Assembly: GCA_902793995.1 (NCBI GenBank)
Contig: CADBFP010000018.1
Coordinates: forward strand, 1-40,127
Origin: an uncultured Lachnospiraceae bacterium
GTDB taxonomy: Bacteria; Bacillota; Clostridia; Lachnospirales; Lachnospiraceae
DNA: 40,127 nt
Direction of reading: 5' to 3'
Below, in pieces: positions 1-40,127 of this stretch. The notes under the pieces are model-generated. The model searched no databases. It saw only the letters and a list, made by a program, of their open reading frames with translations, and was not told where the DNA came from. The number at the start of each line of letters is the position of its first letter. The stretch's first letter is position 1. The position numbers and the translations under genes are program-made.

Positions 1-222
1 GCCGCCGCACAGGCTGACCGGCCGCGGTTGATTCAGCTCTGCGGCACGGAGGACTTCCTTTACGAGCATAACCGGCGCTTCCGTCTCGCGGCGGAGGAGG
101 CCGGATACGGACACTGCTATGGCAAGGGACCCGGCGAGCACGCCTGGCCATACTGGGATCGGGCTATTCAGATCGCGCTCCGTTTCTTCCTCGTACTGGA
201 GACGGACGGAGAATTCTATTAA
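1..222 (+). CDS. Esterase family alpha/beta hydrolase, C-terminal part
   Basis: The reading frame is open at the left edge, so only about 73 C-terminal residues are present. GTEDFLY matches the strand and turn that carries the catalytic Asp in PF00756-type esterases, and GEHAWPYWDRAIQ matches the catalytic-His segment followed by the last helix. The nucleophile Ser would lie outside the window. The gene ends 11 nt before the SIS-domain gene, which has its own ribosome site, so the two probably form an operon. Substrate cannot be told from this fragment; acyl-ester or sugar-ester hydrolysis is the family-level expectation. Confidence 0.75.
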   Translation, partial: AAAQADRPRLIQLCGTEDFLYEHNRRFRLAAEEAGYGHCYGKGPGEHAWPYWDRAIQIALRFFLVLETDGEFY

Positions 223-233
223 GGAGTCGTACT

Positions 234-1415
234 ATGAGTTTTGAAGCGAAAAAATGGCAGGAGACAAAGGGTCCTTGCCTGCGCAATTTTGATGAAAAGG
301 AAGCGATTGAGAGCGTGCAGGGCGCTCTGGCGCTCCGTCCCCAGATCGAGGCGGTTATCGACCGAATCTGGGAGGAAGGCTTTGACGGGATCTATTTTAT
401 CGGCATCGGCGGCACCTATGCTTCCGCCATGCAGGTGGAGGTCTATATGCGCGGCCGCTCTTCTCTGCCCATCTATGTTGAAAACGCCGCGGAGTTTCTC
501 ACCACCGGCAACCGCCGCTTTACCGAACGGTCCGTGGTCATTTATTCCTCGGTTTCCGGCGACACCAAGGAGATGGTGCGGCTCGTCGAGCGCGTCCGGG
601 AAATCGGAGGCAAGATCTTCGCCTTTATCGACACGCCGGGTTCGACACTAACTGCGCCGGACAAGCAGGATTATTTGATCCTCTATCCTAAGAACGAGCA
701 GCTGAAGTTCTATATGGTCGCAAACTATCTCATGTACAAAAACGGCGAGTTCGCCGCCTATGAGGAGTACAACTGCGAGATCGAGGCCCATCTCGCCCTC
801 GCGCTGGCAGAGGTAGAAAAGGCTGCGGACGCCTGGGCATATGAGTACGCGAAAAAGACAGTCGCTTTCCACCGCGAGCGGCCCGATCTGCCGCACTACT
901 TCATCGGCTCGGGCAACCAGTACGGAGCCACCTACTCCTACGCCATGTGCTACTGGGAAGAGCAGATGTGGATCCGCACCAAGTCTATCAGCTGTCAGGA
1001 GTTCTTCCACGGCATGCAGGAGATCATCGTCGCCGACACACCCGTCACGCTCTTCATCGGCGAGGACGAACAGCGCCCGCTTGCAGAACGCGTCGCGCGC
1101 TTTCTGCCTCGTGTCTGCGCCAACTACACGATCATCGACACGGCCGAGCTGGAGCTGGAGGGAATTCGAAAGGAGTTCCGCGGTAGCATCTCGCATCTCG
1201 TGATGCACGCGGTCAACAATCGCGTGGACGCCTATATGGAGCTGTTCCTGCGTCACCCGCTCTCGATCCGACGTTACTACAGGCAGTTCGATCCAGCCGT
1301 TCTTAGCGGAGAGGTCCATTCTGGCCAGAAGAATGCCATACAGGATTTTGGCCTCCGCAGAGACGTACTTGTACTGATCATCGGTGAAGAGAAGCGTCGG
1401 AATCCGGATAAATGA
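234..1415 (+). CDS. FrlB-like SIS-domain sugar-phosphate deglycase, with a chimeric 3' end
   Basis: Start ATG at 234 follows AAGGAG with 7-nt spacing. Two SIS (sugar isomerase) folds are visible. The first has FIGIGGTYASAMQ around residues 55-67 and SSVSGDTKEM near 105. The second has FIGSGNQYGATYSYAM near 225 and QEFFHGMQE near 258, the E-x-FHG segment typical of FrlB/GlmS-like enzymes. Family members cleave fructoselysine-6-phosphate or related Amadori compounds to glucose-6-phosphate and an amine in the cytoplasm. The native protein should end a few codons after HPLSIRRYYRQF. The last 40 or so codons (from about 1290) are the antisense of a RepA gene fragment, so the real stop is missing and this C-terminus is an artefact of the junction. 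Function at family level is fairly sure; the exact substrate is not. Confidence 0.8.
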   Translation: MSFEAKKWQETKGPCLRNFDEKEAIESVQGALALRPQIEAVIDRIWEEGFDGIYFIGIGGTYASAMQVEVYMRGRSSLPIYVENAAEFLTTGNRRFTERSVVIYSSVSGDTKEMVRLVERVREIGGKIFAFIDTPGSTLTAPDKQDYLILYPKNEQLKFYMVANYLMYKNGEFAAYEEYNCEIEAHLALALAEVEKAADAWAYEYAKKTVAFHRERPDLPHYFIGSGNQYGATYSYAMCYWEEQMWIRTKSISCQEFFHGMQEIIVADTPVTLFIGEDEQRPLAERVARFLPRVCANYTIIDTAELELEGIRKEFRGSISHLVMHAVNNRVDAYMELFLRHPLSIRRYYRQFDPAVLSGEVHSGQKNAIQDFGLRRDVLVLIIGEEKRRNPDK

Positions 1416-1466
1416 GAACTGCTCGGACTGTACTCCGTAGAAATAGTCATATGTGTTACGATCCAC
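1294..1466 (-). pseudogene. Replication initiator RepA (RepA_N type), N-terminal fragment
   Basis: Read leftward from a GTG at 1466, the frame gives about 58 residues with the motifs DYFYGVQSEQFSFIRIP, LLFTDD, VSAEAKILYGILL and SLSAKNGW. These are the conserved opening of the replication initiator A family carried by plasmids and integrative elements of Clostridia. After NGW the frame runs antisense into the SIS gene, so the DNA-binding core and the rest of the protein are missing. A typical family member is several hundred residues. The start is uncertain because no clear ribosome site precedes the GTG. It is a remnant of a mobile element or one arm of a chimeric join. Confidence 0.7.
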
Positions 1467-1488
1467 AGAATGCCTATTTTGAATACGA

Positions 1489-1534
1489 GAAGAGCCCCGT
1501 CAGTCTCATCATTAGAATACTGACGGAGCTCTTC
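1489..1534. other. Long hairpin upstream of the RepA fragment
   Basis: Two 16-bp arms (1489-1504 and 1519-1534), complementary except for one position, enclose a 14-nt loop. The T-run is weak on either strand. It lies directly upstream of the repA start, where it could be a leader attenuator, or it may be the terminator of a lost neighbour. Confidence 0.45.
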
Positions 1535-1617
1535 CGGATTCTTTGGTTGTCACTTCATTAGTAGTATTTCGGTCCTTCAAACCCCGCATTTCCCGAATGA
1601 CCGTACGCCTTAGTTAC

Positions 1618-1650
1618 AAAAGAGGCTGCCTCAGCACCTGAGGCAGCCTC
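1618..1650 (-). terminator. Rho-independent terminator after the cysteine desulfidase gene
   Basis: A perfect 13-bp stem (GAGGCTGCCTCAG) with a 3-nt loop is followed on the minus strand by TTTT. It lies about 70 nt past the stop of the minus-strand gene ending at 1718. Confidence 0.85.
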
Positions 1651-1717
1651 AAATCACAGGGACAGGAACCGCAGCAAAACGATAAATTGCCGGACTATTA
1701 TTCCACTATACTTCTCC

Positions 1718-2995
1718 TTAACATTCCATCATCAGCCGGATGATCTCTTTGTCGGTCTGTTCCATGCCGAAGCGGGCCAGCTTGCCCACGGTAGCGATAG
1801 TGTTTTCCACGCCCTTTTTGACGATGCCGTCGCCGCCGAAGAACTGGCTGCCGTTCTCGTACATGGCCAGGCCCAGCAGGCCTGCGTCCACGGCGGCGGC
1901 GATCTTGGCGGCGCAGCTGGCCTTGGCCCCGTCACAGACAATGCCGGAGGTGACCGCCACCGCGTTGACGATGGTATGAGCGATCATTTCAAACCGTCCG
2001 CCCTTGAGGTAGGCGATCCCCGCGCCTGCGCCCACGCCGGCGCTGACGGCTCCGCAGTAGGCGGAGAGCCGGCCGATGCCGGTCTTCAGATGGGTGGTGA
2101 TCAGATTGGAGACGCACAGAGCCCGCAGCAGCTCCTCATGGGTCTTTCCCGTCTCCCGGGCGTAGACAATCACCGGCACCGAGGCGGTGATGCCCTGGTT
2201 GCCGGAGCCCGAGTTGATCACCACCGGCAGCTCGCAGCCGTTCATCCGGGCGTCGCTGGCGGCGGCTGCCCAGGCCCGCATCTTGTAGTTGATATCGTTC
2301 TCCCGGTGCAGAAGCACGGTCTTGCCGATGTTAGCCCCGTAATCCCCCCGGAGGCCCTCGGCGGCAATCGCCATGTTGTATTGGATCTGCCGCTCCAAGG
2401 TTTCCCGGACGTCGCCCAGGTCCACGGAGTCGGCAAAGTCCACGATCCCCTCCACGGACAGGCAGGACCGGTCCGTCAGACCTTCGTCCAGCTGTTGGGT
2501 GAGCTCCTTCTCCAGGAGGATCTGCTCATTTCGACGGACGGAGACCACGTTGGTGTGGTAGTCCACGATCCGCACGGAAGCAGAGTCCGCTCCGTGGAAG
2601 GCGGTGATCTGAATGTCAAAGATATGGCCCGTATCCGCGTGGCGCACCTCGATGGGCACGGTGTTCAGAAATCCGGAAATTGTGGCGATCTGCTCTCCCG
2701 TCACGTGGGAGAGCACCTCCAGTTCGGCCTCGGCGTCTCCGGCCACGGCGCCGGAAGCGGCTGCCGCGGGGATCCCCCGGAGGCCGCCGGTGTAGGGCAC
2801 CACGACGCTTTTCACGTTCTTGATGATGTTGCCGCTGATCTCCGCCAGCAGTCGGTCCGGCCTGGCCCCCAGCACCGCCCGGGCCTTGGCGGCGGCGTAG
2901 GCGATGGCGATGGGCTCTGTGCAGCCCATGGCGGGCCGCAGCTCTTCCTTGAGGATTTGGACGTAAGCGGCTTCCCGCGGATCAGATGCTTTCAT
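1718..2995 (-). CDS. cyuA: L-cysteine desulfidase (CyuA / L-serine dehydratase alpha-like family)
   Basis: The 425-residue protein has the usual length of the family. The N-terminus has RPAMGCTEPIAIAYA (GCTEP motif, Cys24 or so), the middle has VINSGSGNQGI, and the C-terminus has SAYCGAVSAGVGAGAG and SGIVCDGAKASCAAK, whose cysteines are expected to hold the [4Fe-4S] cluster. The enzyme splits L-cysteine to pyruvate, ammonia and sulfide in the cytoplasm and serves cysteine catabolism and detoxification. The ATG at 2995 follows GGGGAG with 6-nt spacing. The gene lies 169 bp downstream of a thioredoxin-reductase-like gene and is separated from it by a terminator, so it probably has its own promoter. 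Cysteine desulfidase is better supported than serine dehydratase, but the two are close relatives. Confidence 0.88.
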   Translation of the reverse strand: MKASDPREAAYVQILKEELRPAMGCTEPIAIAYAAAKARAVLGARPDRLLAEISGNIIKNVKSVVVPYTGGLRGIPAAAASGAVAGDAEAELEVLSHVTGEQIATISGFLNTVPIEVRHADTGHIFDIQITAFHGADSASVRIVDYHTNVVSVRRNEQILLEKELTQQLDEGLTDRSCLSVEGIVDFADSVDLGDVRETLERQIQYNMAIAAEGLRGDYGANIGKTVLLHRENDINYKMRAWAAAASDARMNGCELPVVINSGSGNQGITASVPVIVYARETGKTHEELLRALCVSNLITTHLKTGIGRLSAYCGAVSAGVGAGAGIAYLKGGRFEMIAHTIVNAVAVTSGIVCDGAKASCAAKIAAAVDAGLLGLAMYENGSQFFGGDGIVKKGVENTIATVGKLARFGMEQTDKEIIRLMMEC

Positions 2996-3126
2996 GCTTG
3001 ACTCCCCATATCATTTTTGCTTTGCTTTCATTCTATCGGATTTTCCCTGCGTTGCAAGGTTTTTTGTCCATTCGGTCCGATTTGCGGATCATTCTGTCCG
3101 CAGTCTGTCCCGTTTGGCGCTGCGCG

Positions 3127-3156
3127 AAAAAGCAGGCGGCTTGGTCCACCGCCTGC
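3127..3156 (-). terminator. Rho-independent terminator of the reductase-like gene
   Basis: Stem GCAGGCGG/CCGCCTGC (3132-3139 and 3149-3156) with a 9-nt loop, followed on the minus strand by TTTTT. It lies 8 nt past the stop codon of the flavoprotein fragment. Confidence 0.85.
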
Positions 3157-3164
3157 AGGTTTCG

Positions 3165-3590
3165 TTATTTTGCTTCCGCTGCGGCCAGGTATTCCACAAT
3201 GCTGTGAGCAGCCACGTTGCCTTCGCCCACGGCCTTGGTCAGCTGGTAGGGCCGGCCGGTGCAGTCGCCGGCGGCATAACAGCCGGGCTTGTTGGTCTCC
3301 ATCCTCCGGTTGACCACAATGTTCGGCCCGTCGATTTCCAGGCCCCGGAGGAGTCTGCCGGGAGCAACGGCGGGACGGATCACAAAGACGCTGTCCACGT
3401 CCAGCCGGGTCCCGTCCCGGAGTTCAACACCCTCCGCGGCGCTGTCACCCAGAATGGCCTGAAGCTTGCCGGGATTCAGAATCACGTTCTCCCGCCGAAC
3501 CCCGCAATCGGCGTAGGGTGTAAACAGATAGACCTTGGCGGCAATCTCTGCCAGGTACTCCGCTTCATGCTCAACTTCCTTGGCCCAGCA
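3165..3590 (-). pseudogene. Thioredoxin-reductase-like FAD/NAD(P) oxidoreductase, C-terminal half
   Basis: The fragment reads WAKEVEHEAEYLAEIAAKVYLF (part of the NAD(P)-binding domain), then DVDSVFVIRPAVAPGRLLRGLE, and ends with NKPGCYAAGDCTGRPYQLTKAVGEGNVAAHSIVEYL, the FAD-binding G-D segment of TrxB-type enzymes. The N-terminal FAD-binding GxGxxG motif and the redox-active region are absent. The frame passes straight into GH3 sequence upstream. This clostridial subfamily is often seen near thioredoxin, and a thioredoxin is present at 5777 on the other strand. About 140 of an expected 290 residues remain, so it is broken here, either in the organism or in the assembly. Confidence 0.8.
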
Positions 3591-4243
3591 GCAGATCCGC
3601 CAATACCTCTCCTGTAACACTGCCAAGCTGGCTCAAATACAGGATGTTCTTTGCTTCCAGAACCGGGCGAAGGTCCACAACACCGCCCACGTTCAGCACC
3701 AAAAGAAACCGGCGAAAGCGACGATTCAGGTTCAGAATATCCCGGATCTCAGAGGCGGTCAGCCGGAGATCTCCGGGGCAATCGATCCGGTCCGTTCCTT
3801 CGCCGGAGCGGCGGGCCAGCACGTAAACACAGGCTTCCCCATCTCCGTCCAGGGGGAGCGCATATTCATATTCCGGCTCTACGCGTCCGAAGCCGAGAAA
3901 GAGGGGGGATACGCCCTTGGCTTCGGCCTCTCGCCAGATTCCGGCAATAAAGTCCTTGTGATGGGCGGCACGCTGGGTGTCATAGGCATCCAGCCAGGCC
4001 CTGGTGGTGATGGAGAAACCGGCAGCTGAAAGCCCCGCCTCAATGGTGACCGCTGCGCGCGCGACTGTCCCCGGAGCCTGTGCCTCCAAACACCGTGTGT
4101 CGGGCATCGTTTCCATGCAATGCAATGGAACAGGGCCCGTTCAGTGGAAAAGCTCCGTCCTTCTTCAAAAGAACCGTGCATTCTGCGGCTTTTTTTCGAA
4201 GCAACGCCCGGTGACGGGATTCATGCGGCTGCAAATCTGCCAT
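3591..4243 (-). pseudogene. GH3 beta-glucosidase (permuted type), N-terminal fragment with frameshift
   Basis: The start is fixed at ATG 4243 by AAAGGAG with 7-nt spacing. The frame gives AAECTVLLKKDGAFPL, ALHGNDARHTVFGGTGSGDS, the C-terminal-domain signature of family 3 glycosidases that comes first in this permuted clostridial type. At the GC repeat at 4055-4063 the frame must shift by one base, and the protein then continues as AAVTIEAGLSAAGFSITTRAWLDAY, RFLLVLNVGGVVDL and LSQLGSVTGEVLADLLLGQ. It stops at the junction with the flavoprotein. Only about 220 of an expected 750-950 residues remain; the catalytic TIM barrel is missing. The frameshift may be a sequencing slip in the GCGCGCGCG run or real decay. 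Confidence 0.8.
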
Positions 4244-4336
4244 AAAAACGCTCCTTTTTTGCACATTTTGTTTTTGGTTGATTCTGTGAAAAATGAAAAA
4301 ATATTAGTAATTGTGTGGGGGTTATGCTATATTGTA

Positions 4337-4515
4337 AGTTACCCTGCTCGTAGGTAATTTGTTTTTCCCCGCAGGGTGATACTGTTCCCGTCACCCAGGT
4401 GATATACACCAAAGACAAGAGCTAAAAGTCGGTATCTTTTTTGCTCTACCCTTCCATATTGGAGAAATCCGAACTTGAAGCCGGTTGGCAAAGGGTTCGG
4501 ATTTCTTGTTTTCAT
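4337..4515 (+). ncRNA. Possible structured small RNA, family not recognised
   Basis: An extended -10 (TGcTATATT, about 4327-4335) is followed by about 175 nt that end in a terminator, which is the size of an independent small RNA. Inside there are several short hairpins, and two of them exclude each other. ACCCTGC pairs with GCAGGGT, but GGGTGA within the second arm can also pair with TCACCC 11 nt later; GGTG/CACC forms a further stem. There is no convincing protein in it. It could be a leader of the plus-strand operon, but two terminators lie between. I do not recognise a known RNA family. Confidence 0.35.
4463..4512 (+). terminator. Terminator of the candidate small RNA
   Basis: A perfect 12-bp stem (4463-4474 with 4495-4506) encloses a 20-nt loop and is followed by TGTTTTC. 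The stem is strong; the loop is long and the T-run short. Confidence 0.55.
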
Positions 4516-4558
4516 CGAGCAGATCGGCGAGCTGCAAAAAGCACAGTTCTGAAACCAA

Positions 4559-4612
4559 AGAGGCCCGGCAGGGAGGCAACCACGCTTCCCTGCCGGGCCT
4601 CTCTTTGTTTTT
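4559..4612 (+). terminator. Strong terminator upstream of the prolyl-isomerase operon
   Basis: A perfect 16-bp stem (4559-4574 with 4587-4602, GC-rich) is followed by CTTTGTTTTT on the plus strand. It insulates the operon starting at 4840 from the upstream transcript. Confidence 0.85.
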
Positions 4613-4839
4613 AAAAGAGCTTTCGTCATTCAGGCGCAATTCTACGCTCGAATGGATTGCTCCCTTCAGCCAAGCGCTTTTTTCAGGCGGGGAGTCGAAT
4701 CATCGGAAAACGGGACAAGATTTGCGCCTTCCGGTACAGGATGGACCGGGCGGATTGCATTCGGCGGAACATTGTGATATATCTCGGTTGCAATGAATAT
4801 TCTTTCGCTTTTGTTGAAATCGAACAAGGAGTGCCGCCT

Positions 4840-5775
4840 ATGAAATCTCACGTTTTGGAGATTCTGGATCCCCACAGTGTGGATCTCTCCGCCCTCGCGG
4901 TGCCTGTACAGGTGTCCGAAGACGCGGTAGAAGCAGAGCTGAGCCGCACGGTGCTGCCCTTCGTCCGTTGGGAACCGGCGGAAAGAGCCCGGGAGGGGGA
5001 CATGGCCGTGTGCCGCCTGGTTTCCTCCGTTCCCCGTTATCAGAAGCAGCGGATCAAGCTGATGGTGGGCAGCGGGATGTTCTCCCCCGAGCTGGAAGCG
5101 GCGCTGCCGGGCATGGAGCCCGGCCAAGAGAAGACCCTGGAGCTTCCCGAGGGAACCGTGACCGTCACCCTTCTGGAGGTTCAGCGCAGGCGGGTTCCGA
5201 CCCTGACAGACGAAATGGTTCGCAGCCTGAATCTGGATGGGATTTCCACGGTGGAGGCGTATCGGCGCAGCCTTCGCCGCAAGCTGCGGGAGCAGGCTGC
5301 CTGGGAGGTAATTCAGGAGCCCCTGGATCGCCTGATTCAGGCGGTGATCGACGGCTCCGCCTTCGTCCTGTATCGTCAGGATTGGGAAGTCCTGGTCCGG
5401 CAGCGGATCGAACGCTCCCGGGTTCTGTTCCTGCAGGAGGGGATCGACATGGAGCAGGCCCGGCCGGAGGACTTTGCCGGCCGGATCCCGGTGCGCAGCT
5501 ATTACGAGCTGTTGGCCATGGAACAGGCTGACGGCTGGAATCGGCTCTGCCTGTATCTGCTGGGGCTGCATTGGGCGGCACGGGACGATTATGCGCCGAG
5601 CCGGCAGGCCTACGAGGCCTTTCTGCAGGAGTACTGCAAGACCTGGCGGAGCACCGGGGAGGCCGCCCGGGCGGTGACGCCCTATGAGGCCTACGCAGCC
5701 GGGGAGTATGTGAACCACGCGGTCAGATATCTGGAAACGCTTGTATTGGAGCAGCTGATGAAGGAGGACGTATAA
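4840..5775 (+). CDS. Trigger-factor-like FKBP-type prolyl isomerase
   Basis: ATG 4840 follows AAGGAG with 8-nt spacing, giving 311 residues; the longer open frame upstream has no ribosome site. Residues about 50-120 match the trigger-factor PPIase domain: REGDMAVCRLVS, KLMVGSGMFSPELEAALPGMEPGQ and a VPTLTDEMV ending. The rest is helical and resembles the trigger-factor chaperone C-domain (TVEAYRRSLRRKLREQA). The ribosome-binding N-domain of true trigger factor is not seen, so this is a specialised folding helper rather than tig. The role is inferred to be cytoplasmic folding or holding of a client before export. The thioredoxin gene starts 1 nt after its stop, with the ribosome site inside this gene, so the two are translationally coupled. 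Confidence 0.75.
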   Translation: MKSHVLEILDPHSVDLSALAVPVQVSEDAVEAELSRTVLPFVRWEPAERAREGDMAVCRLVSSVPRYQKQRIKLMVGSGMFSPELEAALPGMEPGQEKTLELPEGTVTVTLLEVQRRRVPTLTDEMVRSLNLDGISTVEAYRRSLRRKLREQAAWEVIQEPLDRLIQAVIDGSAFVLYRQDWEVLVRQRIERSRVLFLQEGIDMEQARPEDFAGRIPVRSYYELLAMEQADGWNRLCLYLLGLHWAARDDYAPSRQAYEAFLQEYCKTWRSTGEAARAVTPYEAYAAGEYVNHAVRYLETLVLEQLMKEDV

Positions 5776-5776
5776 C

Positions 5777-6094
5777 ATGGCAATCTATCAGGCAGACGGG
5801 AGCAATTTCAAGGAGCTCACTTCGGAGGGCTTCGTGCTGGTGGACTTCTGGGGCACCACCTGCGGCCCCTGCAAGGTCTTTTCCCGGATTTTGGAGGGAG
5901 CGGCGGCAGAGCTGCCCCTCATGGATATTGTGAAGGTCAACGTGGACGACAACCCCGATCTGGCCGATGAAAACGACGTGATGGCAGTGCCCACCGTTCA
6001 CATCTACAAGGACGGAGCCTTGGTCAAGAAGCATGTGGGCGTCATGCAGCCGAATGAGATCAAGCAAGTGATCTCGGAATACATGTATTCCTGA
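5777..6094 (+). CDS. trxA: Thioredoxin
   Basis: The 105-residue protein is a complete thioredoxin fold. It has VLVDFWGTTCGPCKVFSRIL (active site C-G-P-C, about residues 29-32), VKVNVDDNPDLADENDVMAVPTVHIYKDG with the cis-Pro before Thr, and a final helix. No signal peptide is present, so it acts in the cytoplasm as a dithiol reductant. The usual W-A/C before CGPC is replaced by G-T-T, a small variation. It is coupled to the prolyl isomerase upstream; the flavoprotein fragment at 3165 may be from the same kind of locus. The next gene follows after 52 nt with no terminator in between. Confidence 0.93.
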   Translation: MAIYQADGSNFKELTSEGFVLVDFWGTTCGPCKVFSRILEGAAAELPLMDIVKVNVDDNPDLADENDVMAVPTVHIYKDGALVKKHVGVMQPNEIKQVISEYMYS

Positions 6095-6146
6095 ATCATA
6101 CAACCGAAAGCGAACAAATCAAAATATAAAATTAGGAGGAAAGAAC

Positions 6147-6623
6147 ATGAAGACCCTGAAGAAGACCCTTTGCCTGCTGCTGGCAGCCGCCCTTCTTGTC
6201 ACCTGCCTGATCGGCTGCGCGAAGAAGCCCGATCCCGTCAACACCAAGACCTGCACCTATGAGGAGATGGTCAACTATCTGAAGGTCAAGGGCTACATCA
6301 AGGAGGACGCCAAGCCCGTGGACATCAACAAGACCGAGGGCTACGTCACCGACAACACCGGCGGCGAGATTCCCTACGCAGCCATGGCCGACAAGGCCGA
6401 GGACTTCGGCGGTCTGTGGCTCTTCCACTGGGAGAAGGACAGCGAGGCCTACAATAACGTCTTCGTCAACGCCCCTGCCAACGGCAATATGCTGGTCTAC
6501 ATGGGCGGCGCCTGTGTGCTGCAGGCGGAAGCCATCAACGGCCTCTATGCCGTGGCCTTTGCCGAGGACTACGCGCAGAAGGATGCCGTTCTGGCCGATT
6601 TCAAGGCACTGCCCAACAAATAA
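6147..6623 (+). CDS. Small secreted lipoprotein, unrecognised family
   Basis: The ATG follows a strong TAGGAGG site. Residues 1-24 are a lipoprotein signal (positive N-terminus, Leu/Ala-rich core, lipobox LIGC with Cys24). The mature part of about 134 residues has TYEEMVNYLKVKGY, DFGGLWLFHWEKDSEAYN, and NGLYAVAFAEDYAQKDAVLADFKAL. I do not recognise a named family. The same three blocks appear, diverged, in the membrane-anchored protein at 10186 (TIEDLMAYLEEKGF, HVEIYWWNLKDP, NGPFGLFSTYYEG with ALEEAFKAF), so the two look like paralogues on either side of the exporter genes. A substrate-binding, immunity or accessory role for the exporter is inference from context. Confidence 0.75.
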   Translation: MKTLKKTLCLLLAAALLVTCLIGCAKKPDPVNTKTCTYEEMVNYLKVKGYIKEDAKPVDINKTEGYVTDNTGGEIPYAAMADKAEDFGGLWLFHWEKDSEAYNNVFVNAPANGNMLVYMGGACVLQAEAINGLYAVAFAEDYAQKDAVLADFKALPNK

Positions 6624-6641
6624 TCCAAATCGAATCCAAAT

Positions 6642-6690
6642 CGCCCCCCCACTTTAACCAATAGCGGATAAAGCGGGGGGCGTCTTCATA
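6642..6690 (+). terminator. GC-rich hairpin between lipoprotein and exporter genes
   Basis: CGCCCCCCC..CTTTA (6642-6656) pairs with TAAAG.GGGGGGCG (6669-6682) with one mismatch; it is followed by TCTTCAT only. It is probably a partial terminator or mRNA-stability hairpin that lowers exporter expression relative to the lipoprotein. Confidence 0.5.
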
Positions 6691-6702
6691 GGAGAGACGC
6701 AA

Positions 6703-8445
6703 ATGGATCAAGACAAAGTATTCCGAAAAAAATACGGCAGCTTTCGAAGGTTCTTCCGAATGCTCTGGAAGGCACCTCTGCCGATTCTCTGGATTCTGGT
6801 CTATATCGGCGTCAGCTTTGCCCTGACGCATGTGGGCGTCAGCGCGACAGAATACAGTGCGAAGCTTTATTCCGGTGACGTTGACACCGTGACCGTGGTG
6901 ATCCCCTTTCTTCTGGTCACGCTGATCGCCCTGCTGATCAGCTCGGTTTCCGGGGTCGTGAACGGAATTTGCAGGGCCTTCATCAACCGGAATCTGCGCC
7001 GGATGGTCTGGCGCAAGGCGGTGCGGCTGCCCCTGTCCTTCTATGAATCCAACGAGCCCAAGCAGCTGATCTCCCGTGTCACCACAGATACCACCGTCAT
7101 CAGCCAGCTGACCATGCAGGTCTTCGTGCCCCTGATTACCATGGGCTATTCCACCTTCGTTCTGCTGCGGAAGGTCAGCAGCTATGACAGCGCCCTCATG
7201 TGGTCTCTCTTTGCGGTGATCCCGCTGAACGTGCTGATCAGCTTCATCCTGGGCCGGCTGCATTTCGGCGTCAGCGACCGGGTCAACCGGGCCACCGCTG
7301 AACTCACCGCCGGCATCGCCGAGCGGGCCAATCAGACGCTGCTGATCAAAACCATGGGTACCGAGGAAAAGGAATGCAAGCAGGGCGAGGTCCTGATAGA
7401 ACAGAGCTTTGCCGCAGGAAAATCCAGCGTGCTGCTGAACCAGCTGTCAGGCCCTGTTCATGCCATTGCCGGGGCTCTGCAGGTGGTGGTCATCATACTG
7501 GTGGGCCGGGGCTTCTATTCCGCCGGCCGCATTTCGCTGGCGGAGTGGATCGCCTATTACGGCTTTGCCACCCAGCTGGCCAACACCATCACCGGCTATC
7601 TCAACGATTGGACCAGCTTCAAATCCGCCCAGGGCGCTACAGACCGGGTAGCCCAGGTGGTGGACACCCCCGACGAGAACACCAGGGAAGGGGTACCGGT
7701 TACGACCCTTTCCGGCGGCATCCGTCTGGAGGACGTCTGCTTCTCCTATGGGGAGGCGCCGCTGTTTGAGCATCTGGATCTGGAGATCCCCGCCGGAAAG
7801 ATCACCGCCCTGGTGGGTCCCTCCGGTTCCGGAAAATCCACCGTTCTGAATCTGATCGACCGGCTTTATCCCCTCCGGGAGGGCCGGATCACGGTGGGAG
7901 CCGATGACACGGCCCGCTTCACCCTGGCCAGCTATCGGCGAGCCCTGGGCTACGTGACCCAGGAGTGCGTGATGTACGCCGGGACCCTGCGGGAGAATCT
8001 GACCCAGGGGATCGAGCGGAGCGTCACCGACGAAGATCTGGACCGGGCCTGTGAAGGCGCCGGGATCCTGGACTTCGTCCGCATGCAGCCCGAGGGCTAC
8101 GATCTGGCGGTGGGCGAGGGCGGCGCCAGCCTCTCCGGCGGCCAGCGCCAGCGCTTCACCGTAGCCAGGGCTCTGCTCCGGCAGCCGGACTATCTGCTGC
8201 TGGACGAGGCCACCGCCGCCATGGACATCGAGGGCAAGGATCTGGTCTGGACCAGCATCCGGCAGCGGATGGCGGGGAAAACCGTGGTCTTCGTGGCCCA
8301 CGACGCCCAGACGGTCCGCAACGCAGACTACATCATCGTCCTGCGGGACGGAAAGGCAGAGGCCGCCGGCGACCGGGATACCATGCTGGCAAGCAATCCC
8401 TACTGCTTGGAAATGATGGAGCAGACCGGGAAGGAGGCGGGCTGA
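6703..8445 (+). CDS. ABC exporter subunit 1 (fused membrane and ATPase domains)
   Basis: The 580-residue half-transporter has an N-terminal six-helix membrane domain (about residues 20-310) and a C-terminal ATPase. The ATPase has Walker A GPSGSGKST (about residue 373), the signature LSGGQRQR, Walker B YLLLDEAT with the catalytic Glu, the D-loop AMD, and the switch His in FVAHD. It ends 1 nt before the second half-transporter, so the two should form a heterodimer that exports a peptide, lipid or drug-like molecule. There is no peptidase C39 domain, so it does not cleave a double-glycine leader itself. The ribosome site AGGAGAG precedes the ATG. The substrate is unknown; the neighbouring small proteins and LytTR regulator favour a peptide or signalling role over general drug efflux. 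Confidence 0.85.
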   Translation: MDQDKVFRKKYGSFRRFFRMLWKAPLPILWILVYIGVSFALTHVGVSATEYSAKLYSGDVDTVTVVIPFLLVTLIALLISSVSGVVNGICRAFINRNLRRMVWRKAVRLPLSFYESNEPKQLISRVTTDTTVISQLTMQVFVPLITMGYSTFVLLRKVSSYDSALMWSLFAVIPLNVLISFILGRLHFGVSDRVNRATAELTAGIAERANQTLLIKTMGTEEKECKQGEVLIEQSFAAGKSSVLLNQLSGPVHAIAGALQVVVIILVGRGFYSAGRISLAEWIAYYGFATQLANTITGYLNDWTSFKSAQGATDRVAQVVDTPDENTREGVPVTTLSGGIRLEDVCFSYGEAPLFEHLDLEIPAGKITALVGPSGSGKSTVLNLIDRLYPLREGRITVGADDTARFTLASYRRALGYVTQECVMYAGTLRENLTQGIERSVTDEDLDRACEGAGILDFVRMQPEGYDLAVGEGGASLSGGQRQRFTVARALLRQPDYLLLDEATAAMDIEGKDLVWTSIRQRMAGKTVVFVAHDAQTVRNADYIIVLRDGKAEAAGDRDTMLASNPYCLEMMEQTGKEAG

Positions 8446-8446
8446 T

Positions 8447-10189
8447 ATGAAGAAAAAACGCTACGGCTTCTCTCTGAAGGAGCTGGTGAAGTTCTACACC
8501 CGCTTTCCCATCCCCTGGTGGATGTACGCCATCTCTCTTGCAGCGGGACTGGTTTACGCTGAGCTGGCCCTGCTGGCGGCCAAAGCCCTGGTGTCCTTCA
8601 ACAAGGGCGAGCTCTACAACTCCGTGATCCTGGGCTACGTTCTGCTGACCGTGGGCAACAGCGTCATTGCGGCGATCCAGAATATTTTCAGTGAAACCGC
8701 CTCCCTGCGGATCACATATCAGGCCCGAAAAATGCTCTGGGACAAGATCCTTCGCCTGCCGCAGGCCGAGGTGGACAGGCGGCAGCCCTCCGCCCTGATC
8801 TCCGGTGTGGTCAACGACGTGCAGACCGCCAGCGAGGTGCTGGCCATGGCCTTCCGCCTGGTCTCCTCTCTCTATGCCTTTGTCCGGGCAGTGATTGTGC
8901 TGTTTCAGTACAGCGCGCCTCTGGCCAGCTGGATGCTGGTGCTGATCCCCCTGGGCATTCTGGTGTTTACCGTTGTGGGCAGGACCCAGCACGCGGTGGC
9001 CAGGCGGCAGTATGACAGCTTGCGGCAGATGACGGAATTCTTCTCCGAACATATTTCCGCCGCCAAGAACGTGAAAACCCAGGCCCTGGAGGACCGGGAG
9101 GAGCGGGAGGGCCTGGCCCAGATCAACAAACGCTTCAAGGCGGACGTCTTCGAGGCCTTTATGAGCGTGGTGCAAACCACCGCCTTCTCCCTCTACAGAA
9201 GCTTCAGCACCGTGCTCATTGCGATTTTCGGCTCCCGCATGATCCGGCAGCAGCAGATGGCCGACAGCGGCATCAACGAATTCAGCACCTATATGGACAA
9301 GGTCCACCAGTACACCGCCGAGATCCTGACCCACTATCAGATTCTCCGGAACACCCAGGGCGCCCTGCAATATGTGGGAGAGCTGCTGGAGCAGCCCCTG
9401 GAGGAACTGGACACAGGCCTTCCCCTGCCCGAGGATTCGGGCAGCGGGGATCTGGTTTTGGACAACGCCAGTTTCAGCTATGAGCCGGGCGCGCCGGTGC
9501 TGAAGAATCTCAGCCTCACCATTCCCGAGGGCAAGGTTACCGCCGTCATCGGCAACAACGGCTGCGGCAAATCCACCCTGATGAAGCTTCTGCAGGGCAT
9601 CTATACCCCCGACAGCGGTTCCATCCGCCTGGGCGGCATGGAGCTGCAAAGCCTGAAGCCCCACCTGCTGCGGCGGCAATTTGGGTATATTTTGCAGAAC
9701 AACCCGTTGTTTTCCGGCACAATTCGCGATAATATCTGTTACGGAGCCCCGGAGGCCGCCGAAGAAGAGATCGCCGCCGCCGCGGAGCTGGCAGACGCTT
9801 TGGGCTTCATCCGGGAGCTTCCGGAGGGCTTCGACACCCAGGTGGGAGAGTCCGGCAAGCTGCTCTCCGGCGGCCAGCGTCAGCGCGTTGCCATCGCCCG
9901 AACTCTGCTGACCCAGCCGCGCTATCTGCTGATGGACGAGGCCGGCGCCAGTCTGGACCACAAGAGCGACGCCGCCATCTTCCGGGCTGTGCGGGAGGCC
10001 CTGCAGGGCCGCACCATCATCCTGATTGCCCATGACATGCGCTCCGTGGTCCAGGCGGACCACATCATCGTTCTGAATCGGGGCAGCCTGGAGGCAGCCG
10101 GAAACCACGAGGAGCTGCTCCGGCGCAGCCCTACCTATCGGGCTTATCTGGAAAAGCAGGGCCTGACCGGGAAGGAGGCGCTCCAATGA
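8447..10189 (+). CDS. ABC exporter subunit 2 (fused membrane and ATPase domains)
   Basis: A second 580-residue half-transporter, with membrane helices in about residues 20-310 followed by an ATPase: Walker A GNNGCGKST, signature LLSGGQRQRVAIAR, Walker B YLLMDEAGASLD and switch His in LIAHD. Both ATPase sites keep the catalytic Glu, unlike many heterodimeric exporters with one degenerate site. GGAGG sits inside the end of subunit 1. The last codons overlap the next gene by 4 nt (ATGA), so expression is coupled with the downstream small protein. Confidence 0.85.
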   Translation: MKKKRYGFSLKELVKFYTRFPIPWWMYAISLAAGLVYAELALLAAKALVSFNKGELYNSVILGYVLLTVGNSVIAAIQNIFSETASLRITYQARKMLWDKILRLPQAEVDRRQPSALISGVVNDVQTASEVLAMAFRLVSSLYAFVRAVIVLFQYSAPLASWMLVLIPLGILVFTVVGRTQHAVARRQYDSLRQMTEFFSEHISAAKNVKTQALEDREEREGLAQINKRFKADVFEAFMSVVQTTAFSLYRSFSTVLIAIFGSRMIRQQQMADSGINEFSTYMDKVHQYTAEILTHYQILRNTQGALQYVGELLEQPLEELDTGLPLPEDSGSGDLVLDNASFSYEPGAPVLKNLSLTIPEGKVTAVIGNNGCGKSTLMKLLQGIYTPDSGSIRLGGMELQSLKPHLLRRQFGYILQNNPLFSGTIRDNICYGAPEAAEEEIAAAAELADALGFIRELPEGFDTQVGESGKLLSGGQRQRVAIARTLLTQPRYLLMDEAGASLDHKSDAAIFRAVREALQGRTIILIAHDMRSVVQADHIIVLNRGSLEAAGNHEELLRRSPTYRAYLEKQGLTGKEALQ

Positions 10190-10656
10190 AAAAGCTGACC
10201 GTCGGATTTCTGATCTTTCTGGTGCTGGCCCTGGCGGGCACGGTGACCTATCTGCTGGTGGGACCGGACTTCACGGCTCCCGCCGCCATCGTCACCCCGG
10301 ACAAGGACCCGGACGCCCCGGTCTGGGATCTGACCATAGAGGATCTCATGGCCTACCTGGAGGAAAAGGGCTTCTGGGACCCGGAGGACGCGCTGCCCAT
10401 CAGCGAGGGCGTAGCGGACAAGGCCTTCGTCAGCCAACACGTAGAGATCTATTGGTGGAACCTGAAGGATCCCAACGAGGATTCCCCTGAGTACCGGGCC
10501 TATATGGACATGCTGGAGACCGGGCAGATCGACCTCTACGGCAAGGGCCTCTCGTTTATGCCCACCACGAAAAACGGACCCTTCGGCCTGTTCTCCACCT
10601 ACTATGAGGGGGACGTCAAGGCCCTGGAGGAGGCCTTCAAGGCCTTCGGACACTGA
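10186..10656 (+). CDS. Small membrane-anchored protein, diverged relative of the lipoprotein at 6147
   Basis: ATG overlaps the stop of the exporter gene by 4 nt and has GGAGG upstream. Residues 5-26 are a single hydrophobic helix (signal anchor; no lipobox Cys), then about 130 residues outside the membrane. The segments TIEDLMAYLEEKGFWDPED, EIYWWNLKDPNED and FGLFSTYYEGDVKALEEAFKAF line up in order with segments of the lipoprotein encoded just before the exporter. No known family is recognised. Being coupled to the exporter suggests an accessory subunit, immunity partner or cargo-handling protein. Confidence 0.7.
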   Translation: MKKLTVGFLIFLVLALAGTVTYLLVGPDFTAPAAIVTPDKDPDAPVWDLTIEDLMAYLEEKGFWDPEDALPISEGVADKAFVSQHVEIYWWNLKDPNEDSPEYRAYMDMLETGQIDLYGKGLSFMPTTKNGPFGLFSTYYEGDVKALEEAFKAFGH

Positions 10657-10676
10657 GCGGCAAGGAGGAAGACCCC

Positions 10677-11441
10677 ATGGAAAAATTGCGTCTGCTGATG
10701 GTGGACAGCGACCCCATCATCCGTTTTAATCTGCTGGAACTTCTGAATATGCACAGCTGCTTCCGCCTGGAGGCGGAGCTGGAGACCACCGAGGAAGCGT
10801 TGGACCACATTCTGACCCATGAGGTGGACGTGGTATTCATCAACTGTCAGCCCGCGGACCCAAGCCGCACCAGCCAGGGAACCTGTCTGCCGCTGATGCT
10901 GGAGAGCAAGTATCCGGATATTCAGGTGATCGCCTACAGCGGCTCCCCGGAGGACGCCTATTCCGCGGTGCGGAACGGCTGTTCCGGTTTCTTTACCCTG
11001 CCTGCCGAACCCGTAGACCTGCACCGCATCGTGAACCGGCTCTGCTACATCTATCAGCTCCAGCGTCTGCGGGATGAGACCGCCCACAGCAGCCTGATGA
11101 TCAAGACCCGCTCCGGCTACGATATGCTCCAGGTCCGTCAAATTCTCTTTCTGGAACGGATCGGCCGCAGCTGCCGCATCCACATGGAGGATGGGCGGCA
11201 GGTGGAGCTGGTGGGCTACAGCATGGCGGAATTGGAGCGGATGCTGAAAAAGCGGGGCTTCTTCCGTTGCCACCAGTCCTTTCTGGTGAACCTGGCCAAG
11301 GTTGCCATGATCCAGTCGGACAACGACAGCAAGCACTATGCGGTCCGTTTCGTGGGCCTGGACGGAGAGATCGCCGTCAGCCGGGAGAAATATATGGATA
11401 TGGTGTCTCTGCTGCGGGACAGGTTTGCCCGGCTGGAATAA
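10677..11441 (+). CDS. LytTR-family regulator with a degenerate receiver domain
   Basis: The 254 residues have a CheY-like receiver (1-125) and a LytTR DNA-binding domain (about 140-250: SLMIKTRSGYDMLQVRQILFLERIGR, FFRCHQSFLVNLAKVAMI, AVSREKYMDMV). The acidic pair at the start (VDSD) is kept. At the phosphorylation position the strand reads VDVVFINCQPA, so Asn56 stands where Asp is expected, and the later conserved Lys is absent (FFTLPAEP instead of a K-P pair). It should therefore not be activated by ordinary phosphotransfer. No histidine kinase is encoded beside it. It ends the exporter operon (GGAGG 8-nt spacing, 20 nt after the previous gene) and probably controls that operon through another signal or by dimerisation alone. 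Confidence 0.85.
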   Translation: MEKLRLLMVDSDPIIRFNLLELLNMHSCFRLEAELETTEEALDHILTHEVDVVFINCQPADPSRTSQGTCLPLMLESKYPDIQVIAYSGSPEDAYSAVRNGCSGFFTLPAEPVDLHRIVNRLCYIYQLQRLRDETAHSSLMIKTRSGYDMLQVRQILFLERIGRSCRIHMEDGRQVELVGYSMAELERMLKKRGFFRCHQSFLVNLAKVAMIQSDNDSKHYAVRFVGLDGEIAVSREKYMDMVSLLRDRFARLE

Positions 11442-11754
11442 GTCCGGTTATCCCCAGCCATCCCGCTGGGGCACGGGCTGTGCTGATCGGTTGGGCGTAC
11501 GGAGAAATCCCGCCCTGTCCCGCTTCCTTTGCCTGGTTGATTGCCAACGGACGACAGGAGGAAGGCGCGCCTTTCAAGCGAAAGAAACCCTGCAAATCGG
11601 GGTCGGCGGGAGGAGGCAATCGGCACCGGGCAGTAAGAGAACGACGAGAACATCCTCCATTCCCCGTCTCCCGGTCCCGCTTGCCTAATCTACAAATTCC
11701 GCAGGAGAATGTGAGGGAACCGGAAGGAAATCGTGAAATGGATAAGGAGACGAT

Positions 11755-11795
11755 CCGGGGAGGGGGGAGAGATTCGGAACCTTCCCCCTCCCCGG
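11755..11795. repeat. Perfect 12-bp GC-rich inverted repeat
   Basis: CCGGGGAGGGGG (11755-11766) and its exact complement (11784-11795) with a 17-nt loop. No T-run follows. Likely part of an intergenic repeat element. Confidence 0.7.
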
Positions 11796-11805
11796 CGTGT
11801 CTTTG

Positions 11806-11833
11806 CATACTTTCTGTACGAGCAGAAAGTATG
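11806..11833. repeat. Perfect 11-bp inverted repeat
   Basis: CATACTTTCTG (11806-11816) and CAGAAAGTATG (11823-11833) with a 6-nt loop. Hairpins of this form recur in intergenic regions of Oscillospiraceae genomes; here no gene end is close enough to call it a terminator. Confidence 0.65.
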
Positions 11834-12168
11834 GCCGGCGGCAGGCATGACAAGCCTCCGGCAATTGCCAAACGGGCAATCGCTGCGCCTTGGGTAAGGG
11901 AATCCTCAGCAAATGCTGTTCTATACAAACATCCTTTCTCCCCCCATCCTCCATCCCAACTTTCCGGAACGGCTTTGCCCAAAGGGAACGGCGTGCCGGC
12001 GCCGCCGAAAATTCATAGTGTAAAATAATTGTAGGAGAATTAAAAAGGGAACACCCTCTTGTGGTAAGATTACTTTATAATAATCTGCTATTATTTGCTT
12101 CATATCTATTTGCTGTTCACTGTGTAGCTCGAATTGGATTTCAGATTGCAAGATTTTTTCTATTCCTC

Positions 12169-12196
12169 TTGATTTTTGCCGCATCATCTGTATAAT
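12169..12196 (+). promoter_or_regulatory. Promoter of the DUF3800 gene
   Basis: TTGATT (12169-12174), 16-bp spacer, TATAAT (12191-12196). Transcription would start near 12203 and give a leader of about 70 nt. Confidence 0.65.
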
Positions 12197-12202
12197 AAGG
12201 GT

Positions 12203-12273
12203 ATCGGGGCTGGCCGTTGGGCCCAGGTCCATCGAGGGCGGGGAAGTTCCCCGCCGTTTTTATAGGAGCACAT
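12203..12273 (+). promoter_or_regulatory. Structured leader with terminator-like hairpin before DUF3800
   Basis: The leader has an imperfect CTGG/CCAG hairpin (about 12205-12232) followed by GGCGGGG/CCCCGCC (12237-12243 with 12249-12255) and TTTTT (12257-12261), an intrinsic terminator only a few bases before the ribosome site TAGGAG. That arrangement suggests premature termination control. Conserved RNA motifs upstream of DUF3800 genes have been described in comparative surveys (the DUF3800 RNA motifs); whether this is one of them is inference. Confidence 0.5.
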
Positions 12274-12948
12274 ATGCGCGAACTCAGCATTTTTGTAGAT
12301 GAATCCGGGGATTTTGGCCCTTACGACTATCATTCGCCATACTATATTATTTCTTTGGTATTCCATGAACAGGATACGGACATTGTTCCGGCAATCCAGT
12401 ATTTGGATAAGGAACTTCGAATGCTCGGGCTTCCTGATCTTTGCATTCACACCGGTCCTATCATCCGCCGGGAAGAAAGCTTTCGGGACATGGATATCAA
12501 CACGCGCAGAAGAATCTTTAACAAAATGATAGCTTTTGTGCGTCAGTTAGGCATCAAAACAAAATGCATCTATATTGAGAAGAAGCATTATACTGACATC
12601 GTAGAAGCCACCGGTCGCCTGTCGAGACAGATAGCACTATTTGTCATGGAAAACATGGCTTTTTTCCGTTCCTTTGATACGGTAAAAATCTATTACGACA
12701 ATGGACAAATAGAGCTGTCTAAGATTCTTTCCTCCGTGTTTAACACATTACTGCCCGATCCGGTTTTCAAGAAGGTCATGCCGGCAAATTATAAGCTGTT
12801 TCAGGTTGCGGATTTAGTTTGCACCATGAAACTGGTTGAGTTAAAAATGGATGCCGGAGCGTTCTCACGCTCGGAATCTGAATTTTTTCACAATCTGCGA
12901 GATCTCAGAAAGAACTACCTGAAAGTACTAAAATCGAAAGAATTCTGA
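12274..12948 (+). CDS. DUF3800 domain protein
   Basis: ATG 12274 follows TAGGAG; the open frame extends upstream only through the leader hairpin. The 224 residues begin with LSIFVDESGDFG, the hallmark DESGD of DUF3800, continue with IYYDNGQIELSKIL, and contain FQVADLVC near the end (Q-x-A-D motif). These acidic residues fit an RNase-H-like fold with a metal site. Family members are common in mobile and defence contexts, but their activity is not established. The base composition is clearly more AT-rich than the exporter genes to the left and CorA to the right, which suggests an acquired gene. Confidence 0.85.
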   Translation: MRELSIFVDESGDFGPYDYHSPYYIISLVFHEQDTDIVPAIQYLDKELRMLGLPDLCIHTGPIIRREESFRDMDINTRRRIFNKMIAFVRQLGIKTKCIYIEKKHYTDIVEATGRLSRQIALFVMENMAFFRSFDTVKIYYDNGQIELSKILSSVFNTLLPDPVFKKVMPANYKLFQVADLVCTMKLVELKMDAGAFSRSESEFFHNLRDLRKNYLKVLKSKEF

Positions 12949-12986
12949 ATTGTATGTACATACGAAAGGCCCCTTGCTCCTTTGTT

Positions 12987-13064
12987 TTAGAGAGTAGGGA
13001 TACCGCTGTCGTACACCGCCTTCATCACTTCATACATCAACCGTTCTTCCGCTGAGAATACCAT
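12987..13064 (-). pseudogene. Start of an AbiEii-like nucleotidyltransferase gene (25 codons, then stop)
   Basis: AAGGAGG with 5-nt spacing precedes ATG 13064, and 25 codons follow: MVFSAEERLMYEVMKAVYDS, then a stop. The opening resembles the first residues of clostridial AbiEii/AbiGii-type toxin proteins, which continue with an I-S-F-K-G-S segment that is lost here. The good ribosome site with a stub behind it suggests a truncated gene. The assignment rests on a short stretch from memory and is weak. Confidence 0.3.
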
Positions 13065-13075
13065 CTATCCCTCCT

Positions 13076-13336
13076 TCAGCTATCGTAGTAGCCTACGGCT
13101 TCCCGCACCAGGGTTTCAAATCTCTCCTGATACTCGGGGGGAGCGAACAGCCCCTGAAAGCTTTCTCCGTTGGCATAGTAATACGTGTATTTATCAAGTT
13201 CTTTTCGTGGCTGTCTGCCCAACACACTACACAGATACTCATCTTGGCTTTTCCGATCTCCTGGAAGATGGGCCATCGAAAAGCTCCGGCACATTATCAT
13301 TAACGCTGTCAGGTTCGGATACGCGATAGAACGCAA
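13076..13336 (-). pseudogene. Fragment of an unrecognised gene, possibly the partner of the AbiEii-like stub
   Basis: The frame ends with RKSQDEYLCSVLGRQPRK, DKYTYYYANGESFQGLF and PPEYQERFETLVREAVGYYDS, which has protein-like composition. It starts only from a TTG without a ribosome site, and the upstream part of the gene appears lost. It stops 11 nt before the short downstream ORF start, so the two were probably one operon. I do not recognise a family. An antitoxin or a plasmid protein is possible from context. Confidence 0.4.
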
Positions 13337-13432
13337 CCCTGACCGAGAGCGGGCAGAGCATGCTTTGAAATGTTACAAGAAAATGGTGCACTGGGCAGCG
13401 CGACATCGCGATTGCTTCGAGCGATAAACATA

Positions 13433-13492
13433 CCAAACGCCGAAACAAAAATATGCCAAACACAGAATCAGAATCTTGCCAAACACCGAAAC
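13433..13492. repeat. Three iteron-like direct repeats with 23-bp period
   Basis: Near-identical 14-mers CCAAACGCCGAAAC, CCAAACACAGAATC and CCAAACACCGAAAC start at 13433, 13456 and 13479, exactly 23 bp apart. Because 23 is not a multiple of three they are not protein repeats. Spacing of about two helical turns is typical of iterons at plasmid origins or of cooperative repressor sites. Confidence 0.65.
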
Positions 13493-13639
13493 GCTATCTG
13501 TAAAATGCCACATGAGATGGATAGCTTATGCAAAATTATAAGGCGAGTGCAAATCGTATCTTGGCTGCAACAGTTAGAATGGTAATTTCTCAAATGTTTC
13601 CCAGTCTGTCATAATGCTTCCCCGAATGACCGCCCGCTC

Positions 13640-14557
13640 CTACAGCCATTTTTTCTTTTTGAAGAACCAGAGGCTGGCGATGACGATGAAAATACAGACA
13701 AGAATCACCACGGGATAGCTCCAGCGCCAGGCCAGCTCCGGCATATGGATGAAGTTCATGCCGTACCAGCCGGCGATCAGCGTCAGGGGCATAAAGATGG
13801 TGGTCACCACCGTCAGCACCGTCATGATACGGTTTTGCTTGATATCCAGATGGGCCTTGTACATATCCCGGATTTGGATGGTGTAATCCCGGAGAGAGGC
13901 GGCGGTATCGTGGAGCCGCTGCACCCGGTTCATAAAGAGGTGGAAATAGCGCAGGTTTTCCTGGTTGAAAAAGTTGTTTTCATTTTCCTCCAGCTCCTGA
14001 GCCAAATCCATCAGCTGGTCGTAATGAATGAGAAAGGTGCGGATATCGCTGCGGATTTCATTCACCAGGCTGAAGGAAGCTTCCGCCTCCGCCCCGTCCA
14101 ATTCCTTTTCCATTTCATTCAGACGGCTCTCAAAACCCTCTAAAATCTGCAGGTCGTCCTTTACAATCTGATCCAGAAAATCGTAAATGAAGCGCTCCAG
14201 GCTGGGCAGGCGCCATTTTTTGCTTTTGCGGATGCGGTCGATAATACGCTGCACGGCGCCGGAATCGTCAATAAATACAATGCCCTTTTCATCCAGAGCA
14301 AAGGCAAAATTCAAATCGTCTCCGGAAAGGTTTTTGCGGTCCGGGATGGAAAAGGTGCCGGTGAGGGAATCGTAGTTCACCTCCGCCTTGGTCATAAAGA
14401 CCTTCGGAATCTCCGGCTCCAGATCAATGCCCATATCAAAGCCTTCCCGGCTTTTGTTCCATTCCGCCGGTGTCAGTACCGCAACAAATTGAGCAGACCG
14501 GTCCAAAAGACGGGTCTGCTCTGTTTCCTTCAGGGTCTCTTCAATGATGTAATACAT
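13640..14557 (-). CDS. corA: CorA-family divalent cation transporter
   Basis: The 305-residue protein has a long N-terminal cytoplasmic domain with a helical funnel (about 110-240), then two membrane helices near the C-terminus. The signature loop YGMNFIHMPEL lies between them and the tail is Lys-rich (KKKKW). It should form a pentameric inner-membrane channel for Mg2+ (or Co2+/Ni2+). The start at 14557 has only a weak ribosome site, 23 nt after the stop of the DegV gene, which fits coupling to it. It marks the left end of the GC-rich block that runs to the right edge. Confidence 0.9.
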   Translation of the reverse strand: MYYIIEETLKETEQTRLLDRSAQFVAVLTPAEWNKSREGFDMGIDLEPEIPKVFMTKAEVNYDSLTGTFSIPDRKNLSGDDLNFAFALDEKGIVFIDDSGAVQRIIDRIRKSKKWRLPSLERFIYDFLDQIVKDDLQILEGFESRLNEMEKELDGAEAEASFSLVNEIRSDIRTFLIHYDQLMDLAQELEENENNFFNQENLRYFHLFMNRVQRLHDTAASLRDYTIQIRDMYKAHLDIKQNRIMTVLTVVTTIFMPLTLIAGWYGMNFIHMPELAWRWSYPVVILVCIFIVIASLWFFKKKKWL

Positions 14558-14580
14558 AATTTCCGCTATCCGGCCGGTTC

Positions 14581-15420
14581 CTAACGGGGTCCGCCTTCAA
14601 AGCCGATGATCAAACCGTGGCGCTCCGCATAATAACTGCAGAGAGCGGTATTGGCTTCTATAAAGATATGGCTGCCGGGGAAACGGCTGAGGATGGCCTC
14701 CTTCAGACGCCCTGCCAGATCCGCATCCAGGGTATGGGAAATATAGCATTTGCCGCCCTGATAACCCTTTTCCACCAGTTCTCCCACCACGCTGCGGATG
14801 CCGCCTTTTTCGCCCCGCACCTTAGCCACAGACTCAATGGTTCCTTCGTCGCTGGCCCGGCCCAAAAGCCGGATGCCCAGCACCCCGAACAGGGTCGCGG
14901 TCAGGTGGGATACCCGGCCGTTCTTTGCCAGATTGTGAATGGAGGCCAGGGAGAAGCACAAATGCATCCGCTGCCGGTACTCCGCCAGCTTTTCCTTTAT
15001 ACTGTCAAAACTGAGGCCTGCCGCCGCCAGCTCCGCAATTTTTTCCATAATCAGCCGTTCTCCGGGACCGGTCATGCGGCTGTCCACCACCTCCACCTGA
15101 GCGCCGGGGTGGCTTTCTTCATATTCCTGCTTGGCCACCATGGCCGCATTGTAGCTGCCGGAAAGGCGGCTGGAAATGGTCACGGCAAAAATCTCATCAT
15201 GCCCTTCGAAAGCATCCAGCCACTCTGCGGTGTTGGGACAGGAAGAACTGCTGGCGGCGGATCGCTCCATTTTATTTACCATATCTTCCAGATCGACCCC
15301 CTGGACATCCTCAAAGGTCTGTCCGTCAATCAGGATTTTCAGGGGCGTGCAGGCGTAGTCCATGCCGCCGTCAAACTCAAACACATTGGAGGCGGAATCT
15401 GCCACAATTATCCGTTTCAT
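14581..15420 (-). CDS. degV: DegV family fatty-acid-binding protein
   Basis: The 279 residues have the family's typical length and motifs: ADSASNVFEF at the N-terminus, SSSCPNTAEWLDAF (S-x-P-[ST] ligand loop), TISSRLSGSYNAA, DSRMTGPGERLI and NLAKNGRVS. DegV/FakB proteins bind a long-chain fatty acid and present it to the FakA kinase for phosphorylation; no fakA is seen here. The ATG follows GAGGTGATCTC. It is upstream of corA in the same operon. Confidence 0.9.
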   Translation of the reverse strand: MKRIIVADSASNVFEFDGGMDYACTPLKILIDGQTFEDVQGVDLEDMVNKMERSAASSSSCPNTAEWLDAFEGHDEIFAVTISSRLSGSYNAAMVAKQEYEESHPGAQVEVVDSRMTGPGERLIMEKIAELAAAGLSFDSIKEKLAEYRQRMHLCFSLASIHNLAKNGRVSHLTATLFGVLGIRLLGRASDEGTIESVAKVRGEKGGIRSVVGELVEKGYQGGKCYISHTLDADLAGRLKEAILSRFPGSHIFIEANTALCSYYAERHGLIIGFEGGPR

Positions 15421-15510
15421 GAGATCACCTCTTTTCCCGAGCTTCTACCTCATACTCATATTGCCACTTTTTCCTGCTTTTTGCAAGCGTATTTGCAGAG
15501 AATGTCTGTT

Positions 15511-16746
15511 TCAGATCACATAATTCCCCCGACGGAAAACAGGCACCCGGCTGCCGTCCGGCAAGATGCCGTCCACATCCAGATCCTCCGTGCCGAACAT
15601 GAAATCACAGTGGGTCAGGGAATCATTGGCGCCGTGAGCCGCCAGTTCCTCTTCGCTCATTTCCGTGCCCCCCTGGATGTTTTCCGGATAGCAGCGCCCC
15701 AGAGCCAGGTGACAGGCGGCATTTTCGTCATAAAGCGTATTGAAGAAGAGAATGCCGGAGCGGGAAACGGGGGAATCATAAGGCACCAGGGCCACTTCGC
15801 CCAGATAGGAAGATCCTTCGTCGAATTCCACCAATTTCTTTAAGCTTTCCGCTTCCTTTTCGGCGCCGAAATCCACCACTTTGCCCTTTTCAAAACGGAG
15901 CCAGAAGTTTTCAATAATCTTGCCCTGATAACTTAAGGGCTTGGAGGCGTATACAATGCCCTCTGTGGCGGTCTTTTCCGGCATGGAGAAGCATTCCTCC
16001 GTGGGGATGTTAGGGTCGAAGTAAACCCCGCCGGGGGTAAAGCAGCCGCCCCCCACCCAGATATGGTTTTTCACCAGGCCCACGGTCAGATCCGTCCCCA
16101 GGCCGCTGGAAAAATGCAGGGCTTTGAACTGGTATGCCGTCAATTTTTCTCCGTAACCCATCAGCCGGCTGTCGTGTGCATTCCAGGCTTCGATGGGGTC
16201 ACCCTCCTCCGTCACCCGGGAAACAGAGAAAATTGCCTCTTCCAATCTGTCATAAGCCGCCTGAGCTTCCATTTCCGGGAAAATTTTCTTCGCCCATTCC
16301 ATGGAAGGGATTCCCAGCACGCACCACTGGCCTTCGTTATTCATGGTATAGCTTTGGAGAGGCTTAAACTTTTTGGCCCCGGCCACCTGCACCGCATGAA
16401 TCTTCTCCCCGTCCAGACCGTCGAAGGCGCCGGGGGCGTCGGAGCGGATGGTAAGGAAGCAGGCCTTTTGGTCTATGGCATCCTTCCGCTTGTCATAGCT
16501 CCATTGAGGAATGCTCTGCAGCGTTTCCATGCTTTGGTATTCATAATCCATGCGGGTCAATTCCACATCGCTCCAGTTTATGCGGACAAAACGAGCGCCG
16601 GCTTCATAAGCCTCCTTGGCCACCATCCGTACAAAAGCGATATCCCGCACATTGGCGCTAACCACCAGGGGCTGGTCCGGCTGAACATTGACCCCCTTGC
16701 GCACCGCCAGTTTTGCCAGTTTTTCATACATTTCCTTCGTTGCCAT
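15511..16746 (-). CDS. Aminopeptidase, M29 family (AmpS/PepS type)
   Basis: The start is ATG 16746, preceded by AAAGGAGAAG; the longer frame upstream runs through the repeat and tmRNA region and is not real. The 411-residue product has the M29 metal-ligand segments in order: HFSSGLGTDLTVGL, PTEECFSMPEK, EVALVPYDSPVSRSG with NTLYDENAACHLALG, and HCDFMFGTEDLDVDG. It is a cytoplasmic two-metal aminopeptidase for peptide turnover. The leader contains the hairpin that terminates the tmRNA transcript. Confidence 0.92.
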   Translation of the reverse strand: MATKEMYEKLAKLAVRKGVNVQPDQPLVVSANVRDIAFVRMVAKEAYEAGARFVRINWSDVELTRMDYEYQSMETLQSIPQWSYDKRKDAIDQKACFLTIRSDAPGAFDGLDGEKIHAVQVAGAKKFKPLQSYTMNNEGQWCVLGIPSMEWAKKIFPEMEAQAAYDRLEEAIFSVSRVTEEGDPIEAWNAHDSRLMGYGEKLTAYQFKALHFSSGLGTDLTVGLVKNHIWVGGGCFTPGGVYFDPNIPTEECFSMPEKTATEGIVYASKPLSYQGKIIENFWLRFEKGKVVDFGAEKEAESLKKLVEFDEGSSYLGEVALVPYDSPVSRSGILFFNTLYDENAACHLALGRCYPENIQGGTEMSEEELAAHGANDSLTHCDFMFGTEDLDVDGILPDGSRVPVFRRGNYVI

Positions 16747-16761
16747 CTTCTTCTCCTTTTG

Positions 16762-16800
16762 AAAAAATGCACCCAGGGGCCTGTCCCCACGGTGCATTTT
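16762..16800 (-). terminator. GTGCACC-type hairpin, probable terminator of the tmRNA transcript
   Basis: AAAATGCACC (16764-16773) pairs with GGTGCATTTT (16791-16800), with an inner GGGG/CCCC stem; on the minus strand it is followed by T6. A hairpin of the same design is at 21551-21584, so it is also a dispersed repeat. Confidence 0.65.
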
Positions 16801-16813
16801 CATCTCCGATTCA

Positions 16814-16905
16814 AGTGGAGCTGAGGGGAGTCGCGACGCTGTTCGAAGAACAGCTAGTCCCTTTAGGGGAACCCCGAAGGGGTGAGACTCCCCGCGACAA
16901 CAAAT
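16814..16905. repeat. Structured repeat carrying a copy of the tmRNA 3' end
   Basis: The first 20 bases (16814-16833) equal 16927-16946, the 3' end of the tmRNA gene. The element then has GCTGTTC/GAACAGC and CCCC/GGGG hairpins (loop GAA in both) enclosed by an outer GGGGAGTC/GACTCCCC pair. This gives a three-stem, cloverleaf-like fold. It may be an attachment-site duplication left by an element that integrated in the tmRNA gene. Confidence 0.6.
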
Positions 16906-16928
16906 GACCCCTCCAGAAGCAAAAATAG

Positions 16929-17271
16929 TGGAGCTGAGGGGAGTCGAACCCCTGTCCGAAAGCCCATTCACACCAGGCCCTACCATCATAGTCTGCGATT
17001 TGTCATTCCCTCCGGCCGGCGCCCGCAGACGGGCTCAGGCCTTTAGTAGCTTCATCATACTAACCATCCCGCAAAGCTTAAGGACAGCAGTGCCCCGCCC
17101 TTCATGATGCCGGGATCCGAGGTGGCAGGCACCCCCGGGCCGACAAGCCGCTTAAGCGGCTAACGCGTAATCTTCGTTAGCGTTTATATTTAGGTTCCGT
17201 TTTTTTACGCAGCCACGGTCTGCGGATGGCTCCCAGAGCTTCAAAACCCCCGTCGAAACCGGTACAACCCC
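16929..17271 (-). ncRNA. ssrA: tmRNA
   Basis: The mature 5' end GGGGTTG (17271-17265) pairs with CAGCTCC next to the 3' end, with discriminator A at 16929; CCA is not encoded. The TTCGACTCCCC arm is the T-loop of the tRNA-like domain. The reading frame about 95 nt from the 5' end codes for A-N-E-D-Y-A-L-A-A followed by TAA, the proteolysis tag. The remaining part holds the pseudoknots. It rescues stalled ribosomes together with SmpB, which is not in the window. Confidence 0.97.
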
Positions 17272-17302
17272 GGAGTAACAGGTCTAAACCCTGTAGCACT
17301 GC

Positions 17303-17331
17303 AGTATAGCAAAGAAATCACTAAAAGTAAA
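17303..17331 (-). promoter_or_regulatory. Promoter of ssrA
   Basis: On the minus strand TTTACT (17331-17326), 17-bp spacer, TATACT (17308-17303). About 30 nt of precursor leader follow before the mature end, containing an ACAGG/CCTGT hairpin that could guide 5' processing. Confidence 0.85.
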
Positions 17332-17342
17332 GTATTTATCTA

Positions 17343-18089
17343 TTATCCTTTCTTTTTATGCCTCTTCAGGTCCCGGAACCAGACCCAGGACAGTTTCATG
17401 TTCAGCCGCATCAGCAGCCAGGATACGCCGTATCCCACGCACAGAATGCCTGCCAGGCAAGCCAGTTTGAAAGGCAGGGATGTTTTTTCGAAGTCAAGAA
17501 ATGAGTAAGGCGCCTTTGAACTGGGAATGGTTCCGGTGGCGAAACAATAGGTCATGATGACCGCATAGAGGGCAATGAAGATCATGCCTCTTAAGGGTTC
17601 CGCCGCCTTCGGTTTTCCCCGGGGCGGATCGTTTAAAAGAAAGCTGACGACGGTGGTAAAGGGGACGAGCAAATGCATAACGGCCCCCGGAAATGAGCTG
17701 ATATCCGGCCTGTCCGGCACCCAGGGCGTCAGACCGAACATCACCACCGCAAATATCACAAACTCGGTGGTGGCGGAGGAAAGCCTGAGAAAATACACCC
17801 ATTTGGTAGTGACCTCGGTTTCCCGGGAGGCTTCCCTCATGCATACAGCCGCAAAAATATAAGACACAATCGTCGTGAAGACGGTGCCCCAGTAAGTCAT
17901 ATAGCGCAGCCTGTCAAAGAGGTCGTGACCCAGGACGAAATGGGAGTATATCACGGCAGCCGTTCCCCAAAGGGCAATAAAAAGGCACAAAAGCGCATTG
18001 ACCTTCTTCTTCAGGATGTAGCGCTTCCGGAACCGCTGGCTGAACGCCTCAAAATCCTGCGCCGATATCTTCGGCCTCTGCTTCGCCAT
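17343..18089 (-). CDS. Six-helix membrane protein, Pr6Pr/AIG1-like
   Basis: The ATG at 18089 follows AAAGGAGAGG; the upstream extension runs through a repeat and is dropped. The 248 residues carry about six hydrophobic helices after a charged N-terminus, and end in a Lys/Arg-rich tail. YMTYWGTVFTTIVSYIFAA, AVMHLLVPFTTVVSFLL and PYSFLD resemble the conserved spots of the Pr6Pr (FAR-17a/AIG1-like) membrane family, but the match is only from pattern. Function is unknown. It lies downstream of ridA, with a GGGACGG repeat between. Confidence 0.65.
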   Translation of the reverse strand: MAKQRPKISAQDFEAFSQRFRKRYILKKKVNALLCLFIALWGTAAVIYSHFVLGHDLFDRLRYMTYWGTVFTTIVSYIFAAVCMREASRETEVTTKWVYFLRLSSATTEFVIFAVVMFGLTPWVPDRPDISSFPGAVMHLLVPFTTVVSFLLNDPPRGKPKAAEPLRGMIFIALYAVIMTYCFATGTIPSSKAPYSFLDFEKTSLPFKLACLAGILCVGYGVSWLLMRLNMKLSWVWFRDLKRHKKKG

Positions 18090-18101
18090 TTCCTCTCCTT
18101 T

Positions 18102-18141
18102 GGGACAGGGGGACGGTTCTTTCCGTCCCAAAACCCGTCCC
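18102..18141. repeat. GGGACGG inverted repeat, copy 1
   Basis: The core GGGACGG TTCTTT CCGTCCC (18110-18129) is a 20-bp unit that also occurs, exactly inverted, at 37836-37855 and with one T fewer in the palindrome at 34355-34455. GGGACAGG precedes it here, as in the 34-kb copy. Confidence 0.8.
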
Positions 18142-18155
18142 TGACATACTGTCCT

Positions 18156-18533
18156 TTACACTTCCGCCACGCACTCAATCTCCACCAGGGCGTCCTTGGG
18201 GAGCCGGCCCACCTGCACCGCCGCCCGGGCGGGGAAGGGCTCTTTGAAATACTGGGCATAGACCCCGTTCATGGCGGCGAAGTCGTTCATATCCTGCAGA
18301 AACACCGTGGTTTTCACCACCTTGTCCAGGCCGGAACCCGCTTCTTCCAGGATGGCTTTTAGATTTTTCAGGCTCTGATGGGTCTGGGTTTCAATGTCCG
18401 GGCCGGCAAACTCGCCGGTGGCGGGATCCACCGGAATCTGGCCGGATACGAAGACCAGGCTGCCTACTTTAACGGCCTGGGAATAGGGACCGATGGCCGC
18501 CGGGGCCAGCTGGGTGTGGATGGGTGATTTCAT
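18156..18533 (-). CDS. ridA: RidA family enamine/imine deaminase
   Basis: The 125-residue protein has the whole Rid fold: [49 protein letters not shown] and [25 protein letters not shown], including the conserved Arg in PARAAV and the Glu near the end. It hydrolyses reactive 2-aminoacrylate formed by PLP enzymes, which fits a strain that also degrades cysteine. AAGGAGG precedes the ATG. It starts 12 nt after the C69 peptidase stop. Confidence 0.95.
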
Positions 18534-18545
18534 GGCTTGTCCTCC

Positions 18546-20009
18546 TTAATTATCCGCCCGATTATATCCGTTTTTCATCTTTTCGCTGGCCGCATGCAGC
18601 ACCTTATTCAGCACTGCCGTGGTTTCTTTCTTTGCCAATGCCGCCAGCTTCTCATTGGCCTCTTCCGCCAGGCTGAAGTCCTTGGATTTCGCCATCTTTT
18701 CATCATATTCCGCCAGAATCCGCCGGCTCTTCGCCGCCAGGCTCCGGTGATAGCGCTCAATCAATTGGATACAGCTGCCGAAGTGCGGATCCGCCAGGGC
18801 CTCCAGGGTCCGGCTGGCCCAGTAGAAATTCTCTGTGGACACATCCAGGCTTACCTTGCTGAGGTAGGCCGGCATTTTCGGCACATTGGTATATACCGGC
18901 AGAAATGCCCCGAAGGTGGTGGAGCCGAAGCAAACCCATTCCACCCCCCGAGGGGCTTTGGGGCCGTAAGGCCGGATCTGGCAGATGGCCGTGACCCCGG
19001 TGCGGTTGATGCCGATGGAGCGGTAAATCCCCCGCCTCCCCGTATCCTGGGCGGAATAGGGATCGTAAGGAGTGCCCTGATAATGACCGGATAAGAGATA
19101 ACTCACATCCTCCACCGCCAGCTTCCGCTCCGGAATAAAACTCCAGGGAATGTTGTCGCTTTCCGGGGTAAAATCCGCATTGTCTCCGGTCCAGCGATAA
19201 GTGGTGGGAGCCAGATATCGTCCCATAAACCAGGCCCGGGGAGTGTTATACACATGGTCCGAATCATAATGGGAGCCGAAAATATTCCGGGGATTAAAGA
19301 CTCCGCCCTGGTTGGTATCCAGGTGGTTCTTTTCAATGAATTCCTTCAGATCCTTAGAGCAAAGATGGTTCTTCCCCGCCCCCAGGGCGTCCTTTAAGTC
19401 AAAGCTGTCCTGGCCGAACTGGTTGGGCATCACCACCACCATCTCATCCGGCACCCGCCGGGCCATCCAATGATGACCGCCGATGGTCTCCATCCACCAG
19501 ATCTCCTTTTCGTCATTGAAGGCAATGCCGTTGGATTCATAGGTGCCGTATTGCTCCAAAAGGGCTCCCAACCGCAGCACCCCTTCCCGGGCGCTCTTGA
19601 TATAGGGCAGCACCAGCACCACAATATCCTCTTCCCCTATGCCGCCGGGAATGTCCTTTTCCCCCCGCTTTTTGGCCTTTTGATACACCACCAGGGGATC
19701 CGCCGCCAGCACCCGGGGGTTGGTAGTGATGGTTTCCGTGGCGGTGATGCCTACATTGGCCTCGTTGATGCCGGTGGCCGCCCAGATGCCGTCCTTTAAG
19801 TCCACACTGGGGCAGGCGGTGTAGCGCAGGGGCTTCTCCGGCAGAGGGATTTCCACATGGGAGATCACGCTTTTGTACTTTTTGGGCTGATCCTTCGGCT
19901 CCACCACCACCAGTTTCTTTACATCAAAGTGCCCGTCATCCGTCCGGGCAATGAGGGTGGAACCGTCGTTGGAGGCCTTGCGGCCCACTAATAAAGTTGT
20001 ACAGGACAT
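18546..20009 (-). CDS. Dipeptidase, peptidase family C69
   Basis: The start at ATG 20009 (TAGGAG with 7-nt spacing) puts Cys at position 2, the catalytic N-terminal nucleophile of C69 enzymes (MSCTTLLVGRKASNDGSTL). The longer upstream frame would bury this Cys. The 487-residue length and NANVGITATETITTNP, EDIVVLVLPYIKSAREGVLRLGALLEQYGTYE (split over the middle) and EIWWMETIGGHHWMARRVPDE are as in PepD-type dipeptidases. There is no signal peptide, so it is cytoplasmic and releases amino acids from dipeptides. It is in an operon with ridA. Confidence 0.93.
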   Translation of the reverse strand: MSCTTLLVGRKASNDGSTLIARTDDGHFDVKKLVVVEPKDQPKKYKSVISHVEIPLPEKPLRYTACPSVDLKDGIWAATGINEANVGITATETITTNPRVLAADPLVVYQKAKKRGEKDIPGGIGEEDIVVLVLPYIKSAREGVLRLGALLEQYGTYESNGIAFNDEKEIWWMETIGGHHWMARRVPDEMVVVMPNQFGQDSFDLKDALGAGKNHLCSKDLKEFIEKNHLDTNQGGVFNPRNIFGSHYDSDHVYNTPRAWFMGRYLAPTTYRWTGDNADFTPESDNIPWSFIPERKLAVEDVSYLLSGHYQGTPYDPYSAQDTGRRGIYRSIGINRTGVTAICQIRPYGPKAPRGVEWVCFGSTTFGAFLPVYTNVPKMPAYLSKVSLDVSTENFYWASRTLEALADPHFGSCIQLIERYHRSLAAKSRRILAEYDEKMAKSKDFSLAEEANEKLAALAKKETTAVLNKVLHAASEKMKNGYNRADN

Positions 20010-20023
20010 AGTTGGTCTCCTAT

Positions 20024-20968
20024 TTATGGGTTGCATCTTTTACAGGGATCATAACCCTGGTTGATCAATTCCTGTCTGTCTCCATAAAAGTGCCACTTAT
20101 GCTCCTCTTTCATTTGATCTACGGAGCTACAGCCAGGATAATGGAATTTATGCGTGTTTGTATTTGCTATATAATTGGGGGTCTGCCTTGCCGCCGCTGC
20201 TGCCTCCGCCGCCTGTCGGGAAGATTCCGCCGCTGCCGCTTCTGACACCTTCCGGGATTCCTCTTCCCGGCTGGCCTGCTCCGCCGCCTGTCGGGAAGAT
20301 TCCGCCGCTGCAGCTTCCGATGCCTTTCGGGATTCTTCCTCCCGGCTGGCCTGCTCTGCCGCCTGTTGGGAAGCGGCGGCCGCAGCCTCCGATGCTTTTC
20401 GGGATTCCTCCTCCCGGCTTGCCTGTTCTGCCGCCTGTCGGGAAGATTCCGCCGCTGCCGCTTCTGATGCCTTCCGGGATTCCTCTTCCCGGCTGGCCTG
20501 TTCCGCCGCCTGTCGGGAAGATTCCGCCGCTGCCGCTTCTGACACTTTCCGGGATTCCTCTTCCCGGCTGGCCTGCTCCGCCGCCTGTCGGGAAGATTCC
20601 GCCGCTGCAGCTTCTGATGCCTTCCGGGATTCCTCTTCCCGGCTGGCCTGCTCTGCCGCCTGTATGGAAGCAGCTACCGCCGACTCATCAATTGTTGATG
20701 CAGGAATCTCCGCCGTCCCTTTCTCCGTATTTTCGGCTTTCTCTTGTGATTCCGATTTGTTTGTGGTCTCTGGCTGAGCGGTTTTCTGCTCAGCCTTCGC
20801 ACCTATCTGTTCGGTATGCTCTGAACTTTTCGCAGTTGTTGTCTGCACGGAGACTGTCGTAGTTTCCTTTGTGTTTGGCAGCATTGAGTTGCCATTCTTT
20901 CCGCAGGCAACCATACACACTACCAATACAATCATCCATATGGCTGCCAGTTTCCTTTTGCTCTTCAT
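20024..20968 (-). CDS. Repeat-rich lipoprotein with C-terminal Ada-like zinc-binding motif
   Basis: The 314-residue protein starts with a lipoprotein signal (lipobox VAC, Cys22). A Thr/Glu/Lys-rich linker follows (30-100), then six copies of a 25-residue charged, Ala-rich unit (103-251: QAAEQASREEESRKASEAAA and so on), predicted to form a long helix or coiled coil. The C-terminus has FHYPGCSSVDQM and YDPCKRCNP, the Cys-x(n)-C-x-x-C zinc motif shared with the Ada metal-binding and nuclease-tail domains. The tail is therefore held away from the membrane on a rod. Its ligand is unknown. Ribosome site GAGGGG is 9 nt from the ATG. Confidence 0.8.
   Translation of the reverse strand: MKSKRKLAAIWMIVLVVCMVACGKNGNSMLPNTKETTTVSVQTTTAKSSEHTEQIGAKAEQKTAQPETTNKSESQEKAENTEKGTAEIPASTIDESAVAASIQAAEQASREEESRKASEAAAAESSRQAAEQASREEESRKVSEAAAAESSRQAAEQASREEESRKASEAAAAESSRQAAEQASREEESRKASEAAAAASQQAAEQASREEESRKASEAAAAESSRQAAEQASREEESRKVSEAAAAESSRQAAEAAAAARQTPNYIANTNTHKFHYPGCSSVDQMKEEHKWHFYGDRQELINQGYDPCKRCNP
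20216..20662 (-). repeat. Six tandem ~75-bp repeats in the lipoprotein gene
   Basis: Six units of 75 bp (the fourth is 72 bp) encode residues 103-251. Copies differ at few positions (Ala/Val after SRK), so the array is recent or homogenised. Copy number may vary between strains. Confidence 0.9.
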
Positions 20969-20988
20969 CCTACGCGTCCCCTCTTCCT

Positions 20989-21483
20989 TTATTCTCTCAG
21001 CGGAAATCCGTGTTCATCATTAAAGGACCCTGTCACAATCATGATGAGATCCACCAGCCAGCCGATGCCAAAACATCCAAAGGTGAACAGCCACAGCAAT
21101 CCCGTGCCGATTTTCCCCACATAAAAGCGGTGTATGCCGAAAGTGCCCAGCAAAAAGCATAAAATAAAGGCCACCCATTTGTTCCGGGTGCTCACCGGCC
21201 GGTCATAATATGAATTCCGATACGCATACCCCGCCGGTCCTCCTTGCCGGTATCCCTGATACCGGGGGTCCTGGCGGTACTGCGCCTGATCCTCCGCATA
21301 GCCTCGCTGATACGTATCCCCATAGGGATTACTTTGGGGTTCCTGGGCATATTGATAAGGCCCCTGCTGGCTGCGGTTTTGGTTCTGGTTCTGATTCGGC
21401 CGCTCGCCCCCCTGCACCTGATATCCGCAATAAGCGCAGAACTTCCCATCCACCGGCGCCCCGCAAATAGGACATTTTGCCAT
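20989..21483 (-). CDS. Zinc-ribbon TM2-domain membrane protein
   Basis: The start is ATG 21483 behind GAGGAGG. The N-terminus has a zinc ribbon, [21 protein letters not shown] Gln/Tyr/Arg-rich low-complexity linker (30-105) follows. The C-terminal TM2 domain, [29 protein letters not shown] plus [12 protein letters not shown], has two membrane helices with the GxxGxHRFY turn. TM2 proteins are common, with no agreed function. It is 164 residues. Confidence 0.9.
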
Positions 21484-21550
21484 ACAAGCCTCCTCTGTTA
21501 TCTTCCCGAAAATCTCTGCCTGTATTATGACACAAGAACCGCATAAAGTA

Positions 21551-21711
21551 AAGTGCACCAGGGGGGCTGGCCCATGGTGCACTTAAGCTTGTCATCCTGA
21601 GGCCTTTAGGCCGAAGGATCCCATGATTCGAAAGTTTGGCTAATTGGACCGGAATCCTTTGCTGCGCCAGTGACGGCCCCGCAGGGGCCAATTCCCTTTA
21701 GGAGGATGACA
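21551..21711. repeat. GTGCACC hairpin followed by a GTCATCCT multi-hairpin element
   Basis: AAGTGCACCA (21551-21560) pairs with TGGTGCACTT (21575-21584). Directly after it, TGTCATCCT (21590-21598) and AGGATGACA (21703-21711) form an outer pair enclosing GGCCT/AGGCC and GGCCCC/GGGGCC hairpins. The GTCATCCTGAG...CGAAGGATC wording belongs to a dispersed intergenic repeat seen in many Clostridia. Confidence 0.7.
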
Positions 21712-21756
21712 CTTTTCTTAACTTAACGACATTGAACCTGTCCCTCTGATGCAATT

Positions 21757-22572
21757 TCAAGGCCACTTGTTTGCAAAGCATTCTATACTCGCAGGTTCCT
21801 CCTTGAGCCAAACCGATGTGGAAAATGGTGTTAATCCATCTGCTTGAATATCATTAACATAAGTATTCTCAATAGCGATAATATCGCCATCGGCATTCTT
21901 CATAATCGCGACTATTACTGCCGTTCCAAGTGAATAATCATTAGGGTTTTTTATTTCCCCGAGCAAATTTCCCGAACGCACAGCAACATTCACAACTTCC
22001 AACGGAAGGAACTCCTTCACCGCACTAATGTCTTTAAGCTTATAATCACTTTTAATTTCCCGAATCTCAAACTCAACACGGCTGGGCATTTCATCAACCG
22101 CAAATGCTTGAGTCCCAAAAACAAAATCCTGCCCCGGATAAACTATACTTATGGTCATATCATCTGTTCCAAGCAGTGCGCCATTGGCATCTCTGGCCGT
22201 TATTCGAAAAGTAGGTAATTCCACCACAGTTTTTTCGTTTGGATTATGCAAAACCACATAATACATAAGCCATTTATCATTTGCCAAATACCATCCAGAA
22301 TCTTTGAGTTCTAGATTCTTAAATATCTCTTTAGCTTCTGTTGTTTTCTCTTCCGTAGTGGTGGGGGCCGCCGTGGTCTTAGGTGCCGCAGTGGTAGCCG
22401 GCTGCGGGGTGGTTTGATCCGGAGCTCCGGCTGTAGTAGTTGTCACAGATGCCTGGCCGGAAGCAGGCGGTGCCGCCGTGGTCTCGCCTTTCTTATTCCC
22501 GGACGAAAAGGCTCCCACTGCACCGGCAATCACAAAAACCGCAAGCAGACCGAGTATCACTTTCTTCTTCAT
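21757..22572 (-). CDS. Membrane-anchored extracellular beta-sandwich protein
   Basis: AAGGAGG precedes ATG 22572. Residues 3-22 are a single hydrophobic anchor/signal; there is no lipobox. A long Thr/Ala/Pro linker (30-85) follows, then two similar beta-rich halves. NDKWLMYYVVLHNPNEKTVVELPTFRITARDANG and GNLLGEIKNPNDYSLGTAVIVAIMKNADG are both of the FxLYD-like form (LxGxxxNxN, then a strand with a central Asp/Gly turn). Such domains are found in cell-surface proteins of Firmicutes. Specific role unknown. Confidence 0.7.
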   Translation of the reverse strand: MKKKVILGLLAVFVIAGAVGAFSSGNKKGETTAAPPASGQASVTTTTAGAPDQTTPQPATTAAPKTTAAPTTTEEKTTEAKEIFKNLELKDSGWYLANDKWLMYYVVLHNPNEKTVVELPTFRITARDANGALLGTDDMTISIVYPGQDFVFGTQAFAVDEMPSRVEFEIREIKSDYKLKDISAVKEFLPLEVVNVAVRSGNLLGEIKNPNDYSLGTAVIVAIMKNADGDIIAIENTYVNDIQADGLTPFSTSVWLKEEPASIECFANKWP

Positions 22573-22642
22573 ACTTGTATCCTCCTTCTTTTACAGAAAA
22601 TCGATAAGCTTTATAAGCATTATAAGGAACGGCCAAAAAAAC

Positions 22643-22665
22643 CGTTCCCCCTGTTTTGGGGTAAT
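22643..22665. repeat. CGTTCCCCC direct repeat, left copy
   Basis: A 23-bp unit beginning CGTTCCCCCTGTTT and ending GGGGTAAT. A copy with one difference lies at 23226-23248 in the same orientation. CCCC/GGGG can form a small hairpin. The two copies bracket the ribbon-helix-helix gene pair. Confidence 0.75.
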
Positions 22666-22673
22666 AAGGGGCA

Positions 22674-22853
22674 TCATGACTCAAAACCGCTGGTTTTTTT
22701 CCCTTGTTCCACTTCCCGGATGCCTTTCCGAATCAGTTTTTCCAGGATTTCCCGCTGAGAAAACTGTGAAAAGCTTTCTTTTTTTGCTTCTTGTAACTGC
22801 TCTTCCAGTTCCGGAGGAAGGGAAATGGTGAAACGCTTCGGTTTTTCTTTCAT
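22674..22853 (-). CDS. Small ribbon-helix-helix regulator (Arc/CopG-like)
   Basis: ATG 22853 follows GGAGG with 5-nt spacing. The 59 residues begin MKEKPKRFTISLPPELEEQL, a short beta strand followed by a first helix, then SQFSQREILEKLIRKGIREVEQG as the second helix, the plan of Arc/CopG repressors. A transcription start next to a 29-bp palindrome fits autoregulation. It is divergent to another protein of the same fold at 23001. Confidence 0.75.
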   Translation of the reverse strand: MKEKPKRFTISLPPELEEQLQEAKKESFSQFSQREILEKLIRKGIREVEQGKKTSGFES

Positions 22854-22867
22854 ACGGTCCTCCCCGA

Positions 22868-22896
22868 CTTTGGTTCAGTGAACCACTGAACCAAAG
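22868..22896. promoter_or_regulatory. Perfect palindromic operator
   Basis: CTTTGGTTCAGTG (22868-22880) AAC CACTGAACCAAAG (22884-22896): a perfect 13-3-13 inverted repeat covering the expected transcription start of the minus-strand gene. TGGTTCACTG recurs at 22963-22972, inside the promoter spacer of the plus-strand gene. Confidence 0.85.
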
Positions 22897-22898
22897 CA

Positions 22899-22928
22899 AT
22901 TATATTCTTATTTTCGGAGTTTTGTCAA
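22899..22928 (-). promoter_or_regulatory. Consensus promoter of the minus-strand RHH gene
   Basis: On the minus strand TTGACA (22928-22923), 18-bp spacer, TATAAT (22904-22899). Both hexamers are perfect consensus. The operator lies directly downstream. Confidence 0.9.
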
Positions 22929-22952
22929 GGCGTTTTCCCTTTTCTCTCCCGC

Positions 22953-22981
22953 TTTACATCTCTGGTTCACTGGTGTAAAAT
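22953..22981 (+). promoter_or_regulatory. Promoter of the plus-strand RHH gene
   Basis: TTTACA (22953-22958), 17-bp spacer, TAAAAT (22976-22981). The spacer contains TGGTTCACTG, a half operator. Confidence 0.8.
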
Positions 22982-23000
22982 AGGGGCGGAGGATAGAATA

Positions 23001-23183
23001 ATGGCTACTGACAGACCCCGTTACACGGTTTCCGTTGACCCGGAACTGTTTCAGAAAATAGAAGATTTCCGTTTTGAGCATCGTTTTCAAACACGCTCCG
23101 AGGCCACGGTGGAGCTGATCCGCCTGGGCCTGGAAGCTTTGGAAAGAGACAAGGCTGCCTCCCCAATGCCGCAAAATAAATAA
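23001..23183 (+). CDS. Small ribbon-helix-helix DNA-binding protein
   Basis: ATG 23001 follows CGGAGG. The 60 residues read RPRYTVSVDPELFQKIEDFRF (strand and helix A) and FQTRSEATVELIRLGLEAL (helix B), a textbook RHH protein with the T-x-S-V strand that inserts in the major groove. There is no toxin gene beside it; its neighbour is a second RHH gene, divergent. Each may repress the other through the shared TGGTTCA sites. A small GACCGG/CCGGTC hairpin (23184-23199) follows the stop. Confidence 0.85.
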   Translation: MATDRPRYTVSVDPELFQKIEDFRFEHRFQTRSEATVELIRLGLEALERDKAASPMPQNK

Positions 23184-23225
23184 GACCGGGTCTCCGGTCT
23201 CATCATAAAGCAATAAAACAACACT

Positions 23226-23248
23226 CGTTCCCCCTGTTTCGGGGTAAT
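23226..23248. repeat. CGTTCCCCC direct repeat, right copy
   Basis: Same 23-bp unit as at 22643-22665, with C for T at one position. It ends 1 nt before the stop codon of the minus-strand HTH gene. Confidence 0.75.
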
Positions 23249-23249
23249 G

Positions 23250-23729
23250 CTATTCACTCTTCCCGATCTGTTTCAAGGGTTCAAATCCGTAGGATATTAA
23301 AAGCTCGTTCACCTGATCCACCTTCATTCTCTCATTCAATGCCAAAATCAAGGTCGCGTCCCGCCGGATGCGGGGATACAGTTCCTCCTGCCCTGCCAGC
23401 CTGAGGGCCCGCTGGGTCTCCTTGAGGCTGAAGCCGGCCCCGTAACACAAGCGCAATATCACATCCCGCTGCCGGGTATGCCGCTCCTGGCTGATAAGCC
23501 GGTAACCGTAGGGTTCCGGGATATCCGCTGCCAGAAAAACCTCCTGCTGCAGCAAGCCTTTATCCTTCAGAAGACCCCGCATATAGTCCGCAAAGGGCCG
23601 CTCCCCCTCCAGCAGCGCTCCCTCATGGGCATTGAAAAAACAGTCCAGCTTTTCCGGCCTGGTTTCCTCCAGAGCCGCCTCCAGCCCTTCCGTGGGCAGC
23701 ACTTCCATGGGATTCTTTTTCATTTGCAT
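23250..23729 (-). CDS. Helix-turn-helix protein paired with the kinase
   Basis: AAGGAG precedes the ATG. The 159-residue protein is helical, with KGLLQQEVFLAADIPEPYGYRLISQERHTRQRDVILRLCYGAGFSLKETQRAL, which reads as an XRE-like HTH (L-Q-Q-E-V-F turn, recognition helix YGYRLISQ) followed by a dimer helix. Such proteins stand next to Ser/Thr kinases in Lachnospiraceae. Here the kinase gene is divergent with a 51-bp shared spacer that holds the inverted repeat CTGTCT/AGACAG (23751-23768). It probably regulates that pair. Confidence 0.65.
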   Translation of the reverse strand: MQMKKNPMEVLPTEGLEAALEETRPEKLDCFFNAHEGALLEGERPFADYMRGLLKDKGLLQQEVFLAADIPEPYGYRLISQERHTRQRDVILRLCYGAGFSLKETQRALRLAGQEELYPRIRRDATLILALNERMKVDQVNELLISYGFEPLKQIGKSE

Positions 23730-23750
23730 TTTTCTCCTTCCTGATTTAGA

Positions 23751-23768
23751 CTGTCTGTATCAAGACAG
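23751..23768. promoter_or_regulatory. Inverted repeat in the HTH/kinase divergent spacer
   Basis: CTGTCT GTATCA AGACAG, a perfect 6-6-6 dyad between divergent starts only 51 bp apart. Placement suggests an operator for the HTH protein. Confidence 0.45.
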
Positions 23769-23780
23769 GAGTCCAAAACC

Positions 23781-24914
23781 GTGACTTTAGAAGACCGCGC
23801 AAGATTATCTTTTTATCAGGAGCTATCTCCCATCAATGCCGCCCACGGGGTGATGCTGGTGCGTCACAGCGAAAGCGGCGCTTTGTTTGTCAAAAAGACG
23901 CTGAGCCATTATCAACCCGCCATCTTCGAGACGCTGAAGGCCCATCCCCTTCCGGGGATGCCCCGGATTCTGGAAGCGGTGGAGGATGAAGGCCGGCTCA
24001 TTGTGATTGAAAGCTATATTTCCGGCCGCACGCTGCAGGAAGAGCTGGATGGAGGAACTGTCTTTTCCCAGGCGCGCACCCTGGAAATCGGCGGGGCACT
24101 TTGCGCCATTTTGCAGTCCCTGCACGCCCTGGGCATCATCCACCGGGATATAAAACCCTCCAATGTGATGCTGACAGAGGAGGGGGCCGTGAAACTCCTG
24201 GACATGGACGCCGCCAAAATTCACCGCCCAGAGGAGGCGAGGGATACCCGGCTCATCGGCACCAAAGGCTATGCGGCGCCGGAACAATACGGCTTTGGCT
24301 CCTCCGGTCCCGCCACGGACATTTATGCCCTGGGGGTGCTGATGAATGTGCTCTTCACCGGTGCCTTTCCCGGGGAGAAAATGCCGGAGGATTCCCTGCT
24401 GCGGGCTATGATTGAGCGCTGCACCCGGCTGGAGCCGGCGGGCCGCTATGCTTCGGCGGCGGAACTATTGCAGGCCATCCGGGCCATCCAGGGCCGACCG
24501 CTGACTCATCCGCAAAAGGCGGTTCCTGCCGGCCCGGCCCCGGGGGAGCAGCCGGGAAGCGCCGCCTCCCATGCCCCCGGAAACACTTCCTCCCTCCTGC
24601 CTCCGGGCTTCCGCAGCGGCAATCCGAAAAATATGCTGCTGGCCTCCCTTTGGTATATCGTCATGATCGGAGTGCTGATCACCGGGGCGAAGGACACGAT
24701 TCCGCTTGCTGACAAGATCATCATGCTCGGGTTCACCCTGGTCGCATTTCTGGGTGCGCCGCTTATTTTTTACAATTACCGAAACATCTGGGACAGGACC
24801 GGTATCAGTAAAAAACCGCCGGTGCGCCGCCGCGGGGCCTGCGCCATGGTTTACGGCCTGCTTCTGCTGGCCGCCGGCACTTTGGCGGCTCTGCTGAGAG
24901 CCATCCTGAGGTAG
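23781..24914 (+). CDS. Membrane-bound Ser/Thr protein kinase
   Basis: The start is GTG 23781 with AGGAG 9 nt upstream. The kinase domain (about 15-235) has ALFVKKTL (Lys38/39), HRDIKPSNVML (catalytic loop, 121-131), LLDMDAAK (141-146) where D-F-G is replaced by D-M-D, and GTKGYAAPEQYGFG (APE). A Pro/Ala linker and about three membrane helices follow (from about 285). The metal-binding Asp remains, so activity is likely, but the Phe and Gly of DFG are replaced. It differs from PrkC-type kinases in having no PASTA domains. It is divergent from the HTH gene. Confidence 0.88.
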   Translation: MTLEDRARLSFYQELSPINAAHGVMLVRHSESGALFVKKTLSHYQPAIFETLKAHPLPGMPRILEAVEDEGRLIVIESYISGRTLQEELDGGTVFSQARTLEIGGALCAILQSLHALGIIHRDIKPSNVMLTEEGAVKLLDMDAAKIHRPEEARDTRLIGTKGYAAPEQYGFGSSGPATDIYALGVLMNVLFTGAFPGEKMPEDSLLRAMIERCTRLEPAGRYASAAELLQAIRAIQGRPLTHPQKAVPAGPAPGEQPGSAASHAPGNTSSLLPPGFRSGNPKNMLLASLWYIVMIGVLITGAKDTIPLADKIIMLGFTLVAFLGAPLIFYNYRNIWDRTGISKKPPVRRRGACAMVYGLLLLAAGTLAALLRAILR

Positions 24915-24944
24915 GCCATATGAGGCCTTATAACCCATTAATTC

Positions 24945-24993
24945 TTTTATAACTCTTTATAACTCTGAAGTAGTTTTATAACTCTTTATAACT
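24945..24993. repeat. AT-rich direct repeat between convergent genes
   Basis: The 20-mer TTTTATAACTCTTTATAACT occurs at 24945-24964 and 24974-24993. It lies between the stops of two convergent genes, and I see no hairpin terminator there. Confidence 0.7.
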
Positions 24994-25009
24994 TTTGCCA
25001 GTTTCTTCT

Positions 25010-25612
25010 TTATCGGCCTGCCCAATTGATGCGCCGCAGCAAATCCTCCAGGAGTTCCGGATGCAAGAGATAATAAACAGTCATGCCTACCAGCAGGGCA
25101 TTGATAATCACAAAGATGATGCCCAGCACCAGGCCGGTCAAGGCTCTTCCTTTATTCACCTGGGCATGGCGGCCCAGGATGCCCAGCACCAGGGCAGCCA
25201 CAGCCGCCGGCAGGCCTAAAAAGGGCATGAAAAAGCACAAAATGGCGGAGATGATGCCCAGAGTCGACGATAATCTGGCATAGCCCTCCACTCTTTCGTC
25301 TGCGGCTTCGTAAGGCCGGCGGGGATTTTGCCCCGGCCAGGCATAGGACGGTCCGGTATCCCGGCCATCCGTCTGCCAGGCTCCGCCCCCGCCCGTTTGC
25401 TGCCAGCTTCCCGCCGAATCCGTTTGCTGCCGGCTTTCCCCGGCACTTTCCTCCGCAGGCCCATATCCGGCCTCTTCTTTTATCTCTCCCGCCTCCTGGG
25501 CGGCATCGTTTCTTAATCCGTTTTCATCATAAAAAATGGCAGCGCCGCAGCTGGGACAGTGGCGGACGCCGCCGGCCAAACGCTGGCCGCAGCGGTAACA
25601 ATAAACAGCCAT
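25010..25612 (-). CDS. Zinc-ribbon DUF4190-like membrane protein
   Basis: AGGAGG precedes ATG 25612. The N-terminus has a zinc ribbon, YCYRCGQRLAGGVRHCPSCGA. A Gly/Gln/Glu-rich linker (30-110) follows, then two membrane helices: LGIISAILCFFMPFLGLPAAVAALVLGILG and KGRALTGLVLGIIFVIINALLVGM, the DUF4190 pattern. It is 200 residues, function unknown. The design (zinc ribbon, linker, membrane pair) parallels the TM2 protein at 20989. Confidence 0.8.
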   Translation of the reverse strand: MAVYCYRCGQRLAGGVRHCPSCGAAIFYDENGLRNDAAQEAGEIKEEAGYGPAEESAGESRQQTDSAGSWQQTGGGGAWQTDGRDTGPSYAWPGQNPRRPYEAADERVEGYARLSSTLGIISAILCFFMPFLGLPAAVAALVLGILGRHAQVNKGRALTGLVLGIIFVIINALLVGMTVYYLLHPELLEDLLRRINWAGR

Positions 25613-25711
25613 GTCAAAACCTCCTGACAGGGGGTATTGTACCGCAAAGCGCCGCCGCTGTCATCCTTTTGTTATAGAATTATGTGTGTTTTTTTCTTGA
25701 CTTTTTCCTTA

Positions 25712-26287
25712 TCAACTGCTACTATTCAGGTGAAAACAGGAAAGGTCTCGGGCCTCCCGTTTAACTGCGGATATTGCCGCAGCGGCCGGAGAACCTACCT
25801 GTTTTTTGTATCTATAAATCACTTTTACCTTTCCCCCCATAATGACCATCACATCGACATCATACCCCCTGTGCGACAGTTTCATTCTTCCATGGATGGT
25901 TCGCCAAACATTATGTAAATCAAACTCCCGACTCAGAAGATTGATGATGATTCCTCCTGGGTTTTCCTCAATTTGTTCAATGCCATGTTGAAGTCTCTTG
26001 CTAAGTCCATTCAGGCTTTCCGGGCATTTTATATCCCACAGCCTGCCATTCCATTCCCAATCCGGATTGCAATGTCCCTCAGGAGCGTTTGCCGCCAGGA
26101 ACACGATCTTCCCGCCAAAGCGCTTAATGATTATCTCCGCTGTTAGTTTTAAATTCTCATAATCATGGAGATCCGGTTTAAATCCGCACGCTTCATAATA
26201 TATACCTCTGCCCGGCGTTCCGGCAGAATCATATTCTTCTGTGACATCACAATAATGCAATATTGCGGAATCCTTTTTACCATGCAT
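25712..26287 (-). CDS. Orphan CdiA-like tRNA nuclease domain
   Basis: The C-terminal two thirds read KLTAEIIIKRFGGKIVFLA, NPDWEWNGRLWDIKCPES, SKRLQHGIEQIEENPGGIIINLL and YDVDVMVIMGGKVKVIYRYK. This is the pattern of the CdiA C-terminal tRNase fold (PF18451): PDxxxNGxLWDIKxP with the catalytic acidic/Lys pair. Normally it is the toxic tip of a large secreted or phage-borne protein. Here it is a 191-residue orphan with no delivery domain, no signal peptide and no obvious immunity gene beside it. The start is uncertain because no ribosome site precedes ATG 26287. It begins 17 nt after the preceding stop and may depend on coupling. Confidence 0.7.
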   Translation of the reverse strand: MHGKKDSAILHYCDVTEEYDSAGTPGRGIYYEACGFKPDLHDYENLKLTAEIIIKRFGGKIVFLAANAPEGHCNPDWEWNGRLWDIKCPESLNGLSKRLQHGIEQIEENPGGIIINLLSREFDLHNVWRTIHGRMKLSHRGYDVDVMVIMGGKVKVIYRYKKQVGSPAAAAISAVKREARDLSCFHLNSSS

Positions 26288-26303
26288 TCTGCAGAAAACC
26301 CGT

Positions 26304-27089
26304 TTAATACACCAACCCGTTCACCATATAAATCCGCACTGCGTCCTGGAGAGGGTTGTAATACACGCGGATAAAGAGATAATGCCGGGCCGTGACATTG
26401 GAAAGCAGGATCCGATCCTTCGCCAGGGCCATGTCCCGGCCGGGGTAGCTGTAGCAGCGAAGATTCACATCCCCCAGGGGATGGATCAGGCCCAGTTTGT
26501 CCCCCGGCCAGCTGAAGCTTTTTCCCCGGAAGGAGGCCGCCGCCTCCTCCTTGCTCATCTCCCCTGCCGCAAAGGCCTCGGCGATAGCGTCCAGATCCTG
26601 CTTGAAATCGGCGCTGAGGCAGCGGAAAGGGTCCGCCTCCTCCGTGTTATTGGTCAAATCCCCGGCCATCAGCCGGTACAGCTGATCCGTCAAGGGAAGA
26701 TCCAGCCAAAAGCCCTCCGCCTGAGGATCCTGGGCGGGGCCGCCTCGGCCTGCATTCCGCTCCGGGGGCCGGGGGGAGAGGCTTTGTTCCGCTGTGGTGC
26801 CTCCCGTTTGAGGCGCCGGGGTGGTGGCGGGCCAGCTGATGGTGCCGGCGGAAGAGACTACGGGAGAGGCGCTGCCGGAAGGCAGATCCGCCGTTTCTTC
26901 CCTGCCGGAAGAGCCGGAAGCCCCGGTAGCCAGGGTCTGCTCCGCCGCCGGCCTGCTTTCTGCCGAGGGCCCCGGCTCCGGCCCCGCTATCAGGGCATAG
27001 GCCATGGCCCCGGCCCCCACTGCCAGAATCAAAATACTGGCCGCCAGGGAAAACTTCCCCGGCTTGTTTTGCTTGTCATCTTTCTTCAT
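26304..27089 (-). CDS. Possible separate anchored protein inside the ComEC frame
   Basis: GGAGG with 8-nt spacing precedes ATG 27089, in frame with comEC. The product would have a lysine-rich start, one hydrophobic helix (SLAASILILAVGAGAMAYAL), a low-complexity Ser/Thr/Pro/Gly linker, and a C-terminal domain with LPLTDQLYRLMAGDL and HYLFIRVYYNPLQDAVRIYM. This is how an independent type II anchored protein looks. Either it is translated alone or as a fusion with ComEC, or a stop codon between the two has been lost. No family recognised. Confidence 0.55.
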   Translation of the reverse strand: MKKDDKQNKPGKFSLAASILILAVGAGAMAYALIAGPEPGPSAESRPAAEQTLATGASGSSGREETADLPSGSASPVVSSAGTISWPATTPAPQTGGTTAEQSLSPRPPERNAGRGGPAQDPQAEGFWLDLPLTDQLYRLMAGDLTNNTEEADPFRCLSADFKQDLDAIAEAFAAGEMSKEEAAASFRGKSFSWPGDKLGLIHPLGDVNLRCYSYPGRDMALAKDRILLSNVTARHYLFIRVYYNPLQDAVRIYMVNGLVY

Positions 27090-29426
27090 ATCCGTATCCT
27101 CCGTTTCATGAAATGTTTGATAAGACAGCTCCCCTGTCTTTGAGATCAATAATTCGATGGCTCCCGCTTCATCCGTCCGCAGCACCCGGCTTCCCGCCGC
27201 CGCCAGCCGCTCCAGGGTTTCCGGAGCCGGATGGCCATAGCGGTTGTTCCGGCCGCAGGAAATCAATGTCAGGGACGGCCGGAGCTTCTCCAGAAAAGCC
27301 GCTGATGTGCTGAAGCGGGAGCCGTGGTGCCCTGCCTTTAGCACCGTCACCGTGGCCAGGGCCTCCCCGTAGGTATGCAGCATCATGCTCTCTCCCACTT
27401 CCCCCAGATCCCCGGGGAGAAGGAGAGAAAAATCCCCCTGCTCCAGCCGCAGCACCAGGGAGTTTTCGTTGTCCTCCTCCACCTGGCTCTCCCGCCCCGG
27501 ATACAGCACCGAAAAGCGGATGTCTCCCCCCTGCCAGCCATCGCCGGCCGTCAGATAAAGGAGGGGAACCCCCGCCGCCTGGGCCGCTTCCTCCAGTTCC
27601 CGGGCCTTTTCCGATCCCTGAAACAGGGCAGGCATCAGCAATCCTTTCACCTGAATATCCTCTGCTGCAAGCACCGCCGCCAATCCGTTTATATGGTCGC
27701 TGTCCGGATGGCTCACCAGGATATATTCCAGCCGGCAGATGCCCCGGCAGCGGAGATAGGGCAGAATCACCCGCTCTCCCGCCCCCTCGCTGCCGCCCCC
27801 ATCCAGGAGATAATGACGGCCCCCCGGCAGGCTCAGCACCTGGGCATCTCCCTGCCCCACATAAAGGCTGGTCAGGCACAGAGCCTCCTCTTCTCCTTTG
27901 AGAAAAAACAAACTCCCCGCCGCCAGCAGCCATAAAAACAAAAGCAGGGCGGTGCTGCGGGCCTCCCGGAAAGCCCGGCGGAACAGGCCCTGGCCCGCCT
28001 GACGGATCTGAAGGGCCAGGTTTTCCATCTCCCGCCGGCGGATATGGAGAATTCCCGCCACGCCCCCCAGGGCCAGGCCCGTATAAGCCAGCATTTGCCA
28101 AAGCCGGGGCCGGCCGGCCAGAAGAGCAGGAAAAGGCAAGGATAAGAGAAAACGGCAAAGCGCCCGGATGGCGGCCAGCAGCAGGTGGACGGAGCCTGCC
28201 AGAACGCCCCCCAGAGGCAAAAACACATGGGCCAGCAAGGCGCTGAGAAAGCCAAGACCCAAAATGAGGCCCGCCAGAGGCACCGCCAGTAGATTGGCAA
28301 TCAAAGAATAGCTGCGGAAAGAAAAAAAGTGCCAGAGGGAAAGGGGGAGAAGTCCCATCTGCAGCAGCACCGGCACCAGCAGGGCCCGGCCCATCTTCCC
28401 TTCCAGCAGCAACTTGCGGGTCAGCAAAGGCAGCAGGCAGCCCAGGATAAAAACGCAGCCGAAGGAGAGCTGGAAAGAGGATTGGAACAGGGCGTAGGGC
28501 GCCGGAATGAGGGCTGCCAGGACCGCCGCCCCCCAGGCGGAGGGCAAATCGAAAGAAAAACCCAGCCCCAGGGCCATTTGATACAAAAGAGCCATAAGCC
28601 CCGCCCGCTGCACCGGAATCCGGCTGCCGCAAATCAGGGTATAAAAAGCCACGCCGGCGATGGCAATCAGCGCCCGGAGCAACGCAAACCCCCGGCGGGA
28701 CCAGAAGCCCCGGCCCCGGCTGAAGGGCAGCAGGGAAAGGAAAGAAGCGGCCAGGCGGCCCAGCACCGCCGCCCAGAAGCTGACATGGAGACCGCTGACG
28801 CTTAAAAGATGAGAAAGGCCGGTCCCCTCATACAGGGTCTGAGTCTCCTCCTCCAGGCCGCCCCTCTCCCCCAGCAGCATGGCTGCCAGAAGGGAGGCAT
28901 CCCCCAAAGTATAGACTTTTCCCAGCCCCTCCCGAAGAAATGCCTTCACCCGAAAAGCGGCCAGAGCCGGCAGATTCCGCCCGAAGGCCAGGATGCGGAA
29001 GGCGTCCCCCTCCAGATAAGCCGCCAGGCCCCGGGAGAGCTGGTAAGCCCGGGCGTCATATTCCCCGGGATTGTCCGCCGGGCGGAAAAGGCGGAGGGTT
29101 CCCTGAAACTCAATGTCCAGCCCCGGTTCCAGTTCTTTATGCAGGGGGAAATAAACCAGCACCGGGCCGGCCTTTACGGGGCCCGTCTCCGCCTCGTCCT
29201 CCGAGGGAAAAAAGAGGGCATCCTCCACCAGCAGAGAATATCCGCCCTGGCTGTTCAGGCTAAGTTCCTTCAGGCGGCCCCGCAAAAGTCCGGAAGCCGA
29301 GGCTTTCTCCGCCAGATATTGTTCTGCCTCCGTGGTCCGGCGCAGAGGAAGCCCCGCCAGGCGAAGGATCACCAGCAGCAGGATCCAGAAAAGCGCCAGC
29401 CAAAAGAGGGGCCTATACCGTAACAT
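26304..29426 (-). CDS. comEC: ComEC/Rec2 DNA-uptake channel, open into a downstream gene
   Basis: The 1040-residue frame begins with ComEC. It has an N-terminal membrane segment, an OB-like DUF4131 part (about 30-150), the Competence core with many helices (EGTGLSHLLSVSGLHVSFWAA near 205), and a metallo-beta-lactamase-like domain (LLDGGGSEGAG, VSHPDSDHINGL near 560-590, KAGHHGSRFSTS). ComEC moves single-stranded DNA through the membrane and may nick it. From residue 780 the frame goes on, without a stop, into a separate-looking anchored protein that has its own GGAGG and ATG (27089), described below. ComEA precedes it and overlaps by 14 nt. Confidence 0.9.
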   Translation of the reverse strand: MLRYRPLFWLALFWILLLVILRLAGLPLRRTTEAEQYLAEKASASGLLRGRLKELSLNSQGGYSLLVEDALFFPSEDEAETGPVKAGPVLVYFPLHKELEPGLDIEFQGTLRLFRPADNPGEYDARAYQLSRGLAAYLEGDAFRILAFGRNLPALAAFRVKAFLREGLGKVYTLGDASLLAAMLLGERGGLEEETQTLYEGTGLSHLLSVSGLHVSFWAAVLGRLAASFLSLLPFSRGRGFWSRRGFALLRALIAIAGVAFYTLICGSRIPVQRAGLMALLYQMALGLGFSFDLPSAWGAAVLAALIPAPYALFQSSFQLSFGCVFILGCLLPLLTRKLLLEGKMGRALLVPVLLQMGLLPLSLWHFFSFRSYSLIANLLAVPLAGLILGLGFLSALLAHVFLPLGGVLAGSVHLLLAAIRALCRFLLSLPFPALLAGRPRLWQMLAYTGLALGGVAGILHIRRREMENLALQIRQAGQGLFRRAFREARSTALLLFLWLLAAGSLFFLKGEEEALCLTSLYVGQGDAQVLSLPGGRHYLLDGGGSEGAGERVILPYLRCRGICRLEYILVSHPDSDHINGLAAVLAAEDIQVKGLLMPALFQGSEKARELEEAAQAAGVPLLYLTAGDGWQGGDIRFSVLYPGRESQVEEDNENSLVLRLEQGDFSLLLPGDLGEVGESMMLHTYGEALATVTVLKAGHHGSRFSTSAAFLEKLRPSLTLISCGRNNRYGHPAPETLERLAAAGSRVLRTDEAGAIELLISKTGELSYQTFHETEDTDMKKDDKQNKPGKFSLAASILILAVGAGAMAYALIAGPEPGPSAESRPAAEQTLATGASGSSGREETADLPSGSASPVVSSAGTISWPATTPAPQTGGTTAEQSLSPRPPERNAGRGGPAQDPQAEGFWLDLPLTDQLYRLMAGDLTNNTEEADPFRCLSADFKQDLDAIAEAFAAGEMSKEEAAASFRGKSFSWPGDKLGLIHPLGDVNLRCYSYPGRDMALAKDRILLSNVTARHYLFIRVYYNPLQDAVRIYMVNGLVY

Positions 29427-29916
29427 AGTCCTTCAGCTTGGCGAAGGTGCCTTCTTTAATGCCCGGCACCCGCATCAGTTCTTCTATAGTCTGAAAGGGG
29501 CCGTGCTCCTGCCGGTACCGCAAAATGGCCTGGGCCTTCCCCGGACCGATGCCCGGCAATTTCTGCAGCTGCGCCGCATCTGCCGTATTCAGATTGACCA
29601 TCAGGGGCTGGGTGGCAAAAACCCACTCCGCAGCAGCTTCCGTCTCTTTTTCCGGCGGAGCCGTAAAATACTCCGGCCCGGTTTCCGCTGTGGTCTCCAC
29701 TATGGTTTCCGCTGTGGTCTCCGGCCTTGTTTCCTGGGAGGTCTCCGCCATAGTCTCCGGCCGGCCCTCCCCGCTTATCTCCGGAAGGTCCGGCGGCTCC
29801 AGGAAGTTTCTCACCACTTCCGCCGGCGGCTCCCGCCATTCCTTCTGCCAATAAAATGCCCCGCCTGCCAGCACCAGACAAGCCAGGAGCATCATCATCC
29901 ATTTAGATTTCGGCAT
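29413..29916 (-). CDS. comEA: ComEA competence protein
   Basis: The 167 residues have an N-terminal signal anchor (8-22), a Glu/Thr-rich linker with ETTAET-type repeats (50-85), and a C-terminal helix-hairpin-helix pair: VNLNTADAAQLQKLPGIGPGKAQAILRYR and PFQTIEELMRVPGIKEGTFAKL. The domain binds double-stranded DNA at the cell surface and feeds ComEC. The end overlaps the comEC start by 14 nt. No other late competence gene is present. Confidence 0.93.
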   Translation of the reverse strand: MPKSKWMMMLLACLVLAGGAFYWQKEWREPPAEVVRNFLEPPDLPEISGEGRPETMAETSQETRPETTAETIVETTAETGPEYFTAPPEKETEAAAEWVFATQPLMVNLNTADAAQLQKLPGIGPGKAQAILRYRQEHGPFQTIEELMRVPGIKEGTFAKLKDYVTV

Positions 29917-30225
29917 AGCATCCCATCCTTCGGATCTATACCCTTCTGCCCTTTTATCCTACCACCTCTGGCGCCCCTCCGCCAGCGGAAAATATGCAAC
30001 AAGCGTGTTATTCCGTGTCATTTTGCGTCATCCAATACCGTTTTTTCACATTTTGTTCACAGATATTGCCTACGCTCTACTGCCCACTCCCTATTCCCTT
30101 CCCCGCCCTCCTGTGGTAGAATAATTAATCAATCATTAATCTTTCCTCAAAGATGGTTTAAGAATGCCCTGCTATTCTATGGGCATCAAAGCCAAGGGCC
30201 ATGGCCCGGGAAAGGAAGGAAGAAA

Positions 30226-30756
30226 ATGGATCTCTTTGAAAAGGTAGAAAAGTTAGTACAGAAAACCGGCTGCAGCTATGAGGATGCCAAGCTGGCGCTG
30301 GAGCTCACCGACGGGGATATGCTGGAGGCGGTGATTTACCTGGAACGCCAGGGACAGACCGCTCCCCAGGGAGGGACCTACTCCACCCGTTATGAAAACC
30401 AGCCCCAGTATGTGCCCATCGCCGGGCAGAATCAGCGGGGGCCGCAGCAGACGGACTGGGAGGCCGGCAGCAGCAAATTCAAGAATTTCTGCCGGAAAGC
30501 CTGGCATGTGCTCTCCACCAATTATCTGATTGTCAAGCGGAAAGGGGAACTGATGGCCAAACTGCCTTTCTGGGCAGGGCTGCTGATTCTCTTCGGTTCC
30601 ATGACCCTGGCGCTGATTTTAGTGGTGGTCTCCCTCTTCTTCGGCTTTACCTACAGCTTTGAGGGGGAGAAAAGAGATAAGATGCAGGAAGCCAACAAGG
30701 TGATGGATAAGATTCAGCGGGCGGCGGAAAGCGCCCGGGAGGAGTTTAGGAAGTAG
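30226..30756 (+). CDS. UBA/DUF4342 membrane protein
   Basis: ATG 30226 follows GGAAGG; the upstream open frame has no start support. The first 45 residues, EKVEKLVQKTGCSYEDAKLALELTDGDMLEAVIYLE, form a UBA-like three-helix domain, a Gln/Gly-rich linker follows, and the membrane part has one strong hydrophobic helix pair (WAGLLILFGSMTLALILVVVSLFFGF). The tail is charged and coiled. This DUF4342-type protein often precedes a two-component system in Lachnospiraceae, as it does here (response regulator 5 nt after the stop). Confidence 0.75.
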   Translation: MDLFEKVEKLVQKTGCSYEDAKLALELTDGDMLEAVIYLERQGQTAPQGGTYSTRYENQPQYVPIAGQNQRGPQQTDWEAGSSKFKNFCRKAWHVLSTNYLIVKRKGELMAKLPFWAGLLILFGSMTLALILVVVSLFFGFTYSFEGEKRDKMQEANKVMDKIQRAAESAREEFRK

Positions 30757-30761
30757 GGGCT

Positions 30762-31496
30762 ATGCCGCGTATACTCATTATCGAAGACGAAGAAAAACTG
30801 GCGCGTTTCATTGAACTGGAGCTCTCCCACGAGGGCTACGAAAGCGCCAAAGCCCACGACGGGCGGGCCGGCCTGGAGCTGGCCCGCCAGGAGGACTTTG
30901 ACCTGATCCTTCTGGATATTATGCTGCCGGGCTTAAACGGCATGGAGGTGCTTAGACGCCTGCGGCAGGAAAAAAGCACCCCGGTGATTCTCCTCACCGC
31001 CCGGGATTCCGTGATGGACAAGGTGGCGGGGCTGGACGCCGGGGCCATGGACTATATTACCAAGCCCTTCGCCATCGAAGAGCTTTTAGCCCGGATCCGG
31101 GTAAGTCTCAAATACCGGGGCAGCGGGACGGCGACAGCCGGAGAAGGGGCCGGAGGCCCGACAGGAAGTACCCTTTCCCCTAACGGGAAAGACCCCTTCT
31201 CCATGACCTGGGGCCACCTTCTTCTGGAGGCGGACAAGCACCGGGTCAGCTGGGCGGGGCAGGAAATCAGCCTCACCAACCGGGAATTTCTGATGCTGAA
31301 GACCCTGCTGGAAAACCGGGATATCGTTCTCTCCCGGGATAGCCTGCTGGAAAAGGTCTGCGGCTACGATTATCTGGGGGAGACCAATATTGTGGATGTA
31401 TATGTGCGGCATCTAAGAGCCAAGATCGACGAGGTGTACGGGGTGAAAATGCTCCAGACCGTCCGAGGGGTGGGTTATGTCATCCGTTCCCAGTAG
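30762..31496 (+). CDS. OmpR/PhoB-family response regulator
   Basis: The 244 residues have a receiver with IEDEEKL, phosphoacceptor Asp52 in LILLDIMLPG, Thr in LLTARDS and Lys103 in ITKPFAIEEL. After a long Gly/Thr linker (120-145) there is a winged-helix domain: SLTNREFLMLKTLLENRDIVLSRDSLLEKVCGYDY and VDVYVRHLRAKIDE. It should bind DNA as a phosphorylated dimer. The linker is longer than usual. It overlaps the kinase start. Confidence 0.95.
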   Translation: MPRILIIEDEEKLARFIELELSHEGYESAKAHDGRAGLELARQEDFDLILLDIMLPGLNGMEVLRRLRQEKSTPVILLTARDSVMDKVAGLDAGAMDYITKPFAIEELLARIRVSLKYRGSGTATAGEGAGGPTGSTLSPNGKDPFSMTWGHLLLEADKHRVSWAGQEISLTNREFLMLKTLLENRDIVLSRDSLLEKVCGYDYLGETNIVDVYVRHLRAKIDEVYGVKMLQTVRGVGYVIRSQ

Positions 31497-32724
31497 AAAT
31501 ATGAACTCCATTACGAAAAAACTGGCCGGGGGCCGCCTGAAGAGCGCTCTCTTCCGGCTGTTTTTCCGTTCTCTTTTTTTGCTTTTCCTCCTGCCCGCCG
31601 CCTATCTGGCAGTGCGGGAGCAGGCCGCTTTTGGAAAGCTTTCCCTGGATACAGAGCGGCATTTTGAAATCGAAAAGGATGGGTCGGGGAATTGGACCGA
31701 CCTGATATATACCGCCCGGAACAAAATGGACGGCGCAGCTCTAAAGGTTCCGCTCTGGCAGGGACTTCGGGTTTTTCTCCTGATCTGGCACATCCTCTTC
31801 TGGCTTCGGCTGGTGAGTCTGATTCTGGCCCATCAGGCGGAAAAGCGGCGGATTCAGGAGATATTGGCGCCTTTGAACGAACTGGCGGCCCGGGCGGAGG
31901 CCCTCTCCCAAATGGAATTCGGAGAGGACAAATACCGGCGCATCGAGGATGCGGTGTCCCATATGGAGGCAGATGAAAACGCCCGGCTTTCCCTGGGGGA
32001 CGACGACCTGGCGGGGGTGGAAGCCGCCATCAATAACCTGCTGACCCGCATCCGGGAAAGCAACCGCCAGCAGGCCCGTTTTGTGAACGATGCCTCCCAT
32101 GAACTCAGAACCCCCATTGCCGTCATCAGCGGCTATGCGGACATGCTGGCCCGCTGGGGGAAAGAGGACCAGAAGGTTCTGGAAGAGTCCATCGCCGCCA
32201 TTCAGACGGAAACGGAGCGGATGAAGCATTTGGTGGAGCAGCTGCTCTTCCTCGCCCGGGGGGATGCAGGCCGCACCCTACTGCAGAGGGAAGAGACCTC
32301 CCTGAACGAGCTGATGCGGGAAGCCTACGAGGAATCCCTGATGATAGATGAGGGACATGTGTACCGTTTCGCCCCGGCGGAGCCGGATATCCGCATCCAG
32401 GCGGATCCGGGGCTTTTGAAACAGGCGGTGCGGATTTTGCTGGATAACGCCGCCAAATATACGGCCCCGGGAGACGAGATTTTACTGAAATGCGGCAGCG
32501 AAGCCGGCCGGCCCTTCCTCCAGGTGCAGGATACGGGCATCGGCATGGCCCGGAAGGATGTGGAGCATATGTTTGAGCGCTTTTACCGGGCGGACGAGGC
32601 CCGCTCCGTGGAGGGCACGGGCCTGGGGCTCTCCATCGCGAAATGGATTGTGGACAAACACGGCGGCCACTTTGAGGTCTTATCCCGGGAGGATATCGGC
32701 ACCCGGATACGGATTGTTTTATAG
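31477..32724 (+). CDS. Sensor histidine kinase
   Basis: The start 31477 overlaps the regulator by 20 nt and has GGGGTGGG upstream, so translation is coupled; ATG 31501 is an alternative. Two membrane helices (about 25-46 and 97-118) enclose a short extracytoplasmic part of about 50 residues. Then come a HAMP-like linker, HisKA with FVNDASHELRTPIAVISGYADML (His208), and HATPase with LLDNAAKYT, DTGIGMARKDVEHMFERFYR and GTGLGLSIAKWIVD. The sensor region is too small for a known ligand domain. The pair probably senses an envelope signal. Confidence 0.95.
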   Translation: MSSVPSRNMNSITKKLAGGRLKSALFRLFFRSLFLLFLLPAAYLAVREQAAFGKLSLDTERHFEIEKDGSGNWTDLIYTARNKMDGAALKVPLWQGLRVFLLIWHILFWLRLVSLILAHQAEKRRIQEILAPLNELAARAEALSQMEFGEDKYRRIEDAVSHMEADENARLSLGDDDLAGVEAAINNLLTRIRESNRQQARFVNDASHELRTPIAVISGYADMLARWGKEDQKVLEESIAAIQTETERMKHLVEQLLFLARGDAGRTLLQREETSLNELMREAYEESLMIDEGHVYRFAPAEPDIRIQADPGLLKQAVRILLDNAAKYTAPGDEILLKCGSEAGRPFLQVQDTGIGMARKDVEHMFERFYRADEARSVEGTGLGLSIAKWIVDKHGGHFEVLSREDIGTRIRIVL

Positions 32725-32742
32725 GGATTATTTTGCTATAAT
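32714..32742 (+). promoter_or_regulatory. Promoter of the formimidoyltransferase operon
   Basis: TTGTTT (32714-32719), 17-bp spacer, TATAAT (32737-32742), inside and just past the end of the kinase gene; the start codon of ftcD is 47 nt further. Confidence 0.75.
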
Positions 32743-32788
32743 AAGGCGACTTGAACACGACCCATCATTACAAAAAAGGAGCGTAGCT

Positions 32789-33703
32789 ATGGCAAAATTA
32801 GTGGAATGCATTCCCAATTTCAGCGTGAGCCGGGAAAAGGACCCGGCTGTTTTTGAGGCCCTGGTGGACTGCGCGAAGTCCGTCCCCGGCTGCTTTTTAT
32901 TTGATGTCCAATCCGACGGCAACCACAACCGCTGCGTCTTTACCCTTTTGGGTTCTCCGGAAGCCATTGAAGAGGTTTCCGTGAAGCTCACGGGGCTGGC
33001 AGCAGAAAAAATTGATATGACCAAACACGAAGGCCAGCACCCCCGGATGGGGGCTACGGATGTCATCCCCTTTGTGCCCCAGACGGCGGATATGAGCGTG
33101 GAGGACTGCGTGGCCCTCTCCCACCGGGTTGCCCGGCGGATTTGGGAGGAGTTCGGCATTCCCTCCTTCCTGTATGAAGATTCCGCCGCCACGCCGGCCC
33201 GGAAGAATCTGGCGGACTGCCGCCGGGGGCAGTTTGAAGGCATGCCGGAGAAACTGCTCCAGGAGGAATGGGCCCCGGATTACGGGGAGCGGAAGATCCA
33301 CCCCACCGCCGGCATCACCGCCATCGGCGCCCGCATGCCTCTGGTGGCCTTCAATGTGAACCTGGACACGGCGGATGTGGAGATCGCCAAGAAAATCGCT
33401 AAGGCCATCCGGGGTTCCTCCGGGGGCTTCAAGTATTGCAAAGCCATCGGCATTATGCTGGAGGAGCGGAATATTGCCCAGGTTTCCATGAATATGGTGA
33501 ATTACGAGGGCACGCCGCTTTATTATGCTTATGAAATGATCCGAGCCCTGGCAGAGGGTTACGGGGTGAAGATCATCGGCTCCGAGATTGTGGGCCTCAC
33601 CCCGGGGAAGGCGCTGATCGACTGCGCCGCCCATTATCTGAAACTGGAAAACTTTAACTGCACCGAGCAGGTGATGGAATATCATTTGATAGGGATGGAG
33701 TGA
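32789..33703 (+). CDS. ftcD: Glutamate formimidoyltransferase
   Basis: ATG 32789 follows AAAAGGAG; the longer frame is only an extension. The 304 residues start KLVECIPNFSVSREKDP and contain HEGQHPRMGATDVIPFVP, with the catalytic His in HPRMG, plus GGFKYCKAIGIML and ISxx-like VSMNMVNYEGTPLYYAYEMI. It moves the formimino group of N-formimino-glutamate to tetrahydrofolate, the last step of histidine breakdown. No other hut gene is in the window. Confidence 0.96.
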   Translation: MAKLVECIPNFSVSREKDPAVFEALVDCAKSVPGCFLFDVQSDGNHNRCVFTLLGSPEAIEEVSVKLTGLAAEKIDMTKHEGQHPRMGATDVIPFVPQTADMSVEDCVALSHRVARRIWEEFGIPSFLYEDSAATPARKNLADCRRGQFEGMPEKLLQEEWAPDYGERKIHPTAGITAIGARMPLVAFNVNLDTADVEIAKKIAKAIRGSSGGFKYCKAIGIMLEERNIAQVSMNMVNYEGTPLYYAYEMIRALAEGYGVKIIGSEIVGLTPGKALIDCAAHYLKLENFNCTEQVMEYHLIGME

Positions 33704-33705
33704 TT

Positions 33706-34332
33706 ATGGAATTATCAACATTAAGCGTACGCGATTTTTCGGCCCTTTTGGGCTCCGATGCCCCGGCTCCCGGGGGCGGATCCGCCGCGGCCCTTTGCGG
33801 GGCCTTGGGCGCCGCCCTCTCCGCCATGGTCTCAGCCTTAACCGTGGGCAGTGTGAAATTTGAGGAGTTCCACAACTCTGCCAAACGGCAGCTCCTGAAG
33901 GCGGATACTTTGCGGAAGGAAATGCTCACCGCCATGGAGGAGGACACCGCCGCCTTTAATCAGGTGAGCGCCGCCTTTGCCCTGCCCAAGGCCACGGAGG
34001 AGGAAAAGGCCGCCCGCTCCCAGGCCATTCAGGCGGCCCTGGGAGTCTGCACCGAATCGCCCTTAAAGATTATGGAACTGGCGGTGGAGGCCCTGGAGAT
34101 GACCCTCCTGCAGGTGGGCCGCTCCAACACCAATGCCGCCAGCGATTTGGGGGTGGCGGCCCTGTGCCTCAAAGCCGGTCTCCAGGGGGCCTGGCTGAAT
34201 GTGCTCATCAATGTGGGGAGCCTGAAGGATAAGGAGCTGGCGGAGGCCTACCGCATCCGGGGGGAATCTTTGCTTTCCCAGGGCATCACTCTGGCAGACG
34301 AAATCTACGAACAGGTGGAGGAAAGCCTGTAA
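33706..34332 (+). CDS. fchA: Formimidoyltetrahydrofolate cyclodeaminase
   Basis: ATG 33706 (GGAG 5 nt upstream) is preferred to the GTG at 33700. The 208-residue, all-helical protein has DAPAPGGGSAAALCGALGAALSAMVSALT, the signature Gly-rich first helix pair, and QVGRSNTNAASDLGVAALCLKAGLQGAWLNVLIN. It turns 5-formimino-tetrahydrofolate to methenyl-tetrahydrofolate with ammonia release. It follows ftcD at 2 nt, so the two proteins make the split version of the bifunctional mammalian enzyme. Confidence 0.95.
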   Translation: MELSTLSVRDFSALLGSDAPAPGGGSAAALCGALGAALSAMVSALTVGSVKFEEFHNSAKRQLLKADTLRKEMLTAMEEDTAAFNQVSAAFALPKATEEEKAARSQAIQAALGVCTESPLKIMELAVEALEMTLLQVGRSNTNAASDLGVAALCLKAGLQGAWLNVLINVGSLKDKELAEAYRIRGESLLSQGITLADEIYEQVEESL

Positions 34333-34354
34333 CAGAGCGCCAGACAGAGAGTGT

Positions 34355-34455
34355 CAGGGGGACGGTTTTGGGACAGGGGGACGGTTCTTCCGTCCCATTT
34401 TCTTCCGAAAAATGGGACGGAAGAACCGTCCCCCTGTCCCAAAACCGTCCCCCTG
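34355..34455. repeat. 101-bp palindrome: perfect 47-bp arms
   Basis: 34355-34401 is the exact reverse complement of 34409-34455, with a 7-nt loop. Each arm holds two GGGACGG/GGGACAGG units also found at 18102-18141 and 37836-37855. Both strands would give the same long hairpin; more CCCTGTCCC units follow to about 34475. It fills most of the gap between fchA and the sigma factor gene. Confidence 0.9.
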
Positions 34456-34548
34456 TCCCAGCCCTGTCCCATCTGTCCCTCCCCTTACGGCTTTTCTTTT
34501 TTTCTTCGACAGACAGTATTGAAAGGACTTTCAACAAAGGAGCGCCCC

Positions 34549-35139
34549 ATGAATCATAGCATTCCATCTCCGGCTTACCCCACGGAACCGGCCCTGATTG
34601 AGGGTTTATTCCGGCGGGAGGAAGCGGCCCTGGAGGAAACAAAACATCGCTACAGCGCCTTGATGCGGCGCATGGTGGCCCGTTTCCTGACGGATCCCCG
34701 GGACCGGGAGGAGGCGGAAAGCGATGCCCTGCTCCGGCTCTGGAAGGCCATCCCGCCTCACCGGCCGGAGAGCCTCCCCGCCTTCCTTACCACCCTGCTG
34801 CGCCGCGCCGCCATCGACCGGCAGCGGCATATCAGCCGGGCGGGAGCCATCCCGGCAGACTGCCTGGCGGCTCTGGATGAGCTGGCGGAGCTGCTGCCCC
34901 ATCATGAGGGGACAGAGGATCAGCTGATGGCCCGGGAGCTGGCAAGAAGCATCAACGGCTTTTTGGAAGGACTGAATGCCCGGAGCCGGGAAATCTTCCT
35001 CAGGCGTTATTACGGTTCCGAAAAGGTAAAGGAAATGGCAGCGGCTATGGCCCTTAGCACCTCCACGGTGGAAAAAGAGCTGAAAGCCCTGCGGCTGGAT
35101 CTGAAGAAAAAACTGGAAAGCGAAGGATATACTGTATGA
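34549..35139 (+). CDS. RNA polymerase sigma factor, ECF-type, copy 1
   Basis: ATG 34549 follows AAAGGAG. The 196 residues have region 2 (RRMVARFLTDPRDREEAESDALLRLWKAIP, with AFLTTLLRRAAIDRQR) and region 4 (LNARSREIFLRRYYGSEKVKEMAAAMALSTSTVEKELKALRLDLKKKL). A TTGAAAG/CTTTCAA dyad (34519-34534) precedes the ribosome site. The stop overlaps the partner gene by 4 nt. It is a close paralogue of the factor at 37183 (same length; RFLTD-RDREEA, AIPPHRP-SL-AFLTTLLRRA). Confidence 0.92.
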   Translation: MNHSIPSPAYPTEPALIEGLFRREEAALEETKHRYSALMRRMVARFLTDPRDREEAESDALLRLWKAIPPHRPESLPAFLTTLLRRAAIDRQRHISRAGAIPADCLAALDELAELLPHHEGTEDQLMARELARSINGFLEGLNARSREIFLRRYYGSEKVKEMAAAMALSTSTVEKELKALRLDLKKKLESEGYTV

Positions 35140-37052
35140 AAAAGGAAATCTGGCAGGATGCCTTAAATGAAATCGACGAAAAATTTGCGGAGGAGTATGC
35201 CGGCATTCTGCAAAAAGATGCGGAACAGGCAGTCCCCGCCCCTGTAAAGAAAATGCGCCGTCCTCCCAAATGGACGGGCTGGGCTTTGGCCGCTGCCTGC
35301 CTGGCCCTGGTAATAATCGGCGGATCCCTCACCGGCCTGTCTCAGGCGAATCGCATCGAGACTACCCCTGCGGCTCCCCTTGCCACCATCCGCAGCGGGG
35401 CGGAAACCAGTGGGAAGACCGGAGTCACGGCATCGGCCGGCACCACAACCGCAGCCGGCACCATTCCTACGGCCGGCACGGTCTCGGAACCTGTCATCCA
35501 GGAAATGCCTCAGGAGGCGGTGAAGGATGGCTACTCCATGGCGCCGGCCGCTTCCATAGCAGCCAATTATAACTTGAAAAACTCCGGCTACTACGGCTTC
35601 TACGGCGAAAGCCTGGGGGAGCATCAAACCTATTGGAATACAGAAGAATACAGCTCCATTCAGGAAAACGGTTTTCTCTCCGTAAAAACCTCTCCCTTTT
35701 CCACCTTTGCGGCGGATGTGGATACGGCGTCCTATGCCAATCTGCGGCGGATGATCCGGAAGGGACAGGATATTCCCGCCGACGCGGTGCGCATTGAGGA
35801 GCTGATCAATTATTTCCGCTATAACCACGGCCAGCCCAAAGAGGGTGAACCCTTCGGCGTGAATCTGGAACTGGCGGACTGCCCCTGGAACAGCCAGGCC
35901 AAGCTGCTGCTGATTGGCCTGCAGGCCAAATCTCTGGAAAAGGAGACTCTGCCTCCCTCCAATCTGGTGTTTCTGATTGATGTTTCCGGCTCCATGGATA
36001 TGCCGGAGAAACTTCCCCTGGTGCAGCGCTCCTTTATGACCCTGGCGGAGAATCTTTCCGAAAAGGATAGAATCACCATCATTACCTACTCCAGCGGCGA
36101 GAAAATGGTGCTGGACGGGGTAAGCGGCGCGGAGACCGCCCGCATCATGGGAGCCCTGGAGGAATTGCAGGCCGGCGGCTCCACCAACGGCCAGCAGGCC
36201 CTGAAAATGGCCTACGAGGCGGCGGCGCGGCATTTTATTCCCGAAGGCAACAACCGCATCATCCTGGCCACGGACGGGGATTTCAATGTGGGCGTGACCT
36301 CGGAGGCGGAACTGACCCGTTTCGTGCAGGAAGAAGCAAAAAAAGGCATTTTCCTTTCTGTTTTGGGCTATGGCATGGGCAATTACAAGGACAACAAGAT
36401 GGAAGCCATGGCGGACAACGGCAACGGGAATTATTATTACATTGATGATATCGCCGAGGCCCGGAAGGTGCTGGTGGAGGAAGCCGGCGGTACCCTCTTC
36501 GCGGTGGCCAAGGATGTGAAGCTCCAGGTGGAGTTTAATCCGGCCCAGGTGAAGGGCTACCGGCTGATTGGCTACGAAAACCGGGTGATGGCGGCGGAGG
36601 ATTTTGCGGATGACACCAAGGACGGCGGCGAGCTGGGGGCCGGCCATCAGGTGACGGCCCTGTTTGAGATTATCCCTGCGGGTTCGGATTTTGAGATCCC
36701 GGAGGTGGAAAGCCGCTACGGGCAAAGTGAAGACCCCAGCCGCATTACCGCAGACGAATGGCTGGTGCTGAATATCCGCTACAAAGAGCCGGCGGGCAGC
36801 GAGTCCAAACTCCTCTCCTATCCCCTGCCTCTGGATATGTTCAAAACCGGCGGCATGAGCCCTTCCATGCGCTGGGCGGCGGGGATGGCCCAATGGGGCA
36901 TGCTTCTCAGAGATTCGGAATATAAGGGCAGCAGCAGCTATGCCTCCTTGCTGGAGCTGCTGGAGGGCTGCCAGAGCAGCGGCGGCCCCGGCCTGGACGA
37001 TTTCCGCAAGGAATGCCTGGAATTGATCCGGCAGTGGGGGATGAGGGATTAA
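35136..37052 (+). CDS. Anti-sigma-like anchor fused to a von Willebrand A protein (YfbK type)
   Basis: Residues 1-45 are cytoplasmic and in the position of an anti-sigma domain, a membrane helix follows (WALAAACLALVIIGGSL), then a Thr/Ala linker. The extracytoplasmic part starts with the YfbK N-domain (EEYSSIQENGFLSVKTSPFSTFAADVDTASYANLRR), then VWA with the metal site DVSGSMD (Asp282) and ATDGDFNVG, then a DUF3520-like C-terminus. The sigma stop overlaps its start by 4 nt. In the paralogous unit at 37770 the partner has only the anchor and a small domain. A model in which the VWA part senses a surface ligand and releases sigma is inference. Confidence 0.85.
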   Translation: MKKEIWQDALNEIDEKFAEEYAGILQKDAEQAVPAPVKKMRRPPKWTGWALAAACLALVIIGGSLTGLSQANRIETTPAAPLATIRSGAETSGKTGVTASAGTTTAAGTIPTAGTVSEPVIQEMPQEAVKDGYSMAPAASIAANYNLKNSGYYGFYGESLGEHQTYWNTEEYSSIQENGFLSVKTSPFSTFAADVDTASYANLRRMIRKGQDIPADAVRIEELINYFRYNHGQPKEGEPFGVNLELADCPWNSQAKLLLIGLQAKSLEKETLPPSNLVFLIDVSGSMDMPEKLPLVQRSFMTLAENLSEKDRITIITYSSGEKMVLDGVSGAETARIMGALEELQAGGSTNGQQALKMAYEAAARHFIPEGNNRIILATDGDFNVGVTSEAELTRFVQEEAKKGIFLSVLGYGMGNYKDNKMEAMADNGNGNYYYIDDIAEARKVLVEEAGGTLFAVAKDVKLQVEFNPAQVKGYRLIGYENRVMAAEDFADDTKDGGELGAGHQVTALFEIIPAGSDFEIPEVESRYGQSEDPSRITADEWLVLNIRYKEPAGSESKLLSYPLPLDMFKTGGMSPSMRWAAGMAQWGMLLRDSEYKGSSSYASLLELLEGCQSSGGPGLDDFRKECLELIRQWGMRD

Positions 37053-37084
37053 GCATTAGAGATTAGGCATTAGGGATTAGATAT

Positions 37085-37110
37085 GGTGACAGGGCCGCGT
37101 TCCTGTCACC
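37085..37110 (+). terminator. Terminator after the VWA gene
   Basis: GGTGACAGG (37085-37093) and CCTGTCACC (37102-37110), a perfect 9-bp stem, followed by TTT. The T-run is short. A degenerate GATTAG/CATTAG run lies just before it. Confidence 0.65.
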
Positions 37111-37182
37111 TTTACGCATTTTCCCAAAAAAAGCTACAAGTAAGGTGAAGGACCTTCAACCATCAAGCTTAAGGAGCCACGC

Positions 37183-37773
37183 ATGCATACGGAACAGAAA
37201 CAATCTGCTATTCTCCCCGAAGAAGCCCTGATCCGGCTTTTTGAGGAGCGCCGGGAGGAGGCCATCTCCCATACCCAGGAAGCCTACGGCCCCTGGCTGG
37301 AGCAGTTCGCCGCCCGTTTCCTGACAGACCACCGGGACCGGGAGGAAGCGCTGGCGGATGCCCTTTTGGGGGCCTGGAATGCCATTCCGCCCCATCGGCC
37401 AATCTCCCTGAAAGCTTTCCTCACCACGCTCCTGCGCCGCGCCTGCATCAAGAGGCTGCGGCATCAGAGCCGGAAAAAGGAAGTGCCGAAGGAGCACCTG
37501 CTGGCCCTGGAGGAATTGGAGGAGGTACTGCCGGATACCGGAGAGGTGGAGGATGAACTGCTGGCGCAGGAGCTGTCCCGCACTCTGGAGGATTATCTCT
37601 GGGAGCAGGAGCCCCGCCGCAGAAAAATCTTTCTCCTGCGGTATTATGAGAGCCGGCCCGTGGCGGAGGTGGCAGAGCTGCTGTCTGTGAGTAGGTCCAC
37701 CGTGGAAAAAGAGCTGAAGACTCTGCGGACCGCCCTGCGGGAACGCTTGGAAAAGGAAGGTTATGCAATATGA
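37183..37773 (+). CDS. RNA polymerase sigma factor, ECF-type, copy 2
   Basis: ATG 37183 follows TTAAGGAG. The 196 residues have region 2 (EQFAARFLTDHRDREEALADALLGAWNAIP) and region 4 (QEPRRRKIFLLRYYESRPVAEVAELLSVSRSTVEKELKTLRTALRERLEKEGYAI). A TGAAGG/CCTTCA dyad (37146-37158) lies upstream in the same place as the dyad of copy 1. It overlaps the next gene by 4 nt. The pair with copy 1 is clearly a tandem duplication. Confidence 0.92.
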   Translation: MHTEQKQSAILPEEALIRLFEERREEAISHTQEAYGPWLEQFAARFLTDHRDREEALADALLGAWNAIPPHRPISLKAFLTTLLRRACIKRLRHQSRKKEVPKEHLLALEELEEVLPDTGEVEDELLAQELSRTLEDYLWEQEPRRRKIFLLRYYESRPVAEVAELLSVSRSTVEKELKTLRTALRERLEKEGYAI

Positions 37774-38507
37774 GACTATGGGATAATGCCTTAAACGGCT
37801 TAAGTGAGAAAATGATTGAGGAAAATCTGGAGAATGGGACGGAAAGAACCGTCCCCATGGCACCGACGGATCGATCCGAAGGCTACGGCCCCCGGCACTG
37901 GATCAAGTGGTGCGCTATTTCCGCGGCGGTGCTGATGCTGATTGCCGGCCTGTCCATGCTGCCGGGCTGGCTGCGGCAAAACCGGGGCCCGATGGTCTTC
38001 AGTACAAGCACACAGGTTTGTGCCTTGCCCACCGTTACTGCTCCTGCCACCGCAGCCCCCTGCACCACCGTTTCCGGGGAAGTCGGGTTAGAGAAGGAGT
38101 ACCGGACACGGATTGAGGACAGTGTTTATCAAAGTTATCAGGCAACGCAGGTTTGCGAGGCGCAATATGTGGGAGATCTTTTGGGTACTGTCACGGTGGA
38201 GGCCGGCTGGCAAAACGGCGCCGGAGAATATCTGGGGCAGCCGGAGCAGCTTAAAGCTCAAGTTTATAGTTTGAAGCCCGTTAGGCCGGAGATCGCTGTC
38301 TGTCTGAAGTTTCTGGATAAGGGCGAAGCCCTGACCACGGAGCATTATTATGTATATCATGCCCCAGATTCCGGTTTGGATATCATGTCTCTGGGGGCCC
38401 ATCTGGGCTGGTGGACCTGGCCGCCGGAAGCGCCGGAGGGGGAAGGGGGCACCGTAACAGGCTATACCATGCCCGTTCCCACCACCGGAGCGACCATAGG
38501 GGAGTAG
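37770..38507 (+). CDS. Membrane-anchored anti-sigma-like partner of copy 2
   Basis: The N-terminus MRLWDNALNGLSEKMIEENL parallels that of the VWA fusion protein (EIWQDALNEIDEKFAEEY). After residue 21 a stretch NGTERTVPMAP comes from a GGGACGG repeat that sits in frame in the gene. A membrane helix follows (WCAISAAVLMLIAGLSMLPG, about 47-66), then about 170 residues outside with EEYRTRIEDSVYQSYQATQV-type beta/helix sequence and no known domain. The repeat lies in the cytoplasmic linker. Role as anti-sigma is inferred from position and paralogy. Confidence 0.75.
   Translation: MRLWDNALNGLSEKMIEENLENGTERTVPMAPTDRSEGYGPRHWIKWCAISAAVLMLIAGLSMLPGWLRQNRGPMVFSTSTQVCALPTVTAPATAAPCTTVSGEVGLEKEYRTRIEDSVYQSYQATQVCEAQYVGDLLGTVTVEAGWQNGAGEYLGQPEQLKAQVYSLKPVRPEIAVCLKFLDKGEALTTEHYYVYHAPDSGLDIMSLGAHLGWWTWPPEAPEGEGGTVTGYTMPVPTTGATIGE
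37836..37855. repeat. GGGACGG inverted repeat, copy inside the anti-sigma gene
   Basis: GGGACGG AAAGAA CCGTCCC, the exact inverse of 18110-18129, keeps the reading frame of the gene at 37770 open and adds residues of the form NGTERTVP. Confidence 0.8.
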
Positions 38508-38523
38508 TTGCTGTCAGCCGCCC

Positions 38524-40127
38524 CTACTTTCGGATAAACACCCGCTTTCCCCGGTGATAAGTGTCCAGCACCTGGATTTCGTGCAATTTCTCCGGCTCGG
38601 TCCGGAAGGGATTTTGCGATAGAATCACAAAATCCGCCTGATATCCCGGCTGCAGCGCCCCGCTTATCCCCTCCCGGAATACGGCCCGGGCAGAGGCCTT
38701 GGTAAAGCTATCCAGGGCCTCCTGCACCGTGAAAGCCTCCCCGGGCAGGTAAGGGCCGGTGCCGTCTAAGGAGCAGCGGGTCACGGCGCACTGGATGCCC
38801 GCCATCACATCCGGCAGCTCCACGGGGCAGTCAGAGCCGTTGGACACGGTGACGCCCTGCTTCATCAGGCTCTTCCAGCTGTAGCTGCTTCCCGCCAATT
38901 CCGGCGGCACCAGTTTCTCCACGATATGATTATCATAATCCAAAAAGATGGACTGGGCATACACATGCAGTCCCAGCCGGGCCATGCGCTCCAACTGCTC
39001 CGGGCGGGAGATTTGGCAATGGACTATGCCGTGGCGGTGGTCCCCCCGGGGATGGGCAGTGACAGCCTCTTCTATGGCGTCCAGCACCTCCTCCAGGCAG
39101 GCATCCCCGATGGCATGCACCGCCACCTGCATGCCCCGGGCATGAGCCAGGCCGATCATGGTTTTCAAATGCTCCGGTGTAAATAAGGAAAAGCCCCGCT
39201 CTTCCGTTCCCAGATAAGGCATAGAAAGATGAGCGGTGCGGCTCCCCAGGGAGCCGTCTCCCAGCATCTTTAAGGGGCCGATGCGGAAACAATCCCCCCC
39301 GGCGCCGCTGATATCCTCGGCCTCCAGAAAGGCCTGCAAATCTTTCAATTCCGTGAAATTGCACTGCTCCGTCACATCCAGGCTCAGTTCCCCGGCAGCT
39401 TCCAGCTCCCGGTAGGCCTGGTTGATCAGCTGCCAGGGCACTCCTCTAAAGGTGCTGTAATCATCGCTTTGCACCCCGGTAATGCCGTAGGCGTGCACCG
39501 CCCGGATGGCCCGGCGCAGCATATCCTTGATATCCTCCGGGCCCGGCTGGGGCATCACGGAATTTAACAACTCAATGGCATTTTCGTACAGGCGGCCGTC
39601 GGGCTCGCCCTCTTCGTCCCGGCCAATGGCGCCCCCTTCCGGATCCGGGGTATTTCTGTTTATCCCCGCCAGCTTCAGCACCGCCGAGTTCACCACACAG
39701 GAATGGCCGCAGGCCCGGGTAATCATCACCGGGACATGCTCCGATACCTGATCCAGATCCCTCCGGGCGGGCATGCGCTTTTCATCCCGGAAATAATCCT
39801 GGTTCCAGCCCCGGCCCTTTAACCACTGGCCCGGGCGGGGCGGATTCTCCGCCAGAAAATCCTTCAGATACGCCAGCAGCCCCGCCAGAGAATCCGTATG
39901 CTCCCCCAGCCGGGCGCCGCTTAAGGTCTGACCGTAGTTTAAGAGATGCATGTGGGAGTCATGAAAGCCGGGGCAGACAAAGCAGCCCCCCAGATCCAAC
40001 AGCTCATCTCCGGATTCCGCCATTTCCAGCATTTCCCGGGAGGAGCCGCAGGCCAGAATCCGGCCCGCCTCCGCTACGAAGGCCTCCTGCAAGGGCAGGC
40101 TGCCGGTATAGATCTCGCCGTTGTAGT
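38524..40127 (-). CDS. Amidohydrolase (YtcJ-like), N-terminus beyond the window
   Basis: The frame is open to the right edge; the listed residues before LQEAFVAEAGRI (YNGEIYTGSLP) look like the start of the composite beta domain. The metal-site motif HDSHMHLL (H-x-H), then KGRGWNQDYF, a middle HAIGDACLEEVLDAIE and C-terminal NGSDCPVELPDV and GYQADFVILSQNP fit the amidohydrolase 3 family (PF07969). At least 530 residues, as usual. Substrate is unknown; related proteins hydrolyse N-acyl or cyclic amides. Confidence 0.93.
   Translation of the reverse strand, partial: YNGEIYTGSLPLQEAFVAEAGRILACGSSREMLEMAESGDELLDLGGCFVCPGFHDSHMHLLNYGQTLSGARLGEHTDSLAGLLAYLKDFLAENPPRPGQWLKGRGWNQDYFRDEKRMPARRDLDQVSEHVPVMITRACGHSCVVNSAVLKLAGINRNTPDPEGGAIGRDEEGEPDGRLYENAIELLNSVMPQPGPEDIKDMLRRAIRAVHAYGITGVQSDDYSTFRGVPWQLINQAYRELEAAGELSLDVTEQCNFTELKDLQAFLEAEDISGAGGDCFRIGPLKMLGDGSLGSRTAHLSMPYLGTEERGFSLFTPEHLKTMIGLAHARGMQVAVHAIGDACLEEVLDAIEEAVTAHPRGDHRHGIVHCQISRPEQLERMARLGLHVYAQSIFLDYDNHIVEKLVPPELAGSSYSWKSLMKQGVTVSNGSDCPVELPDVMAGIQCAVTRCSLDGTGPYLPGEAFTVQEALDSFTKASARAVFREGISGALQPGYQADFVILSQNPFRTEPEKLHEIQVLDTYHRGKRVFIRK

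Follow-up and report, generated by a model that had tools for sequence, protein, structure and literature searches.

The window, which is the whole stretch of 40,127 nucleotides from an uncultured Lachnospiraceae bacterium analysed here, contains seven closely packed open reading frames on the plus strand between positions 4840 and 11441, as the initial annotation had described. In order they encode a trigger-factor (TF)-like, putatively cytoplasmic chaperone of 311 aa (4840-5775), a thioredoxin with a CGPC active site and no signal peptide seen (5777-6094), a surface lipoprotein (LP, 6147-6623), the ABC half-transporters ABC-A (6703-8445) and ABC-B (8447-10189), a membrane-anchored protein (M, 10186-10656) and a LytTR regulator (RR, 10677-11441). 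The spacing ranges from the ATGA overlap of ABC-B and M, by which the anchored protein had been proposed to be coupled to the exporter, to 80 bp, and an AGGAG-type site is found ahead of all seven gene starts. The first reading frame has a further possible start, a TTG at 4657. Two genes are found on the minus strand, one for an L-cysteine desulfidase of the CyuA family (1718-2995), identified by comparison with relatives, and one for a 153-aa C-terminal fragment of a thioredoxin reductase (TrxR; 3165-3626; 48% to the TrxR of locus L042; PF07992). A terminator-like hairpin on the plus strand (4559-4602, consensus match), immediately 5′ of the operon, is a possible 5′ boundary; seven such hairpins were found against 7.8 expected from shuffles, and this is the only one with 19 pairs.

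The TF-like protein scored 63 bits with TIGR00115 (cut-off 180) and 15 bits with FKBP_C (cut-off 21). Its C-terminal region resembles trigger factor, and, when compared residue by residue with the trigger factor of the same genome, the window protein shows no counterpart of the N-terminal ribosome-binding domain. Thirteen residues of the PPIase domain of the genome's own trigger factor are missing in all 12 system proteins aligned, an alignment that left out L107, L110 and L112. Since both scores are below their cut-offs, the term isomerase initially given to this protein is too strong, and from its sequence a prolyl-isomerase role is doubtful. The thioredoxin was recognised as annotated, with 70.6 bits for PF00085 (cut-off 23.5); across 16 loci the motif is CxPC in 13 and CGAC in three. 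The regulator likewise agreed with its annotation (LytTR, 57.5 bits), and an alignment of 14 regulators showed its receiver to be degenerate, with the phospho-Asp replaced by Asn and the conserved Lys by Leu.

Neither LP nor M reached a family cut-off in Pfam and equivalog-model scans, in line with their earlier placement outside known families. Single-sequence searches with both proteins against 61 genomes gave nothing credible, a fold search gave LP no solved relative (best E 0.47), and a conserved cysteine pair is absent from both. The relationship of LP and M, first suggested by shared aligned blocks, is weak when they are compared as single sequences (BLAST E 0.056; 15 of 1000 shuffles scored equally high) and better as profiles, with an hhalign probability of 96.6% and, in a second comparison, 97.3% (E 1.8e-11, 101 columns), E-values that are optimistic because both profiles are shallow (Neff 1.4-2.0). 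Judged by these shallow profiles, LP and M are very probably paralogues. The AlphaFold models (pLDDT 84.8 for LP and 71.7 for M) have the same order of elements, namely helix, two strands, helix, strand and helix; three further strands of the LP model are absent from the M model, the stretch concerned being of low confidence. A common origin of all cassette lipoproteins was not shown by profile comparison of three LP types, since most of the matching lay within the signal peptide and, between types I and II, also in a short helix.

The TF-like protein proved to be a productive search handle for cassette loci. The cassette core was found in 14 lineages of Clostridia, and the exact seven-gene order is repeated in three close relatives of the window and in Clostridium hydrogenum. 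The TF-like gene adjoins the thioredoxin gene in 14 of 14 lineages and ABC-A adjoins ABC-B in all 13 where both were seen. A GHKL histidine kinase together with a LytTR regulator is present in seven of the 14. Genome G646 has three copies of the cassette, each with different lipoproteins. Candidates in G623, G020 and G652 (L113-L115; 62-75 bits) had lipoprotein-like signal peptides and were dropped, the remaining cassette being absent, as were L044 and L045, where the other cassette genes are absent. The initial annotation had staked its proposal on a recurring gene order and on related small proteins, and because the order recurs and LP and M are related, it is refuted on neither count. No description of the cassette was found among the titles and abstract openings of the open-access papers listed by the searches; a legend in PMC10301443 names another locus. 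The view of a coherent, recurring system, undescribed in the papers listed, that combines two related surface proteins with a transporter and with a folding and redox pair in the cytoplasm is supported.

Degradative and redox enzymes recur beside the cassette. A PreP/falcilysin-type M16C peptidase is found in the locus in seven of 14 lineages, these being L116/L118 (close relatives of the window), a Lachnospiraceae group, C. hydrogenum, L041, L025, L109 and L110, and in eight of 15 cassette genomes searched. M16C_assoc and PreP_C scored above the Pfam cut-off in all three locus copies scanned, and the HILEH motif (HxxEH) is kept in all 12 full-length locus copies examined. A second M16C is encoded elsewhere in seven of the eight genomes with a locus copy (four of five lineages), G081 having the locus copy only. 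A single origin of the locus peptidases was not found by the tree, which had 27 rows, 12 of them from loci, and gave 4 changes; since they do not form one clade, they go back to repeated recruitment or to replacement. No M16C was seen in the other seven loci, of which L106, L108 and L111 end at a contig end on one side and L105, L107, L112 and L042 leave several kb past the locus visible. A reductase or reductase-like gene is present in six of 14 lineages, TrxR in three and a gene resembling ferredoxin:thioredoxin reductase (FTR) in three others. The FTR-like gene of L025 scored 24.1 bits with PF02943 (cut-off 22), and the copies of L106 and L112 are 71% and 64% identical to it and have no Pfam match; a search for the FTR family in G646 and G1030 found nothing. 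L-cysteine desulfidase lies beside the cassette in two lineages. In the window its gene is divergent from the operon; in L116-L118 it follows the operon on the operon's strand. By full-length homology to a characterised enzyme the L116 protein, on which the family was tested, is assigned to the L-cysteine desulfidases (PDB 9he0, E 2.1e-27 over 12-422; plasmid-borne E. coli cyuA, 38% over 98%). An M18 aminopeptidase is found in one lineage. As a control, 59 distinct places outside the system were examined, 289 kb in all and, with a median of 3.8 kb, shorter than the system loci; they contained one M18 and none of M16C, the reductases or the desulfidase. The TrxR has 285 aa in L116-L118, no M16C was found at the window locus, and the one M16C of the window genome (93% complete) lies elsewhere and is 34-37% identical to the L116/L118 copies. 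With its reductase a fragment and no M16C found at the locus, the window cassette may therefore be reduced or dependent on enzymes encoded elsewhere.

Both ABC proteins combine ABC_membrane (PF00664) with ABC_tran (PF00005) in one chain, confirming two half-transporters of exporter fold, and Walker A, the Walker B Glu and the switch His are intact in the 14 A and 14 B proteins examined. Among solved structures, both profiles match P-glycoproteins and their kin best, followed by BmrA, Sav1866 and TM288. ABC-A and ABC-B thus resemble ordinary exporters, and their sequence carries no sign of import. The Pfam scan detected no C39 peptidase domain and, at E up to 1, no match of the SbmA/BacA model, and TIGR01193 scored 204.8 and 199.7 bits for the two proteins against a cut-off of 523.85. 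As in CydDC, heterodimeric ABC half-transporters stand in a redox context, and the linkage of thioredoxin, a TrxR or FTR-like gene and cysteine desulfidase would suit thiol homeostasis, in which ABC-A/B would export cysteine or another thiol and the enzymes would balance the pool. The CydD/CydC models TIGR02857/TIGR02868 gave 201/191 bits for ABC-A and 253/215 bits for ABC-B, however, far under both cut-offs (435/329), and M16C, M18 and the TF-like chaperone indicate polypeptides, making this explanation very improbable.

A scan of 932 small ORFs in 17 loci gave no cross-lineage candidate for a precursor peptide, although a fast-changing or distant gene could escape it; apart from a repeat, the only small gene common to several lineages is the FTR-like one. 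Of the two functions first considered, production of a peptide was set aside because a shared precursor candidate is lacking, and protection from one gained from the neighbouring enzymes. A scan of nine proteins with PADLOC found no matches composing a known anti-phage defence system: the hits of A and B to the mads models mad3 and mad8 lie inside the ATPase domains, the hit of RR to PDC-M43A covers the receiver, and the other six proteins have no match. In class II bacteriocin export of the PedC/PedD type an ABC transporter works with a thioredoxin-like accessory protein, and the cassette also pairs a transporter with a thioredoxin-type protein; it differs in that no C39 domain and, among the small ORFs scanned, no shared precursor was found, and in adding chaperone, reductase and M16C. 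The exporter-type ABC sequences and the cytoplasmic chaperone and reductant, which suits export of an unfolded chain, could reflect dedicated secretion of a cysteine-containing peptide or protein encoded elsewhere, kept unfolded and reduced by the TF-like protein and thioredoxin, folded or anchored outside by LP and M, and cleared by M16C when a precursor is stuck. Besides the missing precursor candidate and C39 domain, the lack of a conserved cysteine pair in LP and M speaks against it, as do the cysteine desulfidase and M18 aminopeptidase, for which it has no place, and we regard it as unlikely.

The recurring neighbours, M16C, TrxR, desulfidase and M18, fit protection from, or feeding on, an imported peptide better than the original idea of a peptide kept reduced or folded before export. 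Protection might also be achieved by expulsion. The cassette resembles lantibiotic immunity in combining surface lipoproteins, an ABC transporter and a regulator, and the different lipoproteins of the three G646 copies are as expected for different ligands; LP and M would then bind an antimicrobial peptide and ABC-A/B would pump it outward in the manner of LanI/LanFEG, with cytoplasmic enzymes mopping up leakage. The ATPase and permease of lantibiotic immunity transporters are separate chains, whereas those of the cassette are fused, and leakage hardly accounts for a locus peptidase in seven and a reductase or reductase-like gene in six of 14 lineages. Expulsion is accordingly rated improbable.

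The explanation we favour, to which we give about an even chance, is that the cassette captures disulfide-bonded peptides, brings them into the cell and there reduces, unfolds and digests them. Candidate substrates are antimicrobial peptides, whether made by the host or by bacteria, and Cys-rich peptides from food. An outside peptide would be sensed by the GHKL histidine kinase and LytTR regulator in the seven lineages with both, and in loci of the window type perhaps via M or a kinase-independent LytTR protein. The peptide would be bound at the membrane by the lipoprotein and M and carried into the cytoplasm by a putative ABC-A/B heterodimer, where its disulfides would be opened by thioredoxin, recharged by TrxR or the FTR-like protein. 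The TF-like chaperone would hold it unfolded, M16C, joined in one lineage by M18, would cut it, and L-cysteine desulfidase would dispose of the cysteine.

Sap/Opp-type importers consist of a binding protein with separate permeases and ATPases, an architecture that the fused half-transporters of the cassette do not share. Import by Sap of Haemophilus influenzae, with degradation of antimicrobial peptides in the cytoplasm (PMC3207918), resembles the proposed route in its surface binding protein, ABC transporter and cytoplasmic peptidase; unlike Sap, the cassette has a lipoprotein that belongs to no known family, and its loci also encode reductase, chaperone and peptidase. In rhizobia, according to PMC8175422, import by BacA protects, and the M16 peptidase HrrP breaks NCR peptides down far more rapidly if disulfides are kept from forming, so that BacA/BclA with HrrP/SapA offers a parallel of Cys-rich peptide import and M16 digestion best on the reduced peptide. 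Unlike BacA/BclA, ABC-A/B have PF00664 and no SbmA/BacA domain. In the cassette a single locus supplies the thioredoxin and, in six of 14 lineages, also a reductase or a reductase-like protein, and M16C takes the place of HrrP. The peptidase shares the M16C family with PreP and falcilysin and differs from them in being tied to a transporter locus, with a second genomic copy in four of five lineages checked.

More tentatively, the cassette may be a new kind of bacterial system, a single regulated locus in which new surface proteins capture folded disulfide-bonded peptides, an exporter-type ABC transporter runs as an importer, and the cargo is reduced, unfolded and digested by a reductase, a TF-derived chaperone and a PreP-type peptidase that the locus itself encodes. 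If the favoured explanation is right, the direction of transport of the ABC-A/B half-transporters would become directly testable, and a derived trigger factor with no ribosome-binding domain and a shortened PPIase domain would have a role. Gut and other clostridia would then own a dedicated route by which disulfide-rich peptides, for example defensins, bacteriocins or food inhibitors, are taken up and destroyed, and Sap and the BacA-HrrP combination would have their counterpart in Gram-positive bacteria.

All seven plus-strand genes proposed in the initial annotation were found at 4840-11441 of the window, encoding in order a trigger-factor-like (TF) protein, a thioredoxin (Trx), a lipoprotein (LP), the ABC half-transporters A and B, an anchored protein (M) and a LytTR regulator (RR). 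Their spacing is indeed tight, each gene starting -3 to 80 bp from the end of the one before, and an AGGAG-type site precedes each of the seven starts. Just upstream, at 4559-4602, is a hairpin of 19 pairs followed by T's. The thioredoxin reductase (TrxR) of the window is a C-terminal fragment that, on the minus strand within 3165-4125, runs into a fragment resembling the family 3 glycosyl hydrolase C-terminal domain (26.7 bits against a cut-off of 31). The two appear to be gene remnants that meet at this point. A further LytTR-type response regulator-like ORF is located at 30762-31496 and shows 28% identity to the regulator of another cassette locus, L025.

Recurrence was investigated with a two-row profile of the TF-like protein (A1) in 392 genomes of the order, and with a five-row profile (A2) in 397 genomes of the family and 391 of the class, these draws overlapping. 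The cassette was found in 15 genomes (G000, G027, G081, G099, G130, G307, G418, G468, G566, G578, G593, G607, G619, G646 with three loci, and G1030). Thirteen were distinct by score, at >100 bits, ordinary trigger factors among the matches listed reaching about 62 on A2; G099 and G130 were assigned by gene context. An LP-profile search of genome contigs gave 18 loci, of which those of Sellimonas caecigallum, Drancourtella massiliensis, A85_79.ET.DSS and UBA9414 overlap with the TF-profile genome set. Dorea sp. 5-2, Sporofaciens musculi, Clostridium hydrogenum and a sheep-omasum MAG were further carriers, and the remainder include other Lachnospiraceae and Clostridia MAGs.

The window's order, TF-Trx-LP-A-B-M-RR, recurs in its close relatives L116-L118 and in the C. 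hydrogenum locus L123, where an M16C (PreP/falcilysin-type) peptidase gene follows. In L116-L118 it is continued by a fragment of the L-cysteine desulfidase gene CyuA, TrxR and CyuA (incomplete in L117), and in L116 and L118 M16C comes last and reaches, or nearly reaches, the end of the contig or locus; L117 stops earlier. The relative L119 starts at Trx, and its CyuA lies on the opposite strand. In L116 this stretch has been duplicated or recombined, since a 165-aa desulfidase fragment (10826-11323) precedes the full-length gene. A Lachnospiraceae group reads LP-A-B-M-RR-TF-Trx-M16C, several members then carrying an M18 aminopeptidase, CyuA or both. With HK for a histidine kinase and FTR for a ferredoxin:thioredoxin reductase-like gene, the other strings are HK-RR-A-B-TF-Trx-LP-FTR-M16C (L025), HK-RR-A-B-TF-Trx-LP-TrxR-M16C (L109), HK-RR-A-B-TF-Trx-M16C (L041), HK-RR-LPx-A-B-TF-Trx-TrxR (L042), HK-RR-A-B-TF-Trx-LP (L105, L107), A-B-TF-Trx-LP (L108), LPx-A-B-TF-Trx-FTR (L106, L112), M16C, a 1049-aa anchored protein, LPx-A-B-TF-Trx and HK-RR (L110), and TF-Trx on a 5-kb contig (L111). 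ABC-B of L104/L131 lies in two frames and was kept as is. G646 holds three versions (L105, L106, L107) with two of the three transporter types and differing lipoproteins; in this genome a short coding-like repeat (TGDGPLS / NRPLSE) is also strung out between genes, at L105 13623-13863 and L106 4303-4479.

The count comes to 14 lineages when three sets, the window plus L116-L119, the Lachnospiraceae group, and L042 plus L043, are each taken as one. TF adjoins Trx in all 14, HK is present in seven and M in three. M16C lies in the locus in seven, TrxR in three, an FTR-like gene in three others, CyuA in two and M18 in one; neither M16C nor a reductase was seen in four (L105, L107, L108, L111), L108 and L111 ending at a contig edge on one side. 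As a control, the same five neighbour families were searched at E 1e-10 in 69 loci outside the system, most of them surrounding ordinary trigger factors. These loci amount to 59 distinct places with a total of 289 kb that do not overlap any system locus, and they contained one M18 and no M16C, TrxR, FTR or CyuA; the control median of 3.8 kb is below the system locus size, so the comparison is a guide and carries no p-value. All 15 cassette genomes encode an M16C, inside the locus in eight and only outside it in the other seven. Seven of the eight (four lineages) have exactly one extra copy elsewhere, and G081 has the locus copy only. A tree of 27 M16Cs did not recover the locus copies as a single clade, which argues that the link to the cassette was formed or renewed more than once.

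The operon DNA of the window is 91-96% identical to L116-L119, but a search for ABC-B at E 1e-150 found nothing in 15 further genomes of the genus, which are 67-97% complete. Identity to L116-L118 is 58-59% for TF as against 96-99% for A, B, M and RR, which argues that the locus is a mosaic. The sole M16C found in the window's genome shares 34-37% identity with those in the L116 and L118 loci; another may have been missed, as the genome is 93% complete.

The TF-like protein was initially annotated as an isomerase, a role that is doubtful. It has no ribosome-binding domain, and in 12 of 12 aligned system proteins (those of L107, L110 and L112 left out) the PPIase domain has a 13-residue gap opposite TFPEEYGAKELAG of the genome's own trigger factor, a stretch that carries an active-site Tyr in E. 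coli trigger factor. From sequence it is likely a chaperone that does not act as an isomerase. GHKL and SPOB_a domains are present in the seven kinases, and the receiver Asp and Lys are retained in the seven HK-carrying loci. Seven regulators from three lineages, which occur with M and without HK, have Asn in place of the Asp and Leu in place of the Lys; the presence of M coincides with kinase loss.

Kinship of LP and M, also claimed initially, was only suggestive pairwise (BLAST E 0.056; 15 of 1000 shuffles match the score), and emerged from profile comparison, at 96.6% with five sequences each and 97.3% (E 1.8e-11) with 16 and 15; as profiles, albeit shallow ones, the two are related. Their AlphaFold models (pLDDT 84.8 for LP, 71.7 for M) share helix-two strands-helix-strand-helix, and three strands of the LP model are missing from that of M. 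No solved structure resembling LP was found by sequence search (best E 0.2) or fold search (best E 0.47). The C. hydrogenum lipoprotein (L123 9986-10954) has 322 aa, twice the length of the others, with what seems by eye to be a second domain copy. The 1049-aa membrane-anchored protein of L110 (8011-11160), with by eye five RYVL-type copies of the type III lipoprotein domain, may be another lineage's counterpart of M.

In a tree of 13 A and 13 B with one outgroup only, the halves fall on opposite sides (86/79) and show the same three groups, as would be expected of an old heterodimer. The 14 A and 14 B proteins examined all keep Walker A, the Walker B Glu and the switch His, and the signature motif is variable in B. 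Among solved structures, A and B come closest to P-glycoproteins and bacterial exporters, and no sequence feature of theirs indicates transport direction; secretion or expulsion of a substrate through the pair are rival explanations. Maintenance of thiol balance, with Trx and the reductases, is a third. Under import and digestion, the lipoprotein would capture a disulfide-bonded polypeptide at the surface, the kinase would sense it and the ABC pair transport it, and reductant, reductase, chaperone, PreP-type peptidase, aminopeptidase and cysteine desulfidase would form a coherent intracellular breakdown path; the complete set occurs in no single locus.

The component families are already known; among the open-access papers listed by literature searches, none was seen to describe the surface proteins, the derived TF or the whole assembly. 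Sap of Haemophilus is described as importing antimicrobial peptides, whose degradation follows in the cytoplasm (PMC3207918). In rhizobia, breakdown of NCR peptides by the M16 peptidase HrrP is reported to be much faster in reducing conditions, and import by BacA to protect the cell (PMC8175422). The cassette, a member of no named family, may be grouped with such import-and-degrade systems by mode of action, its transport direction being inferred here from the analogy. Because of this likeness to Sap and HrrP/BacA, import and digestion is favoured, and there is about an even chance that the cassette serves to take up and digest a peptide.
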